Shown: piece after piece, positions 1 through 58,978 of the stretch
Layout of the letters: the number at the start of each line of letters is the position of its first letter
How positions within the stretch are numbered: the first letter of the stretch is position 1
DNA from: a virus
Reading direction: 5' to 3' (one strand)
IMG/VR virus record: IMGVR_UViG_3300012964_000011
Coordinates: 1-58,978 of that record
Length of the DNA: 58,978 nt
Program-made: the position numbers and the translations under genes
The notes under the pieces: model-generated
What the model saw: the letters and a program-made list of their open reading frames with translations, nothing else
Database searches by the model: none
What the model was told of the DNA's origin: nothing

Positions 1-718
<718 letters not shown>

Positions 719-719
<1 letters not shown>

Positions 720-1549
720 TACTTGTCCCAGATGTATCTGCCTTTGTAGGCATCAACCGTATCCATCAATTTTGACCAGTCCATCTTGGGATGCCAATCA
801 AGATGCTGCCATCCCAATTTTTCCTTGGCATAGACCTGATCCGCCACTTCGCCCGGACGCATAGGTAGGAACTCGATACCAGCCTTGTTACCGGTGTAGT
901 CATTGATAGCATTTGCGACATCCAGTACAGACGTGCAGATACCAGTTCCGGCATCAAACGTCTCATCATTGGTATAGTTAATTGCATCCATAACCATATG
1001 GGCAATGTCATCCGCATGAATCAGATCAACCCCCTGGGTACCGTCACCCCAGACAGGTAGCGGTAGTCCCTGCCATGCCCGCGAGGCGAACGTCGGGATG
1101 ATCTTCTGGGGATGTCCCTTACCCACTGCCTGACCAGGACCGTACGCGTGATATGCGCGAACCGTAGAGGTTCGGAGTCCTTTAGCGTTGTGGTATGCAG
1201 AGATCAGCCTACGTGCACATTCTTTGGTTGCTGCGTAGATGCTGGGGAATCCGGTTGGCATATGGATAGTGATCAGATGAATGCCATTCTCCGCACAGTA
1301 TTTGATGATCTGATGTGCACAAACAACGTTTGTGTGTACAGCCTCATCCGCAACATCAAACAATTCGCCGGTACCGAGCATACCAGCACAATGAATAACT
1401 GTTTTGCATTGTGCAAGTGAATCCAGGTTGTCACTACAAATATTGACACCATTACGTACATCTAACTGTACGATGCCAAATCCCCTGGATTTTGCAACTT
1501 GCACAATAGCGGAACCAATGAAACCACGTCCACCAGTGACACCGATCAT
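719..1549 (-). CDS. NAD-dependent sugar epimerase/dehydratase (extended SDR)
   Basis: This 276-residue protein is an extended short-chain dehydrogenase of the GalE/RmlB type. The nucleotide-binding glycine motif TGGRGFIGSA is at residues 5-14 and the catalytic YxxxK is Y105-K109. Such enzymes interconvert or dehydrate nucleotide sugars. Lying between two glycosyltransferase genes, it probably modifies a donor sugar for them. An AAGGAG ribosome-binding site 8 nt before the ATG supports the start. The exact substrate cannot be told from sequence. Confidence 0.85.
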
Positions 1550-1570
1550 AAGTACATTCTCCTTGCTGGA

Positions 1571-2245
1571 TTAGATTGGTAAAAATACCTTATGGTCTGT
1601 ATGACCCCAACCAGTTGCCCATTTCAGATTTGTATTCCATTTAAGATCTGAATTACGGATGACAACTGGTAGTGACACCTGATCCTGATGACTCCATCGC
1701 GTGCATTCGAACCACCAGTCACAGCACACAGCGGCTACCTCGTCCGTGTGTCTGCGTACGTTGGTGGTGGACGCGAACAGTCCCCACCGTTCGGGATGTC
1801 CAAGGTGACGGTAGTGTTCTGACTGAAGCCGCATCGCGTCTGGGTACGCACGTCCTACCTTTGCGGTGAATGTTGCCTCGGCGTACACGCAGTCACGCTC
1901 TGCGTGGCGCATCAATGACCAGTCATCGCTACCTATGCAGTCCAGGCAGTACTGAAGGTAATTGGGGTTTGTCACCGTGACAGCAGCATCGACCCAGCAT
2001 GAGATGTCAGTATCCGGGCATGCATCAAACGGATTGAGTTTCCACCATTTGGCTTTCATATTATTGGTCAAACTACCTGCCATTGGCACGTATCTGACTT
2101 TCCATCCAGGTACTGTAAGATTTGGTGTATCTGTATAGAAAATTGACTGTACCTCAACATTTGGTCCTAAATTAGTATTAATACGCAATGGTTTTGGTAC
2201 GTCATAATCACCATACATTGCGGTATATATAGCTAATTTAGTCAC
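1571..2245 (-). CDS. glycosyltransferase-like protein, DUF616/TOD1-like family, copy 2
   Basis: A 224-residue paralogue of the protein at 42-719, sharing YTAMYGDYD, FYTD...GWK, WVDAAVTVTNP, RDCVYAEA and HQDQVSLPV at equivalent places. I choose the GTG at 2245, which overlaps the upstream TGA as GTGA, because it aligns with the N-terminus of the paralogue; a longer reading to 2275 would run into the methyltransferase gene. Two diverged copies in one cassette suggest sequential addition of sugars or different acceptors. Confidence 0.75.
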   Translation of the reverse strand: MTKLAIYTAMYGDYDVPKPLRINTNLGPNVEVQSIFYTDTPNLTVPGWKVRYVPMAGSLTNNMKAKWWKLNPFDACPDTDISCWVDAAVTVTNPNYLQYCLDCIGSDDWSLMRHAERDCVYAEATFTAKVGRAYPDAMRLQSEHYRHLGHPERWGLFASTTNVRRHTDEVAAVCCDWWFECTRWSHQDQVSLPVVIRNSDLKWNTNLKWATGWGHTDHKVFLPI

Positions 2246-2697
2246 TTTGGTGTACCTCGCCAAATGATGTCGCAATCCCCACCTGTACGAAGTTCTAGCG
2301 TTTTCCAGGGAAGAATACCATAATCCGCATGTGCACCAAATGTTCCATCAAAATAATGAAATGACTCAATCACCCAGAATGATACGTGTGTTGGATCTGC
2401 AAACGCGTGCCAAGTGTTAGTCGGCATCACCCGAGGGACAATCACATGGAATACGCCACTAGATCTCAGAACACGGTGCACCTCATTGAACACGAAAATG
2501 CGGTCTTCACCCGCACATACATGTTCCATGACATGACTGGCCCGGACCGCGTCTACACTCTTATCCGCTGCTGGTATCCCATCTTCTACACGGCGTTTCC
2601 AGACACCCTGTCCATGTACTGGATCCAGGTTGATATGCCCAGGGGCGGGAATAGTTCCACCACCGATGTCAATCATCAGCACGGGAGGGATCCCCAT
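2242..2697 (-). CDS. SAM-dependent methyltransferase (class I)
   Basis: This 151-residue protein has a short class I methyltransferase core: motif I DIGGG at residues 10-14, an acidic NLD ending at residue 25, and DAVRASHVMEHV as the post-II region typical of Methyltransf_11 proteins. It overlaps the GT2 gene upstream by 22 nt and the glycosyltransferase downstream by 4 nt. In a sugar cassette the likely role is methylation of a sugar or nucleotide sugar; DNA or small-molecule methylation is not excluded. It is short for the family, with little after the core fold. Confidence 0.75.
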   Translation of the reverse strand: MGIPPVLMIDIGGGTIPAPGHINLDPVHGQGVWKRRVEDGIPAADKSVDAVRASHVMEHVCAGEDRIFVFNEVHRVLRSSGVFHVIVPRVMPTNTWHAFADPTHVSFWVIESFHYFDGTFGAHADYGILPWKTLELRTGGDCDIIWRGTPK

Positions 2698-3356
2698 TTC
2701 GCGAGAAACGTTTCCCGGTCTAAACCGGCTTGACGTGAGAGTACTTCACTGCCAACAGTACTTTCATTCGGGTGCGTATGTGTTACGGGGAACCCCGGTA
2801 CGATCACAGTTCCGCCAAGCACCCTGGATTGCCAGTCAATGTCGTCATCTCCATACCACCAACACAATGTTTCGTCAGCGCGCACACCTGCCTCGCCACG
2901 TAGCATGAATGCGTAGCCACAGAGGCGATGGTAAAGGTTTACAGGTCCAGGAGCACAGTGTGTCAGAGGATGCTTACGACGTTTCGTAATATCTGTAGAT
3001 GCTGCTACGGCACACGTGTCATCCATTGCCTGGACACATGCGTCAAACCATCCTTGAGGGACGGTGCAATCGTCATTGACGACTGCCGTGTCCCATTCGA
3101 TGAAGTCATTCGACCTAGCGTGTGCCGAACACGCATCTAGACCTATATTCCATAGTTTACTAAGGTTCGGCGGATCCATTGGTTCATAAATGTATAATAC
3201 TTTATCTTCTGGATATTCAGGCCATACTACGGAATTACTTGGGTCATTGATCACAACTACGATAAAATCTGTCTGAGGAAGTAGTGCATCTATAGCCAGT
3301 TGTAGCTCACTCGCACGACTTCTAGACGGTATAGTCGCATATCTTCCTGCACGCAT
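2676..3356 (-). CDS. GT2-like glycosyltransferase, first gene of the leftward sugar cassette
   Basis: The 226-residue product begins MRAGRYATIPSR and continues with a helix and IVVVINDPS strand as in GT-A fold family 2 enzymes. The VVNDD near the middle and WWYGDDDIDW near residue 190 are candidate nucleotide-sugar and metal sites. The open frame extends 240 nt further upstream, but that part opposes the HTH gene. I choose ATG 3356 because TATGCT lies exactly 6 nt before it with TTGGTA 17 nt further up, a promoter implying a leaderless transcript. Confidence 0.75.
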   Translation of the reverse strand: MRAGRYATIPSRSRASELQLAIDALLPQTDFIVVVINDPSNSVVWPEYPEDKVLYIYEPMDPPNLSKLWNIGLDACSAHARSNDFIEWDTAVVNDDCTVPQGWFDACVQAMDDTCAVAASTDITKRRKHPLTHCAPGPVNLYHRLCGYAFMLRGEAGVRADETLCWWYGDDDIDWQSRVLGGTVIVPGFPVTHTHPNESTVGSEVLSRQAGLDRETFLAKWGSLPC

Positions 3357-3362
3357 TGATTC

Positions 3363-3413
3363 AGCATATCTTAAGATTTCTATTTTACCAACAGGTGATA
3401 TGGCGTGTAATGT
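3363..3413. promoter_or_regulatory. overlapping divergent promoters for the sugar cassette and the HTH gene
   Basis: Leftward: TATGCT (3363-3368) with TTGGTA (3386-3391), spacer 17, start codon 6 nt downstream. Rightward: TTACCA (3385-3390), spacer 17, TAATGT (3408-3413), start codon 7 nt downstream. The two -35 boxes occupy almost the same bases, so the two directions should compete for RNA polymerase. Confidence 0.5.
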
Positions 3414-3420
3414 AGGCTGT

Positions 3421-3618
3421 ATGATTGAACGACTGTTGACCCTACGCGAAGTTGCACACCTATTCGGCGTGCGTACTGTGACGATCAGTGAATGGGCAAA
3501 ATCTGGGAAGTTACCATACATAATTTTGCCCACAAATGACCAAAAACGGTTCAAAGAGTCAGAAATCAGACAACTGTACGAGGGAAGATGGGACAATCAA
3601 CCGCTAGACTACAAGTAG
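3421..3618 (+). CDS. MerR/excisionase-like helix-turn-helix protein
   Basis: A 65-residue small DNA-binding protein. LTLREVAHLFGVRTVTISEWAKSG is cut here as LTLREVAHLFGV plus a recognition helix ending EWAKSGKLPY, the layout of the excisionase/MerR-type (HTH_17) fold. The ATG at 3421 is preferred over 3400 because no good ribosome-binding site precedes 3400 and a -10 box lies 7 nt before 3421. With no integrase present it is more likely a transcription regulator than an excisionase. A paralogue with the same AKSGKLPY segment is at 54272-54457. Confidence 0.7.
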   Translation: MIERLLTLREVAHLFGVRTVTISEWAKSGKLPYIILPTNDQKRFKESEIRQLYEGRWDNQPLDYK

Positions 3619-3660
3619 ATTGTCAACACGTTTGACAATCAATGATCAAAGTGTTATGCT
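3618..3660 (+). promoter_or_regulatory. consensus sigma-70-type promoter overlapped by an inverted-repeat operator
   Basis: TTGACA (3632-3637), 17-nt spacer, TATGCT (3655-3660). The start codon of the next gene is 7 nt after the -10 box, so the transcript should be leaderless. GATTGTCAA (3618-3626) and TTGACAATC (3632-3640) form a perfect 9-bp inverted repeat with a 5-nt spacer that covers the -35 box, a natural repressor site. The same TTGACAATC word is repeated in tandem at 40058-40086. Confidence 0.75.
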
Positions 3661-3666
3661 CCACGA

Positions 3667-3927
3667 ATGGACATCGACTTTTCCAGAAGACCAGGATTCC
3701 CTGTGGATCCTAAACGACATGATCAACTGGCGGAAACCGTAGCAGATTTGGCACTCACCTGCAACATCATCCAAGGAATGGTTGCGTGTCGCAATGCTGC
3801 CATTGAGACACTGTATGTACGTCACGGGCTGACAGCGGCAGCTATTGGTAGGATCGCAGGGTTGTCCAGGGAAAGAATAGGACAACTTACTCGGCATCTA
3901 AACCGTCCCACATCAGAGGAGTCATAA
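3667..3927 (+). CDS. small helix-turn-helix protein, leaderless start
   Basis: This 86-residue protein carries a sigma-region-4-like HTH near its C-terminus (GLTAAAIGRIAGLSRERIGQ). It starts at the predicted transcription start of the strongest promoter in the window. It is the first gene of the long rightward replication operon and is followed after 1 nt by the next gene. A role as early regulator is inferred; no target is visible other than the operator overlapping its own promoter. Confidence 0.7.
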   Translation: MDIDFSRRPGFPVDPKRHDQLAETVADLALTCNIIQGMVACRNAAIETLYVRHGLTAAAIGRIAGLSRERIGQLTRHLNRPTSEES

Positions 3928-3928
3928 C

Positions 3929-4408
3929 ATGTGTGAGTACGAAGAAGAAGATCTGCCAAGCGCAGCTGACATCGCGCTAGAAGACCAAATCAGAGCTGCA
4001 ATACGAGAGGTGAGCAGTGTTCTTGCCAATTCGGCGTCAGCAGGGACTGCTGAATTCATTGAAGACCAGATGCCATTGTCACTCAAGAAGTGGCTGGATA
4101 GTGCTGTGAATGAGTTTCAGCGTGAGGTGTTCTCTCACGCTGAAAACGACACACTTATATCGTGTGCTCACGTAGCTGAAGGACCAACACCAATGTTCAG
4201 CGCTCTCAGATATCCGAGAGTGTTCATGTGTCCGTCATGCGCTGAACTAATAAGCAACCTGGTAGAACGTTCGTCAAAGTGTGATTGTTGTGGATACACA
4301 AGAACTTCGCACTACACAGAGGTAAACACCATCATAGTCCAGGTATTTAGTGCTATGGTAGCAGTCAGGTTGTGCATACACTGTCTAAAGGCAGGACCGT
4401 TAACGTGA
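3929..4408 (+). CDS. hypothetical protein with C-terminal zinc-ribbon-like cysteines
   Basis: A 159-residue protein with an acidic, helical N-terminal half and a C-terminal half containing CPSCAEL and CDCCGY, then CIHC at the end, suggesting a zinc-binding module. AGGAGTCATAAC gives a good ribosome-binding site before ATG 3929. Its stop overlaps the helicase GTG as GTGA, so helicase translation is coupled to it. I do not recognise a family. Confidence 0.65.
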   Translation: MCEYEEEDLPSAADIALEDQIRAAIREVSSVLANSASAGTAEFIEDQMPLSLKKWLDSAVNEFQREVFSHAENDTLISCAHVAEGPTPMFSALRYPRVFMCPSCAELISNLVERSSKCDCCGYTRTSHYTEVNTIIVQVFSAMVAVRLCIHCLKAGPLT

Positions 4409-5820
4409 TTGACTTAAACTTCGTATTACCATCATTTCCACATGATTTACCATCTAAGATCACCTCTGAGCTGTTGACACTTGAACAGTTGAACGCTGCG
4501 AATCTGGCGCTTTCTCGTATCCATGAATGTGAAGATTTGACCTGTCTAGGAGGTCTCGCCGGAACAGGCAAAACGACCGTATTGTCCGAATTTATCAGAC
4601 ATTTTGATCCAGTTTCGTATGCACTATGTGCGTTCACAGGAAAGGCAGTTTCCGTACTACAGCGGAAGTTGGATGCTGCTGATGTATGTACTACACGTAT
4701 CATTGAGCGTTTCGGAAAGGAAAAGGAAGAAAGTACAGTAAGTACCATTCACTCGCTAATCTACTTGCGGCGAGAGACTGTAACGTGTAAGCGCTCTGGT
4801 AGAGCACACACGATCACGTACGGCAGAGGGATGCCCGCCATAGGAGAAGAATTCCCCTCCGGTGGTTTTTGTCAGCCATGCCTAGACGCAGGCGAACAAG
4901 CATATTGCGTAACAGAGACTGATGTGGAGTGGATTCGGCGTCAAAAATTGTGGGAAGGACTACAGGTCATCATCATTGATGAGGCATCAATGGTGTCTCG
5001 TGAGATGTTTGATCACCTATCCAGGTATGGGGTCCCGATCCTGGCAGTAGGAGATCATGGCCAGTTGCCACCAGTGTCCAGTAGGCGAGACTCATTCAAT
5101 CTCATGGCAGAAGCTGGTCTTCACGCAAAGTTGGAGACCATTCATCGTCAAGCAGCCGGATCCCCGATCACCATGTTGGCTCACAAGATCCGAAATGAAG
5201 GATCTATGTCTGTCACTGTAGGTAACTACAGTACAGCGTCATCACGGGTACTCAAAGTGAGTCAGCACAGAATGCCTAAACTGGACTGGAAGTCTGCCAT
5301 GGATCCAGAGAACCGAATGGTTGTCCTGTGCGGAAGAAATGCCACTCGGGTACGTATCAACAGGCAGACCAGGGAACAACTGGGGTACTCGGAACTTCCC
5401 CAGAAGGGGGATCGTGTCGTTTGCCTACGTAATTGCAGACAAGCGTTCAACGGTCAACAGGGAACGATCGTAGAGGTACGATCGATCTCATCTACGTCTA
5501 CTGATACTGGTAGTCAGGTACTCACGTTTAATGTGGCACTTGACGACATGCCAGAGGAGATCCTAACTGGGTTACGCGCTCCTATCTCTCAGTTCAACCG
5601 CCCGACTACACTTACGCAGGACGAGCTACGACAGATGCGGGTAGGCGGAGTGACCATCTGGGACTATGCATACTGCATGACAGTGCACAAATTCCAGGGT
5701 AGCGAGGTGCCTCGCGTAGTGGTAATGGAGGAACGACTTCCGGGATCACAAAAAGATCATGATCGTTGGCTATATACTGCTGTCACCAGGTCATCGAGAG
5801 ATTTACTAATCATCAGTTAA
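4405..5820 (+). CDS. SF1 DNA helicase, Dda/RecD2-like
   Basis: This 471-residue protein is a superfamily 1B helicase. It shows Walker A GGLAGTGKTT near residues 48-57, Walker B IIIDEASM near 190, motif III AVGDHGQLPP, and C-terminal UvrD_C_2-type motifs TVHKFQGSE and YTAVTRSS. It would unwind DNA 5'-3' at forks or aid origin opening. Between motifs Ia and II is an insertion with cysteines (CKRSG, then CQPC and C) that may bind zinc. Start chosen at GTG 4405, overlapping the upstream TGA. Confidence 0.9.
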   Translation: MIDLNFVLPSFPHDLPSKITSELLTLEQLNAANLALSRIHECEDLTCLGGLAGTGKTTVLSEFIRHFDPVSYALCAFTGKAVSVLQRKLDAADVCTTRIIERFGKEKEESTVSTIHSLIYLRRETVTCKRSGRAHTITYGRGMPAIGEEFPSGGFCQPCLDAGEQAYCVTETDVEWIRRQKLWEGLQVIIIDEASMVSREMFDHLSRYGVPILAVGDHGQLPPVSSRRDSFNLMAEAGLHAKLETIHRQAAGSPITMLAHKIRNEGSMSVTVGNYSTASSRVLKVSQHRMPKLDWKSAMDPENRMVVLCGRNATRVRINRQTREQLGYSELPQKGDRVVCLRNCRQAFNGQQGTIVEVRSISSTSTDTGSQVLTFNVALDDMPEEILTGLRAPISQFNRPTTLTQDELRQMRVGGVTIWDYAYCMTVHKFQGSEVPRVVVMEERLPGSQKDHDRWLYTAVTRSSRDLLIIS

Positions 5821-5829
5821 GGAACACAA

Positions 5830-6033
5830 ATGAAAATCGTAATCAGAGACGCAGACGGTACTACCATCACCCTGGACACAGGGAATCAGACAGTGACGCT
5901 AGAAGCACTGGTTAGAGCGTCATTGGACGTTTGGTATCAGGCATTCGAGCCTAGAGGACCAAAGAGTGCAGCACCTAACGTCATCGTCTCTGACAATGAC
6001 GCAACTACGATCCTTCCGACGTATCATCCTTAG
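5830..6033 (+). CDS. hypothetical small protein
   Basis: A 67-residue protein beginning MKIVIRDADGTTITLD, with an early beta-rich segment followed by a helix. TAAGGAACACAA provides a ribosome-binding site and the gene follows the helicase by 9 nt. No family recognised; likely a small accessory protein of the replication operon. Confidence 0.6.
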   Translation: MKIVIRDADGTTITLDTGNQTVTLEALVRASLDVWYQAFEPRGPKSAAPNVIVSDNDATTILPTYHP

Positions 6034-6043
6034 AGGAGCACAT

Positions 6044-6469
6044 ATGCCTGTTATTAGTGGCGAACACGTAATCACGGACAACGGTAGTGAGGTTTATGTA
6101 ACTGGTGACCTCCTGGCCTATGTGAGTGGGAAAGGGACCCGTCATCGTGCGAATCATGATGTATCGGGTGTAATGTGCAATATGTGTAGTTGGTTGGAAA
6201 TTAAGATTTTCCGACTCTCCAAGAATGACCCTCGATATGTAGAGGGTAGCGATCGCACATGGCTAGTCTGGTCCTGTAGCATGAAAGATCCTGAACGATT
6301 CCATATAATCCCAAGAACGTTCATAGACGTCACAGATGCGCACTACATGGTTTACGAAATACTGGCGAAAAGCCTGGATAACACGTTAGGCAGTGTAGCG
6401 CGAAAAGTGTTAGCTACAGCTGCCAGTTTTGATGACATCCTGGCCGACGTGTACGCGGACAAAGCATGA
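6044..6469 (+). CDS. hypothetical protein
   Basis: A 141-residue protein. I choose ATG 6044, preceded by GAGGAGCACAT, rather than an upstream ATG that overlaps the previous gene. It contains a CNMC pair near residue 45, followed by a helical C-terminus. The stop overlaps the next start as ATGA. Function unknown. Confidence 0.65.
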   Translation: MPVISGEHVITDNGSEVYVTGDLLAYVSGKGTRHRANHDVSGVMCNMCSWLEIKIFRLSKNDPRYVEGSDRTWLVWSCSMKDPERFHIIPRTFIDVTDAHYMVYEILAKSLDNTLGSVARKVLATAASFDDILADVYADKA

Positions 6470-6693
6470 GCCAGTGGTTGGATGAAGAATTGCATATTGA
6501 TGTGACACATTGTCCAGTGTGTCACAGAATGCCAAATAAGATAGTGAATACTATAATTCACATTAACAGACGTGATACTCGTACTCCACATGATCTACTG
6601 ATTTGTGGAGACAGAGTAGATAGGACGGAATATCATCTGGTGTTCCGTGCATCAGAGATACCTACATGGGTACGCTGTGAGAGGACGCATTGA
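6466..6693 (+). CDS. hypothetical small protein with CPVC motif
   Basis: A 75-residue protein with CPVC at residues 16-19 and single cysteines at LLICGD and VRCE near the end, a possible small zinc fold. It overlaps both neighbours (ATGA upstream, TGATG downstream), showing tight operon packing. No family recognised. Confidence 0.6.
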   Translation: MSQWLDEELHIDVTHCPVCHRMPNKIVNTIIHINRRDTRTPHDLLICGDRVDRTEYHLVFRASEIPTWVRCERTH

Positions 6694-7025
6694 TGGCGAC
6701 AAGAACACCCAGCAAACCAGCTAGTAAACCGACACAAGAAACGTTCAATCAGCATCGTCCCAATGGGAAGAAGTGGTCTAGGCATCACAGTATGCTTCCT
6801 GTGCACCCTGGGCACAACACAACTGGACGAACCAAGCCGTCCGGACACAGCGTTGCAGGATACGGAATGCATCACCCTAAGGTGTCACCTGTTGACCATG
6901 TAGTCTTGTTTCAGGTAGTTCTGTTTCAGGAAGAGGAAGCAGCGAAACGTCACATCAAGCGTAGTCAGCGTGCCAAAGCGCGCTCAGATGCCCGTAAAGC
7001 AATGACCAGAAAGCGTTCTCATTGA
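6693..7025 (+). CDS. hypothetical basic protein
   Basis: A 110-residue, strongly basic protein ending in repeated lysine/arginine clusters (RSQRAKARSDARKAMTRKRSH, given here in pieces: RSQRAKARSD, then MTRKRSH). It contains a short internal duplication VVLFQ-VVLFQ. The charge suggests nucleic-acid binding, as an inference only. ATG 6693 overlaps the upstream TGA. It is followed by the 28-nt palindrome at 7042-7069. Confidence 0.6.
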   Translation: MATRTPSKPASKPTQETFNQHRPNGKKWSRHHSMLPVHPGHNTTGRTKPSGHSVAGYGMHHPKVSPVDHVVLFQVVLFQEEEAAKRHIKRSQRAKARSDARKAMTRKRSH

Positions 7026-7037
7026 CATCTAGTAGAT

Positions 7038-7073
7038 GAGCAATCCAGGGGGTAATTACCCCCTGGATTACTC
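7038..7073. repeat. 28-nt perfect palindrome made of two inverted TCCAGGGGG words
   Basis: AATCCAGGGGGTAA (7042-7055) is followed directly by its exact reverse complement (7056-7069); GAG/CTC extend pairing after one mismatch. It is the only place where the genome-wide TCCAGGGGG word occurs head to head. It could be a terminator without a T-run, or a dimeric protein site. Confidence 0.8.
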
Positions 7074-7084
7074 AAGGGAGAATC

Positions 7085-7297
7085 ATGAAATCAGATATCA
7101 GCATTCTAAGCATTCTCGACAAAATCACCTACTATCTGACACTCAACCCTAAAGTAACAGCCTGTAGCATAATCACCATTTGTGGTGTTTATGTATTACG
7201 TAAGGCATTGTCCAATAACATGATTAAAATACTATTCTTTGTGTTTGTTACAGCTGGTATGACGTATGCTTGCACAACTGGTATCCAGGGGGGATGA
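7085..7297 (+). CDS. small membrane protein, two predicted TM segments
   Basis: A 70-residue protein with hydrophobic stretches near residues 25-40 (ACSIITICGVYVL) and 48-65 (ILFFVFVTAGMTYAC). CAAGGGAGAATC precedes the ATG. It lies amid replication genes, so it is not an obvious holin. Function unknown. Confidence 0.65.
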   Translation: MKSDISILSILDKITYYLTLNPKVTACSIITICGVYVLRKALSNNMIKILFFVFVTAGMTYACTTGIQGG

Positions 7298-7298
7298 C

Positions 7299-7526
7299 AT
7301 GTCCATGTCCAGGTGGATAGCGGCGCTTGTAGCGCTATGGAGACAACTAACGTGGCCTAACGCGTATCGGCCACACGGGTACGTAGCCAGACACTTCGAA
7401 GGCAACCACTACCTAGAGGTACTCACCCTGGCTAGAGCACCAGGATCAGCACCATGCGTGACGACACCGCTTGAAAGAAGTCTGTCAGCTATCAATAGTG
7501 CACACGAGCTAGGCGTACACATCTAA
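7299..7526 (+). CDS. hypothetical small protein
   Basis: A 75-residue protein beginning MSMSRWIAALVALWRQL, with an amphipathic or weakly membrane-associated N-terminus. I choose ATG 7299 because a G-rich element (TCCAGGGGGG at 7284) sits at ribosome-binding-site distance. No family recognised. Confidence 0.55.
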   Translation: MSMSRWIAALVALWRQLTWPNAYRPHGYVARHFEGNHYLEVLTLARAPGSAPCVTTPLERSLSAINSAHELGVHI

Positions 7527-7547
7527 TATTTGCGGAAAAGGTATACA

Positions 7548-8504
7548 ATGCTCATCGTAATTGAAGGAAGTCCAGCAACGGGAAAGTCATATCTGTCATG
7601 CATTATGCATGACAGAATCCGTCGATGTGGAGGTGGAGACACTACTATTCTCGCTCCGAAAATGGACGAGGATGTAGATCCGATCAAGGAATTAATCGTT
7701 CCTCTACTGGACTACAGACCAGGCACAGGTCATAACATCATATGTGATAGCTGGCACTGGTCAGCAGCTGCACAGGAACACATAACGCCAGGTGAGCGCC
7801 TGTACATAGACATGGTACTACAGTCACGCGGAGGATTGATCATCCACGTAGACACTCCAACTGATGTATTGTTTAGAAGAACTAAGAAGTTCGATATCAA
7901 TGCCCTAAGGATATGGAAATCATTATACAATGATATAGAAGCAGTATCGCCAATGAACGTCGTCAATTGGAGCACTGTACGTGTAGATGTGGATTCATTG
8001 ATTGGAATTGCAAGAAGACAAGACACCCAAGCAGCAAGGTTGTCAAAGTACGTGACGTACGTGGGACCAACTAATCCAGATGTAGTTATTTGTGGCCCGT
8101 CACGATCACGGACACTGTGCCGCGACTATAGCGACGATGTGTGCGCAGCTATCCCGGCGTTCGTGCCGGTACGACGTACAACTAATGCACGTCTACTAGA
8201 GTATTTGGCTAGTCCTAATGTGCGACGTAACATATTGCAAGACTACCTGGCATTTCCCACTATTGGGATAATAAGTACAAATGATGTAGATGACGTCAGA
8301 GATATGTATACACAGATGTTCTATCCCAATATGCTAGCATTGGGAACAGAATCACATAAGTCACTAACTAGTGCTCGTATATCTCACGGAGCGATGAAGC
8401 ATCTAGGTAAACTGTCCGGACTCACGGCAGTGACAGCACCCAGATATATCAAGCAACTAATAAACAGTGCACATGATATGACTAATCATCTAGATTGGCA
8501 ATAA
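7548..8504 (+). CDS. P-loop nucleotide kinase-like protein with extra C-terminal domain
   Basis: A 318-residue protein. Residues 1-160 look like a deoxynucleotide or thymidylate kinase: Walker A IEGSPATGKS near residues 5-14, a DSWHWS lid-region segment and HVDTPTDVLFRR. Residues from about 165 form a second domain with PDVVICGPS, IISTNDVDD and MLALGTESHKSL, reminiscent of the Rossmann-like fold of uracil-DNA glycosylases, though the catalytic motifs are not clear. ATG 7548 has GGAAAAGG upstream. It abuts the polymerase gene, fitting a role in nucleotide supply. Confidence 0.65.
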   Translation: MLIVIEGSPATGKSYLSCIMHDRIRRCGGGDTTILAPKMDEDVDPIKELIVPLLDYRPGTGHNIICDSWHWSAAAQEHITPGERLYIDMVLQSRGGLIIHVDTPTDVLFRRTKKFDINALRIWKSLYNDIEAVSPMNVVNWSTVRVDVDSLIGIARRQDTQAARLSKYVTYVGPTNPDVVICGPSRSRTLCRDYSDDVCAAIPAFVPVRRTTNARLLEYLASPNVRRNILQDYLAFPTIGIISTNDVDDVRDMYTQMFYPNMLALGTESHKSLTSARISHGAMKHLGKLSGLTAVTAPRYIKQLINSAHDMTNHLDWQ

Positions 8505-10292
8505 ATGTCTTTACAAAGGATTCAGCTGCACGTAATAGACAGTTGGGAAGAAGCTTGTAAATTCATCTCCTGGGCAGCAACACGGGATGCCCAGGGGAGT
8601 GTAGGAGTCGACACAGAGACGACAGGATTGAACAGGCAAACAGACCGGCCACGGACGATCCAGGTGGGGGGAAGAGAGCACGGATGGTGCATTCCTGTAG
8701 AAGGACCTAACGGGTTTACGGGAATTTTCTCAGAATTCGTACGTTCATACACAGGACAATACATCATGCACAATGCAGTGATTGATAGGCTGATGCTTGA
8801 AAAGATAGGCATCAGGCTGCCAAAGCATCGCATTGGTGATACACGCGTAATGTCTCATATCTTGGAGCCTGACAAGCACACAGCACTAAAAGAACAGGCC
8901 GCTAGGCATGTAGACAAGGGAGCAGCAGAAGCCAGTCATCGCCTGGACAAGGCACTGGGAACCGGTGAAGACGGTTACACATGGGCAACCATCCCATTGG
9001 ATTTCGGGCCATATTGGCAATATGCAGGTTTGGATACCATCCTTACCATACATCTGTATGACCACCACTGGCCACTGGTCCAGGGTGAAGCACCTAAGTC
9101 GTATGATCTAGAGATGGCTGCACAGTGGATCACGGCAGCCATGACTGTTAAAGGCGCACGTGTAGACGTGCCATACGCACGTAAGGCAAAGGATGAACTA
9201 GCTGAGATTGTTACAAGTCTCAGATATGAGATCGAATCAGACTACGACTTCAGTCCAGGCAGCAACAAGAAGATCATTGCATATCTGCAAAGTGATGGAA
9301 TCAACTTTGAAAAGAAGACCAAAGGTGGGGCGTTATCACTGGACGCTGAAGTACTGGCGTCTATCGACCACCCATTAGCAAATCAGGTTTTGCGCTATCG
9401 TAAGGCACAAAAGCTGGTGTCCACATATCTAGAGCACTTCTGCACAGAAACAGATGCTGATAGTCGAATCCATCCAACCATCAATAATCTTGGCGCTAGG
9501 ACAGGACGTATGTCCATGTCTAAGCCAAATATGCAAAACTTACCCAGGGTGTCAGAGGGTGACTCCGACTCTCTGTACGTGCGTAACTCAATAGTCTCCT
9601 CTCCCGGACACACGTTGGTCCTCTGTGATTTCTCTCAGATTGAGATGCGCATATTGGCGTCATACTCCAAGTGCGCACAAATGATCAACGCATTTAAGAG
9701 TCCAGAGGACTTCTTCGTTACTTTAGCACAACAGATATTTAAGGATAGTGCAATTGACAAAGGTGATAGTCGCAGACGTCTAGTCAAGAACGGATGCTAC
9801 GCCCGGATATATGGTGCCGGACCTGGGAAGTTCGCTCGCACCGCGCGCGTAACAGCGCAAGCATCACACGACTTTTTTAGTCGGTTCAACCTGTATTATC
9901 CAGAAGTAGACAAGTTTGTCAGAGCGATCGAATCTACCGCGTGGAAACGTTTCAGATCAGAGAAGCAAGCGTATGCCAGATCTCTGATAACCAGACGTAG
10001 ATTTGTGGCTGATCCAGGTAGGATCTATGCACTACTCAACTACCTGATCCAGGGATGTGCAGCTGAAATTCTCAAGCTTAAACTGGTAGAGCTTGACGCA
10101 ATTGGGCTTGGAAAGTACATGATTCTACCTGTTCATGATGAAATTATCATGGATGTTCCGGATGATGAGGTTTCGAGTGTCATAGATAGTCTGCATGATA
10201 TTATGCATGATGATAGCATTTTAGACGTCCCTATCACTGCTACCGTAGCTACTGGTCGCAGGTGGGGAACCAAGAGTGAGATAGCCTGGTAA
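8505..10292 (+). CDS. family A DNA polymerase with 3'-5' exonuclease domain
   Basis: A 595-residue replicative polymerase. The exonuclease domain has VDTETT (D36, E38) and YAGLDT. The polymerase domain has TGRMSMSKPNMQNLPR, motif A DFSQIEMR near residue 375, motif B RRLVKNGCYARIYG and motif C VHDE near residue 543. There is no 5'-3' exonuclease domain, as usual in phages. It begins immediately after the kinase-like gene (TAA then ATG) and is followed by the RuvC-like gene. Confidence 0.95.
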   Translation: MSLQRIQLHVIDSWEEACKFISWAATRDAQGSVGVDTETTGLNRQTDRPRTIQVGGREHGWCIPVEGPNGFTGIFSEFVRSYTGQYIMHNAVIDRLMLEKIGIRLPKHRIGDTRVMSHILEPDKHTALKEQAARHVDKGAAEASHRLDKALGTGEDGYTWATIPLDFGPYWQYAGLDTILTIHLYDHHWPLVQGEAPKSYDLEMAAQWITAAMTVKGARVDVPYARKAKDELAEIVTSLRYEIESDYDFSPGSNKKIIAYLQSDGINFEKKTKGGALSLDAEVLASIDHPLANQVLRYRKAQKLVSTYLEHFCTETDADSRIHPTINNLGARTGRMSMSKPNMQNLPRVSEGDSDSLYVRNSIVSSPGHTLVLCDFSQIEMRILASYSKCAQMINAFKSPEDFFVTLAQQIFKDSAIDKGDSRRRLVKNGCYARIYGAGPGKFARTARVTAQASHDFFSRFNLYYPEVDKFVRAIESTAWKRFRSEKQAYARSLITRRRFVADPGRIYALLNYLIQGCAAEILKLKLVELDAIGLGKYMILPVHDEIIMDVPDDEVSSVIDSLHDIMHDDSILDVPITATVATGRRWGTKSEIAW

Positions 10293-10294
10293 GT

Positions 10295-10771
10295 ATGACA
10301 CATTTGCGTATTCTTGGCATTGATCCTGGAAAGTGCACAGGATTAGCGTTGATCACAGAGAGTGGATTCAGAGCATGGCAAGTAACGGATCGCATAGTTC
10401 CGGCGATCCTGGAAGTCATCCGAGAAAATGTTCCATGTCACATAGCATGTGAACGTTTCGTGCATGGAATGCGCAGTGTCAGGAATACATCACAAAACAG
10501 TGCTGCTATAGTCGTAAACGCGTTGTCCGTACAGTGTGAAGCGCTCGGGATCCCATTCGAGCGTCAGGCTGCCGGAGAAGCCAAGCTACTGTCAAACAAC
10601 TTGTTGCAACGTGTCGGCTTGTACACTGTGCACAAAGAGCACGCTAATGACGCGGCTAAGCATGCGCTATTCTATCTACTCAAACATTACCCAACAGAAT
10701 ACCATAATATGATAACAACTGGACATCTGTACCCAGAAGAGTCAAATGATCCAAAGGAATCAAATGCCTAA
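10295..10771 (+). CDS. RuvC-like Holliday junction resolvase
   Basis: A 158-residue RNase H-fold nuclease of the RuvC type. It shows GIDPGKCTG (D10), CERF (E53) and HANDAAKHA (H116, D119), which match the expected acidic catalytic residues. It would resolve recombination junctions or branched DNA before packaging. It overlaps the SNF2 helicase gene by 8 nt. Confidence 0.85.
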   Translation: MTHLRILGIDPGKCTGLALITESGFRAWQVTDRIVPAILEVIRENVPCHIACERFVHGMRSVRNTSQNSAAIVVNALSVQCEALGIPFERQAAGEAKLLSNNLLQRVGLYTVHKEHANDAAKHALFYLLKHYPTEYHNMITTGHLYPEESNDPKESNA

Positions 10772-12593
10772 TGCAGACATTAAAGATGGAAAGATCATAG
10801 TCACAGCGTCTTGGCAAGAAAAAGACCTCCTGGTAACTGTACCTGGATCTAGGTACCACAAACTGTCCAACAGATGGGAGTTTCCCCTATCCTGGGCAAC
10901 TTGCATGACGTTGCGTGGAGTGTTTGGTAAGTCTCTTATCATATCTAGAGAACTCAATGAATGGGCAAAACAGGAACTAGCAGTACGTGTAACACCATCC
11001 GAAACACTCAGAGACTGCGTAGACGGTGGACCAAATGCTGTTAGTGGTTTGTATCCGTTTCAGTCATCTTGTGTAGAATTTGGGAAGGTTGCAAGTGACT
11101 TCCTACTATGTGATGAAATGGGTCTAGGAAAAACCATCCAGATTTTATCATTACTTCGAGTCATACATTCTGAAAAACAGGATGTATTACCAGCTATTGT
11201 CATATGCCCGAATTCCGTTAAGGAATCCTGGAATCAGGAATCCAGGAAGTGGTTTCCCGCAGCATCCATCTACGTAGTTTCAGGAACAGCTGCCAAACGC
11301 ACCAAGACGCTCACAGAGGCGTCTAAAGACCCAACTGCACTGGTAGTCATCAACACAGAATCTGTGCGTCTCTACAGTCGTCTGGCGCCGTACGGCAGCA
11401 TCAAGTTGTCACGATGCCGAGAGTGTGATCCAAGGGTAGGGGAAGAGATCAAGTCTTCCCGATGTGACGTACACCCTAAGATCCTCAACAGTATTCAGTT
11501 CAGATCAGTCATTGTAGATGAAATCCATCGTTGTAAAGATCCACACTCAAAGCAAACCCGGGCTGTATGGAATGTGGCACATCAACCGTCAGTGCAACGT
11601 CGCATTGGGATGACCGGCACTCCTATTGCCAATCACCCAGGGGAACTCTGGAGTGTGATGCATGCAATTAGCCCGGAAGAGTACCCGTCCCGGTTGAAGT
11701 TCATAGACCGGTACTGCCAACTGGCGTACAACCCGTACGCAGGGATGGACATCGTTGGACTCAAACCAGATACCGTTGAAGAATTCCGTAAATTCTTCAA
11801 TCCGCGGTTCCGTAGAATTTTGAAATCACGAGTACTTCCGCAATTGCCAAAGAAGGTACGTAGTTACCACTTCGTAGACATGTCACCAAAGCAAACTAAA
11901 GCATACAAAGAGATATCAGACATTTTACAAACTGAATTACCAGATGGCTCACTACTATCTACTCCTGGACATCTAGAGCGCAGACTGCGTCTACTTCAAC
12001 TGGCGCAAGCAAACGTGGAAATTGACAAACACGATTCGTGTGACTGGCAAGATTGGACTGTCAATCTGGTTGAACCATGTCCAAAGCTGGATGCGTTAGA
12101 GCTGATCATAGAATCTCTCGCTAGTGCACCGTTCGTAGTGTGCGCTCAGTCCAGACAACTGATAGACCTAGCTGCCACCCGTCTCACTACCATTGGACTT
12201 CCCTATGGAATGATTGTTGGGGACATGCGAGAGGCACATCGTAACCAAGCTCTGGAGGACTTCCAGTCCGGCAAAACGCAGTGTCTGCTGTTCACCATAC
12301 AGGCTGGTGGTACGGGCCTCACCATGACCAGAGCCGGCACCATGGTGAGGCTCATGCGCTCAGACAGCATGGTGAACAACCTGCAAGTTGAGGATAGGAT
12401 CCACCGTATTGGATCAGAACAGCATGAAAGTGTACATATAATTGATGTCGTCACTCGTAATACTGTTGAAGATGAGCAAATAGGAAATTTACAAAAGAAG
12501 ATGGAAAGACTAGACCAAATTACCCAGGATAACTCACGAACTGACATGCTTGATGCTGAGTACCAACAAATAATTACTTCTACGCTCATTTAG
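10764..12593 (+). CDS. SNF2-family DNA helicase/ATPase
   Basis: A 609-residue SF2 protein of the Swi2/Snf2 type. Motif I is DEMGLGKT near residue 117, motif II DEIH near 252 and motif VI DRIHRIGSEQ near 545. A cysteine-bearing insertion (CRECD ... CDVH) precedes motif II. The N-terminal 80 residues (SWQEKDLLVTVPG, NRWEFPLSW) resemble the HARP-like module of SMARCAL1-type annealing helicases. ATG 10764 has AAAGGAATCAA upstream. Likely involved in fork remodelling or recombination. Confidence 0.9.
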   Translation: MPNADIKDGKIIVTASWQEKDLLVTVPGSRYHKLSNRWEFPLSWATCMTLRGVFGKSLIISRELNEWAKQELAVRVTPSETLRDCVDGGPNAVSGLYPFQSSCVEFGKVASDFLLCDEMGLGKTIQILSLLRVIHSEKQDVLPAIVICPNSVKESWNQESRKWFPAASIYVVSGTAAKRTKTLTEASKDPTALVVINTESVRLYSRLAPYGSIKLSRCRECDPRVGEEIKSSRCDVHPKILNSIQFRSVIVDEIHRCKDPHSKQTRAVWNVAHQPSVQRRIGMTGTPIANHPGELWSVMHAISPEEYPSRLKFIDRYCQLAYNPYAGMDIVGLKPDTVEEFRKFFNPRFRRILKSRVLPQLPKKVRSYHFVDMSPKQTKAYKEISDILQTELPDGSLLSTPGHLERRLRLLQLAQANVEIDKHDSCDWQDWTVNLVEPCPKLDALELIIESLASAPFVVCAQSRQLIDLAATRLTTIGLPYGMIVGDMREAHRNQALEDFQSGKTQCLLFTIQAGGTGLTMTRAGTMVRLMRSDSMVNNLQVEDRIHRIGSEQHESVHIIDVVTRNTVEDEQIGNLQKKMERLDQITQDNSRTDMLDAEYQQIITSTLI

Positions 12594-12603
12594 GAGCATA
12601 GTT

Positions 12604-13566
12604 ATGTTTGAAGTGATGTTACCAAAAGATGACAAAGGAATTCGGGAGATCTCGAACTCAGAGATCCAGACATTCAAGCAATGTAGACGAAAGTGGTGGT
12701 TGAAGTACTCCAGAGGTCTACGGCGTAGAGATGAACTACCAATCTCTGCGATGGCTACAGGTACCCGGATACATTCCGCACTAGAGCACTATTACCAGTC
12801 AGAGTGTGACGTCAACATGCTGATGACTGGGCTTGAACTAGCCATTGAGCAAGACAAAAATCGCATCGTAGAGATGCTTGGAGGCGGATTCCTTCTAGAT
12901 GCGGCACTCAAGACGTTTGTGAAAGCTGCCAACCTTGAACGCGCCATGGTTCAGGGCTACAGTGAATGGATCCAGGAGACGGGAGCTGATTCTACTATTG
13001 AAGTGATTGGGACCGAACTTAAACTATCATACCCGTGCGTAATGAATTTTGGAAAGATACATTTGATCGGTAAAATAGATATTCTTGTTAAAGACTACAG
13101 AGATGGGAGAGTATACATAATAGACACAAAAACTTGCGCATCTTTTGAGCAGTTCACGAAGACTGCCCACATATCAGAACAACCAAAATTCTACCAATAC
13201 CTAGCACAACATACATTACCAGACGAACAACATGCGTCTGGTGCAATTTTCAATTTACTGAAGAAAGTAGGCAGAACCGCAAGAGCTAAGCCACCGTTTT
13301 ATATGAGACATACAGTACATAATAATCCGCAAACTATCTCGTCTCTTGCTTCTGGACTTCCTAATGTTTTGAATGATATTCGCAAAGAGGAAACCAGAGG
13401 AGTACACTACCCGTCACCTACAGGTAGTTGTGTGTGGACCTGCCCATTCTTTGCTATCTGCCACAAGTTTGATGATGGATACCACGTAGAAGAACTTCTC
13501 GCAGAGCAGTACACTGTCAGTGATCCTAACTCCTACTATGGGACCACAGATGACCATACGGATTAG
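12604..13566 (+). CDS. Cas4/RecB-like PD-(D/E)XK exonuclease
   Basis: A 320-residue nuclease. It has CRRKWW near residue 27, a conserved GTRIHSALE helix, the catalytic GKIDI (about D158) and IIDTKT (about D174, K176), and three C-terminal cysteines in CVWTCPFFAIC. Together with the first cysteine these would hold a 4Fe-4S cluster, as in Cas4 and AddB-type nucleases. It sits just before the Sak4-like recombinase, so it probably generates single-stranded ends for recombination. Confidence 0.85.
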   Translation: MFEVMLPKDDKGIREISNSEIQTFKQCRRKWWLKYSRGLRRRDELPISAMATGTRIHSALEHYYQSECDVNMLMTGLELAIEQDKNRIVEMLGGGFLLDAALKTFVKAANLERAMVQGYSEWIQETGADSTIEVIGTELKLSYPCVMNFGKIHLIGKIDILVKDYRDGRVYIIDTKTCASFEQFTKTAHISEQPKFYQYLAQHTLPDEQHASGAIFNLLKKVGRTARAKPPFYMRHTVHNNPQTISSLASGLPNVLNDIRKEETRGVHYPSPTGSCVWTCPFFAICHKFDDGYHVEELLAEQYTVSDPNSYYGTTDDHTD

Positions 13567-13729
13567 TGAACAAGGCACAGAACTACTCAAAAACCTGAAA
13601 CAAGATCACAAAGAGACACTACATGCACTACAAATACTGCACAAAATACTAATGGAGATCATCCGTGACAAACCAGAAATCAACAGACCAGAAACCAGCA
13701 AACCTATCGAACACACTGTTCACTCCTGA
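13550..13729 (+). CDS. hypothetical small coiled-coil protein
   Basis: A 59-residue protein, largely helical (GTELLKNLKQDHKETLHALQ), possibly a coiled coil. It overlaps the nuclease gene by 17 nt and the recombinase gene by 65 nt, an unusually deep overlap, so it may be a translational bridge rather than a functional protein. Confidence 0.45.
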   Translation: MTIRISEQGTELLKNLKQDHKETLHALQILHKILMEIIRDKPEINRPETSKPIEHTVHS

Positions 13730-14480
13730 AGAGTCCCTGTCCTTGCTCATATTCGGGGACCCTAAGGTAGGAAAGAGCACGCTTGCGACCACCGTTCCGT
13801 ATCCTGCCCTGATCATTGACTCAGAGGGTAGTTGGAAGTTCATTAGACGCAGAGGATTCAATGGTGATTTGATCCGTAAAGTCACCTGGAATCCAGGGGG
13901 GGAACTTCCTACCAATAATGGTTCCTGGGATATTTGTATCTCCAAGATAACCTCTTGGGGGGAATTTGAAACCGTGTACAACCGGCTGATCACAGGAAAT
14001 CACGAGTTCGCTACCGTAGTAATCGACTCAATATCAGATGTTCAGAGGCGCTGTAAGCGCAATCTGGTGCAAGGAGATAGTAAGGCCGAGTGGGATGATT
14101 GGGGTACGCTCCTGACCACAATGGATAATCGTGTACAGTCCCTGCGTGACCTCCCACTAGTTACCGGATCGCCGACTCGGTGCGTGCTCTTCATCGCCGA
14201 GAAAGATCTAGATGACCGTTCAAAGAAGTACGGTCCGGCTCTAGAAGGGGCATTTCGCAGAATTCTACCGCATATGGTAGACATATCTGGATACCTCGGA
14301 GTCGGTGACTCCACCAAGAAGGATGAACACGGTAAGCCCATTCGTGTTCAGAAACTAGGAATCGGACGATCAAATCTCTACGTAACCGGAGAACGTGTAC
14401 AAGGTGCATTACCAAATACGCTGGAAAATCCAGACATATCTCAAATGATGATTGACATCTATAGGAATGCTAATAACTGA
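13665..14480 (+). CDS. Sak4-like single-strand annealing/RecA-type ATPase (AAA_24)
   Basis: A 271-residue protein with Walker A GDPKVGKST (K37) and Walker B ATVVIDS (about D120), followed by a conserved DRSKKYGPALEG segment. This matches the Sak4/AAA_24 ATPases that act with a phage SSB in homologous recombination. GTG 13665 has GGAGATCATCC upstream. Partners are the nuclease before it and the DUF669 SSB after it. Confidence 0.85.
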   Translation: MTNQKSTDQKPANLSNTLFTPEESLSLLIFGDPKVGKSTLATTVPYPALIIDSEGSWKFIRRRGFNGDLIRKVTWNPGGELPTNNGSWDICISKITSWGEFETVYNRLITGNHEFATVVIDSISDVQRRCKRNLVQGDSKAEWDDWGTLLTTMDNRVQSLRDLPLVTGSPTRCVLFIAEKDLDDRSKKYGPALEGAFRRILPHMVDISGYLGVGDSTKKDEHGKPIRVQKLGIGRSNLYVTGERVQGALPNTLENPDISQMMIDIYRNANN

Positions 14481-14527
14481 CCTAGGCACCAGAAAACAAC
14501 ACATACCAAACTGAAAGGCTCAAAACA

Positions 14528-14998
14528 ATGACATCTATCAACTGGGATGATTTGGCTTCCAGAGCTGAAGAGGCTGAGAAACCAGTATCGGAGGGTAAAC
14601 ACCTATTCCGGGTAACTAGTGCAACCGCAACTGAAACAAAAGATGGAACACCAAAACTGTCCCTACTGCTACATGTCATCGGAGATGACCCGCAGGTTGG
14701 TAAGTCGGTTTTCGGTACCATCGTTCTTGGCGGGAAAGACCCTCAGATACGATTCATGTTCCGGCATCTAGGAGCTTTCGGGATCACCTCAAAGTTCTTG
14801 AGGGACAACAAGCCGTCTCCAGAACAGCTGGCACAGATGTTGGAAGGGCGCCAAATTGGCGCTGAAATCAAGCATACGACTTGGGAAAAGGAACTACAGG
14901 CAACTATTAAGAACTACGTCCCAGTAGAGGACGCAGAACCAGTTGAGATGCCGTCCGCGAAAGATAGCACATCAGCAGACGATGATTACGCATTCTGA
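14528..14998 (+). CDS. DUF669-like single-stranded DNA-binding protein
   Basis: A 156-residue protein. The start MTSINWDDL, the central KLSLLLHVIGDDPQVGKSV and RFMFRHLGAFGI, and the acidic C-terminal tail (SADDDYAF) fit the DUF669 family often paired with Sak4-like recombinases. The acidic, aromatic-ended tail is typical of SSBs and would recruit partners. GAAAGGCTCAAAACA precedes the ATG. Confidence 0.85.
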   Translation: MTSINWDDLASRAEEAEKPVSEGKHLFRVTSATATETKDGTPKLSLLLHVIGDDPQVGKSVFGTIVLGGKDPQIRFMFRHLGAFGITSKFLRDNKPSPEQLAQMLEGRQIGAEIKHTTWEKELQATIKNYVPVEDAEPVEMPSAKDSTSADDDYAF

Positions 14999-15004
14999 GT
15001 AGTT

Positions 15005-15050
15005 ACACGTCAAAGCCCGTAGAAGACACACTCTACGGGCTTTGACGTGT
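15005..15050. terminator. 19-bp perfect hairpin closing the replication operon
   Basis: Arms 15005-15023 and 15032-15050 pair perfectly around an 8-nt loop, directly after the SSB gene. There is no T-run, but stem strength and position fit a terminator. Confidence 0.7.
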
Positions 15051-15068
15051 CTGTAACAGCTTGGTACC

Positions 15069-15368
15069 ATGTCTACTATGGCTGAAGATCAAACAACCAA
15101 AGTTCGCAATCCTAGAGGCCCATCGCTGCACACTGTGCAGCGGGCAGAGGAGCTGTTAAAGGCTATTACTGAGAATCCAGGTGGGACGGTAGGTGAATAC
15201 GCCAGGATCCTGGGTAGGGATACTAGGTACGTATCCCCTGGACTCACACACCTCGCAAAGAGCGGAAAGATCGTACATGTTCACTTTGATAGCGCTCATA
15301 GATATTACTTGACTGGCAGTTCTCCGTATGATACTGTTACATCAGTACAAGATACAGAGATAAGCTAG
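15069..15368 (+). CDS. winged-helix DNA-binding protein
   Basis: A 99-residue protein. GGTVGEYARILGRDTRYVSP followed by LTHLAKSGKIVHVH and a beta wing (HRYYLTG) gives a winged HTH similar to MarR/ArsR-like readers. It lies alone between the replication terminator and the structured gene-free region, suggesting a regulator. ATG 15078 is an alternative start. Confidence 0.7.
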   Translation: MSTMAEDQTTKVRNPRGPSLHTVQRAEELLKAITENPGGTVGEYARILGRDTRYVSPGLTHLAKSGKIVHVHFDSAHRYYLTGSSPYDTVTSVQDTEIS

Positions 15369-15377
15369 TTCGTAGTT

Positions 15378-15453
15378 TGGTCTGTAGGTTAATGGGCAAA
15401 CCACAACAGAACGCGCGTAGATGTTGATAAGGGTTCGAATCCCTTCAGACCAA
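15378..15453 (+). tRNA. tRNA-like gene with aberrant anticodon arm
   Basis: The acceptor stem TGGTCTG/CAGACCA (7 bp), D-stem GGTT/AACC with GGG in the loop, and T-arm AAGGG-TTCGAAT-CCCTT are canonical. The anticodon stem can only be CAACA/TGTTG, leaving a 13-nt loop and a 2-nt variable region, so no anticodon can be assigned. CCA is not encoded. It is tRNA-derived, but normal decoding is doubtful. Confidence 0.55.
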
Positions 15454-15536
15454 CGAAACATGCTGCATTAGTAGCATGTTCATTGACAATTACATAGAAT
15501 CCGGAAACGAACTGCCATTTTAGATGCGAAATGTGC

Positions 15537-15568
15537 GTTTAGATTTGATCATTCGATCAAATCTAAAC
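15537..15568. repeat. 14-bp perfect hairpin in the structured region
   Basis: Arms GTTTAGATTTGATC (15537-15550) and its exact complement (15555-15568) flank a 4-nt loop ATTC. It lies between two tRNA-like elements and may act as processing signal or terminator. Confidence 0.75.
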
Positions 15569-15587
15569 TATAGCAGAGTAAGTCTTC

Positions 15588-15632
15588 CTGGCAGGTGACA
15601 CAAGGATGTGTGGCATCACGGTAAACTGCCGG
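15588..15632 (+). ncRNA. nested long imperfect hairpin, possible structured RNA
   Basis: CTGGCAG/CTGCCGG, GTGA/TCAC and CACA/TGTG pair in nested order around the loop AGGA, with asymmetric internal loops. The structure ends 2 nt before the tRNA-Cys-like element. No known RNA family recognised. Confidence 0.4.
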
Positions 15633-15634
15633 TT

Positions 15635-15703
15635 TAGACTGTAGTGTAATAGCAGCACTTCCGACGCAATCGGAAAGAGTAGGTGCGAGTCCTACCAGTC
15701 TAA
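15635..15703 (+). tRNA. tRNA-Cys(GCA)-like, shortened
   Basis: Acceptor TAGACTG/CAGTCTA, D-stem GTG/CAC, anticodon arm TTCCG-ACGCAAT-CGGAA giving anticodon GCA, and T-arm GTAGG-TGCGAGT-CCTAC. Departures from the norm: C at position 33 instead of U, no GG in the D-loop, an atypical T-loop, 3-nt variable region and about 68 nt total. Cysteine identity is inferred from the anticodon alone. Confidence 0.5.
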
Positions 15704-15818
15704 CGTGTCACGAATCCCATTGCGAAAGTTGGGACGCGAGGAAACCAAGCGAAACGTAAACCTGTTGACAACTGCACCGTTGATGTGTTTGACATCACAT
15801 CATCAAACTAGTTGTGGC

Positions 15819-15884
15819 GAGATACTACAGAGAATTGATCTAGAGCAGTGGCTCTGTTTGAGGGAGCAATACCCTCGTATCTCA
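15819..15884 (+). other. third tRNA-like element, degenerate
   Basis: GAGATAC/GTATCTC forms a 7-bp acceptor-like stem and GAGGG-AGCAATA-CCCTC a T-arm-like hairpin with 7-nt loop. The middle folds as AGAGC-AGTG-GCTCT with only a 4-nt loop, so no anticodon is possible. It could be a decayed tRNA or a tRNA mimic. Only the region as a whole (15369-16142) is clearly non-coding and structured. Confidence 0.35.
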
Positions 15885-15896
15885 CGAGAGTGACAT

Positions 15897-15921
15897 GATC
15901 TGGACATTAGATGTCCAGATC
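15897..15921. repeat. GATC-flanked 11-bp hairpin
   Basis: GATCTGGACAT, loop TAG, ATGTCCAGATC, followed by CGAAAAGATCAA. The trailing AAGATCAA resembles the flank of the hairpins at 50547, 55970 and 58276. Confidence 0.6.
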
Positions 15922-16056
15922 CGAAAAGATCAATTCAAAGTACTATAAATCACCTAAAAATCCATCTAAAATGTAAAACCAGCACCGAGATCGAAGTAAG
16001 CCATTAATACCCTGTCCGGAAGCTGCCTCGGAGCGTGACCGGATGGATGAGTTCAT

Positions 16057-16099
16057 CTATTATCACTCCTGATTGATGAGCATTCAGGAGTGATAATAG
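16057..16099. repeat. 16-bp perfect hairpin before the small Cys-rich gene
   Basis: Arms 16057-16072 and 16084-16099 (CTATTATCACTCCTGA and complement) flank an 11-nt loop. The right arm plus following bases (GAGTGATAATAGT, then GTAGACAACT) recurs at about 16327-16353 before the next gene, suggesting a shared regulatory element. Confidence 0.65.
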
Positions 16100-16103
16100 T
16101 GTG

Positions 16104-16132
16104 TAGACAACTTTAGATCTCAAAATTATAGA
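16104..16132 (+). promoter_or_regulatory. promoter for the small Cys-rich gene
   Basis: TAGACA (16104-16109), 17-nt spacer, TATAGA (16127-16132). The ATG at 16143 is 10 nt downstream, giving a leader of only a few bases. Confidence 0.5.
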
Positions 16133-16142
16133 GGAGTAATCC

Positions 16143-16325
16143 ATGACAATTTGTGGTGCGTATTGCCCACATGGCGGAGTTTGTCTGCTGGAGAAAGGGC
16201 ACGAAGAGTATCACGACACTGGTTTCTGCAAGTTCAATGACAAAGAAGCCATCGGCAAAGAAGAAGCCGATGCGATGCTAGATCCTGATAGCCTCATGAC
16301 GGAAGTATTCAAACGATTCACCTGA
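16143..16325 (+). CDS. small Cys/His-rich protein
   Basis: A 60-residue protein of the pattern C-x3-CPHGGVC, LEKGHEEYHDTGFC, a spacing of cysteines and histidines seen in small zinc-binding proteins of actinophages and their hosts. The C-terminal half is acidic. It sits behind its own promoter next to the tRNA-like region. Function unknown. Confidence 0.65.
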   Translation: MTICGAYCPHGGVCLLEKGHEEYHDTGFCKFNDKEAIGKEEADAMLDPDSLMTEVFKRFT

Positions 16326-16368
16326 TGAGTGATAATAGTATGTAGACAACTACCGTTAAGGAGTTCAC

Positions 16369-16695
16369 ATGTCTTTAAGCAGAAATTTATATTTTCATCC
16401 TGAAAAAAGCGGTATGACTGTTGTCAGCAGTATTGATTGGTCAACCGAAAATTACGAGTTCGACCTAACCGTGGTCTGGTTTAAAGATGGAACGTATATG
16501 TACGGAGAGGACGCTGGATGCTCTTGTCCAGAAGAATTTGGGGATCATGTACTAGAGTCACTTATACCGATACGCACTAAACAGGACAAGGCAAGATTTA
16601 AAGAACATTTGCATTCACGATCTCGAAATGCTGCCTACGATTCGTCTGTCTATGCAGAACGAATCGTAGGAATGTTATCTCGTATCGAACTATAG
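16369..16695 (+). CDS. hypothetical protein, DUF7574-like
   Basis: A 108-residue protein. The central stretch YEFDLTVVWFKDGTYMYGED followed by AGCSCPEEF resembles a small protein family common in actinophages (I recall it as DUF7574; this assignment is from memory of the motif). AAGGAGTTCAC precedes the ATG. It converges on the glycosyltransferase gene at 16696, the two stops being adjacent. Confidence 0.65.
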   Translation: MSLSRNLYFHPEKSGMTVVSSIDWSTENYEFDLTVVWFKDGTYMYGEDAGCSCPEEFGDHVLESLIPIRTKQDKARFKEHLHSRSRNAAYDSSVYAERIVGMLSRIEL

Positions 16696-17784
16696 TCACT
16701 TGCACGTCTTTAGAGTCTCAGACTTCGAAGTCTGAGACTCTCTTTGTATGTCGTAGGCTCGTGTCCATGCGTCCCACCACCGGGTAGCGTGGTTTTCCAG
16801 TACTAGATGCTCACGAACGATCTCACGCCCTTTAGCGGACATCTCCTGCCGGTACACAGCGTCGTCAGCGAGATGCTTGACTTCCCGGTACCACTCAGCT
16901 GGTTTCTCCGCCAGAATTCCGATACCCAGGGTGTGAATGCGTCGGTACTCGACCCGAGGCGACATCACGCAGGGAACACCGACAGACGCGTACTCCAAAG
17001 GTTTCAACCAACTTTTCGCAGTGTTAAATTCTGACATTGCCAATGGAGCAACACCAACGCCAATTTTAGTGATCATTGATGGCCAGTCTTCAAACGCTGT
17101 GGTTCCTAGACTCCTAGGAAGCTTTGGAAGATCAATAAGTGTATCTAGTCCAGTTAATGATCCAATAGTTACTGTCTCGTACCCTTCACGCATCAAACGT
17201 CCAAGGGATCCACGTAGACGTGTCAAATCTGCACTGTGACAGAAGATGCTGCCTCCGTATCCAATGACAGCTGAGTCCTCGTGTTGGACATCCAGGTAGC
17301 GCCGAGGTACATAGTTGTAGATGACCTCGCCTCGACCATGAGGTGCGTACTTTCGTAGCAGCGCCGGAGTGGACGTCACTACGTACGTGGCATCTTTCAT
17401 TGCTTGCCTGGCATACGATGCCGTATGCGGATTCTTTATCTGCTCAAACCGTTTGCGAAGTCCGTATGACGCAGGGTTGTTAGGATCCACAGTATCTAGA
17501 TCGTCATCTAATTCACAAACGACTGCCGTACCCTGTGCACGGATCAGAGATATTGACTGCATTAGATACCTGTGTGTCGGACGTTGAAACACCATAACGT
17601 CCGCATCTTCTGGATATCTGCATGCAATTACATTATTATCGTATATATCACAATCTATCCTGGATTTCTCTCCTGGATACTCAATATGCACGTCATAGCC
17701 TAGCCGCTGCAATTCCAGCGCAGCCATTATGATCCGGTACTGCCCGCACCCAAACCGGTCAGCTGGATAGACATAGACCCGCAC
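16696..17784 (-). CDS. GT-B fold glycosyltransferase (GT4-like)
   Basis: A 362-residue protein with two Rossmann-like halves. The N-terminus MRVYVYPADRFGCGQYRI is typical of GT-B donors/acceptors, and the C-terminal half holds SEFNTAKSWLKPLEYASVGVPCVMS, the E-x7-E-like region of GT4 enzymes. It is the last gene of the structural/lysis stretch, following a GT2 gene by 3 nt. Its 3' end encodes the terminator hairpin. Probable role: glycosylation of virion proteins. Confidence 0.85.
   Translation of the reverse strand: MRVYVYPADRFGCGQYRIIMAALELQRLGYDVHIEYPGEKSRIDCDIYDNNVIACRYPEDADVMVFQRPTHRYLMQSISLIRAQGTAVVCELDDDLDTVDPNNPASYGLRKRFEQIKNPHTASYARQAMKDATYVVTSTPALLRKYAPHGRGEVIYNYVPRRYLDVQHEDSAVIGYGGSIFCHSADLTRLRGSLGRLMREGYETVTIGSLTGLDTLIDLPKLPRSLGTTAFEDWPSMITKIGVGVAPLAMSEFNTAKSWLKPLEYASVGVPCVMSPRVEYRRIHTLGIGILAEKPAEWYREVKHLADDAVYRQEMSAKGREIVREHLVLENHATRWWDAWTRAYDIQRESQTSKSETLKTCK
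16712..16741. terminator. 30-nt perfect palindrome, bidirectional terminator
   Basis: AGAGTCTCAGACTTC (16712-16726) is followed by its exact complement to 16741. It lies inside the 3' end of the leftward glycosyltransferase gene, just past the stop of the rightward gene, as expected for a shared terminator between convergent units. Confidence 0.75.
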
Positions 17785-17787
17785 TAC

Positions 17788-18396
17788 TTACCACCTACTA
17801 GGTAGACCACTAGTGTTCTTGTCGTGACACCAATACCACGTTTTCTGGACAAGATGTCCTATTGTACCCATCTTATTACAACGTTCTATGAATCCCCAAT
17901 CTTCATTAGATCGCATACCATCTTCATAAATTCCACCTTCGTCTGGCATGATGAATTCTGCCTCTTTGGCGAGATCTGTCTTTACCAGTGTGGTAACTGT
18001 GGTATGTCTAGGATTCTCCGGGTCCCATGGGTCAAGATAGTGCCCAGGGGGGAATACGGGATCATTTTCGTAAACAATACCTCCTTTCATGATTTTGAAC
18101 CATGAATACACAAAATCGTAATTCCAGTCCAGGGCGAATTTGATCAGGTCTTCCAGATGATTTGGCATGAACATGTCGTCATCGTCAAGAAACGCCACCC
18201 AGGGGGTAGATACGGCGTCTAGTGCACGTTGCCTGGTCTTAGCAGCACCTTCCTTGTACACGTCTGTTGTGATGATGTGCGCGAACGCAGGGTACGTCTG
18301 AGCAGACACACTGTTTACACATCGCATGATCTCTGTTTTTCGCGGTGGAATATGAGGTGTACAGACAGTGATCTCAGCACCACGAATGACGTCCAT
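17788..18396 (-). CDS. GT2 family glycosyltransferase
   Basis: A 202-residue GT-A enzyme: ITVCTPHIPPRKTEIMRCVNSV at the N-terminus, FLDDDDMF as the metal/nucleotide-binding DXD, and SNEDWGFIERC as the catalytic-base region near the C-terminus. Start at ATG 18396 has GGGAG upstream, while the longer open frame would begin with TTG. TATAAT (18437-18442) is a possible -10 box. Paired with the GT-B gene downstream. Confidence 0.8.
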   Translation of the reverse strand: MDVIRGAEITVCTPHIPPRKTEIMRCVNSVSAQTYPAFAHIITTDVYKEGAAKTRQRALDAVSTPWVAFLDDDDMFMPNHLEDLIKFALDWNYDFVYSWFKIMKGGIVYENDPVFPPGHYLDPWDPENPRHTTVTTLVKTDLAKEAEFIMPDEGGIYEDGMRSNEDWGFIERCNKMGTIGHLVQKTWYWCHDKNTSGLPSRW

Positions 18397-18521
18397 TTGG
18401 CCAGACTCCCACGGTAGGGTATTTGTTACTATGAATATTATAGCGTGTGTAGGACGCAAGATCTTTACGTCTAGGTAATACAACTACCAGTAGTTGCGAC
18501 ACTCATATGCGATCGTCTATG

Positions 18522-18692
18522 CTATCTCACATTGGATGAACTACGAATGCGGAGATTTTGACAAATCTCCTCTACGTACTCCACTGTCTCCGTTGCCAAC
18601 TCACGAGCACGTACCAAAGCATCCTGTGCTTCCGGTGACGGAGTACGAGTTTTGCGCCTTACAAAGCTCGTGGCGATTGTGAACGGTGCCAT
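18522..18692 (-). CDS. small protein overlapping the holin gene
   Basis: A 56-residue protein beginning MAPFTIATSFVRRKTRTPSP with an acidic helical C-terminal half. AAGGAGG lies 7 nt before ATG 18692, one of the best ribosome-binding sites in the region. It overlaps the 3' end of the holin gene by 34 nt in another frame. No family recognised; lysis accessory is inferred from position. Confidence 0.65.
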   Translation of the reverse strand: MAPFTIATSFVRRKTRTPSPEAQDALVRARELATETVEYVEEICQNLRIRSSSNVR

Positions 18693-18919
18693 GCTACGTC
18701 CTCCTTTACAATTCCCGAGACTTCTGTCAGTTGTAGATTGACTGTATCCATAGCTTTGATAGCAGTCTCTGCGGCAGATCTCCAGGCATCTCTGTCTGTT
18801 TTGATGTCGTCTACCGTTCCCTTGGGGACTATCCATCCCTTTAGAAACATCAGAGCAAACAAACTGAGAAAACCTATCAGACCACCTTGTGTCAGCAGTT
18901 CTGGTGTTAAATTCTCCAT
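18659..18919 (-). CDS. putative holin (single-TM membrane protein)
   Basis: An 86-residue protein with one hydrophobic helix (GGLIGFLSLFALMFLKGWIV, residues 12-31), then a charged helical tail. This is the pattern of small actinophage holin-like proteins encoded beside the endolysin. TACAAT lies exactly 6 nt before the ATG, implying its own leaderless transcript, which would let lysis be timed separately. Confidence 0.7.
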   Translation of the reverse strand: MENLTPELLTQGGLIGFLSLFALMFLKGWIVPKGTVDDIKTDRDAWRSAAETAIKAMDTVNLQLTEVSGIVKEDVAWHRSQSPRAL

Positions 18920-18925
18920 TATTTA

Positions 18926-18931
18926 ATTGTA
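18926..18931 (-). promoter_or_regulatory. -10 box of the holin promoter
   Basis: TACAAT on the leftward strand, 6 nt before ATG 18919. A weak TGAAAT -35 is 17 nt upstream (18949-18954). Same geometry as at 3363, 37394 and 42162. Confidence 0.5.
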
Positions 18932-18968
18932 GAGCATGCAACTTGCAGATTTCATATGGTGCACGTTT

Positions 18969-19883
18969 CTACTGAGACAGCGTAACTCCCGTAGCTCTCA
19001 ACTTATCCATGACAAGTGCCAAATCTGTTTGTAGATTCGTCAATGACGACTGTACAGACAATGCTACTTGTCCAGCAATTGCATCAATGTCAGCTTGTGA
19101 TAGCTGTACGGACGAAACTGGCCTGGATACCAGTGTGTCAAGCTTTGACATCATTTCCATCAGGTAAGCGCGAAGTAGATTCGGCTCGCTGGGCTTTCTA
19201 TCATCTACCTCATGTAAATTAGCAATCATTCGGACAAGAACCAGCACACGTTCCGATGCCAATTCCAAGAGTGCATATTCTTGAGCAGATAGCATAGTTC
19301 CGTTACCTCCAGTCTGCGCCAATGATACAACCAGATCCATTGGGAATCCGGGACCAGGATCGGTATGTGTGCCACCAAACACTGTGGTGCACTGTGCATG
19401 TGTACACACTCCACCATTGGTCAATGTTTGATGATCCTTGAAATACAGCAGCTGTTCCGTGGTCAGTACACGTAACGGGATACCACTACGTTGTGCCATT
19501 AGACGCACTGCTTTGGCCGTAGCCTGGATATCCCGCATATCTGCTGTCCAGGTACTCCTAGACCAGTACGCCTGCCCTGTGACCTCTACAGCGTAACCAT
19601 GCTGGTTAGGTACGTGACTGGCACCATGCCAGGCATCACGAGACAACGGAAGTCCCTGTACCAATGCAGGTGAGAAATCGCCAGCGTAGAAGTGAGCACT
19701 GGTAGGGCTAGAATCTCTGCGATTCTTAGCGTATGTAGCTTCTTCTGTAGGTGTAGCATCATTAGCCGTACAGTGAATCACGATCAACATTCGTTGATTC
19801 GCTGGATCATGTGCATTAGATCCGTATGCCGGTCCAATATAGGAGATGCCTTCACCTGGAAAGTCTGGTGAATCTGTCATCAT
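18969..19883 (-). CDS. endolysin, N-acetylmuramoyl-L-alanine amidase (Amidase_2/PGRP)
   Basis: A 304-residue lysin. Zinc ligands expected for Amidase_2 are H37 (VIHCTAN) and H173 with D175 (GTHTDPGPGFP), with AWHG and HGYAVEV between. It cleaves the amide bond between muramic acid and the stem peptide. Residues 190-304 form a helical, low-complexity tail with no recognised wall-binding repeat. Start may be the second ATG (19880), which has better spacing from AAGG. Confidence 0.9.
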   Translation of the reverse strand: MMTDSPDFPGEGISYIGPAYGSNAHDPANQRMLIVIHCTANDATPTEEATYAKNRRDSSPTSAHFYAGDFSPALVQGLPLSRDAWHGASHVPNQHGYAVEVTGQAYWSRSTWTADMRDIQATAKAVRLMAQRSGIPLRVLTTEQLLYFKDHQTLTNGGVCTHAQCTTVFGGTHTDPGPGFPMDLVVSLAQTGGNGTMLSAQEYALLELASERVLVLVRMIANLHEVDDRKPSEPNLLRAYLMEMMSKLDTLVSRPVSSVQLSQADIDAIAGQVALSVQSSLTNLQTDLALVMDKLRATGVTLSQ

Positions 19884-19899
19884 AAACCTTATTCATAAT

Positions 19900-20526
19900 C
19901 TAGTACGTTCCAGTCAAATAAAATTGCGAATTCTGTACAAAATTTCCAGAGCCTGGAAGAAATAGCAAACTAGTATACGGACCAGCACCACTGTAGTCTC
20001 CGACACCAGTAAGCCATGCTGGAGAGTCACCAGCCGCACGTCCTGCCCCGCCACCCAGGAAAGACCATGAGGGGTATGTGTTACGTACGGAATACCAGGT
20101 TACTACATCCAGCTTATTAGGCCAGAAAAGACCAGCTGTAGACGTTGCTGCTGGTATATATCCTATATAACTAGATGTAGCAGAATTACTTCCTGATGTA
20201 GTTGCGTTAGTTACACCGATACTTGCACCATAAATAAGCGCATATGAATGTCTACCGGCGGTAGCATCACCATTTACACGCATCAATAGATTCGCAAAAT
20301 CTCCTGCGTAATCCCCACGTGCACTGATGAAGACCTGCAAAGTCTTTAATGTACTAGGTACAGTAAACGTCACAGATGCTTCAGTAGCTGCTGTAACTCG
20401 ATACTCAGCTAAGTACGTTTTTACACGACCATTCAGATCGTTGATATCATCCGTAGCATTCTCTGCCCAACCTACGCGTGTATAGTCTCCGGCAACAGGA
20501 GGTACTAGCGGGTATGTAATAGGCAT
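19900..20526 (-). CDS. minor tail / tail-tip protein
   Basis: A 208-residue beta-rich protein of small and polar residues (TSGSNSATSSYIGYI, GGGAGRAAGDS), like distal tail or receptor-binding proteins. It lies between the large minor tail protein and the endolysin. AAGGAATTGAT precedes the ATG. Family not recognised; a trimeric fibre or tip role is inferred. Confidence 0.65.
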   Translation of the reverse strand: MPITYPLVPPVAGDYTRVGWAENATDDINDLNGRVKTYLAEYRVTAATEASVTFTVPSTLKTLQVFISARGDYAGDFANLLMRVNGDATAGRHSYALIYGASIGVTNATTSGSNSATSSYIGYIPAATSTAGLFWPNKLDVVTWYSVRNTYPSWSFLGGGAGRAAGDSPAWLTGVGDYSGAGPYTSLLFLPGSGNFVQNSQFYLTGTY

Positions 20527-20535
20527 ATCAATTCC

Positions 20536-23500
20536 TTAGTAGTTGGTTACCCATACGGTTGTGCCATCCCACACACCAGCAGCTGCTAGTACAACCGGAT
20601 CAGCTTCAACATCAGATACCCACTTACCTAGTTGTCTTGTATCCTGTACCAATTGAACTTTCTGGTTATAGTCAGATCCATTTATTCTATGCTCTACCAG
20701 CATAGAACGCCAATACTGATCTTTGGGAAGACTCAATTGACCGTACTCACCATCAACGATGATACGATCATAGATTTGACGTCTGGAGTCTCCCAATACA
20801 TTTACGTCAAGTTTTGGTTTAGACCAACACACAGCGTCTAGTATGCTCTGTGCTATCTGAGTAGCACTAAGAGCGTCATGGACTCCAGATATGGTTGCAG
20901 GAAGCGCGCGTACACCACGTACAACAATACTGTAAGCGTCCTGTACCTCCACAGTGCTCTGTTCTCCGGCCAGCACTGAGCCATACAACGCTATGGATGG
21001 CCAACCTTTAGTATTGACAAAATACCATTTAGCAAAACCATCAGTAGTTATCGTGACACCAAGTTTATCTGGATACCAAGTATCATCAATAGTAATGACT
21101 ACATGTCCCACAGTGTCGTATGTTCCACTGCCATCAGCGTCAGTGTTTGCTGTGAAGTAGTTAGTAGCGGGTTTGACATCGGCAGTCGCATCGTTTCCAA
21201 CAATTGCACTAATGTCTACATATGTAATTGGATTAGCTACCTGCAACCATACATGTGTACTGGTACTAGGCTCGACTACCAGTAGTGATGTCTCTTTAGA
21301 TGAGTCATTAATTGCTACTTCTTTAGTCTGAAGTGCAGGTATGTTAGTGTACGTCATTGATATTTTATTGAACACCTTTGATATATCATCTGTCAGATCT
21401 ATCTCTCCAACATTACTATTGGATTCCAGTTCCTCTGCTACAAACTGGTTGTGTGGACTGGCTAGGTGTCCTCTCGGATAGAATACGAATCGATCATATT
21501 CGTCTATAAATGTCCAAGCTAGCTCATCTTGAGCATATTCCCCGAGAAGTTCCCAACCAGTTTTTACGGTAGTGTCCGATACACCACGTCTGAAACCATC
21601 TGATCCAATGACACGAGCCGTCGGAGTCCATGTCCTCTGGTCAATCCAGTAGGGGTATGCGGCTAATCCTGCCTCTACACCAGACGTCAGCTGTAGTTCC
21701 GCGATAGGGACTACGGCGCCGTAGTACAACGTAGCCAGATCATCTACTAAAGGAAGACCTGGAGTCGTCATGGCAGTGCCAGGATTATATGTATACAAAT
21801 CTCCATCTATATACATATACAGTGCATTACCTGCAACATCCCATGCAAAACCAACTGCATGCCACTCCCCATCCAGGGGGAGTGTGGGAGTAGAAGTATG
21901 TGAGTATGTTGCGTGTGTTCCGTCATTCAGCATCAAATACAACTGATATGCGGAATCTATACCACACAGAATGCGTGGTGTTGCTGGCATAGCTGGTGCA
22001 CTTTGATACAACTGAAATTCGAATGGATCAAACACATTACGTTCATCACCACGAATGAAGAATTCCAGTCGCCCCACATTGGACGCTTGAGAAAGGAAGT
22101 CATCCCCATCATCCAGGGGAATATCAGTTCCATACCCTTTAGTTATGCCAGTAGCAGTGTCTTTCAAAAGAGTAGCATTGACATATGGTCCTTCACACAT
22201 GTCAACTGGCATTTGAACACCATTAGCGTCCCAGTTCTGTAAACGTACATTCTGCTCATATTTACCGTTAATGTTGGGTCTATTGGTTCTGCCAGACCCG
22301 TGCATGGTCATGTGTAGTCGAGCGCTACTCCTACGTGGAGGTGATGGATAAACACCAAGTTCATGTAGTGTATTCGTAATAACCCATGTGTTATTGCATC
22401 CCTGTAATTCCTCGGCAATGATAGGTCTATCAAATGTCGCACTTAATTTTGTTTTTGTAGTACTTTGTCCTTCTATATTCGCAGAGTATTCTGCCTGTTT
22501 GATCAGGACACTTGCCATTTGTCCATGGAAAATATCTGGCTCTTCAACAATTCCATCATCAGTAACCAGTGGTACAGATATCACCATTGGAGTTATATCA
22601 TTTGGAATCCCATACAAAGGTGAATCTGTGTTGTATGGGTTCAGGAACTCCTGACCACTCATACCACCAGGACCATCAACAACCGGTACCACTGCTTTGG
22701 ACAGTCCAGCACCCCCAGGAGCTGTAGTCACGTTGCTAGGCATTCCATCATCAATAGAGTGCTCTACCGTGATTCCTGTACCTACGTATGGGCTGAAGTC
22801 TTCATATGCTGAAGCACCAGAGTAGCCTACGCTAGCCCAGTCCAGGGAGACGCTGACAGGAGCTCGCACTACCTCCCCCCTGGACATTGCGCGACCGTAC
22901 GTTGTCTCTGCTATCCCCCATCTAAGGGCCATTACTCCGCCCCAGTTGAGGACTGACGTACCACCGGTGTCACGGAAGTAATTGAAGGGTGACCACACTG
23001 GGTAGTCTTCTATGTAGTACCCCCACACAGCACCAGAGTCATTTCCTAGTGTGCTGTCAACTACACCTATTTCAGTGTAGTTGGTCTCATTAATCATAGG
23101 TTGTGCTACAGAAGCAAAGTTATCACGTTTCCAACCTACTGCTACATAGAAGACACCATAATCTGGTATTGTCTGCATGGATAGTCTCGGCACTGCAATG
23201 TTGACGGCACTATCAGACATGATCGTAGATGATGCTAAAATAAGATCATCTATATCATCATATGTATTCTCAAACACACAAACTTGTGCAGTTGACGTAC
23301 TTCCAGCTATGGCGTTATTGAATGTGCAAGTTATCGTCGATCCACTGTCCGCTACTGTGCCTATCTTCCCAAACACAATAGTGTTGTTCATGTCCAACAT
23401 GAGCGTGAATCCGGCAGGGACATTTGGTACACGTGTCCCGATGCCTAGCACTCCATTGTTACGAATACTGGACACACACATGATTAAGTACGGAGTACTG

Positions 23501-23607
23501 GTATCAACATCTGTCCAGGTGGGAGCGACAGGAGATAATGTACCACCGTTAGCGTCTGCTACAACTACACCAGCACCTACCAGTGCAGGACTTATGTTGC
23601 TAAGCAT
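20536..23607 (-). CDS. large minor tail protein with LamG-like domain
   Basis: A 1023-residue tail protein. The middle holds a LamG/concanavalin-like segment (DGEWHAVGFAWDVAGN, then ALYMYIDGDLY), a sugar-binding fold common in receptor-recognition proteins. The N-terminal part is beta-rich. I choose ATG 23607, with AGGAGG 9 nt upstream, over a GTG two codons earlier. It overlaps the previous gene by 8 nt. Probable baseplate hub or receptor-binding role. Confidence 0.8.
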   Translation of the reverse strand: MLSNISPALVGAGVVVADANGGTLSPVAPTWTDVDTSTPYLIMCVSSIRNNGVLGIGTRVPNVPAGFTLMLDMNNTIVFGKIGTVADSGSTITCTFNNAIAGSTSTAQVCVFENTYDDIDDLILASSTIMSDSAVNIAVPRLSMQTIPDYGVFYVAVGWKRDNFASVAQPMINETNYTEIGVVDSTLGNDSGAVWGYYIEDYPVWSPFNYFRDTGGTSVLNWGGVMALRWGIAETTYGRAMSRGEVVRAPVSVSLDWASVGYSGASAYEDFSPYVGTGITVEHSIDDGMPSNVTTAPGGAGLSKAVVPVVDGPGGMSGQEFLNPYNTDSPLYGIPNDITPMVISVPLVTDDGIVEEPDIFHGQMASVLIKQAEYSANIEGQSTTKTKLSATFDRPIIAEELQGCNNTWVITNTLHELGVYPSPPRRSSARLHMTMHGSGRTNRPNINGKYEQNVRLQNWDANGVQMPVDMCEGPYVNATLLKDTATGITKGYGTDIPLDDGDDFLSQASNVGRLEFFIRGDERNVFDPFEFQLYQSAPAMPATPRILCGIDSAYQLYLMLNDGTHATYSHTSTPTLPLDGEWHAVGFAWDVAGNALYMYIDGDLYTYNPGTAMTTPGLPLVDDLATLYYGAVVPIAELQLTSGVEAGLAAYPYWIDQRTWTPTARVIGSDGFRRGVSDTTVKTGWELLGEYAQDELAWTFIDEYDRFVFYPRGHLASPHNQFVAEELESNSNVGEIDLTDDISKVFNKISMTYTNIPALQTKEVAINDSSKETSLLVVEPSTSTHVWLQVANPITYVDISAIVGNDATADVKPATNYFTANTDADGSGTYDTVGHVVITIDDTWYPDKLGVTITTDGFAKWYFVNTKGWPSIALYGSVLAGEQSTVEVQDAYSIVVRGVRALPATISGVHDALSATQIAQSILDAVCWSKPKLDVNVLGDSRRQIYDRIIVDGEYGQLSLPKDQYWRSMLVEHRINGSDYNQKVQLVQDTRQLGKWVSDVEADPVVLAAAGVWDGTTVWVTNY

Positions 23608-24577
23608 ACCCACCGACCTCCTGTAAGATCAGTGTAGCTTCCATCTTGTTATCATCAGTTAGATATATATGTATATCTGGCTCAAATGATATGACGCTGA
23701 CACCAGGTATCCCAGTCCCTGGTCGCCAATCAGATGGAGTGCTTAAACAGTCGCAGTCATCCTCTCCACATGTACAAACCTCTAGCTGAAATTCATCAAA
23801 GTTTATTGATGATCCATCCACAATTGTAGTTTGATCAACACTCACTCTACAGAGACAGTAGGCAGCGTTACCGGGAGCTGTAGCAGTAACGTACATCTGG
23901 AGCCATGAATTATGCACAGTGTTAGTAGGAGTACCACTTGAAGTAGATATATACGCATCATCGGAGTCATACCACAAGATTTGTGGAGTAACTGTCATGA
24001 CTCCGTAAACTCCACCACCATATGTCCAGAAGGAGAACGTGTAGCACCATCCGGAGACAACAGGAGATCCTACGAAGTCCGTTGTAGGAGTATCCAGAGT
24101 GACGGTTACCGGTGTGGCTGCTGGTGCGCCTGTTACCGGGCAAGATGTCAGATCCAGGAGTAGTGATCGGGGACCACGATGGTACACGTCTGCATCACTG
24201 GACAGTCCTACAGTTACACACGTACCAATATCCAGAGTGAACCCGTTTATGTCATTACTCTCACTGGTTGCACTCGACTGGTTCACAGTCAAGATGTTGC
24301 GTTGTCTAGGATCCAGGAGAGCAAACGGTCCGACACCGTTGTGTCCCTGGGCATATTCGTAGATACGGCAGAACTCTTCATAGGACAGAGCATCCCATTG
24401 CAACGTGTACCGTCGCTTACCACCAAGCAACTTCTGTACACGTACTCCACCAGAGGCAAGCGGATACGTTGACACAGGACGTGTTCTGTCTGCCTGGATA
24501 CCAGATCTAGGCCATTCAATGACCTCTAGGAATCCAGGTAGACCGAAGTAGACATTGCGTGGCGGATGAGATCCCAT
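23600..24577 (-). CDS. distal-tail-like minor tail protein
   Basis: A 325-residue protein directly after the tape measure (TAATG overlap), the usual place for the distal tail protein. YTLQWDALSYEEFCRIYEY in the N-terminal part is typical of such proteins, and the middle forms a jelly-roll-like carbohydrate-binding region. It has a cysteine cluster CTCGEDDCDC near the C-terminus. Confidence 0.75.
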   Translation of the reverse strand: MGSHPPRNVYFGLPGFLEVIEWPRSGIQADRTRPVSTYPLASGGVRVQKLLGGKRRYTLQWDALSYEEFCRIYEYAQGHNGVGPFALLDPRQRNILTVNQSSATSESNDINGFTLDIGTCVTVGLSSDADVYHRGPRSLLLDLTSCPVTGAPAATPVTVTLDTPTTDFVGSPVVSGWCYTFSFWTYGGGVYGVMTVTPQILWYDSDDAYISTSSGTPTNTVHNSWLQMYVTATAPGNAAYCLCRVSVDQTTIVDGSSINFDEFQLEVCTCGEDDCDCLSTPSDWRPGTGIPGVSVISFEPDIHIYLTDDNKMEATLILQEVGGYA

Positions 24578-26889
24578 TAGAGCCTACTTCTCGCTGGGTA
24601 GTCGTTATTCCTCTTCCGTCTTCCCTGATCCACCAGAGCCGCCAGTTTCTCTGGTTTCAGTGCAGCCTCTACAGCTCTAGCAATCTCTCGGGTATCCGTA
24701 GATCTGTAACCACCAGACATGCCAGAGGCTACGTTGACGTTCACAGTGAGATTGACGGATGAAGTGTTTGACTCCGAGTAAGATTTTGAGTGAGATTTTG
24801 ACTGGCTTGCAGAAAGCACCCGAGCGATGCCACTACGAACACTCATCAGCTCTGGTCCCTGCTCACCTACCCAGAACGGTTTACCATCGGTTGGAGGGTA
24901 TCCACCAGAAGCATATCCATACATATGAACAGCTGCTACCTGACCATACGACATGGCCTGTAGGTTTAGTCCAAGTTCACGAATTCTTCTATTGATGTAC
25001 GCAATTTTACTTTCTATCCGGCTAGTATCCATAGATACTTTGATGTCAGGATTGATTATCTCATTAAGTTTATCATTTATCTTATTCTTGTAATCATTTA
25101 CAGCCTTAACTGAGTTCTGCAATGTCTCTGTAAGATTTGTCCCAAAAACCTCATCCCAAATTTTGGTTATAGGCCATAAAATGGTAAAAACTGTTTGCAT
25201 AATGATTTCAACGACATACGCAATGATAGTAACCAAACCTATCAATCCGGCCGCCAAGACTTTTTTAAATCCTTCCCATATAGCCACTACAGCCACAATA
25301 GCAGCACCGGTCCATTTAATAGCTGTAGGGATTCCAACTTCGAACGTCCATTTTACTATACCAAATACATCATGAATAGCATGGATGAAGATGTCTTTAT
25401 TCTCAACTATCCAGTTCTTTACGGTTACCAGAGCATCCCACATCTTAGACCAGTCTATGGTCTTCAACTTTTCGAATGGTTCTTGAAGTAGCGGACTAAG
25501 CTCTCTCCAATACCCTTTGATCCGCTCTATTACACCTTTGATCTTGCCCTCAAAACCAGTATCCATAACTGGTGCAATCGCAGGATGCATCAGTGTCGCT
25601 GCCGCCACCATAGGATTGCTAGACACTGGTGCTGGTGCTGGTGTTGGAGTCTGCATCCCGTACCAGAAGTCATACCATTTTTGTCTCAACTGCGGTATTA
25701 CTGTGTTGCCGAACACCATTACCAAATTAGTCAGTGATGGAACTATAGGCTTCACAAAATCGACAGCAAACTGTCTCCACTGGTCAGATAGTGTAGACAA
25801 TCGTCCACCGAGCGTTTTGGACTGCTTGACCATGATACCCATTACACCGGAAGTGTTCTGAATACCATCTATGAGGACAGGGATAGCTTCCTTAGCCGGT
25901 ACCACTCCTTCACGTACAAAATCGCGCATTTCTTGCGTGGTCATCTTGTAGTGCTTTGCGAGTATTCCCCACAAGTCAACACCGGGCATTGAATCAGATA
26001 GCTGGTTCATTTCCTGGGCCATGATCTTGCCCTTGGATGCCATCTGCTGGATAGCTAGAGCTGTAGTGCTCCAACGGCCGCCTGTAGCAGCGATACCGTC
26101 ACCTAACTTGGTGATTGCCGGTATCAGTGAGTCGGCATTCCAACCAATCGTCTTGAACGCTATACTCAGTCGTGCAGCTGGATCCAGGATGTCATCCAGG
26201 GTGAATGGGGTCCATTCTGCCCACTTCTTCAATCCTGTGAATACTTCAGGACCCTTTATATCCCCCCACAACATGTTAAATCTGACTTTGATCATATCCC
26301 ACGATATCGTAGTCTTCAAACCAAGCTCTACAAAAGACCTACCAAGTTCGTAAACTTGTGTAGTCAATGACGAAATTAAGTTCTGTACCGCACTGAATAC
26401 TGAACTGGCAATAGTACCAATAGTAAAGATACCAATACCAATACCACTAATACTTCCACCAAGTCCAATGAAGGAAGATGCAGTAGATGTTATAGAGCTG
26501 ACAATTCCACTAAATGTGCTCTGAGATGCTGCACGTGTGCCATCCAGAGAGGCGATGTGTGACCTGGCAGCTGACTGCCACGCATTCCGGTACAACATCT
26601 CCTGATGTCGTAGGGACGCTTCGAGCGCATTGGTGTTTGCCCGTAGTGCAGACTGCATGGACACTGACATTTGGTGGTTAGCATTTTGACTACTACGAAC
26701 AATGGCACGCATGACATTGTCTACAGATCGGCCTAGCTGGTTGAAACCATGCTCTATAGATCGGATAGTCTCGTTGAATCCAGCCTGCAACATGCGGGTA
26801 GCATTACTGACACCCTGATTGACACTTCGATTCAATGGCGTCAAATCACCAATGATTCGAACCGTGAGCGTATCCATAGGTTGTGTCAT
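24577..26889 (-). CDS. tape measure protein
   Basis: A 770-residue tail length protein. It contains the conserved tape-measure N-terminal region around KWAEWTPFTLDDILDPAARL and IQQMASKGKIMAQEMNQL, then hydrophobic segments (AAIVAVVAIWEG, GLIGLVTIIAYVVEI) and helical stretches. ATG 26889 has GGGGGAACA upstream, the ribosome-binding type shared with the capsid and major tail genes. At 770 residues it predicts a tail on the order of 115 nm using the usual 1.5 A per residue. Confidence 0.9.
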   Translation of the reverse strand: MTQPMDTLTVRIIGDLTPLNRSVNQGVSNATRMLQAGFNETIRSIEHGFNQLGRSVDNVMRAIVRSSQNANHQMSVSMQSALRANTNALEASLRHQEMLYRNAWQSAARSHIASLDGTRAASQSTFSGIVSSITSTASSFIGLGGSISGIGIGIFTIGTIASSVFSAVQNLISSLTTQVYELGRSFVELGLKTTISWDMIKVRFNMLWGDIKGPEVFTGLKKWAEWTPFTLDDILDPAARLSIAFKTIGWNADSLIPAITKLGDGIAATGGRWSTTALAIQQMASKGKIMAQEMNQLSDSMPGVDLWGILAKHYKMTTQEMRDFVREGVVPAKEAIPVLIDGIQNTSGVMGIMVKQSKTLGGRLSTLSDQWRQFAVDFVKPIVPSLTNLVMVFGNTVIPQLRQKWYDFWYGMQTPTPAPAPVSSNPMVAAATLMHPAIAPVMDTGFEGKIKGVIERIKGYWRELSPLLQEPFEKLKTIDWSKMWDALVTVKNWIVENKDIFIHAIHDVFGIVKWTFEVGIPTAIKWTGAAIVAVVAIWEGFKKVLAAGLIGLVTIIAYVVEIIMQTVFTILWPITKIWDEVFGTNLTETLQNSVKAVNDYKNKINDKLNEIINPDIKVSMDTSRIESKIAYINRRIRELGLNLQAMSYGQVAAVHMYGYASGGYPPTDGKPFWVGEQGPELMSVRSGIARVLSASQSKSHSKSYSESNTSSVNLTVNVNVASGMSGGYRSTDTREIARAVEAALKPEKLAALVDQGRRKRNNDYPARSRL

Positions 26890-26910
26890 TGTTCCCCCGT
26901 GCACACTTTG

Positions 26911-27533
26911 TCAACGTTTAATGGCGTTCAATGCGTCCCTACTGGTTTCAAACGCCTCATCGTCGTCATACCACCATTCCGGAACTGGAATCCCAGGAAC
27001 CGGCATCACCTCAGATTCGTTGTGGTGTTGCAACCATTTGGCACTCCTTATGAGTGCTTTTATCTTCTTTTGACCAGTTTCATCTGTGTATTTCAATAAG
27101 TAATAGTATACTAAATTCAACAGTCGTAACAGTGGCAAATCCAGGGGGGAGATTCCCTTGCTTACGCACCAACCATCAAATAGTTGTCCGGTTTCAGTTG
27201 TATCGTCACAGAATGCTATGAATCCTGTGACGATTCCATAGGGCGTAAACCATACTCCTCAATCAACCACTGCATAATATTCTGGAGTAAAATTACGTTT
27301 ACTTCCATTTCACGCAATTTCTTGGCATCATCAGGAATCAGCACAATATCAAACCACATATGTAGTTCATCCACAAGTTTATCTAGATCTACCACATCAT
27401 CCAAGTTGCTGCCAGACAACACACCCTGCATTTTAGCAAACTGTTTTATAGCGTTTTGTGGCATAATTGCACGTGCAGTGAACACGTAATCTGCTAGCTT
27501 AAACTGCTTAATATCCGAAGAAAAATCCTTCAT
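26911..27533 (-). CDS. tail assembly chaperone, frameshifted long form
   Basis: A -1 shift near the end of the short chaperone gene gives a fused product of about 207 residues. The -1 frame is open from a TGA at 27259-27261 to the stop at 26911 and encodes FCDDTTETGQLFDGW, SPLDLPLLRLLNLVYYYLL and PEWWYDDDEAFETSR, typical of gpGT-like C-termini. The slip must fall between 27258 and 27219; no classic heptamer is visible, but a GAGGAG lies just upstream and could stimulate shifting. It ends 22 nt before the tape measure gene. Confidence 0.75.
27216..27533 (-). CDS. tail assembly chaperone, short form
   Basis: A 105-residue protein immediately upstream of the tape measure region, matching the position and size of gpG-type chaperones. 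These bind the tape measure protein and recruit tail subunits. It begins MKDFSSDIKQFKLADYVFTA and has a central VDLDKLVDELHMWFD helix. Its 3' part carries the frameshift zone. Confidence 0.8.
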   Translation of the reverse strand: MKDFSSDIKQFKLADYVFTARAIMPQNAIKQFAKMQGVLSGSNLDDVVDLDKLVDELHMWFDIVLIPDDAKKLREMEVNVILLQNIMQWLIEEYGLRPMESSQDS

Positions 27534-27542
27534 TGAGAACTC

Positions 27543-27959
27543 CTAATGTCTTCCAGCTTGTAGCGCATCACGCAGAAAATGATTGGGTTCCATACCACGA
27601 ACCCGCTTGGCGAATCTTCTTGACCCACCTTTGTCTACCCAACTAAGCATTCTAGCTCTTCTAGGGTAGATATACCCACCTCTTGGACCATATATGCCAG
27701 TACCATCATGTACCCATCTTGCATAGTAAAGACTAGTGCCTATATCTATAGCGGGATTGATACCAACAACTGTGGGACGTGCCTTGATGTCGCTAGCCAG
27801 TTTACCTGTATTGATCCTTCTCGGATTTCGGTTCAAGTTGCTTCGAGCGGTACGCACCACGTTTTCACCTCTACGCGCAAGGTCCCTACGGGCGATTCGA
27901 TCACCGATAATGCGCGCTAGAATCTCTGCCTGTCCAGAGGACACTACAACTACTCGCAT
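27543..27959 (-). CDS. HK97-gp10-like tail completion protein
   Basis: A 138-residue basic protein. TGKLASDIKAR, DIGTSLYYARWVHDGTG and the C-terminal EPNHFLRDAL match HK97 gp10-like neck/tail terminator proteins. It lies between the connector gene and the tail chaperone, as in other siphoviruses. AGGAGGATGTT precedes the start. Confidence 0.8.
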   Translation of the reverse strand: MRVVVVSSGQAEILARIIGDRIARRDLARRGENVVRTARSNLNRNPRRINTGKLASDIKARPTVVGINPAIDIGTSLYYARWVHDGTGIYGPRGGYIYPRRARMLSWVDKGGSRRFAKRVRGMEPNHFLRDALQAGRH

Positions 27960-27968
27960 AACATCCTC

Positions 27969-28514
27969 CTATGTGCATCTACATCCTGTTTGCCAGCTTA
28001 CGATGAATTCTAGCCGACTTCCGCCACAACCACCAGAAGGCCCAACAGGAGTAGACGTACCAATGTAATAGTTTTGTATCAATTGTGGTTGTGCTTCTCG
28101 ATAACCATTCAGAAGACAGCGCACTGTTTCACGTGAAACATGAGCGTCAGACAACATGGTCGATGTAGCTGCTGTCAGTGCAGAATCCAGGGGGGGATTG
28201 CCATTCTCATCCGGAACAGGTACACATCTGATGATCTCCAGTGACATGTTGACTGCCAACAACACTGGATCACAGTTGATAGAGCCTACGTATGGTGAAG
28301 GAAAGTCGTTGCTCGGATACGTAGATCCGATCGACAATACAGCCTGACCGCAGTCATCCTGGCACCAGTCATGTACTACTTCGCCCCATGTTATGTAGTT
28401 ATGTGCTACCGGTCCTCCAGTAGATGTTGCCAGTACGGCCACGACTCCAGCTAGCAATGGGGTCGCAATATCCATTACTGCTGTTTCGTCCATGAAAATA
28501 GCTGGATAAGGCAT
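27969..28514 (-). CDS. head-tail connector protein, Cys-containing
   Basis: A 181-residue protein in the connector block. It contains WCQDDCGQAV, CDPV, RCVPVP, CGGSR and a terminal CRC, an unusual number of cysteines for a virion protein. Its start overlaps the stop of the adaptor gene upstream. Assigned to the neck by position and by similarity in layout to actinophage connectors. Confidence 0.65.
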   Translation of the reverse strand: MPYPAIFMDETAVMDIATPLLAGVVAVLATSTGGPVAHNYITWGEVVHDWCQDDCGQAVLSIGSTYPSNDFPSPYVGSINCDPVLLAVNMSLEIIRCVPVPDENGNPPLDSALTAATSTMLSDAHVSRETVRCLLNGYREAQPQLIQNYYIGTSTPVGPSGGCGGSRLEFIVSWQTGCRCT

Positions 28515-29317
28515 TATGTGCCTACAATCCTATGACCCATGTTGTCCACGTCGTACACGGCGGATTGACTATGTAACTTACTTGGATTCACAGTTTGAAT
28601 GAAGTAATCAGTCAATGTCAGTCCCAATAGACCATTTGACAAATACTGCAAGGGATCAACAAATACCATGTTGACTCCCTGCCTGTTCAAACTCTGCACT
28701 GCTCTGGGCAATTTGCAAGAACTGTCACAAAGCATGCCCTTAGCTAGCTCAACGGCTAATTCCCCGAGTGCTACTTGTCCAAGTGGAGGAAGGGGTTGAC
28801 CGATGGTCAGCGTTACTGACCACGTGTTGACTTCTGTATCTGCAAAATTCAAGTCATTGCAGATAGGCCATGCAGCACCAAGACGCACTAACTTACGGAA
28901 GTCATCCAGCCGGTACGTAGATGGATTTAGTACTACTCCGTCAATTTTGACCTGTGTTATCTGGTAAACAGGAGACGGGAACCAGACTTCAGACACACTC
29001 GTACACGAGCATGTACCGAGGCATCCTCCACCGCATGTCAGATTGAACCAACTGCCGTTGTAATTCAGAGGTTGTGGCCACGTTTGCCCTGTCCACTCCC
29101 ACCAGTTACCGCCCATCAGAGGACCGTTGTCACACTCTCTACGGCATGGCCGGAATGTAACAGAGCACAGCCCGAACTGGTGCGCCGTAGCTGCGTACAG
29201 GATGTGTGCGGCTACCTGGACAGCCACTCCCGAAATTGCCTCAGATCCTGTAGGCATTGGGCATGACCAGACAGGAACGTCCCATCCGCTACACGGTAGA
29301 GAGCTGTAACCGGTCAT
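28514..29317 (-). CDS. head-to-tail adaptor, Cys-rich
   Basis: A 267-residue protein. The cysteine cluster CGGGCLGTCSC, then VWFPSPVYQITQVKIDGV, LDDFRKLVRL and AAWPICND fit actinophage head-to-tail adaptor proteins. At least fourteen cysteines are present, mostly in the first 120 residues, suggesting disulfides or metal in the neck. It lies behind a terminator following the major tail gene. Confidence 0.7.
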   Translation of the reverse strand: MTGYSSLPCSGWDVPVWSCPMPTGSEAISGVAVQVAAHILYAATAHQFGLCSVTFRPCRRECDNGPLMGGNWWEWTGQTWPQPLNYNGSWFNLTCGGGCLGTCSCTSVSEVWFPSPVYQITQVKIDGVVLNPSTYRLDDFRKLVRLGAAWPICNDLNFADTEVNTWSVTLTIGQPLPPLGQVALGELAVELAKGMLCDSSCKLPRAVQSLNRQGVNMVFVDPLQYLSNGLLGLTLTDYFIQTVNPSKLHSQSAVYDVDNMGHRIVGT

Positions 29318-29345
29318 GTCCTGATGTCCTAATCATTTTCCTTAT

Positions 29346-29379
29346 GTTTAGAGCCGTACCTCTCGATACGGCTCTAAAC
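29346..29379. terminator. 13-bp hairpin after the major tail gene
   Basis: GTTTAGAGCCGTA (29346-29358) pairs with 29367-29379 around an 8-nt loop in the gap between the major tail gene and the adaptor. It could limit read-through and raise major tail yield. Confidence 0.6.
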
Positions 29380-29407
29380 GGGGGTGGGTGAGAAGTGGCT
29401 AGTAGGT

Positions 29408-30079
29408 TTAGGCCAGTGTCACCGCTCCACATGCAGCTGTTGGAGGCGCGACAGCGGTCAGGTTGTATGCGTAGTGTTCAGTTGCCTGGAATCCAGTACC
29501 GTCAAGATATCCGTTTGGAGGTAGAACCGTAGGCAATACTCCCCAACGGGAACCCCATGACTTGGATTCGCAGGTGAACTTGAACTGAAGTACACCATTC
29601 TCGATGGAGAAGTCACCGAACTTGACATTACCCAGATTAGGCCATGCCCAGTACACGTACTGCTGAACACCAGCAGCATTACAGGCGTCTACTCCGGTGG
29701 CGTTCTGCCAAACCTCAAGAGAGAATCTGGAGGTTACCAGATCAGAACCGAAGAACACACCGGTACCAGTTGTCGCAGTCGATAGGAGTCGTTCCCCACC
29801 GACCTGGACAATCAAGTCAGGATCCAGGGTACAGAGGACAACTTCTAGCTCTACGCGCTTGAGCTGAGGATTACCACGCTCATTGACGCAAAACTCATCG
29901 TTTGCATTACGCTGTAGATACTCAGTCGGGTCTTCGTACTGCGGTGTCGGCTTGATACTGATGAACCCACTCGACACAATAAGTGAGCTAGCAGCGCCGG
30001 TAATCGGATTGCCGCAGACATCCAGAGCGATTGTACGCATCAACTTACCGCGTACCGCTCCTGTGCAGTTAGCAGTCAT
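29408..30079 (-). CDS. major tail protein
   Basis: A 223-residue protein with a beta-rich pattern (FISIKPTPQYEDPTEYL, LEVVLCTLDPDLI, FSLEVWQN, WPNLGNVKFGDFSIENG) like siphovirus major tail tube proteins. Strong GGGGGAGAAA ribosome-binding site and a following terminator fit a highly expressed gene. Its place here, ahead of the connectors, is unusual since most siphoviruses have connectors first. Confidence 0.75.
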   Translation of the reverse strand: MTANCTGAVRGKLMRTIALDVCGNPITGAASSLIVSSGFISIKPTPQYEDPTEYLQRNANDEFCVNERGNPQLKRVELEVVLCTLDPDLIVQVGGERLLSTATTGTGVFFGSDLVTSRFSLEVWQNATGVDACNAAGVQQYVYWAWPNLGNVKFGDFSIENGVLQFKFTCESKSWGSRWGVLPTVLPPNGYLDGTGFQATEHYAYNLTAVAPPTAACGAVTLA

Positions 30080-30100
30080 TTTCTCCCCCGTTACCGACTA

Positions 30101-31063
30101 CTATCGTACTGTATCAGCCACACACAGTGTGCATTCCATGCACATTGGTACTGCTAGATGGCAACATTCGAAGCCTATAGTGTAATTGCGCTCTGCAATC
30201 ACACTTGCAGTGTTAGTAGATTTAATCAGCGAATCAGCACCAGAGATGATCGCTATGTCTGACCTGTAATAGAACACAGGTCCCGTTGCATAGATCCAGG
30301 TGGAGTTTGGATCAGGATTTGCACCATCCGGTCCCGTACCTGGATACCCGCCACCGATCACGTATATGTGTCCAGCTGGAGAACGAAGTTTTCCGTCACC
30401 TGTGCGGATCACCAGATTCTCATGCTCCAGCACTGCCAGTGCGACAGATGGAACATGGATCATTCCTTCACCAACCAGGCACGCTGCCAGGTTGGATTCC
30501 AACAGTCCTATGGCACATGGCGGAGTGATGCTGTGTCCAGTGACAACTGTAGCTGCCGTCTGAAGCGTGACCGTGTATCCGAGTGGATTCGTTTCTACAA
30601 ATGCTGTGTCTTCTGCCAAGTGCGGCATGACCACATTCGGCTGATTGTGCACATTCCCTGTCCAGAATGCACGTTCAACCTGAAAGTCTTCAGCTTTTGC
30701 ATACGCATCACGTATCAACTGCTCTTCTACGTCGAAGAAATCAACAGTCGAGCATCCCATACGTGAGAACACAGTAAATGGTGTAGTGCCTCTATCATCC
30801 AGGATCGCGTTGATGTTCTTGCATACACCATTCACGCACAAATACTCGGGAGCACCAGACGCCCAGGGAGAAGAGTTAATGCACTCATCATAAGTGACAT
30901 CAGCTCCACCACAGTTCGATCGCCATCCGACGCCGAACTGCCACTTGCCACTCGGCCCACCAGCTTCGGCAGTCCTATCCCTAGCCATCCTAAGCAGACT
31001 GTAGGGACTAGTGTCGTATTCCGGAGCACTGACCAGCAGTCTGGCGTTAACTCCCATTGCCAT
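30101..31063 (-). CDS. structural protein following the major capsid gene, Cys-rich
   Basis: A 320-residue protein with FFDVEEQLIRDAYAKAEDFQ and VERAFWTGNV, which resembles the coat-like fold region of small capsid proteins, and cysteine clusters (CVNGVC, CCHLAVPMCMECTLC). Similar genes follow the capsid gene in some actinophages. It may be a second capsid or vertex protein. Function not certain. Confidence 0.6.
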   Translation of the reverse strand: MAMGVNARLLVSAPEYDTSPYSLLRMARDRTAEAGGPSGKWQFGVGWRSNCGGADVTYDECINSSPWASGAPEYLCVNGVCKNINAILDDRGTTPFTVFSRMGCSTVDFFDVEEQLIRDAYAKAEDFQVERAFWTGNVHNQPNVVMPHLAEDTAFVETNPLGYTVTLQTAATVVTGHSITPPCAIGLLESNLAACLVGEGMIHVPSVALAVLEHENLVIRTGDGKLRSPAGHIYVIGGGYPGTGPDGANPDPNSTWIYATGPVFYYRSDIAIISGADSLIKSTNTASVIAERNYTIGFECCHLAVPMCMECTLCVADTVR

Positions 31064-31099
31064 TCCTCCTGATCAGTGCCCCGGAATCCCCCGATAACT

Positions 31100-31123
31100 C
31101 AACCTGTTGAAACTAACAGGTTG
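31100..31123. terminator. 9-bp hairpin at the end of the major capsid gene
   Basis: CAACCTGTT and AACAGGTTG pair around GAAACT, overlapping the capsid stop codon. Plausible attenuator or mRNA-stabilising end. Confidence 0.5.
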
Positions 31124-32807
31124 GGCAAGTGTATGTCGTAGCTGCGCCAACCGTTCCGTTCGGGCATATCGGTACAGTCACCAGACGACTCTCGTGCCCA
31201 AACCTAGCTACCAGGAAGCACTCTTCCATCCAAGCAGCCGTGTGATCGTTCGTCGCGTTCAGTGTGGAATCCCGGACAACACCCAGATCCAGGGACATAC
31301 CGTTGCCGCGAACCCAAGTACCGGCAGCGTAGATCAGGAACTGAACCGTAGTCGGCCACGTGGTCATTTCGACCGTGCCCCGACCCGGGAATCCAGTAGC
31401 TCTGACCTGCCAGTCCTGCACGAACTGCACCCGGACAGACCGGATGTTGAACCAGTTCGCGATCTGTGCGTTGGATATCTGGAAGTTGAAGTCCGGCGAT
31501 CCATAGACCCTCTTTGCGAGGTCGGCACGGATGCCACCGAGAATCCAGTCTGGCAGTACGACTTCCAGAACTTCCCAACTGTTCATCGCGTACCTGGTGC
31601 GGTAGTCGATCGCCTGCATCTCGATCGCGTCGAGAACTGGGACCGTGAGTCCGGTACCGGTCGGGCAAACGCTGACCGTGATGGAACCGGTGCATGTCGC
31701 ATCATTGTTCGCAGCAGCCATCTGTGCGATGACAGCAGCGTTGATGCGGTGCACATGACCGGCATTAACCAGTCGGAGGTAGTTTGCGATGCTCTCTGGC
31801 CATGCGCTGGTTGCCAGGTTACCGGCAGTCACACAGAGACCCTCACACTGCAAACGCTTCTCACAGTAGCTGGCACACGGTACGTGGCAACAGGTCTTGG
31901 TGCCGGACTGAGAGGTACCGGTGAGTGCTGCAATGTCCTGTGTCTCATTCCAAGCCCATAGACACGTAACGTCGCTCAGATCCTTGAAACTCGGTGAGAT
32001 TGGCCAGCGGATACCGCCACGGCGAATACCGATGGTCGGAAGGTCCAAGAGGCCATCCGTACCAACGATCTCGTAAAAGTCGTATTTGATCTCAGACGGG
32101 CTGCACCATCCGCCAGATGCAACCAGTGCCGCAGGGTTAGCGACTTCCCGCATCAATTCCTGGACATCCGCAGGAGACGTGTTGTCATCCATCACCGTGC
32201 GGAACTGGCGCTGTAGTGCAGCCACAGGATAGAAGGTCGGGACGCGGGATTTGGTGACCGGAAGTGCCTTTGCTCTAGAGGTCATGGCAGCAATGAGTGC
32301 TTCCATGTTCTCCAGTTTTCCGCCGGTTGCAAATCCAGGGATATCGGCAGAGGCAACCAGAGCACTCTGTGCAAACTTGTCTGTCAGTTTGGGCTGACTA
32401 CCGGTTGGCACGTAGTTCGCAGCGTCAGCGAGCCGGGCGTTGAGCTTGTTACCGTCACTGATGACGTGCTCAACTGGCGTCTTGGACTTGGTTGCAGCTG
32501 CAACAACAGGCTCTGGATCAGCAGGAGCCGGTTCAACCGGTGCCGTGATCTCTGAAACCTGGCTCATTCTGCTGGAAAGCGTCTCTACACTGAGTGCAAC
32601 AGTCTCCGTAGAGAGCTGAGCAGTCCTGGTGGACAGTTCAGTGGATGCAGCTTCCGCAATCTCTACCAGTTCAAGCATTTGAGCATCGTCATTGGCCTCT
32701 AGCGCCAGTGCGAATGCCGATTTAGCGTTGGTGACCAGAGCAGAGAGTTCTTCATTGGACAGTGCGGTATAGTCACTAGGACGCGTTACCGCCGGTGTGT
32801 CTGGCAT
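31113..32807 (-). CDS. major capsid protein (HK97 fold) with N-terminal scaffold-like region
   Basis: A 564-residue protein. Residues 1-170 are helical and charged, rich in A/E/S, like a delta or scaffold domain to be removed by the protease. The rest fits HK97-type coat proteins of actinophages, including CCHVPCASYCEKRLQCEGLC followed by VTAGNLATSAWPE, and the terminal RFGHESRLVTVPICPNG. GGGGGAAAAA precedes the ATG and a promoter lies 50 nt upstream. The cysteine cluster may cross-link or bind metal. Confidence 0.85.
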   Translation of the reverse strand: MPDTPAVTRPSDYTALSNEELSALVTNAKSAFALALEANDDAQMLELVEIAEAASTELSTRTAQLSTETVALSVETLSSRMSQVSEITAPVEPAPADPEPVVAAATKSKTPVEHVISDGNKLNARLADAANYVPTGSQPKLTDKFAQSALVASADIPGFATGGKLENMEALIAAMTSRAKALPVTKSRVPTFYPVAALQRQFRTVMDDNTSPADVQELMREVANPAALVASGGWCSPSEIKYDFYEIVGTDGLLDLPTIGIRRGGIRWPISPSFKDLSDVTCLWAWNETQDIAALTGTSQSGTKTCCHVPCASYCEKRLQCEGLCVTAGNLATSAWPESIANYLRLVNAGHVHRINAAVIAQMAAANNDATCTGSITVSVCPTGTGLTVPVLDAIEMQAIDYRTRYAMNSWEVLEVVLPDWILGGIRADLAKRVYGSPDFNFQISNAQIANWFNIRSVRVQFVQDWQVRATGFPGRGTVEMTTWPTTVQFLIYAAGTWVRGNGMSLDLGVVRDSTLNATNDHTAAWMEECFLVARFGHESRLVTVPICPNGTVGAATTYTCPTC

Positions 32808-32856
32808 TTTTTCCCCCGTTACCGCTTTTCCCTATTGACTTTACACGCTGCTTCGC

Positions 32857-32886
32857 ATAGTACACACTCCGAAACACAAATGTAAA
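32857..32886 (-). promoter_or_regulatory. promoter for the major capsid gene
   Basis: Leftward TTTACA (32881-32886), 18-nt spacer, TACTAT (32857-32862). Flanking inverted repeats CACTCCGAAA and TTTCGGAGTG could terminate the upstream transcript so the capsid gene is driven mainly from here. Confidence 0.55.
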
Positions 32887-32893
32887 GCAGGTC

Positions 32894-33067
32894 CTACCTA
32901 CTATTTGCGTTTCGGAGTGCGGCTATGATGCTGGCTGATGTCATTCCAGCATTACGCCTACGATTGTCAATAGGCGCAGCATTATCTGTTGTTTGCACAT
33001 TAGTACTGCTACTGGAAGCATTCTGGATATTAGCCGGACGCTTCCTGCCTCCACCACAAGCACACAT
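32894..33067 (-). CDS. small protein between protease and capsid genes
   Basis: A 57-residue protein starting MCACGGGRKRP, a short cysteine/glycine/basic head also seen on small proteins in this position in actinophages. TAGGAGACGAG precedes ATG 33067. The rest is low complexity and asparagine/serine rich. Possible small head protein; function unknown. Confidence 0.6.
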   Translation of the reverse strand: MCACGGGRKRPANIQNASSSSTNVQTTDNAAPIDNRRRNAGMTSASIIAALRNANSR

Positions 33068-33075
33068 CTCGTCTC

Positions 33076-35343
33076 CTAGATCATACATATTCTAGATGTA
33101 GCACATTTACGAACACTTTCTTTCATCCTGGCAGCAAGATTATCACGTTTCTTACACGCGTAATCGTCTGTCATAGATTTGAACATAGCTAGTTGTGCTG
33201 GAGTAAGAGAGTCCAGGGGGGATGATGTATCCGGATTATCAGTGATGATCTCTACATCAACTGGTTCTTCCGCAGGATGTGTCCAGATACCAGCTGCAAC
33301 CAGAGCTGTCTGTTGCCCGGAGGCGACCATGGTAGACAACCTAGGAACTGGAAATCCGGGAACGTTGACTGCGAGCATTGCCACAAGTCGCAGTGCGCCC
33401 TTGATGCCTCGCCAGTCTCCAGATAGTTTTGCTGCCCGTAGTTCAGATACCTTTGTATCTGGAACATCTGGCCGAATCTTTCCAGAGATCCAGATACCAT
33501 AATCATCACAACCACTGGCAACATCTGCCACTACGGTACCGGTGTTGTCATAGTGTGCTACAGCCTTTTCAGCGTCCACACCATACGTAGACGCATGACC
33601 GGTGTCCATGGTGATGGTTCCTGTAGCTACCTCACCAGCGTCTGTCAGAACAGATCCTAGACGGTAATACTCATGTGCATCCTCGTAAGGAGGCTGTACA
33701 CATACCCCCTGGATTCCGGTATGGCAGGTTCCGAAAATCGCAGCATGACCTGAAATACGGCCATCATCTGTGACGGTTACTGGTGTGGGACCATCAAACT
33801 TTGGGTCTTCAAAGTAAGAACGGGATGGAAGCACTGCACTGGCAGTCATAGCAACTTCGTGAACACAGTTGATCTGGGACTCAACGAATGCGGGCAGTGC
33901 AACTACCGTAGCTCCTCTGATCCTTCCAGAATGAATGATCTTGTTTTCCAGGATAGGCGGACCATCCCCGACACTGGGAGCAAACACGTACTCGATGTCC
34001 GCCTCGGAGACATCGTCAACGTCTACGGAAACACCCTTAAGGAAACCATCGTGCACCATTCTGTGTACTTCAAAACCGTTTCCAACCATGTCGAATATGC
34101 CGCTACCTCTGATGATCGACATGTCCTCTGGATCTCTCCAGATATTTTCGATCATCCCAGATATTACAGCTCCCTCGTGTCCAGGGAGGGAGGATGGTTG
34201 CCATTGGAACGGTTCCGGTAGATTTGCCCATGTAAGGGATCCGGGTGCGAATGTCCTGCCATCCCCAGTAGGTCTACCCTCTACGACCAGCACCCCTGTC
34301 CAGGGGATATTTGTAATAGTATCTACATCACTTGCAAATATTTCAGTGTTACTTGCCATACCAACATCTAGATAAGACTGATGATCTTCCATAGATTCTG
34401 TAGCATCGCTTAACGATGGTTCAGCTGCATACAAGGCACGCAATTGCCGGAACGCACTTTGCGCAGTGTCATGGCATCCCATGACCTCGCCGCTACCCTC
34501 TTTGACTACGGCATAGGGCTTACTGTCTTCACACTGCTCTGATCGCACTACTTTGTATGGCATGACGTCCCCCGTGCGTGCCAAAGGAATATCAGTTACC
34601 TGATCATCGTATGCTACCCGTACCTTGTCAAAAGTAATAGGTCCCAATCTATCCATAGCCGCATCATGCACATCTGGATCCAGGGTGTAACCCAAGGTTA
34701 TATGTGCTACGAATGGTGAATGCTGCTTACGAACTGAATCTCCCAGAACATCACGAGCGGACATTTCTGCCATCGTGTGAACTGTCATTAGTTCATTGTC
34801 GTTGTCACCAACATTGAGAACAATTGCCGGATTATCCAGGGGATTAAATGTGGATACTCCGAAAACATTTGCGGATATCTGTGAAATACCAGATACACGT
34901 TGTGCCACACTCATGATCAGATCATCTGGATTAAGTGCGAGTGTATCTGTCTTACCCAGATACATAAGTGTTAGATGTATACTCTCCCTGGGCTCACGTC
35001 CATCTACTGCCAGTTTATCGAGATCACTCTCACTGGGAACCAGTGCGATCATCACGCCATCACTGTTTTCAGCACTGGCTCTGATGGCTGAATCCAGCAG
35101 TTTGCAGGATGTGACCTTACCTAAATACGTCTGTTGTCTGGCACCAGCTGACGTTGCAGAGACATGCTCGTCCACGAGGGTGAGGATGTCTCGGATCGAC
35201 AGTCGAGCGCACTCATCTATCGTAGATTGTACATATTTTGCGGCATCGATTATTTCTTTGCCCGACCTCGACAGCGTCATGCCATGTCGGCCGTAAGACT
35301 TGAAAGTTGAGTAGATCAATTCCCCGTCCATATGCCTACTCAA
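33076..35343 (-). CDS. 2H-phosphoesterase fused to capsid maturation protease
   Basis: A 755-residue protein with an unusual build. Residues 1-90 are helical. Residues about 95-258 form a 2H phosphoesterase (LigT-like) domain with both HxT motifs, H123-L-T125 (SIHLTLMYLG) and H214-I-T216 (AHITLGYT). Residues about 275-310 hold KPYAVVKEGSGEVMGCHD, and about 340-560 the prohead protease core (GVLVVEGRPTGDGRTF, PGHEGAVISG, FLKGVSVDVDD). A second region (GRISGHAAIFGTCHTGI, ending VNVPGFPVPR) completes the actinophage protease type. TTG 35343 overlaps the portal stop; ATG 35331 is an alternative. An internal start at 34563 may give protease alone. Confidence 0.8.
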   Translation of the reverse strand: MSRHMDGELIYSTFKSYGRHGMTLSRSGKEIIDAAKYVQSTIDECARLSIRDILTLVDEHVSATSAGARQQTYLGKVTSCKLLDSAIRASAENSDGVMIALVPSESDLDKLAVDGREPRESIHLTLMYLGKTDTLALNPDDLIMSVAQRVSGISQISANVFGVSTFNPLDNPAIVLNVGDNDNELMTVHTMAEMSARDVLGDSVRKQHSPFVAHITLGYTLDPDVHDAAMDRLGPITFDKVRVAYDDQVTDIPLARTGDVMPYKVVRSEQCEDSKPYAVVKEGSGEVMGCHDTAQSAFRQLRALYAAEPSLSDATESMEDHQSYLDVGMASNTEIFASDVDTITNIPWTGVLVVEGRPTGDGRTFAPGSLTWANLPEPFQWQPSSLPGHEGAVISGMIENIWRDPEDMSIIRGSGIFDMVGNGFEVHRMVHDGFLKGVSVDVDDVSEADIEYVFAPSVGDGPPILENKIIHSGRIRGATVVALPAFVESQINCVHEVAMTASAVLPSRSYFEDPKFDGPTPVTVTDDGRISGHAAIFGTCHTGIQGVCVQPPYEDAHEYYRLGSVLTDAGEVATGTITMDTGHASTYGVDAEKAVAHYDNTGTVVADVASGCDDYGIWISGKIRPDVPDTKVSELRAAKLSGDWRGIKGALRLVAMLAVNVPGFPVPRLSTMVASGQQTALVAAGIWTHPAEEPVDVEIITDNPDTSSPLDSLTPAQLAMFKSMTDDYACKKRDNLAARMKESVRKCATSRICMI
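34561..34576 (-). promoter_or_regulatory. internal ribosome-binding site and start within the protease fusion gene
   Basis: CACGGGGGA followed by CGTC and ATG 34563 (residue 261, MPYKVV). The same ACGGGGGA element precedes the portal, capsid, major tail and tape measure starts. It falls exactly between the phosphoesterase and protease domains, so a stand-alone protease of 495 residues is likely made. Confidence 0.65.
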
Positions 35344-35348
35344 CTTTC
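35302..35348. repeat. 13-bp inverted repeat around the start of the protease fusion gene
   Basis: GAAAGTTGAGTAG and its complement flank a 21-nt loop. On leftward RNA the stem covers the portal stop and the TTG start; the loop exposes ATG 35331. It may control translation of the fusion. Confidence 0.65.
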
Positions 35349-36995
35349 CAATTGACGTACATTGGCTGGTGCCTTGCTCCGCATTCCCTTTCCACTGTCT
35401 TTCTTGACAGTGTCTGGCCTAGTTCCTGGTGGTTCTTTGGCAGTCGTCTTGGAAACTAGTGACGGATCTACAGGTTCAACATCTGTGTCAATACCTGGAT
35501 GTTGCATATCATTTGGATTCTTGACCTTACTGATGATGTCTAACATTTCATCATTAGGTACGTCATTGAGCAGTAGTGCAAGTGCTGTCAACGAATCAGC
35601 ATTGGCAGACATCGCGATACGCCGAAGTACGATGTCTCGAATCTCTTTGTCATCCGGTGCATCGTCTTCTGGATCGAACCCGGAAGCGTCACGAAGGGTT
35701 GAGCCCTTAAGCTCGCCACGGTCGAACATTTCCTGTGCTGGCACTGTCCTGTCCGGCACCTGTGACAGTTCAGACGTGTCATACCACATGACGTAACGTC
35801 CACCGTCAGATCGCACCTCTGGCACCTTGTTGGCTGCCAGCATAGGCCCGAGGAATCCAAGGGAGAGTCCGTTACAGATGGTTTCCGCACCAGGAGAAAT
35901 GTAGATCTTGATAGCTGACTCTTCCATTTGCCACTGTCCCCAGTGGTTAATATCAGACATACCAGTCAAAATTTCAGTTGGTATGTTGATGGAAGTAGCC
36001 AAACGCTTTATTGCACGTTCCCTGTCCTCATAGACCTTATCTCCCATTTCGGTAGAAAAGGTCATATGACGGAATGATTCTATGTACTGTGAAGGAACAC
36101 GAATCGGGATAGGAACTGCCGCTGCCGCGGATCCAGGGTTTTGGATAGCTTTAGACGCTATGTCTACTAGATCAGCAATGAAGGGGTCTGGTGCGTTCTT
36201 GTGCTGAGGCTTGGACGGTAGTTGTACCTCATCTGGGATCAACAGGATGCCGTTTGACGCCAACCTGGATAGCAGAATGGCAACTATGTATCGATTATAG
36301 AAGTCAATCTCTTTGAGAATTGGTAGTGCTGCTATGACGGCAGATGATGCCTCACACGCGTACTCATCATCTTCTTGCCAAATACGGGCAACCAGCGTAT
36401 CAGGTCCGAGTGTACGCCACTCATTCTTGACGTCCCCCATGACGTCGTATCGGTTGTGGATTGACGTTTTCCCGTTGCTAGTAGCCTTGACATAGGTACC
36501 TGATTTACGTAGCTCAGAGTTAGATCTGACAGACCACACCCGCTGTCCGTCTACCTCTTCACCAACCAGGTAGGACTCACCCGGTACGGCCAGCTGAACA
36601 GCCAGCTTACGCATCAGTGCAGCTTGCCCGCCGATTCCTCCGCCCAGTTCCTCAACCAGGTTGGACACTGCTACAGCTTCAGTGTCAGCATCTTTATTGT
36701 TGATGATGATCTGAGGATCTTGCCCAGGATAGGCGATTGCTGCCCGAATCCGGACACGGGACATGCTGTTGCCATACCAATCATGGATGGCAAAGTGAAG
36801 TTCTCCCATATTCTTGTAATAGTTCCAAGCTTCAGCCTGGACTGATGTGCGCTGTATGATAAAACTACGAGATAGATCGTCAACCAGTTGTGCAGACGCG
36901 GTGATTCCACTATCACTAATGACTGATCTCTTAGTCATTTGACGTGGCTTGAGTGACACAGGATTACTCCTGCGCACATGTCTACGCTCCGCCAT
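35340..36995 (-). CDS. portal protein
   Basis: A 551-residue protein of the SPP1-gp6-like/actinophage portal type: WNYYKNMGELHFAIHDWYGNSM near the N-terminus, DTLVARIWQED, a DRERAIKRLATSINIPTEILTGM segment and HWGQWQMEESAIKIYI. It forms the dodecameric channel through which DNA enters. ACGGGGGTAAC precedes the ATG and a promoter lies at 37021-37049. The basic C-terminal tail (KKDSGKGMRSK) is disordered. Confidence 0.9.
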   Translation of the reverse strand: MAERRHVRRSNPVSLKPRQMTKRSVISDSGITASAQLVDDLSRSFIIQRTSVQAEAWNYYKNMGELHFAIHDWYGNSMSRVRIRAAIAYPGQDPQIIINNKDADTEAVAVSNLVEELGGGIGGQAALMRKLAVQLAVPGESYLVGEEVDGQRVWSVRSNSELRKSGTYVKATSNGKTSIHNRYDVMGDVKNEWRTLGPDTLVARIWQEDDEYACEASSAVIAALPILKEIDFYNRYIVAILLSRLASNGILLIPDEVQLPSKPQHKNAPDPFIADLVDIASKAIQNPGSAAAAVPIPIRVPSQYIESFRHMTFSTEMGDKVYEDRERAIKRLATSINIPTEILTGMSDINHWGQWQMEESAIKIYISPGAETICNGLSLGFLGPMLAANKVPEVRSDGGRYVMWYDTSELSQVPDRTVPAQEMFDRGELKGSTLRDASGFDPEDDAPDDKEIRDIVLRRIAMSANADSLTALALLLNDVPNDEMLDIISKVKNPNDMQHPGIDTDVEPVDPSLVSKTTAKEPPGTRPDTVKKDSGKGMRSKAPANVRQLES

Positions 36996-37020
36996 GTTAC
37001 CCCCGTAAACTCAAGCCTGT

Positions 37021-37049
37021 TCGATAGCATAGACCATCTAGCTTGTCAA
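37021..37049 (-). promoter_or_regulatory. promoter for the portal and head operon
   Basis: Leftward TTGACA (37044-37049), 17-nt spacer, TATCGA (37021-37026), start codon about 26 nt downstream. TTGACAAGCTAGATG here matches 14 of 15 bases with the operator-like repeat ending at 40088, suggesting shared control. Confidence 0.6.
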
Positions 37050-37051
37050 CA

Positions 37052-37387
37052 CTAGTCTTCCGATTTTTCCTCCGGCTCCATGTTGGCAATCAAACCAGTC
37101 AATGATGATGCTGATAGACCTACCAATACCCATACAGTCCAGGGGAACCAGGATTGATGCATGACATTAGTCGTGTACAGTGCTAGCCCGGTGGTAAGAG
37201 CAGCAGATACCCACACTCCAGAGCACCAGTCACACTGTGTCAGATATGCAAACCAGTGCTCAGACCCCAGTTTGCGGTCTATCCACTCCCTGGGCAGTCG
37301 AACCAGGGGAATGTAGTCACGTGTCACTAGCCTTGTCACTCTGTGAGTGGCAAAAGTCAATAGAACTAGAATAAGCCATCCTGACAT
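37052..37387 (-). CDS. DUF1360-like membrane protein
   Basis: A 111-residue membrane protein. HRVTRLVTRDYIP, then CDWCSGVWVSA and a second hydrophobic segment (WTVWVLVGLSASSLTGLIA) match DUF1360 proteins found beside packaging genes in actinophages. TATTCT lies 6 nt before the ATG, implying a leaderless transcript. Role unknown; membrane location is inferred. Confidence 0.75.
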   Translation of the reverse strand: MSGWLILVLLTFATHRVTRLVTRDYIPLVRLPREWIDRKLGSEHWFAYLTQCDWCSGVWVSAALTTGLALYTTNVMHQSWFPWTVWVLVGLSASSLTGLIANMEPEEKSED

Positions 37388-37393
37388 AAATGC

Positions 37394-37399
37394 AGAATA
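37394..37399 (-). promoter_or_regulatory. -10 box before the DUF1360 gene
   Basis: TATTCT on the leftward strand, followed by GCATTT and ATG 37387. No clear -35 box; it overlaps the foot of the 37405-37454 hairpin. Confidence 0.4.
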
Positions 37400-37404
37400 G
37401 CAGA

Positions 37405-37454
37405 AAACTCGGTAGGCATTCCTCCCTGGCCTTTAAGGAGTGCCTACCGAGTTT
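37405..37454. terminator. long hairpin terminating the terminase transcript
   Basis: AAACTCGGTAGGCA and complement (14 bp), extended by TTCCT/AGGAG inside, total about 19 bp. It separates the terminase unit from the DUF1360 and portal unit on the leftward strand. Confidence 0.7.
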
Positions 37455-37486
37455 GCTTCTACCCTACCGTGGGCAGGGTGAGTGTA

Positions 37487-37648
37487 TCACCTATCATTCA
37501 TCCTATAGGCGATGTACAGGCTTGAGGTGAAAGTACACAATGCTCCTAAAATCAGGATCATTGGCACACTAGCCACATTTTCAATTGCTGCCAGCACCAT
37601 CAACACTGCCCAGAAGAACACATTCACTGTCTGTACTAAACTCTTCAT
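37487..37648 (-). CDS. small membrane protein after terminase
   Basis: A 53-residue protein with two close hydrophobic stretches (VFFWAVLMVLAAIENV and VPMILILGALCTF). ATG 37648 overlaps the terminase stop (TAATG). No family recognised. Confidence 0.6.
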   Translation of the reverse strand: MKSLVQTVNVFFWAVLMVLAAIENVASVPMILILGALCTFTSSLYIAYRMNDR

Positions 37649-39111
37649 TACCAACCTCTCTGCGATGCCCAATCTCCAGCAGACAAACCAGATGTCAAAT
37701 CTGTGTACATGTCTTGTACATCAGGCATTATCATAATACTGCTAACATTGTAGAACGCCAAGAGAAGTGCATCCGCGCTGTCAGGTGACATTCCCATGCG
37801 CTGTATGATGTCCTTCTTACGTTCTACCTTTATCTTGCCTTTTGAGTCTAGTATCTCGTACCTGGGAGCGGATAATTCCCGCAATGTGTCATCATCACAC
37901 GCTGATAGGTCCCAGGTACCCTTACGGGTATTTTCCCGTCCGATATTCCACCATATTTCAGCACGTTTATTGAGAAATTTGTCCTCAAGTCCAGGGGTGG
38001 GAGATTCAGCGACATTCACAGGTATGACTTCAATACCATACTCTGACAATAGCTCCTTGAGTCTGCCTGCAATGCCCCAACCTATACCAATCGAGTCTAT
38101 CTTGACCCGCTGTACTCCCCACTCTTTGATGGTGATAGCTAGATCACCTACAGTTGCCATTGGATCTGGATTTCTAAATACCCGTTCCTGCCCTGCTACA
38201 GCCCCTCTACGCTGTCGGATGACGGTACGGTCTCCCCCACCTCCGACGTCTATTCCCGCCTCTACAAGGCCATCTGAAGGTAGCTCCAGGTACTGGCACT
38301 TTTGCAGCTGAGTGAGTGGCATGATCGTGAACGGATCGGACGACGTGGGGAATAGTCCTCCACACTTGGAGATGAAGAGCGCGTCTTCCTCGCCCCACTT
38401 CAAACGTCGATCATCTACCCACTCCCTGGATATGAGCAAACTTCTTAGTCTGCTAGATACTTTCTCATTTGTGAAGTTTGGAGTGTCTTTATACCCAATA
38501 TGAATTACATTCCAACCTGGATCCCGCAAACAAACGTTACCAAATTCTGTATTAGGATCATCAGGATTACCTATTACAAACATACGTGAATTGACGTTTG
38601 ATGCCAAAGTGCTGGTAGCAGTCCAGATGTCAGGAGATATACCGCATCCCTCGTCTAGGATGACGAGGATGTACAGAGCGTGAATACCCTGGCCTGCTGT
38701 AGTGTCGTCATCCCTGGGCTTACGACCGAACGCTACTAGTTGATTACCTATGTACCATTCTGTAAGGTTTGTTCGCCCAGGGAGACCAGCATCCGCATGT
38801 ATTTTGTTGATCTCTCGCCATAAAACCGCCTTGACCTGCGCCGCGGTAGGTGCGGAGGTATAGACAAATGCCTCTCCAACCGGATGTGTGTCCAACCACC
38901 ATCCTGTGGCATACGCGGCAGTTCGGCTCTTACCGGCACTATGGCAAGAATGTACCGCTGTCTTCCTGTTATCACGAATTGACTCTAAAATTTCCTTCTG
39001 CTTACTCCAAAGTTCTCCTTTTACCCGTTCCTCTACCCAAGCAACAGGGTCATAGCGCCAAGACAGAGACTGCGGAGCAATCGCATCCGCAGCCTTTGCC
39101 CAAACCCCCAT
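37648..39111 (-). CDS. terL: terminase large subunit
   Basis: A 487-residue packaging motor. The ATPase has Walker A HSCHSAGKSRT (K61) and Walker B YILVILDEG (D153, E154). The nuclease domain has AGIDVGGGGDRT, KIDSIGIGWG and the C-terminal SPDSADALLLAF with its catalytic acidic residues. It cleaves and pumps DNA into the capsid with the portal. Small subunit candidate is at 41460-42155, separated by small genes. Confidence 0.95.
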   Translation of the reverse strand: MGVWAKAADAIAPQSLSWRYDPVAWVEERVKGELWSKQKEILESIRDNRKTAVHSCHSAGKSRTAAYATGWWLDTHPVGEAFVYTSAPTAAQVKAVLWREINKIHADAGLPGRTNLTEWYIGNQLVAFGRKPRDDDTTAGQGIHALYILVILDEGCGISPDIWTATSTLASNVNSRMFVIGNPDDPNTEFGNVCLRDPGWNVIHIGYKDTPNFTNEKVSSRLRSLLISREWVDDRRLKWGEEDALFISKCGGLFPTSSDPFTIMPLTQLQKCQYLELPSDGLVEAGIDVGGGGDRTVIRQRRGAVAGQERVFRNPDPMATVGDLAITIKEWGVQRVKIDSIGIGWGIAGRLKELLSEYGIEVIPVNVAESPTPGLEDKFLNKRAEIWWNIGRENTRKGTWDLSACDDDTLRELSAPRYEILDSKGKIKVERKKDIIQRMGMSPDSADALLLAFYNVSSIMIMPDVQDMYTDLTSGLSAGDWASQRGW

Positions 39112-39123
39112 ATGAGAAGTCTA

Positions 39124-39318
39124 TTATTTTCTACGCCAACGATCAACTAACGTGTGAATATCAGACAGTGACGTGATTACAAACGTTGTTGGCAACATCG
39201 CAAAGAATAGTAAATTAAAATCTGTGTACTCAGACATCAACATAATTGCGGAGCACGATAGTCCAAACATGTAAATGATAACAATTTGAGTGTATGCAAC
39301 TAACTTACGGATATTCAT
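39124..39318 (-). CDS. small membrane protein
   Basis: A 64-residue protein with two hydrophobic helices (QIVIIYMFGLSCSAIML and LLFFAMLPTTFVITSL). ATG 39318 lies just after the stop of the upstream membrane protein gene. Third of a run of tiny membrane proteins upstream of the terminase. Confidence 0.6.
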   Translation of the reverse strand: MNIRKLVAYTQIVIIYMFGLSCSAIMLMSEYTDFNLLFFAMLPTTFVITSLSDIHTLVDRWRRK

Positions 39319-39319
39319 C

Positions 39320-39496
39320 TCATTCAAGACCTTTCCACAAGAATGCAGCAATCAACCCACTTATCACCACAGATGATATTAGTGCCTTGAATGCATCGAA
39401 TCCAGCACATGTACAGAGTGCAAAAGCCACAAACAGTGCCAATAGACTTAGAATGGTGACTACTGCACGTTTTAGATCATCCGTTACCCTCTTCAT
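39320..39496 (-). CDS. small membrane protein
   Basis: A 58-residue protein, MKRVTDDLKRAVVTILSLLAL at the N-terminus and a second hydrophobic helix (ALISSVVISGLIAAFLW) at the end. ATG 39496 overlaps the upstream TGA as ATGA, which decides the start. Confidence 0.6.
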   Translation of the reverse strand: MKRVTDDLKRAVVTILSLLALFVAFALCTCAGFDAFKALISSVVISGLIAAFLWKGLE

Positions 39497-39681
39497 TGCC
39501 ACTTACCACCTTTACTACCATAATTCTTGAATGCGAAGAAAATTCTAAAAACTACTGATACTCCGAATGCAATAGCTGCACTCTCCGTATGTTCCATACC
39601 ATTGTTCGTGAACATTACATACAGACCAATGAAGATTGCTAATGATCCTATCCAGAGGAGGAGATTGATGATTGATTCCAT
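39493..39681 (-). CDS. small membrane protein
   Basis: A 62-residue protein, MESIINLLLWIGSLAIFIGL then a second hydrophobic stretch (AIAFGVSVVFRIFFAF) and a basic tail. AAAAGGTACTGATC precedes ATG 39681. No family recognised. Confidence 0.6.
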   Translation of the reverse strand: MESIINLLLWIGSLAIFIGLYVMFTNNGMEHTESAAIAFGVSVVFRIFFAFKNYGSKGGKWQ

Positions 39682-39683
39682 GA

Positions 39684-39944
39684 TCAGTACCTCTTGACAA
39701 TAGACATTGGTATGCACCTAACACCTTGACTGTGAAGTTGAAGTATTACCTCTGTGTATTTCACAATCTCAGTCCCTTCTTGCTGTGTCCAAAATTCCTC
39801 AGCTCCCTTCCTATACTCTTCAGGAATAGTTAGCAGATATGTTGCAAACAAAACCTGATCAGGGGTTCCGGTGCGCTTGACTTCTAGTAGATGATCCATC
39901 ATCAGCCGTTCAGGCACACTATCTGATCTTTCTATTCTCCGCAT
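39684..39944 (-). CDS. hypothetical small soluble protein
   Basis: An 86-residue charged, helical protein beginning MRRIERSDSVPERLMMDHLLE. GAGGAG lies 8 nt before ATG 39944. First of the cluster of small genes leading to the terminase. No family recognised. Confidence 0.6.
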   Translation of the reverse strand: MRRIERSDSVPERLMMDHLLEVKRTGTPDQVLFATYLLTIPEEYRKGAEEFWTQQEGTEIVKYTEVILQLHSQGVRCIPMSIVKRY

Positions 39945-39994
39945 CTCTTGCTCTCCTCCTCGTCTAAGTCCCACTCTATGTCATCAATTGACAT
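39932..39994 (-). CDS. possible 20-residue acidic peptide
   Basis: ATG 39994 has AAAGGATCAAAGT upstream and reads 20 codons of very acidic sequence (MSIDDIEWDLDEEESK), overlapping the next start. Its GAG-rich end also supplies the ribosome-binding site of the downstream gene, so it may be a leader peptide. Confidence 0.35.
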   Translation of the reverse strand: MSIDDIEWDLDEEESKRCGE

Positions 39995-40012
39995 ACTTTG
40001 ATCCTTTCTGAC

Positions 40013-40086
40013 TTGAACTACTTTCTTCAACGTGCTACAATAGCAGATGTCGAACCAATTGACAATCTAGACATTGACAATCTAGA
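40013..40086 (+). promoter_or_regulatory. promoter followed by tandem operator-like repeats
   Basis: TTGAAC (40013-40018), 17-nt spacer, TACAAT (40036-40041). Downstream, ATTGACAATCTAGA occurs twice, 40058-40071 and 40073-40086, a 15-nt period just after the expected transcription start. The TTGACAATC core is shared with the operator at 3618-3640. Confidence 0.65.
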
Positions 40087-40103
40087 TGAGGAGACGAAAT
40101 CAG

Positions 40104-40277
40104 ATGGGTAAGCACTCTGAAGAGGCAGGGTACCCGGTCGGAACACGCGGATCTGATTCCCGCATGTCACCCAAGGGGTGGGAGTCGGATAGATCTGCAA
40201 AACCAGCAGAGACGCCGTCTGAGCGTGCCGCAGAAGCACGTCACGAAGGATGGTCAATAACTGGCAGGAACAAGTAG
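40104..40277 (+). CDS. hypothetical small protein
   Basis: A 57-residue hydrophilic protein starting MGKHSEEAGYPVGTRG, rich in Ser, Glu and Arg. GAGGAG lies 11 nt before ATG 40104. It is a lone rightward gene under its own regulated promoter inside a leftward region, bounded by a terminator, which suggests a special role or recent insertion. Confidence 0.6.
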   Translation: MGKHSEEAGYPVGTRGSDSRMSPKGWESDRSAKPAETPSERAAEARHEGWSITGRNK

Positions 40278-40286
40278 GACATAATA

Positions 40287-40321
40287 ACTACACCGGTACA
40301 CTTCACATGTACCGGTGTAGT
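40287..40321. terminator. 14-bp bidirectional terminator
   Basis: ACTACACCGGTACA (40287-40300) and complement (40308-40321) flank a 7-nt loop between two convergent genes. Confidence 0.75.
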
Positions 40322-40328
40322 TCTGTCT

Positions 40329-40661
40329 TCATCGGTTAGGCCATGCCCACTGACCACGTTGATTACCGTATCTCACTGCATATTCTCGATACGATTTTCC
40401 TAGTCCGAACACCAGGAGATCTACAGTATCGTCATCAGGCAGTTCAGTAAGTACTTCTGCCGGGCGTGATGTCGTCTCATGAACAATCGACGGATCAGAT
40501 GCACTGTACACTGCCCTTGGTTCAGGTCCCCACCGATCAATCACCTCGGCAACGGTAGTATCCCTCGTTCGAATCACAATTGCTGGCGAAATAACATCAT
40601 TACCAGGACCATTATCTATTTTTGACTTATATTGAACTATATCACAAATTCTCGGCTTCAA
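40329..40661 (-). CDS. actinophage small protein, 'GTWHWP'-like family
   Basis: A 110-residue protein: MKPRICDIVQY at the start, AIVIRT, LLVFGLGK and the terminal GQWAWPN match the pattern of a small actinophage family that ends in GTWHWP. TTG 40661 has TAGGAG 6 nt upstream. Relatives occur at 48872, 49222 and 49590. Function unknown. Confidence 0.65.
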   Translation of the reverse strand: MKPRICDIVQYKSKIDNGPGNDVISPAIVIRTRDTTVAEVIDRWGPEPRAVYSASDPSIVHETTSRPAEVLTELPDDDTVDLLVFGLGKSYREYAVRYGNQRGQWAWPNR

Positions 40662-40673
40662 AGTTATCTCCTA

Positions 40674-40847
40674 TCAGTTTAAAAGATCAATCGCATGATG
40701 GTCTGAGACTGCTATCTTTTGTTCGGGAAGTACACAACTTGGGTAACACCGTGCATAACAGTCTCTACCAACACAGTGCAATGTCATATATTTACCAATA
40801 TGATCCTTCAATCCACAAAACACACATGTTACATAGAATTTTATCAT
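40674..40847 (-). CDS. small Cys-rich protein
   Basis: A 57-residue protein with CVFCG at residues 8-12 and further cysteines at 25, 30, 34 and 38, a possible zinc fold. ATG 40847 overlaps the upstream stop as ATGA and the next gene follows by 12 nt, so it fits the operon exactly although it is short. Confidence 0.65.
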   Translation of the reverse strand: MIKFYVTCVFCGLKDHIGKYMTLHCVGRDCYARCYPSCVLPEQKIAVSDHHAIDLLN

Positions 40848-41173
40848 TCTGTTACATTTTCTCTTACATCATAGTCTAAGTACTCTTCAGTACTGCTCAT
40901 GATACATAATCTCGCATCTCGTAAGAACTTTTCCTGCCTCTTTACACCATCAAGTATGTGCTTTGCAAGTCTTTCAGCATGCAAAGGACAACAAGTAAAG
41001 AATGGGGACCATTCCTCACTTGTGGTATATTTAGTTAGAAACACTACTGAAGCTCGCGAATTAACATCAAGTGGAAACTCTACCCGCATTTCCACTACAG
41101 GCAAACTTGAATACTCATCTAGAAACAAATATCTAGAGATCTTCTTGAATCGTCTAAAGAAACCAATGATCAT
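40844..41173 (-). CDS. hypothetical protein, tandem paralogue A
   Basis: A 109-residue protein sharing FFRRFKKISRYLFLDE, VVEM, and the C-terminal EEYLDYDVRE with the gene upstream (41170-41463). The two genes are a tandem duplication joined by an ATGA overlap. No family recognised. Confidence 0.65.
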   Translation of the reverse strand: MIIGFFRRFKKISRYLFLDEYSSLPVVEMRVEFPLDVNSRASVVFLTKYTTSEEWSPFFTCCPLHAERLAKHILDGVKRQEKFLRDARLCIMSSTEEYLDYDVRENVTE

Positions 41174-41463
41174 GACACATAATCTCGCATATCATAATCT
41201 AGGTACTCTTCAATACCTAGCTGTTTTCGTTGTTTGTCCAGACCCGCAATCAAGTCATCTGAAAGTTCCTTAGCTTGTCCGGGAGTACAAGTAAAGAATA
41301 CTTTCCATTTACCATCTGTAAGATATCTAGATTTAAATTCTACCTTTGGCCTATCACCGATAATTGAGAAATCTACATCCATTTCTATTATTGGTACACC
41401 AGATGGTTCATTAAGGAACAAGTATCGAGAAACCTTACGCAATCGTTCAAAGAAACCAATCAT
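41170..41463 (-). CDS. hypothetical protein, tandem paralogue B
   Basis: A 97-residue protein, MIGFFERLRKVSRYLFLNE at the N-terminus, FFTCTPGQA in the middle and EEYLDYDMRDYV at the C-terminus, aligned along its length with paralogue A. Its ATG overlaps the terminase small subunit stop as ATGA. Confidence 0.65.
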   Translation of the reverse strand: MIGFFERLRKVSRYLFLNEPSGVPIIEMDVDFSIIGDRPKVEFKSRYLTDGKWKVFFTCTPGQAKELSDDLIAGLDKQRKQLGIEEYLDYDMRDYVS

Positions 41464-42155
41464 GTCAGTACACCCTCCAGTTCAAGCATCTTGGTACGCA
41501 TGATACCCCTTGCCAGAGCTTCCTGTTCCGGGTCCAAGTCCAGGGATGCGAGAGCAGCGTTAAGGATCATGGCGATGTTCATTGCTTGTTGTTCCATGAT
41601 CTGCACAGCACGTTCCTCTATGCCACATGCAATGGCTATCTTAGCCGTCCGTACAAGCTCCTTACGTGCCTCTCGCCACTGTTGCAGCCAACTGGCATAC
41701 CCCTCTGGGTCCAGGAGAGAAGCGTCGTCAGGTGCCTCTGACACCTTCTTCTGAAGCCATGCAACCTCCCCGGCAGCTTGCTTTACCTCTCGCAGCAACG
41801 CATCCCAAGGGGAGATATCCTCTTCCATGGCTATCATATGTGCCATAATCCACGCTCCATATACATCTACATACATATCACTAGCAGGTCTATGCCTCGA
41901 ACATCTACCTACAGGGTATTTGGTACCGTCACCAGCTGGTTTCTCGCAGTAAGATATAGTACTATGCGTATCTTTACTACGATTTACTATCTTCTTACCA
42001 CACAAACCACCTAATATTGGTTTACCATTTTCTTCAGAACGTCTTATATGAACTAATGCATCTATTCTTGCACACATTGCCAGTGCATCATCACACTTCT
42101 TCGCATATGTGTGATCATGCCGGAGCACCCCTCGTCTGATTCCCTTCTTTGCCAT
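41460..42155 (-). CDS. terminase small subunit-like protein
   Basis: A 231-residue protein. The Cys/His segment CGKKI, YCEKPAGDGTKYPVGRCSRHR, then GAWIMAHMIAMEEDISPWDALL and a helical remainder match proteins commonly assigned as terminase small subunit in actinophages. It would recognise phage DNA for packaging. ATG 42155 has TATGAT 6 nt upstream. It heads the leftward transcript that leads to the terminase large subunit. Confidence 0.7.
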   Translation of the reverse strand: MAKKGIRRGVLRHDHTYAKKCDDALAMCARIDALVHIRRSEENGKPILGGLCGKKIVNRSKDTHSTISYCEKPAGDGTKYPVGRCSRHRPASDMYVDVYGAWIMAHMIAMEEDISPWDALLREVKQAAGEVAWLQKKVSEAPDDASLLDPEGYASWLQQWREARKELVRTAKIAIACGIEERAVQIMEQQAMNIAMILNAALASLDLDPEQEALARGIMRTKMLELEGVLT

Positions 42156-42161
42156 TGTGCT

Positions 42162-42167
42162 ATCATA
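42162..42167 (-). promoter_or_regulatory. -10 box before the terminase small subunit
   Basis: TATGAT on the leftward strand, AGCACA, ATG 42155. No good -35 box. Same 6-nt geometry as other leaderless starts here. Confidence 0.45.
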
Positions 42168-42211
42168 ATCCTCTGTACTCGGAATCCCCCTACGCACAGG
42201 AGATCCAATCT

Positions 42212-42508
42212 ATGGATAGGCAAGTTATTCTGATCATTATCGGGCTGTTCACTACAGTATTTCAGCTCTCTGCGGTGTCTCTTCTCATCGCACAGTGTGT
42301 GATGATGACCAGAACTCGGAGAGAGTCCAGGGGGAACAGTCATCCGATAGAAGAGTGCATCTCTCACGGTGAACACACCATAGAGGAGTGCATCAATGAA
42401 GTGATGAAGATGATCCAGGAGGACAAGGAGCGTGAGGTGCTGAGATCCAGCACCATGCGACTCTCTGACCAGTTCATACCACTAACAGAGAGGTCTACTG
42501 TTGACTGA
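42212..42508 (+). CDS. single-TM membrane protein
   Basis: A 98-residue protein with one N-terminal hydrophobic helix (VILIIIGLFTTVFQLSAVSLL) and a charged cytoplasmic-like tail. AGGAGATCCAATCT precedes ATG 42212. First gene of the rightward cluster, divergent from the terminase small subunit with 56 bp between. Confidence 0.65.
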   Translation: MDRQVILIIIGLFTTVFQLSAVSLLIAQCVMMTRTRRESRGNSHPIEECISHGEHTIEECINEVMKMIQEDKEREVLRSSTMRLSDQFIPLTERSTVD

Positions 42509-42704
42509 GTCCAGGAGGGGTAGGCGTCCTATCTGTGACGGCAAGGTGTCATTCAATAGTGCAATTCGACTTAAAGAGGAATGTCTACTGTACGTACTGA
42601 ATTATCGTAATGAAACTGGAAAGCCACTCTCATACGTCCTTGGTAGCCTGATTGAACTTGGATACAATGAAATATGTAAAACTATGGAGATTGATAACCT
42701 TTGA
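42501..42704 (+). CDS. hypothetical small protein, possible ribbon-helix-helix
   Basis: A 67-residue protein: KVSFNSAIRLKEECLLYVLNY followed by KPLSYVLGSLIELGYN resembles a strand-helix-helix layout of Arc/MetJ-type regulators. TTG 42501 overlaps the upstream gene; AGAGAGG is upstream. Ends in a TTGA overlap with the next gene. Confidence 0.5.
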   Translation: MTESRRGRRPICDGKVSFNSAIRLKEECLLYVLNYRNETGKPLSYVLGSLIELGYNEICKTMEIDNL

Positions 42705-42946
42705 ACCCTACCTGGTCTTTCGTACTGATGGCAACTGGTATCATAGGTATGTGGATAGCCCCTAGGAATCCTCGCACTGGTTGGATGATCAACATACTCA
42801 ACCAGCTGGTATGGATCGTGTACGCCGTAGCCACATACCAATGGGGGTTCTTGGTATCCGCATTTTTGTACGGAGCAACCTACATCCGATTCTATCTAAG
42901 GTCGTATGATGTCACGAAAAACGCGGAAGGAGCTGTCACAAACTAG
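42701..42946 (+). CDS. small multi-TM membrane protein
   Basis: An 81-residue protein with three hydrophobic stretches, including LNQLVWIVYAVATYQWGFLVSA and FLYGATYI, of a type frequent in actinophages. TTG start overlaps the upstream TGA. Function unknown. Confidence 0.65.
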   Translation: MNPTWSFVLMATGIIGMWIAPRNPRTGWMINILNQLVWIVYAVATYQWGFLVSAFLYGATYIRFYLRSYDVTKNAEGAVTN

Positions 42947-43169
42947 TAGAGCACAAAGGTGTAAAAAGTATGGTTCTGAGAGATCATGGCGTATCAACAA
43001 CCTTGAATTCTGTCCTAGATCAGGCAAACGCATATATCTGTCTGACATGGAGGCAGATCGAATATCGTCCAACGCGAAGGATGCTCCACCGTTGAGTTAC
43101 TACACATGCTGGTATTGCGGCATGTGGCATCTGACCACACAGAGATACAAGAGTAAGGGCAATGGCTGA
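42906..43169 (+). CDS. small zinc-ribbon-like protein
   Basis: An 87-residue protein with FCPRSGKRIY and YTCWYCGMWHLTTQ, matching small actinophage proteins with a C-terminal CxxCxxWHLT. Overlaps its neighbours by 41 and 8 nt. Probably zinc-binding; function unknown. Confidence 0.65.
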   Translation: MMSRKTRKELSQTSRAQRCKKYGSERSWRINNLEFCPRSGKRIYLSDMEADRISSNAKDAPPLSYYTCWYCGMWHLTTQRYKSKGNG

Positions 43170-43449
43170 ACTGAGAGACGCCGTGGAACTACTGACGACC
43201 GGGCGTGCACCTAAGAAGAAGAGAATAAGTTACGCATTGTATCTACAATTTTCAGTGCTACTGTACCTGAATTTAGCACATGCATACTTCTTCATGCTGG
43301 CAATAGGGGTCATCCACCACGAATGGATACCAGCACTTCCTACCATTGGATATGGTTGGTCGCTGATGGTGACTATCTTGATGCGACTAACGTTCAAGGA
43401 TACCAGATTTCCTGGTATCTGGAGAAATGTCGATTGGAAACGAATGTGA
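43162..43449 (+). CDS. small membrane protein
   Basis: A 95-residue protein with a basic N-terminus and two hydrophobic helices (YLQFSVLLYLNLAHAYFFML and TIGYGWSLMVTILM). Function unknown. Confidence 0.6.
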   Translation: MAELRDAVELLTTGRAPKKKRISYALYLQFSVLLYLNLAHAYFFMLAIGVIHHEWIPALPTIGYGWSLMVTILMRLTFKDTRFPGIWRNVDWKRM

Positions 43450-43480
43450 TCCGGTACACCCGAGGTCCAGGGGAATAGTG

Positions 43481-43933
43481 ATGACTGATACGAACTATGC
43501 ACACTATGTGCGGCAAAGAGTGAAGCCAGGTGGATATGTCATATCTGAAGTTGATAGACTTGGAAATCCTCAAGATCTCATAGACACATTCATATATGGC
43601 ATACTTGAAGACGCCAAAGAAAATTTAGCTCTTTATACGACATCTGAAAATGGGAACGCTCCCACTACAGACCATGCCATATTTGCACTAGTACCTATAA
43701 CAGAATTGACCAATGAGCCTATTGAATCACCCGTGAAAAGTGAAGCTGAGCTGCACAGTAGTTTCGCGTGTCCAGGATGGGAATACGGCATGACTATCGG
43801 TTGGCGTGGTGGGGACGCAGAAAATCCGCCTAAAGGTGATGGGTGGATACGTAACGTAGAAGCTGGTTGGGAAGGTTGGGAGCGTTTCCAAAACTACGAA
43901 AAGTCTTACTGGCGCCGTCCCTTACAAGGGTAA
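43481..43933 (+). CDS. hypothetical protein of a common actinophage type
   Basis: A 150-residue protein, MTDTNYAHYVRQRVKPG at the N-terminus and EAGWEGWERFQNYEKSYWRRPL at the C-terminus. Proteins ending in a YWRRPL-like motif are widespread in actinophages, without known function. ATG 43481 has CCAGGGGAATAGTG upstream. A strong terminator follows. Confidence 0.65.
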   Translation: MTDTNYAHYVRQRVKPGGYVISEVDRLGNPQDLIDTFIYGILEDAKENLALYTTSENGNAPTTDHAIFALVPITELTNEPIESPVKSEAELHSSFACPGWEYGMTIGWRGGDAENPPKGDGWIRNVEAGWEGWERFQNYEKSYWRRPLQG

Positions 43934-43970
43934 AGCGTAGATGTATTACATGTACATGATACATGAATGA

Positions 43971-44004
43971 TAAGGGCGGAAGATGAATTCATCTTCCGCC
44001 CTTA
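43971..44004. terminator. 34-nt perfect palindrome terminator
   Basis: TAAGGGCGGAAGATGAA (43971-43987) is followed by its exact complement (43988-44004), then CTTTCT. It isolates the primase-helicase gene from upstream read-through. Confidence 0.75.
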
Positions 44005-44025
44005 CTTTCTGCTAACATGATGAAC

Positions 44026-44056
44026 GCCCATCAGGTCTGGCGGCCTGTCGATGGGC
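44026..44056 (+). promoter_or_regulatory. bulged hairpin upstream of the primase-helicase gene
   Basis: GCCCAT/ATGGGC and CAGG/CCTG pair in nested order with a 3-nt bulge. It buries the ATG at 44051, which argues for the later start at 44090 or for regulation of the early start. Confidence 0.45.
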
Positions 44057-44089
44057 ATTCACTCCAACAAAAGATGGGTACAGTATAGC

Positions 44090-46528
44090 ATGGTCACTCC
44101 CTCAGTGCTAAGAGCGTCTCTGTCCCTTTTCATAGATGCCGGACAGTCAGTCATTCCACTATATGGACGTAATTATCATGGTTGTGCCTGTTATGATAGA
44201 ATAAAGCATAAGCACTACAAAGCACCTAGAATTCATAGATGGCGTGAAACTCCGCCTCTTAGTGACGAACTACTCAATGAGTGGCACACATGTGTTAATC
44301 CAAGTGGTAAGAAGTGGATTGACCTTGGACTCAACTACGGTTGGGTAATCCCTCAAGATGTCATAGTCGTGGACATAGAGGGGAGACAGATCAGAGACTT
44401 CGCATCATCTGGACTCATCCCTGATCTGTCCACATGTTCCTACCTGGTCAACACTGCCGGAGGTGGGCTGCACATCGCCTACCGTCTTCCAGCTGGATTG
44501 CAGTCACGTCCTGTCGGGCATGCAACAGTCCAGGAAGCGGACAGTGGTTACCACTTCGAACTACGAGGGTACGGCAACTACGTCGTAGTACCCCCTTCCG
44601 ACGGCCACCGTAGACGCTGGGACTGGCTGAATCGTCCTGGGGTAGTCCAGGGTAGGTTGGAGCTTCCCGCGGCTCCTACGTTTCTACGTGACCTCCTGAA
44701 GCACCCTGTGAGTTCCGGATCGTCCAGGGGTGGCAGTGTCCGGGTATCTGTCTCAGATTTCGACATACAGGAATGCTCCGAGATTCCGGATGGATCACAG
44801 GAAGACCACCTGTACCGGGTGGCATGTTCGCTGCGAGCACGTGACGCGGACGATGACTCTGCACTCGGCATCCTGTACGGAGTAGTTGACGCATTCGTTG
44901 CTTATCGTCCTGATGATCCGTGGACACACGAGCATGCAGAGGCGAAGTGGTCTCACGTCAAAGATCATTACAACGCTGGACCATCAGAGCCTGTAATGGT
45001 GCCTATGCATGGTGTAGGTACAGGTTCGACTGCTGTAAAGGCTATGCGGGCCGTAGCATCTGTAAGTCCAGGAGAAGACGGGGTCATAGATAATATGAGT
45101 ACTTCTCACGTTGAGGCTGAATTCGCCAGTCTTACGCAGAGTATCGAGGATATTGTCCCTACAGTTCTTCCCTCCCCCTCTAATCCAATGGGAGTGGCTA
45201 GGCAACTGGTAGAGGCTTTCCGCGTAGCACAGGGACTGTCTGTCACCTGGTATCAGGGGGACTTCTACCGTTGGAAAGGTACACACTGGGAGCAATGGGA
45301 CAATGATGAAGTCAAAGGATGGTTGTACCGTGCCACGGAGCATGCAACCTATGCGGCACGTGGTAAGGATGGCGCTGTCAAACAGGTTCCGTGGGATCCA
45401 ACCAGACCTAAGATCGCAAATCTCATGTCTGCCCTTGCCAAGGGCGTACTACAGCGGACAGACGAGCCTGTAGACGGCCAGGGAACCATAGCATTCACGA
45501 ATACCACACTTAACCTACATAATCGTGAACTAATACCACATACACCAGAACACTTCAATATGTTTAGTTTGCCATATGCATATGATAAGAACGCCAAGTG
45601 TCCAAGATGGATAAAGTTTCTGGAAGAAACCTTTGGTAAGGATAGTGAACAAATAAAACTTATAGCACAAATGTTTGGATATATCCTCAGTGGACGAACA
45701 GACAAACAAGTACTTTTCTACATACTAGGTGAGGGTGGAACAGGAAAAGGGACTATTGCGCGTGTATTACGAGCAATGGTAGGAAAGCGTGATTCTGTAT
45801 CTTTAGAATTTGATGAGCTTACAGACAGATTTGGTACCGAAAGTCTGATCAACACATCCCTAGCGGTTGTAGGTGAGCCCGACTGGTCTTCAAGACAGAT
45901 CAACAAGGTGATAGATCGAGTATTCAGCATCACCGGTGAAGACGCTCCAGCTGCCAGACGTAAGAACCTCAAAGCATGGAAGGGTGAACTGAAGACCAGA
46001 TTCGTCTTCACAGGTACACAAGACATCTCTTTCGGATCCGCAACAACAGCAGAAGGAACCCGCAGGTTGGTGCTGCTCACCTGTAAGCGTAAAAGCTTGT
46101 CCAGGGGAGAGCGGAACACCAGTCTGACTGCTCAACTGTGTGGGGAGCTGCCAGGGATTCTCAACTGGGCACTCACCGGACTAGATGATCTTGATACTGC
46201 CGGAGACTTCCTGGTTCCGGCAGAGACTATGGGCGACATAGATGATGTCAAGTTGAACAGCAACCCAGTGGAGATATGGGCAGACGATCAATTGGCTGTT
46301 GATTCGGAATCCAAGATAGATTTTGACGAAATGTTCACTGCTTTCTCACTGTGGTGCATAGATCATCATGTGTACCAAAATCCTACACATGACCTACTAT
46401 GGTTCAGAAAGCGGCTTACGGCAATGCATCGTGGTGACATCACGTCCAAACCTGTACGTCCACCAACCGTAGACGGAGTCCGACAGAAACTTGTCAAATG
46501 CAAATTTGGATTGCGGTTGGTTACCTAG
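44090..46528 (+). CDS. PrimPol-D5 primase-helicase
   Basis: An 812-residue replication protein. The N-terminal part is an archaeo-eukaryotic-type primase-polymerase: VIVVDIEG near residue 94 and GGGLHIAYR. The C-terminal part is a D5-type SF3 helicase with FLEETFGKDSEQIKLIAQMFGY, Walker A GEGGTGKGT near residue 547 and SLAVVGEPDW. It would prime and unwind at the adjacent iteron region. TACAGT lies 5 nt before ATG 44090, suggesting a leaderless start; ATG 44051 is the alternative. Confidence 0.9.
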   Translation: MVTPSVLRASLSLFIDAGQSVIPLYGRNYHGCACYDRIKHKHYKAPRIHRWRETPPLSDELLNEWHTCVNPSGKKWIDLGLNYGWVIPQDVIVVDIEGRQIRDFASSGLIPDLSTCSYLVNTAGGGLHIAYRLPAGLQSRPVGHATVQEADSGYHFELRGYGNYVVVPPSDGHRRRWDWLNRPGVVQGRLELPAAPTFLRDLLKHPVSSGSSRGGSVRVSVSDFDIQECSEIPDGSQEDHLYRVACSLRARDADDDSALGILYGVVDAFVAYRPDDPWTHEHAEAKWSHVKDHYNAGPSEPVMVPMHGVGTGSTAVKAMRAVASVSPGEDGVIDNMSTSHVEAEFASLTQSIEDIVPTVLPSPSNPMGVARQLVEAFRVAQGLSVTWYQGDFYRWKGTHWEQWDNDEVKGWLYRATEHATYAARGKDGAVKQVPWDPTRPKIANLMSALAKGVLQRTDEPVDGQGTIAFTNTTLNLHNRELIPHTPEHFNMFSLPYAYDKNAKCPRWIKFLEETFGKDSEQIKLIAQMFGYILSGRTDKQVLFYILGEGGTGKGTIARVLRAMVGKRDSVSLEFDELTDRFGTESLINTSLAVVGEPDWSSRQINKVIDRVFSITGEDAPAARRKNLKAWKGELKTRFVFTGTQDISFGSATTAEGTRRLVLLTCKRKSLSRGERNTSLTAQLCGELPGILNWALTGLDDLDTAGDFLVPAETMGDIDDVKLNSNPVEIWADDQLAVDSESKIDFDEMFTAFSLWCIDHHVYQNPTHDLLWFRKRLTAMHRGDITSKPVRPPTVDGVRQKLVKCKFGLRLVT

Positions 46529-46580
46529 ATTCCCGGTCGGTTACCTAGTTCTGCTGTTCAAACATTCTTAGCATATCAGA

Positions 46581-46654
46581 CAAATAGTGGCATACAGCCC
46601 AGGAGAGAGTTACGCGGAGTGGTAACCAATCTTCTGACTGTATGCCACTATTTG
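46581..46654. repeat. 17-bp inverted repeat enclosing an iteron
   Basis: CAAATAGTGGCATACAG (46581-46597) and its complement (46638-46654) flank 40 nt that include the iteron at 46621. A cruciform or transcript hairpin at the left edge of the iteron field. Confidence 0.7.
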
Positions 46655-47166
46655 CTTACTACCTGTAATTTTTTCAAGATCATGGTTACCATTTTTCCCG
46701 TGGTTACCAAACCGAAAAAAAGTGGTAACCAGAGTTTCCCCTGGTCAGAGCGTTTGGTTACCTGGTTACCGTGGTTACCGCATTTTCTTGTGTACGTCCC
46801 TCTATAAGAACGTTACGGCTCCATATAATTTACTGCTAATAGCATATGTTAATTAGATACCCCCTATTTCAATACGCTATTAACAGCAAACATACTCTCC
46901 AAAACTCTATATATATATTTCTTAGGTAACCATAGTAACCAGGTAACCAGAGAGGGATCTTAGTACTTTTAGCAGGCAATATAGAAGATCATCGTGGTTA
47001 CCAACTTGGTTACCTTGGTTACCTTTTTGTGGTTACCCCAGAAAATGTGCCACTTGACCAGGTGCTATTACAGATTGTAGTGGATCAAATACATTGATAA
47101 TTTACGATAGGTGTTGACCTGTGTTTATAGATCAGTGTAGATGATTGATGATCTTTAATAAAGAAC

Positions 47167-47175
47167 TTATCCACA
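47167..47175 (+). other. DnaA box
   Basis: TTATCCACA, a perfect match to the bacterial DnaA box consensus, 130 nt right of the main iterons and next to GATC-containing AT-rich DNA. Host DnaA could assist initiation. Confidence 0.6.
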
Positions 47176-47415
47176 CAAAGTAGACAGAAATCTTACCTAG
47201 TGCTACTCAATAACTACCTATCGTAGTCAAATCTGCCTCACCCCCTGGATACTCCGGTAACCACACTGACTGTCAAACACCCCCTGGGCGTACCGAGGAT
47301 GGCGGTTGATTGAGTCCATGGGTAGCTGACAGATGGTCGCTACAGTTGTGTGTATGTCAAGTCATGTGACATACTATCTCTGTACGTATCTGAAGGACCC
47401 GAGGAAGGAAACATC

Positions 47416-47991
47416 ATGAAGACAGTAGAGATCAAGGTTGCCAACAACAGGCTGTATGTAGGAACTCCGTACAACCCCGCCTGGATACTAGGGTGCAAAA
47501 TGCTTGGTGGCAGATGGGATCGGGGAACGATCTCATGGATATTTGACAGCAGAGATGAAGAGAGGGTGCGTTCCCTCTGCAAAAAGATTTTTGGTACAGA
47601 CGGAACAGATAGTAAAGTCGTTACAGTTCGGATAAATGCACATCAGTGGTGGAGAGCATCCGGGAAGGGTTCCAAGATCTGGTTTGCTGGCCGAGAAATA
47701 GCTGGCCGTATGAGCAGAGATTCTGAGGTCTACCTAGGTGAGGGTGTAATCCTCATCGAGGGGAGCTTCCCATCACGTGGCGGAAGCATGCGGTACCCGA
47801 GTGTCGATCCAGATTCGAACATCATCCTAGAGGTCAGGGATGTTCCAGCTGGTCACACTGATATCCAGGTGGGCGGAGTAGAAATAGTCGAGGTCACTGA
47901 AGGTGTGGACTTCGATGCACTTCGGGCAGAGCGCGAACGCCTCATGACTCGACTGGCAGAGATCAACAATATCCTCTCCCCTGGGCAGTAG
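47416..47991 (+). CDS. hypothetical protein with HARP-like start and C-terminal coiled coil
   Basis: A 191-residue protein. The N-terminal 60 residues (NPAWILGCKMLGGRWDR, ISWIFDSRDEERV) resemble the HARP-like module that also starts the SNF2 protein of this genome. The C-terminal ALRAERERLMTRLAEINN is a coiled coil. GAGGAAGGAAACATC precedes ATG 47416. First gene right of the origin; DNA binding near the origin is inferred. Confidence 0.6.
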   Translation: MKTVEIKVANNRLYVGTPYNPAWILGCKMLGGRWDRGTISWIFDSRDEERVRSLCKKIFGTDGTDSKVVTVRINAHQWWRASGKGSKIWFAGREIAGRMSRDSEVYLGEGVILIEGSFPSRGGSMRYPSVDPDSNIILEVRDVPAGHTDIQVGGVEIVEVTEGVDFDALRAERERLMTRLAEINNILSPGQ

Positions 47992-48003
47992 CCCCTCACG
48001 CGT

Positions 48004-48032
48004 ATGGACCGGGTAGCCACTACCCGGTCCAT
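48004..48032. terminator. 13-bp hairpin terminator
   Basis: ATGGACCGGGTAG, loop CCA, then the exact complement to 48032, 13 nt after the preceding stop codon. Confidence 0.75.
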
Positions 48033-48142
48033 TCTGCATTCAGGAGTATGTGCCAGAGACACGAATTCCCCTCCTGGGTAGTCCGGTGTACCCTTGGACA
48101 CTTCAGTGCCTCAGAAATCCAGGGGGAGAGTAGGATTGAGAT

Positions 48143-48313
48143 ATGATCACCAACGGTGAACGGAAGAGATCCTCACACTGCGCAACATCAGCATGTGTGG
48201 AAGTAATTCGTAGTGGTGCGTTCATGTGTGCAACAGATGGAGTTACGAGTATCTATTTCCTCCTGGATCACTGGAGAGAATTTGTGAAATCACTAAAGAA
48301 AGATTCGATATGA
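48143..48313 (+). CDS. DUF397-like small protein
   Basis: A 56-residue protein, MITNGERKRSSHCATSACVEV, then VTSIYFLLDHWREFVKSL. The SS-x-CVEV and F-x3-W-x2-FV pattern is that of DUF397, a domain of Streptomyces and relatives whose genes accompany HTH regulators in developmental control. The usual VRDS segment is changed (MCATDG). Stop overlaps the next ATG as ATGA. A phage copy suggests interference with host regulation. Confidence 0.6.
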   Translation: MITNGERKRSSHCATSACVEVIRSGAFMCATDGVTSIYFLLDHWREFVKSLKKDSI

Positions 48314-48732
48314 CAATACAGACTGTGCAAGAAAAGACATTACCGCACTCATGTGGTAAATGTGACATACGTTGGAATGGTTATGCAACTGCTCATTGTG
48401 GAGGATGCCACTACACTTTCACATGTATTGGTGCATTCGATGCACATAGATGTGGAACGGGTGATACCGCACACTGCAAGCCACCTGCTCAGTGTGGTCT
48501 GGTCAAATCGGGACGTTCCTACCATTGTTGGGGATTCCCTAGCGATGATGACAATATGGGAGCAATCGCACGTTGGAAGGCGAAACAATCCACCACCTTG
48601 GATCCTGCACCTAATCCAGAGGTGGAAGTGGATGTGTATGGCTCTGTAGAGGACTCTGAGACGTCCGTAGACGCAAGATCCAGTCACATGCTCACCGGTA
48701 CACCTACCCCTGGATTTAGCGCCTTAGCGTAA
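48310..48732 (+). CDS. FDXHR-type zinc-binding protein
   Basis: A 140-residue protein. CGKCDIRWNG, TAHCGGCHYTFTCIGAFDAHRC is the signature of the FDXHR zinc-binding family common in actinophages. CQ/CH pairs would hold zinc. The C-terminal third is low complexity. ATG 48310 overlaps the DUF397-like stop. Confidence 0.75.
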   Translation: MTIQTVQEKTLPHSCGKCDIRWNGYATAHCGGCHYTFTCIGAFDAHRCGTGDTAHCKPPAQCGLVKSGRSYHCWGFPSDDDNMGAIARWKAKQSTTLDPAPNPEVEVDVYGSVEDSETSVDARSSHMLTGTPTPGFSALA

Positions 48733-48755
48733 AAATGTATGTAGTTGAATATTTG

Positions 48756-48797
48756 AATACTTAGGTAGATGTACTTAGATGTCTCTACCTAAGTATT
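48756..48797. terminator. 14-bp hairpin
   Basis: AATACTTAGGTAGA (48756-48769) and complement (48784-48797) around a 14-nt loop, between the FDXHR gene and a promoter at 48860. Confidence 0.65.
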
Positions 48798-48859
48798 TAG
48801 ATATACAGATAAAGCACTGACCTGCAAATATGTATCAACACTGATTTATCAAAGGATGG

Positions 48860-48865
48860 TATACT
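48860..48865 (+). promoter_or_regulatory. -10 box before the first rightward 'GTWHWP' gene
   Basis: TATACT, CACATC, ATG 48872. No strong -35 box and no ribosome-binding site, so a leaderless transcript is likely. Confidence 0.45.
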
Positions 48866-48871
48866 CACATC

Positions 48872-49225
48872 ATGTCTGAATTGAAACCGTTCATTGGTAG
48901 TCATGTACACTTCACTGAGGCGATACACATAAAGGATGCTTACTCTGTTGGGTATTCACTTGTTTGTCGTTTTGCTGTCGTCACTTACATTCACAATAGA
49001 TATGATTTGCCAGATGTGTCAGAGGATGACCCTCAGATACACTTTTGGGAGGTTGGACTGGCGATCTTTACTCAGACACATATTTACTTCAGAGAGCACG
49101 TCTTACAGGACCCAAGGGACAGGTACACATCAACAGGACTATCGGAGAATGTCACACGGTGGCGTACGAGCACGTGGCATTGGCCTAGGCAAACATCTGC
49201 ATGCGAAAGTTGGTCATCCAAGTGA
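48872..49225 (+). CDS. 'GTWHWP' family protein, copy 2
   Basis: A 117-residue protein: FIGSHVHFTEA, LVCRFAVVTYI, VGLAIFTQTHIYFREHV and STWHWPR. The conserved WHWP motif lies 11 residues before the end, so the C-terminal tail is unusual. Followed by two related genes. Confidence 0.65.
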   Translation: MSELKPFIGSHVHFTEAIHIKDAYSVGYSLVCRFAVVTYIHNRYDLPDVSEDDPQIHFWEVGLAIFTQTHIYFREHVLQDPRDRYTSTGLSENVTRWRTSTWHWPRQTSACESWSSK

Positions 49226-49488
49226 GTAACATACTAGTTGGTAACATCGTGCACTACGTTCCGGAAGGTGCCGTAGGTGTCGGATGTCAAGATTACTGTA
49301 AACGTGCAGTAGTTTATCATGTTTCGAACGTAGTAAGTGCTGAACTGGGATGGCTACACGCACACTGTAGGAGGGCAGTACTACTAGATCTTGTCGTTGA
49401 CAATGAAACATTTATCGATGTACGAGAGGATGATGCACTCATGTGTTCGGGTACGTGGCATCATCCTATTGATCACTCAGATAGATAG
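49222..49488 (+). CDS. 'GTWHWP' family protein, copy 3
   Basis: An 88-residue protein, NIVHYVPEGAVG, KRAVVYHVSN, and SGTWHHP near the end. GTG 49222 overlaps the upstream TGA as GTGA, which decides the start. More cysteines than the other copies. Confidence 0.6.
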   Translation: MSNILVGNIVHYVPEGAVGVGCQDYCKRAVVYHVSNVVSAELGWLHAHCRRAVLLDLVVDNETFIDVREDDALMCSGTWHHPIDHSDR

Positions 49489-49524
49489 ACATAACTACAA
49501 ATCACCCCCCACCTGGATTAACGT

Positions 49525-49554
49525 GTTGCAGTTTCTTTGATTAGTAACTGCAAC
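49525..49554. terminator. 9-bp hairpin
   Basis: GTTGCAGTT and AACTGCAAC pair around a 12-nt T-rich loop, between copies 3 and 4 of the 'GTWHWP' family. Confidence 0.55.
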
Positions 49555-49577
49555 CTATTCCAACCATCCTAGGAAGG

Positions 49578-49583
49578 TACACT
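49578..49583 (+). promoter_or_regulatory. -10 box before 'GTWHWP' copy 4
   Basis: TACACT, ATCAGC, ATG 49590. The preceding AACCATCCTAGGAAG recurs at 49899-49913 after this gene. AGGAAGG could instead act as a distant ribosome-binding site. Confidence 0.35.
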
Positions 49584-49589
49584 ATCAGC

Positions 49590-49853
49590 ATGAATCAGAC
49601 ACCGGAATGCATCGCTAAGATGGTACATTACAGAAGCTATGGTACACCAAATGGAGAGTACCCATCTGTATGTCGAGCCGCTGTCATAACCGAGATTGAC
49701 CCAGAGAATGACAAATTTAGTGAATCTGTAGGGTTGTGCGTGCTGAACCCTACCGGAATGTTCTTCAACCAGCACGTACCACACGATTCTTATGATCAGG
49801 TAGTAAATCGTAGTACCTGGACACCAGGTACTTGGCATTGGCCTTGCCACTGA
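49590..49853 (+). CDS. 'GTWHWP' family protein, copy 4
   Basis: An 87-residue protein with the full pattern: KMVHYRSYGTP, VCRAAVITEI, SVGLCVLNPTGMFFNQHV and GTWHWPCH. It is the most canonical copy. Function unknown; the family is frequent in actinophages. Confidence 0.7.
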   Translation: MNQTPECIAKMVHYRSYGTPNGEYPSVCRAAVITEIDPENDKFSESVGLCVLNPTGMFFNQHVPHDSYDQVVNRSTWTPGTWHWPCH

Positions 49854-49859
49854 TCATAG

Positions 49860-49898
49860 ACGTAGGAGAGGGAGTCCCTCTCCTACGTTTGTCTTTTT
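49860..49898 (+). terminator. intrinsic terminator
   Basis: ACGTAGGAGAGGG, 3-nt loop, exact complement, then TTGTCTTTTT: a textbook stem and T-run. The 49899-50094 stretch after it holds no convincing gene. Confidence 0.85.
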
Positions 49899-50114
49899 AA
49901 CCATCCTAGGAAGCTAGGTAACCACTACCCTGTGACGTAGACCACTGTCCACTAACTTGACTTCAACCTCTCCAGCTGTCATTCTATATGCGGCAAGCAA
50001 AACGGCCAGGGAGACAAGGGGAGTCTTCTGAACAGTTTCTGAATTGTAGTTTGAAAATTACATGCAACATCGTCATCAGATTTAGATCAGTATTTATGAT
50101 TTAGGGAGATCATC

Positions 50115-50537
50115 ATGGCTAAGACACTCTACGATGGATACACCAAAGCCCAGTTGATCAATTGGGCGCGCGATGAGAAGATCCGTGGATATACCCGGAT
50201 GAACGGTTACCAGCTGTTACAGGTCTGTCAGGAAGCCCAGATGGTGCGTAACTACGGTAGAGAGCAGGCTCTACTCGAACAGGGCACCGTAGGTCCCGGA
50301 ACTGTCCTCCAATACCGAGGTCACCCAGACTACGTAATCAGGGTAAGCTCCGGCATCATGCAAGACAGTATGGGAACCTACGTATACTCGGAGACACTCT
50401 CCCTTCCCTATGAGCTACGGTACGGATTCTCGCTTAAGCGTGACGTTGCCATTGATAACGAGCTCAAGGCTTCATCCCCAGAACTACACAAGGACCGTCT
50501 CTACAATCTAGAGCACATTCCATGTACCGAGATCTGA
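50115..50537 (+). CDS. SAP/Rho-N-like domain protein
   Basis: A 140-residue protein. The N-terminal LYDGYTKAQLINWARDEKIRG and MNGYQLLQVC look like a Rho N-terminal/SAP helix-extended-helix that binds nucleic acid. The rest is unrecognised. AGGGAGATCATC precedes the ATG and TATGAT (50095-50100) is a possible -10 box. Confidence 0.65.
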   Translation: MAKTLYDGYTKAQLINWARDEKIRGYTRMNGYQLLQVCQEAQMVRNYGREQALLEQGTVGPGTVLQYRGHPDYVIRVSSGIMQDSMGTYVYSETLSLPYELRYGFSLKRDVAIDNELKASSPELHKDRLYNLEHIPCTEI

Positions 50538-50546
50538 TCTACTTTC

Positions 50547-50574
50547 TGGATGTTCGGATATTGCCGAACATCCA
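50547..50574. repeat. variable hairpin module, copy A
   Basis: TGGATGTTCGG, 6-nt loop, complement. Flanked by TGATCTACTTT on the left and ATGGAAGATCAA on the right, flanks shared with the modules at 55970 and 58276 although the stems differ. Confidence 0.6.
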
Positions 50575-50614
50575 AATGGAAGATCAAATCATCTAATCAG
50601 AAAGGTTATCTGAC

Positions 50615-51061
50615 ATGAAGCGCAGTGAACTCCACGTAGGAGATGAACTCTATCATGCCACAGAGTGGCAATGGAAAAATCACGAAGGGTATAAGGCTAC
50701 TGTCTGTTCAACAGAGCCTTACAAAGAAAGTACATGGGGTCGTCACTACTCAGTACCTAAGGGTCCTGGGGTTCTAGTAACGATGGGGAATAGCGACTAT
50801 CAACGAGTCGTCACCCTTGGATCCCTACGGGGACCATACGAACAAATAGCGGCAGAGGTAGAAGTCAGAAGAGCAGCCGCACAACTTCAAGAAAAAGAAG
50901 CTGACCAGCTCTACAAAGAGCGTTCCGCGCGAGTTACCGAACTCATCGAACGGGCAACTGCACAGGGCATCACCGCTCGTGTAGAGGATGGTTCTCGATC
51001 TATAGTCCTATCTGTATCCGACTTCACCAAGCTCATTGAGCATCTGGATAGGACAACATGA
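50615..51061 (+). CDS. hypothetical protein
   Basis: A 148-residue protein. The first 75 residues (HVGDELYHAT, GVLVTMG) look beta-rich; the second half is helical (AAAQLQEKEADQLYKERSAR). AGAAAGGTTATCTGAC precedes ATG 50615. Overlaps the next gene as ATGA. No family recognised. Confidence 0.65.
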   Translation: MKRSELHVGDELYHATEWQWKNHEGYKATVCSTEPYKESTWGRHYSVPKGPGVLVTMGNSDYQRVVTLGSLRGPYEQIAAEVEVRRAAAQLQEKEADQLYKERSARVTELIERATAQGITARVEDGSRSIVLSVSDFTKLIEHLDRTT

Positions 51062-51303
51062 AGAACATCGTAGATGACAACATGAACAAAATCATAGAGG
51101 CTCAACGAAGGTACATAGACGCATGCCTCGACTGCGACGTACTGGTCGACCAGTTGGAGACATGCAATTACGACCCGTCGTTGTCCGAGGAGATGCTACG
51201 TGCCGCTGACCATGCCGCTGTCGTCTTACTGTTACAAATCAAAGTTGCCGTAGACAAACGACGTGAAGCTTGGAAGGACTTGAATACCACACTGAACAGC
51301 TGA
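51058..51303 (+). CDS. hypothetical small helical protein
   Basis: An 81-residue helical protein (AQRRYIDACLDCDVLVDQLE, EEMLRAADHAAVVLLLQIKV). Coupled to the upstream gene by ATGA. Function unknown. Confidence 0.6.
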   Translation: MKNIVDDNMNKIIEAQRRYIDACLDCDVLVDQLETCNYDPSLSEEMLRAADHAAVVLLLQIKVAVDKRREAWKDLNTTLNS

Positions 51304-51321
51304 TCAGTCGCTAACCAGTTG

Positions 51322-51344
51322 GGGGTAGGCAAAGTGCCTACCCC
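51322..51344. terminator. 10-bp hairpin terminator
   Basis: GGGGTAGGCA, loop AAG, complement, followed by TACTGCTTTT. Separates the previous pair from the HTH/ParB-like pair. Confidence 0.75.
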
Positions 51345-51466
51345 TACTGCTTTTGCAACAACCACAAATGCAATCCTTGCATTCTGAACACGCGTTCATA
51401 AACTTCTAGTCCATATTCACACTATTTATCGATAAAAATCTACACAAATCCACATAAATACTCGAC

Positions 51467-52123
51467 ATGAAGAATCAATATTCTAAGTTTGCCCCTCCCC
51501 CTGGATTGATGTACTGTGCCTTGAGTACCGAGATTCCCGGGGATCCAGAACAGAATGGGGACAAAATGCCTGAACCTGTAAGTTTATGTCAAATGACCTT
51601 CAGCCAGAAAATGGCATATGCCCTGGAAAAAGAGGAGGAACTGAAAGAAGGCGAAGTTAAATCGCGGAACCGGGCCAGGTACGGATTGCCGAGCATCACC
51701 GAGACGGTGTGTCGTGACATTTGCCTATCGAAGTCTCAGTACTACCGGGGGAAGAGAATATGGACAGCAAGATGGTCAGATGATCCAGAGGTTGCAGATA
51801 CAGCTGAGGAACTCATCCGCCTCCTGGATTCTTCCGGAATCACGATTGTAGAAGCAGACAAGCGACTGCATAGACTGAGAGACCAGCGAGCGCAGGGAGT
51901 CCGAACAAAGTTTACAGTCCTAGAACAGCATAAACTTCTCAAAACACTGCCCGAACTTGCTGGTATGGCCCTTGCTCTGTCCAGGGTGCCGGAGTTATCC
52001 GGCGATTGTGATCCGGTACTCATCTACCGATCCCTGGATTTTGCGAACCGGGCGAGAAGGGATCTTAAGCATCTAATTGATACACTAAAGAAATTTACCC
52101 CAAACGGGGACTATTTCTCATAG
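51467..52123 (+). CDS. HTH DNA-binding protein upstream of the ParB-like gene
   Basis: A 218-residue protein. SITETVCRDICLSKSQYYRGKRI is a HTH-like segment near residue 75, followed by helices. The gene is 23 nt before the ParB-like gene, suggesting they act together. TAAATA lies 6 nt before ATG 51467, and no ribosome-binding site is seen, so a leaderless start is possible. Confidence 0.55.
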   Translation: MKNQYSKFAPPPGLMYCALSTEIPGDPEQNGDKMPEPVSLCQMTFSQKMAYALEKEEELKEGEVKSRNRARYGLPSITETVCRDICLSKSQYYRGKRIWTARWSDDPEVADTAEELIRLLDSSGITIVEADKRLHRLRDQRAQGVRTKFTVLEQHKLLKTLPELAGMALALSRVPELSGDCDPVLIYRSLDFANRARRDLKHLIDTLKKFTPNGDYFS

Positions 52124-52146
52124 TCACTACTAAAGGAGGATAATCA

Positions 52147-52923
52147 ATGAAACGACCGATCACTACGATCCTAAGAGCATCACAACTCAAGATTGATCCT
52201 ACTGTGCAGCGTAGGATCAACATGTCTCGTGTGTCGGAGATGGCACATAACCTAGAGTATGAGGCGCTGGGATTCATCACCGTGTCAGCACGTAATACAG
52301 ATGAGAGTCAATACTACGTGATTGACGGGCAACACCGCGTAGCGGCTGTTTGCAAGGTGAATTCGGGCTATCAAATGAGATGTCAGGTTTTTTATGGTTT
52401 GACCATCCAGGAAGAGGCACAACTGTTCAGGCTTCTGAATAACACTGCAAAGCCGGATGCCATTGACTCATTCCTGATCAAGTGTGTGGAAGGGGATCCA
52501 GCTTCCCTGGATATTGACAAGATTCTAGAAGAACGAGATTGGTCTGTCTCCGCCCGCGGAGCGGAGCGTGTAGTACGGAGCATCCGGACTATTGAGAAGC
52601 TGTATGCCAGGGGTACTCCGAAGACGTTGGAGAGCACCGTGGACGTTCTTACGGCAGCGTACGGGTACCACTACACCACCATGGATTTTCGTCTCGTGTC
52701 GGGGTTGTGGGAATTTTTCCATAGGCACGTGACAGTTGCGATCCCCGATGAAGGGCGTGTAATCAAGGTCCTCAGCACGTATCCAGGGGGTAGCCAGGCA
52801 CTGATTGGAATGGGCCTAGGACATGCCCTTACCAGGAACGGTGTTGGTACGTGCATCGCACGGGTAGTCACAGAACTATATAACAAAGGACTTAGGACGA
52901 GAATGAAACTCTCAAGCATCTAA
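52147..52923 (+). CDS. ParB/Srx-fold protein with DGQHR motif
   Basis: A 258-residue protein. YYVIDGQHRVAAV near residue 60 is the ParB/Srx phosphate-binding core, preceded by a DNA-contacting segment and followed by EEAQLFRLLNNTAKP as in ParB-like phage nuclease/CTPase proteins. AAAGGAGGATAATCA precedes the ATG. Possible roles are partition-like binding at the iteron region or nuclease activity; neither is proven. Confidence 0.75.
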   Translation: MKRPITTILRASQLKIDPTVQRRINMSRVSEMAHNLEYEALGFITVSARNTDESQYYVIDGQHRVAAVCKVNSGYQMRCQVFYGLTIQEEAQLFRLLNNTAKPDAIDSFLIKCVEGDPASLDIDKILEERDWSVSARGAERVVRSIRTIEKLYARGTPKTLESTVDVLTAAYGYHYTTMDFRLVSGLWEFFHRHVTVAIPDEGRVIKVLSTYPGGSQALIGMGLGHALTRNGVGTCIARVVTELYNKGLRTRMKLSSI

Positions 52924-52935
52924 TAGACGTTGATG

Positions 52936-52963
52936 TGCCAACAGTACTCAACTGCTGTTGGCA
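52936..52963. terminator. 9-bp hairpin after the ParB-like gene
   Basis: TGCCAACAG and CTGTTGGCA pair around a 10-nt loop. Confidence 0.6.
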
Positions 52964-52992
52964 TATCACATATCGAGTATAGGAGAGACACA

Positions 52993-53172
52993 ATGCATAG
53001 GAATTGGAAACCAAAACACGAGCTCAGACCCAACAAAAATGTGAATGTAGTGCCATCTGACGGTAAACTGGTAATGATTGGATGTGCACTAATTGCCGCC
53101 GGGTACGCGATAATCGCGTATCTGGTGAGCCAGATTGACCTGTTTTCGGGAATACCCGTAGGAGGAAACTGA
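52993..53172 (+). CDS. single-TM membrane protein
   Basis: A 59-residue protein: basic N-terminus MHRNWKPKHELRPNKN, then the helix LVMIGCALIAAGYAIIAYLV. AGGAGAGACACA precedes ATG 52993. Function unknown. Confidence 0.6.
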   Translation: MHRNWKPKHELRPNKNVNVVPSDGKLVMIGCALIAAGYAIIAYLVSQIDLFSGIPVGGN

Positions 53173-53174
53173 GT

Positions 53175-53462
53175 ATGAATTCCAAAATCAAAATCAGAGG
53201 TTATGTTGCAGCGGCAACTGCATCCCTGGGCTTGTTGGTACTACTCCTCACAACCGCGGCTACATGCGAGAGGACTCCACAGGATACGTCTTGGGGAGTA
53301 GTAATAGAGCACTACCGGGAGGGTGACGAGCCCGGGCCGCATTGGAAGAAGTCTCAGTGGTGCATCAAGTTTAAGAACAAATGGGGTAAAAAAGGATATA
53401 CCTGTTCAGACAACAAGCAGATCTGGACAGATTACCCAATCGGTTCCAATTACAAGAAGTGA
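53175..53462 (+). CDS. membrane-anchored or exported small protein
   Basis: A 95-residue protein with an N-terminal hydrophobic segment (YVAAATASLGLLVLLLTTAA, residues 10-29) followed by a hydrophilic basic domain with three cysteines. It could be exported or anchored. The residues before the first cysteine do not match a lipobox. Might act in the envelope, for example superinfection exclusion, but this is conjecture. Confidence 0.55.
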   Translation: MNSKIKIRGYVAAATASLGLLVLLLTTAATCERTPQDTSWGVVIEHYREGDEPGPHWKKSQWCIKFKNKWGKKGYTCSDNKQIWTDYPIGSNYKK

Positions 53463-53468
53463 GGCATC

Positions 53469-53984
53469 ATGCACGACATGATCGAATGTATTCATCCTTG
53501 TCCCATACATGAGCCGTCTGAACACCACATGACGAAGTGGCCGATGGTCTGGAAGCCGGACAGGGGAATTATAGAGCGGATGTGTATCCATGGCGTTGGG
53601 CATCCCGATCCGGATTCTCTGACGTATCTACATGGACGAGACGACGGGGTACACGGATGCTGTGGGTGTTGTGCCAGTCCTGAACAGCAACGAGAGGATG
53701 TTGTTGTGAGTAAGCGCCATCTTGGAGATTTCCGAGAGCCTAGCGAGAAAGATCCAGTGACACTTACTGAATATCTGGTGCTAGTTAGAGCGTCATCTAA
53801 CTATCCATGGACAGAAATGCCAAATTACGTGTATCCAACACTAAGTAAGGCATTAGAGGTTTTTGGCCAATACTCGATGGTAACGCTGAATCCGAAGCAT
53901 CAGTACCGCATAGTCCGGAGGACGTGGACAGAGACCCCAGAGGTAGATGTGACGGTTGTGGAGTTGGAGATGGAAAATGACTGA
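53469..53984 (+). CDS. two-part protein: Cys/His N-terminal module and small repeat domain
   Basis: A 171-residue protein. Residues 1-75 contain CIHPCPIH, MCIHGVGHPDPDSL and GCCGCC, a zinc-like actinophage module. Residues about 100-165 (YLVLVRASSNYPWTEM, KHQYRIVRRTW) resemble the small proteins at 58340 and 58654. It thus looks like a fusion of two phage small-protein families. GAGGCATC is a weak ribosome-binding site. Confidence 0.6.
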   Translation: MHDMIECIHPCPIHEPSEHHMTKWPMVWKPDRGIIERMCIHGVGHPDPDSLTYLHGRDDGVHGCCGCCASPEQQREDVVVSKRHLGDFREPSEKDPVTLTEYLVLVRASSNYPWTEMPNYVYPTLSKALEVFGQYSMVTLNPKHQYRIVRRTWTETPEVDVTVVELEMEND

Positions 53985-54282
53985 TGAGCAAATCATCAAC
54001 ATGTTGGTCGATGCGCTAATTCATGGCGGAGTGCCCCTCAAAAAGGCCAGTCGTCTAGCGCAGGATATTTTCGAAGTGCTAGACGATGCTGGTCTCATGC
54101 TGCCGGAAACAGATAGTACTGGACACTGGTATATCGAACTAGATGTGCCTGGATCTATAGACCGTACCAAGGACGAGCACGAGATGTTGTCCGATGTCGT
54201 CGTCCACCGGAATACAAATGGTAGCATTGTAATGCTAGAAATACCAGATACGTACACAATAAGAGGCAACTATGATAAGTGA
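53977..54282 (+). CDS. hypothetical protein
   Basis: A 101-residue protein: helical N-terminal half (IINMLVDALIHGGVPLKKAS), then beta segments (WYIELDVPG, IVMLEIPD). ATG 53977 overlaps the upstream stop by 8 nt. No family recognised. Confidence 0.6.
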   Translation: MTDEQIINMLVDALIHGGVPLKKASRLAQDIFEVLDDAGLMLPETDSTGHWYIELDVPGSIDRTKDEHEMLSDVVVHRNTNGSIVMLEIPDTYTIRGNYDK

Positions 54283-54457
54283 TGATCTAAGAGATGAAGA
54301 GCTTCTTAAGGCTAAAGAAGCAGCAAAACTACTCAATGTGCATCCAACTACGATAACTCGCTGGGCTAAGTCCGGTAAACTGCCATACGCACTAACGCCA
54401 GGTGGGCGGAAGTTGTACAGGAAGTCCGTCATACTAGAAATAGTAGATAGAAAATAG
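54272..54457 (+). CDS. excisionase/MerR-like HTH protein, copy 2
   Basis: A 61-residue protein: ELLKAKEAAKLLNVHPTTITRW followed by AKSGKLPYALTPGGRKLY, a classic HTH_17 excisionase-like fold. It is closely similar in the recognition helix to the protein at 3421-3618. Regulator or architectural protein; no integrase is present. Confidence 0.75.
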   Translation: MISDDLRDEELLKAKEAAKLLNVHPTTITRWAKSGKLPYALTPGGRKLYRKSVILEIVDRK

Positions 54458-54462
54458 TGGAT

Positions 54463-54490
54463 AGAGATATTAGGCATACCTAATATCTCT
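54463..54490. terminator. 12-bp hairpin
   Basis: AGAGATATTAGG, loop CATA, complement, right after the HTH gene. A second hairpin follows at 54507-54539. Confidence 0.65.
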
Positions 54491-54506
54491 CAAGAATAGG
54501 GCACTG

Positions 54507-54539
54507 ATCACCCCGGATAGACTACATGCCCGGGGTGAT
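54507..54539. terminator. 10-bp GC-rich hairpin
   Basis: ATCACCCCGG and complement around a 13-nt loop, followed by TTCTAT. The two adjacent hairpins isolate the promoter at 54615. Confidence 0.65.
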
Positions 54540-54614
54540 TTCTATCTATACTCATGTATATTACCTGGTCAACACAAGTCTCTAAAGAATCTTGAAAGAT
54601 GCTCGTCCACTAGC

Positions 54615-54642
54615 TTGACATTCCCCTATCACGTGCTAGTGT
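54615..54642 (+). promoter_or_regulatory. promoter with leaderless geometry
   Basis: TTGACA (54615-54620), 16-nt spacer, TAGTGT (54637-54642), then AGTGAC and ATG 54649. Confidence 0.6.
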
Positions 54643-54648
54643 AGTGAC

Positions 54649-54747
54649 ATGCCCACGAGGGAACGGGCAACCGGGACAGGGGATCCAGGGAAAAGGTTCA
54701 CTTCAAGTAATTTGACAAAACCATACGAACCACAAAAGATCACTTAA
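54649..54747 (+). CDS. possible 32-residue leaderless peptide
   Basis: A short frame starting MPTRERATGTGDPG, basic and polar, at the position where the promoter predicts transcription start. It has no ribosome-binding site, as expected for a leaderless message. It could be a regulatory leader for the next gene, 16 nt downstream. Confidence 0.4.
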   Translation: MPTRERATGTGDPGKRFTSSNLTKPYEPQKIT

Positions 54748-54763
54748 TAGTGAGGATAAAGAC

Positions 54764-54958
54764 ATGGAAAACATCATGTTTATCACGGTTTGCGATGTTT
54801 GTGGTGTACAGGTCGCAAGGCGATCTGACACGGACATCCTAGAGGATGTCGAGGGGACACTCTCTGGCACAGGAGGTGTCGCGCCTACGGGCACCGAACA
54901 CGAATGTGACGGATGGCAGGTTGGAACGCACAACCCGAAGATGCCACAGTTCATGTAG
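54764..54958 (+). CDS. small protein with CxxC
   Basis: A 64-residue protein with CDVCG at residues 10-14, an acidic middle and HECDGW later, a possible small zinc-binding protein. GTGAGGATAAAGAC precedes the ATG. Confidence 0.6.
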   Translation: MENIMFITVCDVCGVQVARRSDTDILEDVEGTLSGTGGVAPTGTEHECDGWQVGTHNPKMPQFM

Positions 54959-55060
54959 TACAGAGGATGCTTTCAGCTTTCAGACTGACACAGGGATCAT
55001 GACCCGGGCATCCGCGGAACACGGGGGATAGTTGATAGGATTTAGGTAGGAGAGACCACA

Positions 55061-55663
55061 ATGAGTGCACCAGCCATTGACATCAGAGACACGCGACCGG
55101 CTTCAGACCGGCAGGTCGAGTACATCAGAGGACTTCTAGAGACCAGGGATGTCTCACAACTGACTAGCACAATCGCTTTGGACACCATCACCCTTCTGGG
55201 CGGTCTGTACGCAGACACCATCAGCGACTCCATGGCGGACTCGACAATCAAAGCCTTGTTAGCCATACGGCCGGTGCAAGTTCAGGCCGCTACGACCAAA
55301 TCAGAGCCGGTAGAGGTGCCATCATGGGACGCCATCCGGAAGATGACAAGGGACCTTCCGGACGCTTACTACGCGCTGGAAGCGAAAGATGGCAGCAAAC
55401 ACTTCTTCTTCCAGATCAAGACCGGCAAGGACGGGCGCAAGCGCGTCTATCACGTAGTCGGCGCACCAAAAACGTTCAGAAGAAAGTCCATGAAAATGGA
55501 GTGGGTGTACGCAGCAGTAAAGAAGATCACTAACGACCCTAAAGCAGCGGCTCAAGAGTTCGGAAAGATCTTCACGCGCTGTGCGGTTTGCTCCGCACCG
55601 CTGAGCGATCCGGAGTCCCTAGCTCGCAACATGGGACCTGTTTGCGCTACCAGGTTCTGCTAG
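55061..55663 (+). CDS. DUF6011-like protein
   Basis: A 200-residue protein. The N-terminal region DRQVEYIRGLLETRD is typical of phage and plasmid proteins of this kind, and the C-terminal RCAVCSAPLSDPESLARNMGP followed by C is the DUF6011-type zinc motif. GTAGGAGAGACCACA precedes ATG 55061. Function unknown. Confidence 0.7.
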   Translation: MSAPAIDIRDTRPASDRQVEYIRGLLETRDVSQLTSTIALDTITLLGGLYADTISDSMADSTIKALLAIRPVQVQAATTKSEPVEVPSWDAIRKMTRDLPDAYYALEAKDGSKHFFFQIKTGKDGRKRVYHVVGAPKTFRRKSMKMEWVYAAVKKITNDPKAAAQEFGKIFTRCAVCSAPLSDPESLARNMGPVCATRFC

Positions 55664-55738
55664 TTTGATCATTTTTGCACGGTGCACGTACATCCGCATC
55701 ACGTACGTGCACCGACATGAACGATCAAATCACGAGTG
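55664..55738. repeat. variable hairpin module, copy B
   Basis: TTTGATC (55664-55670) and GATCAAA (55732-55738) form an outer stem; inside, CGGTGCACGTAC (55680-55691) pairs with 55703-55714. Confidence 0.55.
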
Positions 55739-55751
55739 ACAGGAGTTTGAC

Positions 55752-55952
55752 ATGTTTGAAATAGGTGCGCAGGTACGGATAGCAGACACCAATGATCAGG
55801 ATCCAGAAGTGGCTGGATGTGTCGGAGAAATAGTAGATATCGTCTTGAGTCCGAAAAGACAACTTGTTGCATGGTACGTGGTACGTGTGACTGATAGATT
55901 CGGATCCGTAACAAATTACTGGTTTCAACCTTTTGAGCTGGAAAATATTTGA
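55752..55952 (+). CDS. small SH3/KOW-like protein
   Basis: A 66-residue beta-rich protein, IGAQVRIAD, VAGCVGEIVDIV, WYVVRV and WFQPFELENI, matching small SH3-barrel-like proteins of phages. GACAGGAGTTTGAC precedes the ATG. Function unknown. Confidence 0.65.
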   Translation: MFEIGAQVRIADTNDQDPEVAGCVGEIVDIVLSPKRQLVAWYVVRVTDRFGSVTNYWFQPFELENI

Positions 55953-55969
55953 TTGATCTGCTTTAGTCG

Positions 55970-55988
55970 TGTTCAGTCCTACTGAACA
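55970..55988. repeat. variable hairpin module, copy C
   Basis: TGTTCAGT, loop CCT, ACTGAACA, flanked by TTGATCTGCTTT and CTATGGAAGATCAA. Confidence 0.55.
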
Positions 55989-56028
55989 TGGCTATGGAAG
56001 ATCAAGTACACAACAGAAGGAGACTGAA

Positions 56029-56328
56029 ATGTCAGAAAAGAACGACAGGGAGTGCACTGTACAGGTTTCACACACGTTAGAGGCACTGCTACCAGGAATA
56101 CGGGAGATGGTCAACCGATTCCGCGATGGCACAGAGGCGAGCCCGTACGCGTGTCTGTACACACTGCGAAGGGAGATCGGGTACCTGACACAACACCTCG
56201 CTGGGTATAAAGCGCCGACACTCAACGAGTGTGATGCGGTGTGTCGCATGTATTTCTCATATCAGGGACCCGACGACGGTAGTCAGACATGGGGACCTAA
56301 TAACATCAAAAGAGGGTTACGATCTTGA
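56029..56328 (+). CDS. hypothetical protein, possible N-terminal part of a split gene
   Basis: A 99-residue protein beginning MSEKNDRECTVQVSHTLEAL. GAAGGAGACTGAA precedes ATG 56029. It ends abruptly in KRGLRS while the next frame continues with EGYDLEFKYTGPNPV; a 1-nt shift near 56308-56325 would join them into one protein of about 154 residues. Confidence 0.55.
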   Translation: MSEKNDRECTVQVSHTLEALLPGIREMVNRFRDGTEASPYACLYTLRREIGYLTQHLAGYKAPTLNECDAVCRMYFSYQGPDDGSQTWGPNNIKRGLRS

Positions 56329-56491
56329 GTTCAAATACACAGGACCAAACCCAGTTGGTCCACAACGTAACGGATGGACCATCGTCGGCAAATGTCCCGA
56401 ATGGGACGAAGCACGGACACAACAAGCGCAGGCGTACAGCGCGGCATGCGCAGCAATGAGTAACGGAGAGTGGGACGGTATTTGGTACTAG
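56234..56491 (+). CDS. downstream frame of the possible split gene
   Basis: An 85-residue frame overlapping the previous gene by 95 nt. Its first 30 residues look random, whereas the part after 56310 (DLEFKYTGPNPVGPQRNGWT) looks like real protein. No start codon lies near 56325. It may be expressed by a +1 frameshift or be a remnant after an indel. Confidence 0.45.
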   Translation: MRCVACISHIRDPTTVVRHGDLITSKEGYDLEFKYTGPNPVGPQRNGWTIVGKCPEWDEARTQQAQAYSAACAAMSNGEWDGIWY

Positions 56492-56501
56492 ATTTTTGGA
56501 T

Positions 56502-56524
56502 CATGTTCAACTCTGTTGAACATG
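56502..56524. repeat. variable hairpin module, copy D
   Basis: CATGTTCAAC, loop TCT, GTTGAACATG, preceded by GGATC and followed by GTCTTGGAGCC; a looser match to the module flanks. Confidence 0.5.
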
Positions 56525-56559
56525 GTCTTGGAGCCTAGTCAACGAGAGGTTGTGCTCAG

Positions 56560-56778
56560 ATGGTCAAATACAGAAGAGTTAATTGGAATGTGTACGGGTA
56601 TTGTGCCACTTGCAACGCGGATCCAGGGGGGGCATGCAAGAATCTACGCTACACAGATGCTAGATCATCTCACCCGCTGTACAACGATACCCCGCACCGT
56701 GGGCGCACGAGGCTCACGGTAGAGCAACAGGAGTGGGAGTACAGCTATAAGCAGCAGTATGAGGACTACTCCGGCTAG
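56560..56778 (+). CDS. small zinc-like protein of a common actinophage family
   Basis: A 72-residue protein: YCATCNADPGGACKNL, then SHPLYNDTPHRGRT. The C-x2-C-x-A-x-PG-x2-C and PHxxR pattern is widespread in actinophages. GAGAGGTTGTGCTCAG precedes ATG 56560. Confidence 0.7.
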   Translation: MVKYRRVNWNVYGYCATCNADPGGACKNLRYTDARSSHPLYNDTPHRGRTRLTVEQQEWEYSYKQQYEDYSG

Positions 56779-56787
56779 TTTCTGTGG

Positions 56788-56810
56788 TATCCGTATGAAC
56801 TATACGGATA
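56788..56810. terminator. 9-bp hairpin
   Basis: TATCCGTAT, loop GAACT, ATACGGATA, in the gap before the 463-residue gene. Confidence 0.55.
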
Positions 56811-56857
56811 TCGCAGTGACCGTCCGGTCAGCACAAATATCAAATCAGGAGTTCATC

Positions 56858-58249
56858 ATGTCTAGTGCAGAGACTCAAAGCATTCCAAGCATTCCAAGCA
56901 TTCCAATCATTGAGGTGGATGCTGACCAGCTGTATATGGAACAGACCGGAGAGCTTCCTCGGACCCTGTCCTGGGCGTTGTCCACTGATTCGATATTTAT
57001 CGATGGAATCCTCAAGCGTCTTATGGCCTCAATGCGGTCCGCGGTCTATCGAGGAAACGTCTCTTTCGTTCTGGAATGGGATCATGATACGAAAGCCACC
57101 AGACCAGTTGAGTACGGTATAGAGGCGTTCTGTCAGGGTGATCTGACGGTGTGGTCGGACGGTGGGGAACATTCCCCTCGACCGTGGCGGCTATCCGCCC
57201 GCGTCGAAGCGCGGATGGATGACTACGGGGTTGGAGGATTTCACGCAGTCCCTGATACACCAGGAGAGGCTATTGTAGCCTCCAGGCACACATTGGAGGT
57301 CACTAAATTCGTTGGACAGTCGGTAGCCAACATGATTGTGGGACTGCTCCCTGGTCTACTGGCTCGCGAGCACATTGAAGACCTGCTTGAACTTCCGCGT
57401 TCTAGAATGCCTCTACCGGGTGATGTCCGGGAGTGGGAGGAACTCTCCCAGGACTGGAAGTGTAAGGTACGTCCGCCAGTAGCTGGACCTGATCAGTACG
57501 CCAAAGCTGAGGAAATTTCCAAAATGATAAATGATGAGATTACTGATCATCGAAATGTGATCCTGTCTCTGATTGAAGACATCCTCGGGATTTCTGGCAC
57601 ATACGACCTGAAACCTGGTGACAAGTCTGTAATCAGATGTGATAAAGATATTTACACATTGGATGCTGCCAGACTGGCAAATATACTAACTCTGTGTGGA
57701 TATCCCATCTACACAGATGAAAATGGACTTTCAATACCTCCAAAATCAAAAGATTTTTCCAGTAAATTGTACATGCTAATGGATCTGATTAAACAGTACC
57801 CATGGGTTAATTTAACTCCAAATCTCAATACTATGGCTTCTGTAATTGAAGTCCCTCTCAGTGCATTGGTACGTGCTGGTCTAGACGATTGTCTGGACGC
57901 GGTACGAGCATATGAGAAAACCATTCGAGATCATCTCAAAAATCTGATGGATCAACTTACCGCAGGATTGCTGGATGGTCCTGTAGGACAAATCCAGGGT
58001 ACGTACGATTGGCACGATGACAGTGAGCTGCCGTCAGCCAGTACTATCGCGTCGGCTAGGGATGCCATCATCTCCACCGGATGGTTGGCGGAAGTGCATT
58101 CCGTCGACCAGGAGGGACTACATCCGTGGGGGTTGTACGCGGTCCCATCGGACGGTTGGGACCACGGAATGCGCAGGGTGCTCAAATGGCTAACCGGAAG
58201 TCTCGGAGACACGCTCAAAGTTCTGGTAATGCCGGTTCCTGAACCGTAA
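56858..58249 (+). CDS. large protein of unknown function
   Basis: A 463-residue protein, the largest unrecognised gene in the accessory region. It begins MSSAETQSIPSIPSIP, encoded by tandem 9-nt repeats. The body has an alpha/beta pattern (FVLEWDHDT, GDLTVWSDGG), a central helical region (EEISKMINDEITDHRNVIL) and DWHDDSELPS near the end. CAGGAGTTCATC precedes ATG 56858. No catalytic signature is apparent. Confidence 0.7.
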   Translation: MSSAETQSIPSIPSIPIIEVDADQLYMEQTGELPRTLSWALSTDSIFIDGILKRLMASMRSAVYRGNVSFVLEWDHDTKATRPVEYGIEAFCQGDLTVWSDGGEHSPRPWRLSARVEARMDDYGVGGFHAVPDTPGEAIVASRHTLEVTKFVGQSVANMIVGLLPGLLAREHIEDLLELPRSRMPLPGDVREWEELSQDWKCKVRPPVAGPDQYAKAEEISKMINDEITDHRNVILSLIEDILGISGTYDLKPGDKSVIRCDKDIYTLDAARLANILTLCGYPIYTDENGLSIPPKSKDFSSKLYMLMDLIKQYPWVNLTPNLNTMASVIEVPLSALVRAGLDDCLDAVRAYEKTIRDHLKNLMDQLTAGLLDGPVGQIQGTYDWHDDSELPSASTIASARDAIISTGWLAEVHSVDQEGLHPWGLYAVPSDGWDHGMRRVLKWLTGSLGDTLKVLVMPVPEP

Positions 58250-58275
58250 ACAACCGTAAATTGATCAGCTTTGCC

Positions 58276-58302
58276 GTATGCTCGGGTAGTTCCCGAGCAT
58301 AC
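58276..58302. repeat. variable hairpin module, copy E
   Basis: GTATGCTCGGG, loop TAGTT, CCCGAGCATAC, flanked by TTGATCAGCTTT and CATGGAAGATCAA. Confidence 0.65.
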
Positions 58303-58339
58303 CCATGGAAGATCAAAGGTTCATTAGTGAGGGTGAATT

Positions 58340-58558
58340 ATGGCAGATCAGGACATTCAAACGGAAGAGAGACACCGTTGGTATTTTGAATCCAGACACA
58401 AGTCAGAATCAGGTACTGAAAATTGGGATTTGGTTGATCAACGTATAGTACACCAGGAAGGCATTGAAGGTTTCGCTTCGACTTGTAGAGAGGAGTACCC
58501 TAATTACGATTTTCGCCTTGTTCATGAGATAGTACGTGAAGAGATCACCTATTTGTAG
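58340..58558 (+). CDS. small protein of a three-member family
   Basis: A 72-residue protein: WYFESRHKSESGTENWDLVD and FRLVHEIVREEI. It aligns with the protein at 58654 and with the C-terminal part of that at 53469. GAGGGTGAATT precedes the ATG. Function unknown. Confidence 0.6.
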   Translation: MADQDIQTEERHRWYFESRHKSESGTENWDLVDQRIVHQEGIEGFASTCREEYPNYDFRLVHEIVREEITYL

Positions 58559-58562
58559 ATGG

Positions 58563-58590
58563 CCGCGCCCGGCCTGGTAGCCGGGCGCGG
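58563..58590. terminator. 11-bp very GC-rich hairpin
   Basis: CCGCGCCCGGC, 6-nt loop, complement, then a smaller hairpin GCAACA/TGTTGT. The 58559-58650 gap is far richer in GC than its surroundings, hinting at DNA of other origin. Confidence 0.65.
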
Positions 58591-58653
58591 ATCGCAACAT
58601 CGTGTTGTGGCTGGTGGCGTGGCAAATGAGCACGCGCTGAGCACACGTACGTA

Positions 58654-58893
58654 ATGGGAAAGATGATAGTTGATATGTCAGAATCTTCTACTTTGATCAA
58701 ATTCTACGTGGAATCATACGTAGAAGGTAGTCCGGACTGGAATTGGGTACGAGTTCAAGATTGGCACGAAACAGTAAGCGGAGCGGTTGACGCCATTCAG
58801 AAGCTGATGACTCAAGATTCGGTATCTGGTAGGCATATCAAATACCGAATTGTCCAGGAGATAGTCATTAGTCTAGTTTTACCTACACATTAA
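58654..58893 (+). CDS. small protein of a three-member family
   Basis: A 79-residue protein: FYVESYVEGSPDWNWVRVQD and KYRIVQEIVI match the family at 58340 and 53469. Last rightward gene before the terminator palindrome and GT tract. ATG 58663 is an alternative start. Confidence 0.6.
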   Translation: MGKMIVDMSESSTLIKFYVESYVEGSPDWNWVRVQDWHETVSGAVDAIQKLMTQDSVSGRHIKYRIVQEIVISLVLPTH

Positions 58894-58896
58894 CGT

Positions 58897-58978
<82 letters not shown>

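Follow-up and report, generated by a model that had tools for sequence, protein, structure and literature searches.

A conserved in-frame internal start in a phage 2H phosphoesterase-capsid protease fusion gene suggests a separately made protease

Capsid proteases are recruited into proheads, and head proteases are commonly autolytic. The head protease gene of phage lambda (C/Nu3) contains an in-frame internal start that yields a shorter scaffold product. The gene described here resembles C/Nu3 in carrying an in-frame internal start within a capsid protease gene and, as predicted, a second and shorter product; it differs in that the lambda short product is a scaffold, whereas the short product here would be the protease, freed from an N-terminal enzyme domain.

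This N-terminal domain belongs to the 2H phosphoesterases. Iyer and co-workers proposed that phages package and inject 2H domains that are joined to MuF or portal domains in polyvalent and head-packaged phage proteins (Iyer et al., 2017, PMC5512222; again in 2022, PMC9503650), and suggested that the injected domains work as RNases or break down signalling nucleotides, countering nucleotide-signalled defence. Like our gene, these proteins join a 2H domain to head-morphogenesis proteins, but the relevant passages of the two papers name MuF and portal fusions and mention neither an internal start nor a pair of products. Homologous 2H and protease domains are found in one gene, in the gap between portal and major capsid genes, in Arthrobacter phage Tank (gp18), Curtobacterium phage Kithara (gp23) and Streptomyces phage Xkcd426 (gp12). 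The order of domains varies among these actinophage fusions; ours is 2H-Small-ProN-ProC, with no MuF domain in the gene. The 2H-capsid protease fusion itself is already known; in the searchable literature the conserved internal start seems new, with papers on MuF and capsid protease fusions reporting none. Among literature matches on virion proteomics, we found none covering 2H proteins.

Two described enzymes invite comparison with the 2H domain. Acb1 (PMC9117128) shares its 2H fold and, as far as the window sequence goes, the HxT/HxT tetrad, but is a compact stand-alone enzyme with which sequence profiles do not group it. LigT/ThpR is closest to it by sequence profile and among the closest by fold (5ldm), but is a cellular stand-alone enzyme, and our domain scores under its family cut-off.

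The window, meaning the whole stretch of DNA that was analysed, is a virus record of 58,978 bases with 47.7% G+C (IMGVR_UViG_3300012964_000011). Its minus strand encodes the head genes, which run terminase, DUF1360 protein, portal, 2H-protease gene, a tiny ORF and major capsid protein. The features are as follows:

35340..36995, minus strand: portal protein gene, adjoining upstream (phrog_776, E=1.4e-107)
33076..35343, minus strand: 2H-protease fusion gene, an open frame of 755 codons (start TTG 35343, alternatively ATG 35331)
34570..35055, minus strand: 2H phosphoesterase domain, residues ~97-258 (PF13563, AlphaFold, Foldseek)
34969..34977, minus strand: first catalytic motif, H123-L-T125 (H and T in 53/53 aligned sequences)
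34696..34704, minus strand: second catalytic motif, H214-I-T216 (H in 51/53; third position C in 45, T in 6)
34568..34573, minus strand: internal ribosome-binding site GGGGGA (best anti-SD energy among in-frame starts; identical site in the split relative L062)
34561..34563, minus strand: internal start ATG (M261), predicted start of the free protease (aligns with the gene start of split relatives L062 (GGGGGATTAAATG), L021 and L066)
34408..34563, minus strand: junction ('Small') domain, residues 261-312, [MV]P[YW]...C...P[YW]AVVK...GCH (conserved in relatives, immediately after the internal start)
33844..34323, minus strand: ProN domain, putative S78-like prohead protease, residues ~341-500 (weak Peptidase_S78 matches in relatives)
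33247..33849, minus strand: ProC domain, residues ~499-699 (phrog_18402 head maturation protease, E=1.5e-74)
31113..32807, minus strand: major capsid protein gene, downstream (phrog_777, E=4.4e-117)

The tiny ORF (32894-33067, minus strand) has 57 codons, begins MCACGGGRKR and separates the protease gene from the major capsid gene; short ORFs with a Cys-rich start occupy the same position in phages BruhMoment, Tank, Kithara, RubyRalph, Xkcd426 and Tardus. The DUF1360 protein (PF07098, E=1.8e-7; 37052-37387, minus strand) has the terminase on one side and the portal on the other, a position held in BruhMoment and Kithara by small ORFs annotated as membrane proteins.

The N-terminal domain matches the Pfam family PF13563 (2_5_RNA_ligase2) over residues 114-233 with E=3.4e-10, over the family cut-off. 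An AlphaFold2 model of residues 80-262, made with an alignment of 53 sequences, reached a mean pLDDT of 90.5 and a pTM of 0.85, and its top Foldseek matches in the PDB were human Usb1, Bacillus subtilis YjcG, Escherichia coli LigT and a plant cyclic nucleotide phosphodiesterase (E 2e-6 to 4e-6). On this model, a 2H fold is well supported for the window domain, which thus combines the two H-x-T/S motifs and the fold by which members of the 2H superfamily are recognized. In the same alignment of 53 sequences, a Tyr after motif 2 (Y219) is nearly invariant. A 2H profile built from distant relatives was too diverse for use as a search query.

An earlier note on this DNA had pointed to phage 2H enzymes (Acb1) that block CBASS and had suggested a defence-counteracting or RNA-processing role for the domain. 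An Acb1-type enzyme delivered with the DNA would block CBASS by destroying cyclic oligonucleotides, and both the Foldseek match to Acb1 of phage FBB1 (E=1.6e-5) and the Acb1-like HxT/HxT tetrad of the window (PMC9117128) point in this direction. However, Acb1 is one of several fold matches and ranks below LigT, YjcG and Usb1, and the sequence comparisons point elsewhere: the nearest solved structure by profile is LigT-like (PDB 1vdx, E=3.8e-5), with Acb1 at E=0.97, and the Pfam Acb1 profile PF23474 does not match the window domain and finds one of the 53 aligned sequences (E=0.004). Furthermore, the HxT of the window is a minority form of motif 2, which is HxC in 45 of the 53 aligned relatives. 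A CBASS-blocking role is not specifically supported, and we regard an anti-CBASS enzyme of the Acb1 type as improbable. By sequence, the domain resembles the LigT/ThpR RNA 2',3'-cyclic phosphodiesterases more than Acb1; the corresponding NCBIfam family, TIGR02258, is matched with E=8.4e-8 at 32.3 bits, below its curated cut-off of 65.7. Possible substrates are RNA ends with 2',3'-cyclic phosphates, 2'-5' oligoadenylates and cyclic oligonucleotides, CBASS not being favoured.

The C-terminal part of the gene is matched from residue 333 onward by PHROGs of head maturation proteases and related head families. Peptidase_S78 gives weak matches in 12 of 65 relatives (best 1.9e-4) and none in the window protein itself; in all four matching relatives checked for position, the match falls within ProN. 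This domain has an invariant serine (S439) and a histidine (H389) present in 50 of the 65 relatives. Conservation across the gene is highest in ProC, where H583, H597, S641 and D643 are invariant. Family homology and the place between portal and major capsid genes are the two attributes by which a capsid maturation protease is identified, and on both counts, as judged from sequence, a protease is well supported here, with no structural match for its fold: Foldseek with the protease model (pTM 0.47) returned no PDB fold match below 1e-3. The earlier note had thus described the gene correctly on several points, placing the two HxT motifs exactly at H123 and H214, proposing a 2H fold, which the structure prediction recovered, and recognizing the fusion to a capsid protease module, which the phrog_18402 match and the portal and major capsid neighbors bear out.

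Three further observations concern this module. ProN and ProC are not a tandem duplication of one protease, a relationship ruled out by hhalign (probability 0.6%). The family phrog_859, matched by 33247-34347 of the window, is labelled portal protein, yet its profile spans the ProN-ProC module, and the label probably stems from a family member that is fused or misnamed. The junction domain alone, as a 53-residue query, found no match in named phages; profile searches recover many relatives.

At the junction between the two parts, GGGGGA lies four bases ahead of ATG 34563, at the start of the junction domain. With an anti-SD duplex energy of -8.6 kcal/mol, this codon ranks first among the 37 in-frame ATG and GTG codons, and first of 45 when TTG is included; the starts of the full-length protein have weaker sites (-2.4 for TTG 35343 and -4.0 for ATG 35331). 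Taken alone, the window gene gives p = 0.08 when its codons are recoded synonymously.

The relatives of the gene are more telling. L062, which with the fused L116 is nearest to the window on the protease tree, encodes both domains as separate genes in one frame with a single stop codon between them, and its GGGGGA-TTAA-ATG corresponds to GGGGGA-CGTC-ATG in the window. The protease gene of all three split relatives listed above begins at the codon of the internal start, and the site is also present in the separate protease ORF of others (e.g., L031, L038, L044, L188). Over a tree of 95 proteases the fused or split state changes 19 times, at least 11 of these forced by well-supported branches, although some splits could be sequencing errors of metagenomes; fusion and separation therefore recur at one point of the gene, with the protease start kept. 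Six Streptomyces prophages from sequenced isolate genomes are fused and have the junction site.

We measured how widely the site is kept by thinning the fused relatives at 85% protease identity to 83 distinct lineages, defining a strong site as an anti-SD energy of -8 or better and taking random 18-codon windows of the same ORFs as control. A strong site with a start codon stands at the junction in 60 of the 83 lineages, against 4.8% of control windows; the lineages are not fully independent, and binomial p-values are therefore too small. Within the junction class of the window the arrangement occurs in 22 of 23 distinct lineages. Lineages without a recognized junction domain have a strong site in 25 of 44, a weaker result obtained over a wider search zone, and most of the 23 lineages that lack one by the anti-SD measure are of these types. 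The start codon is ATG, GTG or TTG, and the arrangement is usual behind N-terminal parts of all three kinds, 2H, 2H-MuF and MuF-2H. In all eight genes with the exact arrangement of the window, the junction start outranks every other in-frame start.

Several direct fusions have their SD within a Leu/Ser-Gly-Gly stretch, and part of the signal could thus follow the protein. We therefore redrew the upstream codons synonymously according to the usage of each gene, with mid-p values combined by the Stouffer method. A first test, gene by gene, was weak; combined over the 23 lineages of the window's class it was strong, the observed SD beating its recoded versions in 22 of them (Stouffer p=4e-11), with a smaller effect in the other two junction classes (p=0.01 and 0.005). 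The residues that spell the junction SD vary (TGD, RSG, QEG, EGG, LGG), as do the codon registers. This argues against the protein sequence as the whole cause, and the recoding excess, with the varied residues and registers, points to selection acting directly on the ribosome site. A gene within a gene of the lambda C/Nu3 type is recognized by an SD and a start codon that are conserved, in frame and placed where two domains meet, and the retention of both in dozens of related viruses suggests a working design and not chance.

One could still suppose that only the full-length fusion is made, that the internal SD and ATG are a chance occurrence or a relic of two genes, and that any separation of the domains is autoproteolytic. 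Relatives with separate genes make a relic conceivable, and autolysis is common among head proteases. However, a relic would decay, and the site is kept in many diverged fused lineages beyond what synonymous recoding predicts, which makes a relic unlikely. It is moreover missing elsewhere in these genes where domains meet (3 of 79 at ProN/ProC, 0 of 32 at 2H/MuF and 3 of 27 at MuF/2H), compared to 35 of 39 at the junction domain. We consider such a fusion-only gene very improbable. The earlier note had predicted, on the basis of a single sequence, release of the protease through an internal start at exactly this ATG; the site and its position hold, its rank and recurrence go beyond chance, and the comparative data support the prediction far more strongly than one sequence could.

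Our preferred explanation, which we hold to be fairly probable, is that two products come from one gene and that the fusion is packaged, its 2H domain being injected to cleave phosphodiester bonds. Ribosomes entering at the first start (TTG 35343 or ATG 35331), which has a weak site near the stop codon of the portal gene, would make the 2H-protease fusion, while the internal GGGGGA and ATG 34563, a stronger site, would give the protease module alone. From the anti-SD energies of the two sites (-2.4 or -4.0 against -8.6), we infer that the fusion is the minority product and the free protease probably in excess. Because proheads take up capsid proteases, the fusion could bring 2H domains inside in limited numbers: its protease part would draw a minority of fused copies into the prohead, and the fusion thus probably enters the head. 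Cleavage during maturation may then release 2H domains inside it. Gene position and fusion by themselves make it plausible that the 2H domain is carried into the capsid and the cell, where, having entered with the DNA, it might open cyclic or 2'-5' phosphodiester bonds in RNA or in a nucleotide signal. The domains, their fusion and the nucleotide-level conservation of the internal start are observed; the two products, their ratio, packaging, injection and substrate are what we infer.

A search with tblastn found relatives in 1,058 phage records and the 2H domain in 370, from hosts that are nearly all actinobacterial; a single-protein search of viral contigs gave no relatives, and alignment-based searches did. 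Databases label them RNA ligase, capsid maturation protease or MuF-like fusion. The order is MuF-2H-protease in Xkcd426, BruhMoment and Tank, 2H-protease in Kithara and RubyRalph, and protease-2H in Tardus; Mycobacterium and Rhodococcus phages have stand-alone 2H genes near the portal. Rhodococcus and Nocardia prophages (L171-L174) have the 2H domain inserted between ProN and ProC. The cyanophage Pam4 (L011:1303-4344) has a Nudix-like domain in the 2H slot, with MuF before and the protease after it. Close behind the portal of Gordonia phage Kabocha (L015:3755-5835), a 2H gene is followed directly by a gene for a VIP2-like ADP-ribosyltransferase.

This distribution bears on whether the 2H domain is injected at all, as both products might be made with 2H helping in assembly or targeting, inside the producing cell or the prohead. 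The domain is nearly confined to head loci, since 78 of the 80 loci found with the 2H domain alone as query have head genes no more than 6 kb away (50 of them with 2H fused to the protease), and it swaps places with MuF, a structural head domain. A purely structural role fits less well with the nearly invariant catalytic histidines (53/53 and 51/53), with the stand-alone 2H copies in head loci of other phages and with the Nudix domain in the same slot of Pam4, which suggests a swappable enzyme. We judge an assembly module rather unlikely, and keep to packaging followed by injection.

More broadly, and more tentatively, actinobacterial phages may use the capsid protease as a packaging handle. 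The internal site would set the ratio of free to fused protease, so that few copies of cargo enter each head, and the cargo (2H, MuF, Nudix) would be swapped and permuted while the dual start is kept.

Should both products exist, two proteins would be encoded by each of a large class of head genes now annotated as 'RNA ligase' or 'capsid maturation protease', and the free protease would have been overlooked by current annotation. The arrangement would then offer a concrete and testable route for loading enzymes into heads in controlled low numbers, and the proposal of an injected counter-defence function for head-fused 2H domains would become directly testable in laboratory phages.

Follow-up and report, generated by a model that had tools for sequence, protein, structure and literature searches.

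A GGTTACC iteron dyad beside a phage primase-helicase gene is a probable replication origin

The DNA analysed here, called the window throughout, is a 58,978-bp viral contig taken over its whole length. A large terminase subunit is encoded at 37648-39111, with Arthrobacter phages among its nearest relatives, and the contig ends in a 46-bp direct terminal repeat (1-46 and 58933-58978) made almost entirely of (GT)n plus CAAC, which suggests either that the record is circularly closed or that the assembly was joined at a microsatellite. The primase-helicase gene at 44051-46528 has its nearest relatives in genomes almost entirely among Actinomycetota, and an actinobacterial host is therefore likely for this phage. 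The Pfam domains Prim-Pol, D5_N and DUF5906 all score above cut-off in the encoded protein. An AlphaFold model of residues 370-825 (mean pLDDT 86) finds its best match in the SaPI5 primase-helicase 7ola (Foldseek E 7e-15, Z 29.8), and the protein belongs among the D5/SaPI5 Rep-like SF3/AAA+ helicases. Just upstream of the gene lies a strong 15-bp hairpin (TAAGGGCGGAAGATGAATTC..., 43971-44004) that gave a match in a terminator-like scan; tRNA was the sole match in an Rfam scan. Near the start of the rightward operon, at 42735-43418, six ATACCAG words in both orientations form a repeat set second to and looser than the array described below; it includes the inverted pair GGATACCAGATTTCCTGGTATC near 43398-43419 and is a possible operator.

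The 3' end of the helicase gene runs into a dense array of short repeats. Sixteen exact copies of GGTTACC lie between 46519 and 47262, 11 on the plus strand and 5 on the minus strand; 15 of the 16 share the extended form TGGTTACC, and a seventeenth site, at 46934, differs from the word by one mismatch. The first copy overlaps the last codons of the gene and all others lie 3' of it, the same placement, immediately 3' of the initiator gene, that the iterons of PICI/SaPI-type origins have. Composition shuffles (2000) give 0.07 copies in a 744-bp stretch and never more than 2, and elsewhere in the record no mixed-orientation 7-mer exceeds 5 copies per 744-bp window. Over the full window the word occurs 24 times against 5.2 (sd 2.2) expected from shuffles. 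A literature search for GGTTACC returned no relevant match.

The array is arranged about a point of symmetry. Two inverted arms of 25 nt, 92% complementary, stand on either side of a 145-nt AT-rich core, and their centre at 46852 is common to three oppositely oriented site pairs as well as to the pair 46702/46996; a shared centre of this kind arises in 2-3% of random site placements. The core is 68% AT against 52% in the record, a level equalled by 0.4% of windows, and the AT level of its best 60 nt is equalled by 0.07%. Two sets of iterons around an AT-rich region are also the layout of PICI/SaPI-type origins. Between the gene and the dyad lies a perfect 17-bp inverted repeat (46581-46597 and 46638-46654), which as single-stranded DNA is predicted to fold very stably (z -7.0). 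The first-pass annotation had described 16 GGTTACC 7-mers in 744 bp in both orientations, spacings of 8-9 nt and 20 nt, an AT-rich block and a 17-bp inverted repeat, and each of these holds on recounting. The features are collected in Table 1.

Table 1. Coordinates of the array, its parts and the neighbouring initiator gene in the window
Feature	Position	Strand	Remarks
Primase-helicase, 825 aa, proposed self-loading initiator	44051..46528	+	Prim-Pol, D5_N, DUF5906 AAA+ helicase, C-terminal winged helix
C-terminal winged-helix domain, proposed origin-binding	46256..46528	+	Family profile, Pfam Pox_D5 in relatives
Whole iteron array	46518..47263	.	16 exact GGTTACC (15 = TGGTTACC) plus 1-mismatch site 46934
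Iteron pair, 46519 and 46539, 20 nt apart	46518..46545	+	First overlaps helicase gene end
17-bp perfect inverted repeat (CAAATAGTGGCATACAG), 40-nt loop holding iteron 46621	46581..46654	.	53 nt past helicase stop
Iterons 46684 (+), 46702 (+), 46724 (-)	46683..46731	.	
Left dyad arm, iterons 46756, 46764, 46773 (TG-first)	46755..46779	+	25-nt inverted repeat I1, 92%
AT-rich core, proposed melting region, includes TATATATATATT	46780..46924	.	68% AT
Right dyad arm, iterons 46925, 46934 (1 mismatch), 46942 (CA-last)	46925..46949	-	Exact mirror of left arm about 46852
Outer group, four iterons: 46996, 47008, 47017, 47031	46995..47037	+	
Single TTATCCACA, DnaA-box match	47167..47175	+	Not above chance
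Isolated distal iteron	47256..47263	-	

Comparison with related loci shows that the layout is kept while the word is replaced. A single-protein search of viral contigs found no close relatives of the primase, and alignment was therefore needed to reach them. When an array was scored as at least 7 copies of one 7-mer within 700 bp past the helicase stop, 22 of 42 close viral relatives had one, against 1 of 263 control windows drawn from the same loci as these relatives; for genome loci the figures were 14/74 and 27/485. Twenty of the 42 fell below the threshold with exact words, as did all 37 loci of a more distant viral clade, and degenerate arrays would be missed, exact 7-mers alone being counted. 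The two best plasmid relatives of the helicase, from Streptomyces virginiae and Pseudonocardia, each carry an inverted array just past the 3' end of the helicase gene, with 11 copies of CCCTGAACA and of GCGGGGCC, respectively; Marinobacter phage PS6 has 10 copies of GGGACA 3' of its helicase gene, and TGTGCAGGG is the word of one relative. Absence of the array from relatives with the helicase gene had been named in advance as grounds for giving up the origin; the array is present in them, with a different word. Among Streptomyces phages the closest relatives are Yara, PHTowN and Wentworth, and where the surroundings of their primase were inspected no clear array was seen. Proteus phage 2207-N35 carries about 10 TGAAACA/TGTTTCA words in both orientations, within a largely non-coding stretch (L236:6392-6681) 3.3 kb from its P4-type primase, a possible origin apart from the gene.

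The core is kept along with the arrays. With its boundaries set by the facing sites, it could be placed in 18 loci, one of them the window; in all 18 it has a TG-first arm on one side and a CA-last arm on the other and is AT-richer than the rest of the region (Wilcoxon p 8e-6). Cores have a median length of about 90 nt, and that of the window, at 145 nt, is longer than most; the inner spacings there are 8-9 nt. A compact 8-site dyad with fixed positions is common in Streptomyces elements. In L417, an example from the actinobacterial plasmids and integrated elements with D5-type helicases, the dyad 3' of the gene has CGGCCCA at 21+, 31+, 74+, 84+, 105-, 115-, 156- and 166-. The motif CAATGG, seen by eye in several relatives, was considered as a conserved core motif and dropped, being absent from the window.

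GGTTACC itself also occurs in unrelated viral contigs, and its sharing was rejected as proof of kinship on the strength of a control word: mixed triplets of CCATTGG turned up in 69 contigs and those of GGTTACC in at least 119, and the control word too forms large clusters. Many of the GGTTACC matches are coding repeats with a spacing that is a multiple of 3; the long one-strand stretches of the large contigs L068, L073, L115, L061, L029 and similar are of this type and unrelated to origins. In another seven unrelated viral contigs (L011, L101, L038, L159, L178, L197, L217), helicase genes of the DUF927 (Cch-like) or D5 type have a GGTTACC array at their 3' end, the DUF927 contigs placing the word alongside another helicase family. 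Where a D5/DUF927 helicase was detected, the array is mostly at the 3' end of the gene; the exceptions are L098, with the array 5' of the gene, and L195 and L223, where it is distant.

The part of the protein most likely to read the word is its C-terminal domain. A profile of the C-terminal family matches, across the full domain, the DNA-binding domains of two proteins in the PDB, RFX5 (E 4.4e-5) and hRFX1 (E 1.4e-4), and among 33 family members Pfam Pox_D5 is found in 28 and RFX_DNA_binding in 16. The window's own C-terminal domain, taken alone, falls below both Pox_D5 and RFX, so that the link runs via the family profile; a model of this domain alone (pLDDT 79) has RFX5 and hRFX1 as its top matches, both weak. 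RFX factors recognize an X-box whose half-site is RGYAAC. The phage word contains GGTAAC, and thus an RFX half-site, at a chance of 0.6% per random 8-mer; the match may be a coincidence, because the word is one of 25 examined. In the structure of a viral relative, the tail was likened to the P4 origin-binding domain and to Rfx1 (PMC10516667).

Covariation connects this domain with the word. Across 21 loci, word similarity follows the identity of the C-terminal region once the helicase core is allowed for (partial r 0.43, p 0.0005; the value is 0.41 when the tight CCTGCA cluster is left out), and the middle helicase segments of the same loci do not correlate with the word. In a 40-locus set the C-terminal partial r is 0.29 (p 0.0005), and the N-terminal helicase segment retains a small residual correlation of 0.18 (p 0.0015); these are pairwise comparisons of related sequences, and the p-values are guides. 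Among the initiators suggested in the first-pass annotation, the D5 primase-helicase is singled out by this covariation and by its relatives at array loci. The other three, the 47416 product, the helix-turn-helix protein at 51467 and the ParB-like protein at 52147 (DUF6551), have no relatives in any array-bearing locus and drop out. Other genes near the array in the window have just two stray matches to 42701 and one to 41460, leaving the primase-helicase as the sole neighbouring gene with relatives in such loci.

These results bear on two other ways to read the array. It could be an operator or silencer through which a phage repressor, such as the 51467 protein, or the ParB-like protein acts on transcription or partition, comparable to stoperators or a parS cluster. 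Operators could equally take the form of short words in two orientations within a non-coding gap, and the window does encode a ParB-like protein. This reading is nevertheless improbable: the sites are packed in one 744-bp block instead of being scattered over promoters, relatives retain the block beside the helicase gene without the ParB-like and 51467 genes, and the word varies with the helicase C terminus. Alternatively, the locus could be an origin opened by another initiator, either host DnaA at TTATCCACA or the product of 47416, the next gene downstream, with the helicase merely recruited. The perfect DnaA box within the array, which the first-pass annotation had pointed out, is present and would suit this idea, but it carries no weight as evidence, with 2 TTWTNCACA in the window against 5.2 expected, fewer than chance and no cluster. 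The 47416 protein also lacks relatives at array loci, the helicase belongs to the self-loading type of SaPI5 Rep, and another initiator is improbable. Cumulative GC skew, proposed as a check on the origin, has its minimum at 42293, which coincides with a switch of gene direction. With the box at chance level and this minimum 4.5 kb from the array, both were set aside as origin evidence.

The interval 46518-47263 is thus very probably the replication origin of the phage, bound through the C-terminal winged helix and melted by the phage's own self-loading primase-helicase. An iteron-type origin bound by a phage initiator, as originally proposed, fits all the findings, and it accommodates what can be read directly from the DNA and protein sequences: the array, its symmetry, the AT-rich core, the 3' placement, the recurrence with other words and the covariation of word and C terminus. 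In the mechanism that we infer, the RFX-like winged helix of the Prim-Pol/D5 protein would bind the TGGTTACC words, and the copies on the two inverted arms would assemble two facing helicase hexamers over the core. This double hexamer would melt the core and unwind outward for bidirectional replication, the first primers being laid by the protein's own Prim-Pol domain. The mechanism is modelled on the precedents of SaPI Rep and PICI origins, together with the P4 crr of like make-up.

A further possibility is that origin function resides in the 17-bp hairpin and not in the iteron dyad, as has been proposed for pRN1-type initiators. It starts 53 nt past the stop codon, where the corresponding distance for the pRN1 stem-loop is 54 bp, and its fold is very stable. 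Hairpins of this type are only weakly enriched among relatives (8/42 against 3/116 windows), several of the long ones are the inverted iteron arms themselves, and the pRN1 stem is itself composed of iteron pairs. The case for the hairpin as a conserved element is weak, and the chance that it is the origin is slim.

The pRN1 origin merits a second look in light of the iteron dyad, the preferred origin element here. This Sulfolobus plasmid has an experimentally mapped 100-bp origin 3' of the gene for a Prim-Pol/SF3/winged-helix protein, for which the published account gives a 21-nt stem, a loop of 58 nt and an absence of iterons; the mutants considered here from that account delete parts of the stem or loop, which leaves pairing and binding unseparated (PMC4234260). 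In the plasmid sequence (NC_001771, L475:5080-5187), the arms consist of ATGTCCATAGTGTCCAACT and its complement, with two TGTCCA at 9-bp spacing on either side of a 58-nt core that is 78% AT. Nearly the same arms (TGTTCCATAAGTTCCAACA) occur within the 10-11 iterons of Pediococcus and lactobacillus PICI-like plasmids. Across five pRN-family plasmids the stem arms match themselves when shifted by 9 (0.44, compared with 0.23-0.29 for other shifts; p 0.0004), a tendency that pRN2, pHEN7, pDL10 and pSSVx share. The proven pRN1 origin therefore looks like a minimal form of the iteron-dyad element of the window, and a simple reinterpretation offers itself, in which protein-binding sites take the place of a DNA hairpin.

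These observations can be joined into one broader reading, which has about an even chance of being right as a whole. A single architecture, in which a TG-first pair, an AT-rich core and a CA-last pair follow immediately on the 3' side of the gene for a primase-helicase that carries an RFX-like winged helix, would span phages, actinobacterial elements, PICI-like plasmids, P4 and the archaeal pRN plasmids, and the pRN1 "stem-loop" would be such a dyad. Its word would change quickly and in step with the winged helix, making origin specificity a swappable lock and key, and the GGTAAC in the phage word would be the half-site that eukaryotic RFX factors read via a homologous domain. The many natural pairs of origin word and winged helix are enough to attempt a recognition code, and they could allow such elements to be grouped by replicon compatibility on the basis of sequence.

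An origin of this kind is already known from PICI/SaPI elements and P4, and here it appears in what looks like a full phage. SaPI Rep recognizes iterons directly downstream of the rep gene through its C-terminal domain (PMC7581432); PICI origins have one set of iterons on each side of an AT-rich region 3' of rep, and a region from one of these origins supported plasmid maintenance when tested (PMC6092414). The window shares with these systems the two iteron sets, the AT-rich region between them, the position immediately 3' of the initiator-helicase gene (PMC6092414, PMC7581432) and a helicase fold closest to SaPI5 Rep. Unlike the satellites, it is a phage record of 59 kb that encodes a large terminase of its own; it has 16 sites and a 145-nt core, and its helicase carries a fused Prim-Pol primase. 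A PICI is a satellite that lacks a full set of its own virion genes, whereas the terminase and the 46-bp terminal repeat point to a full phage here, and no claim is made that the window is a PICI element. The PICI-type origin has been described as unique to those elements among bacterial replicons; the present reading would place it in an apparently full phage and in a wide set of actinobacterial elements as well.

The P4 alpha protein is likewise a primase-helicase with a C-terminal origin-binding winged helix. Its crr lies directly 3' of the alpha gene and holds ori type 1 repeats (GTGAACA) in inverted groups, the arrangement found here. P4 differs in its Toprim-type primase (PMC4234260), in its duplicated 120-bp crr, in a second, distant ori and in its word. 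The actinobacterial plasmids and integrated elements with D5-type helicases are the closest primase-helicase relatives, at about 32-37% identity, and have dyads 3' of the gene. Their words are different, and the Streptomyces clade departs further, with at most 8 sites, a central gap of about 14 nt and the opposite site polarity. The pRN1 family combines Prim-Pol, SF3 helicase and C-terminal winged helix with an origin 3' of the gene (PMC4234260), as in the window, and differs in having four sites only, published as a stem-loop without iterons.
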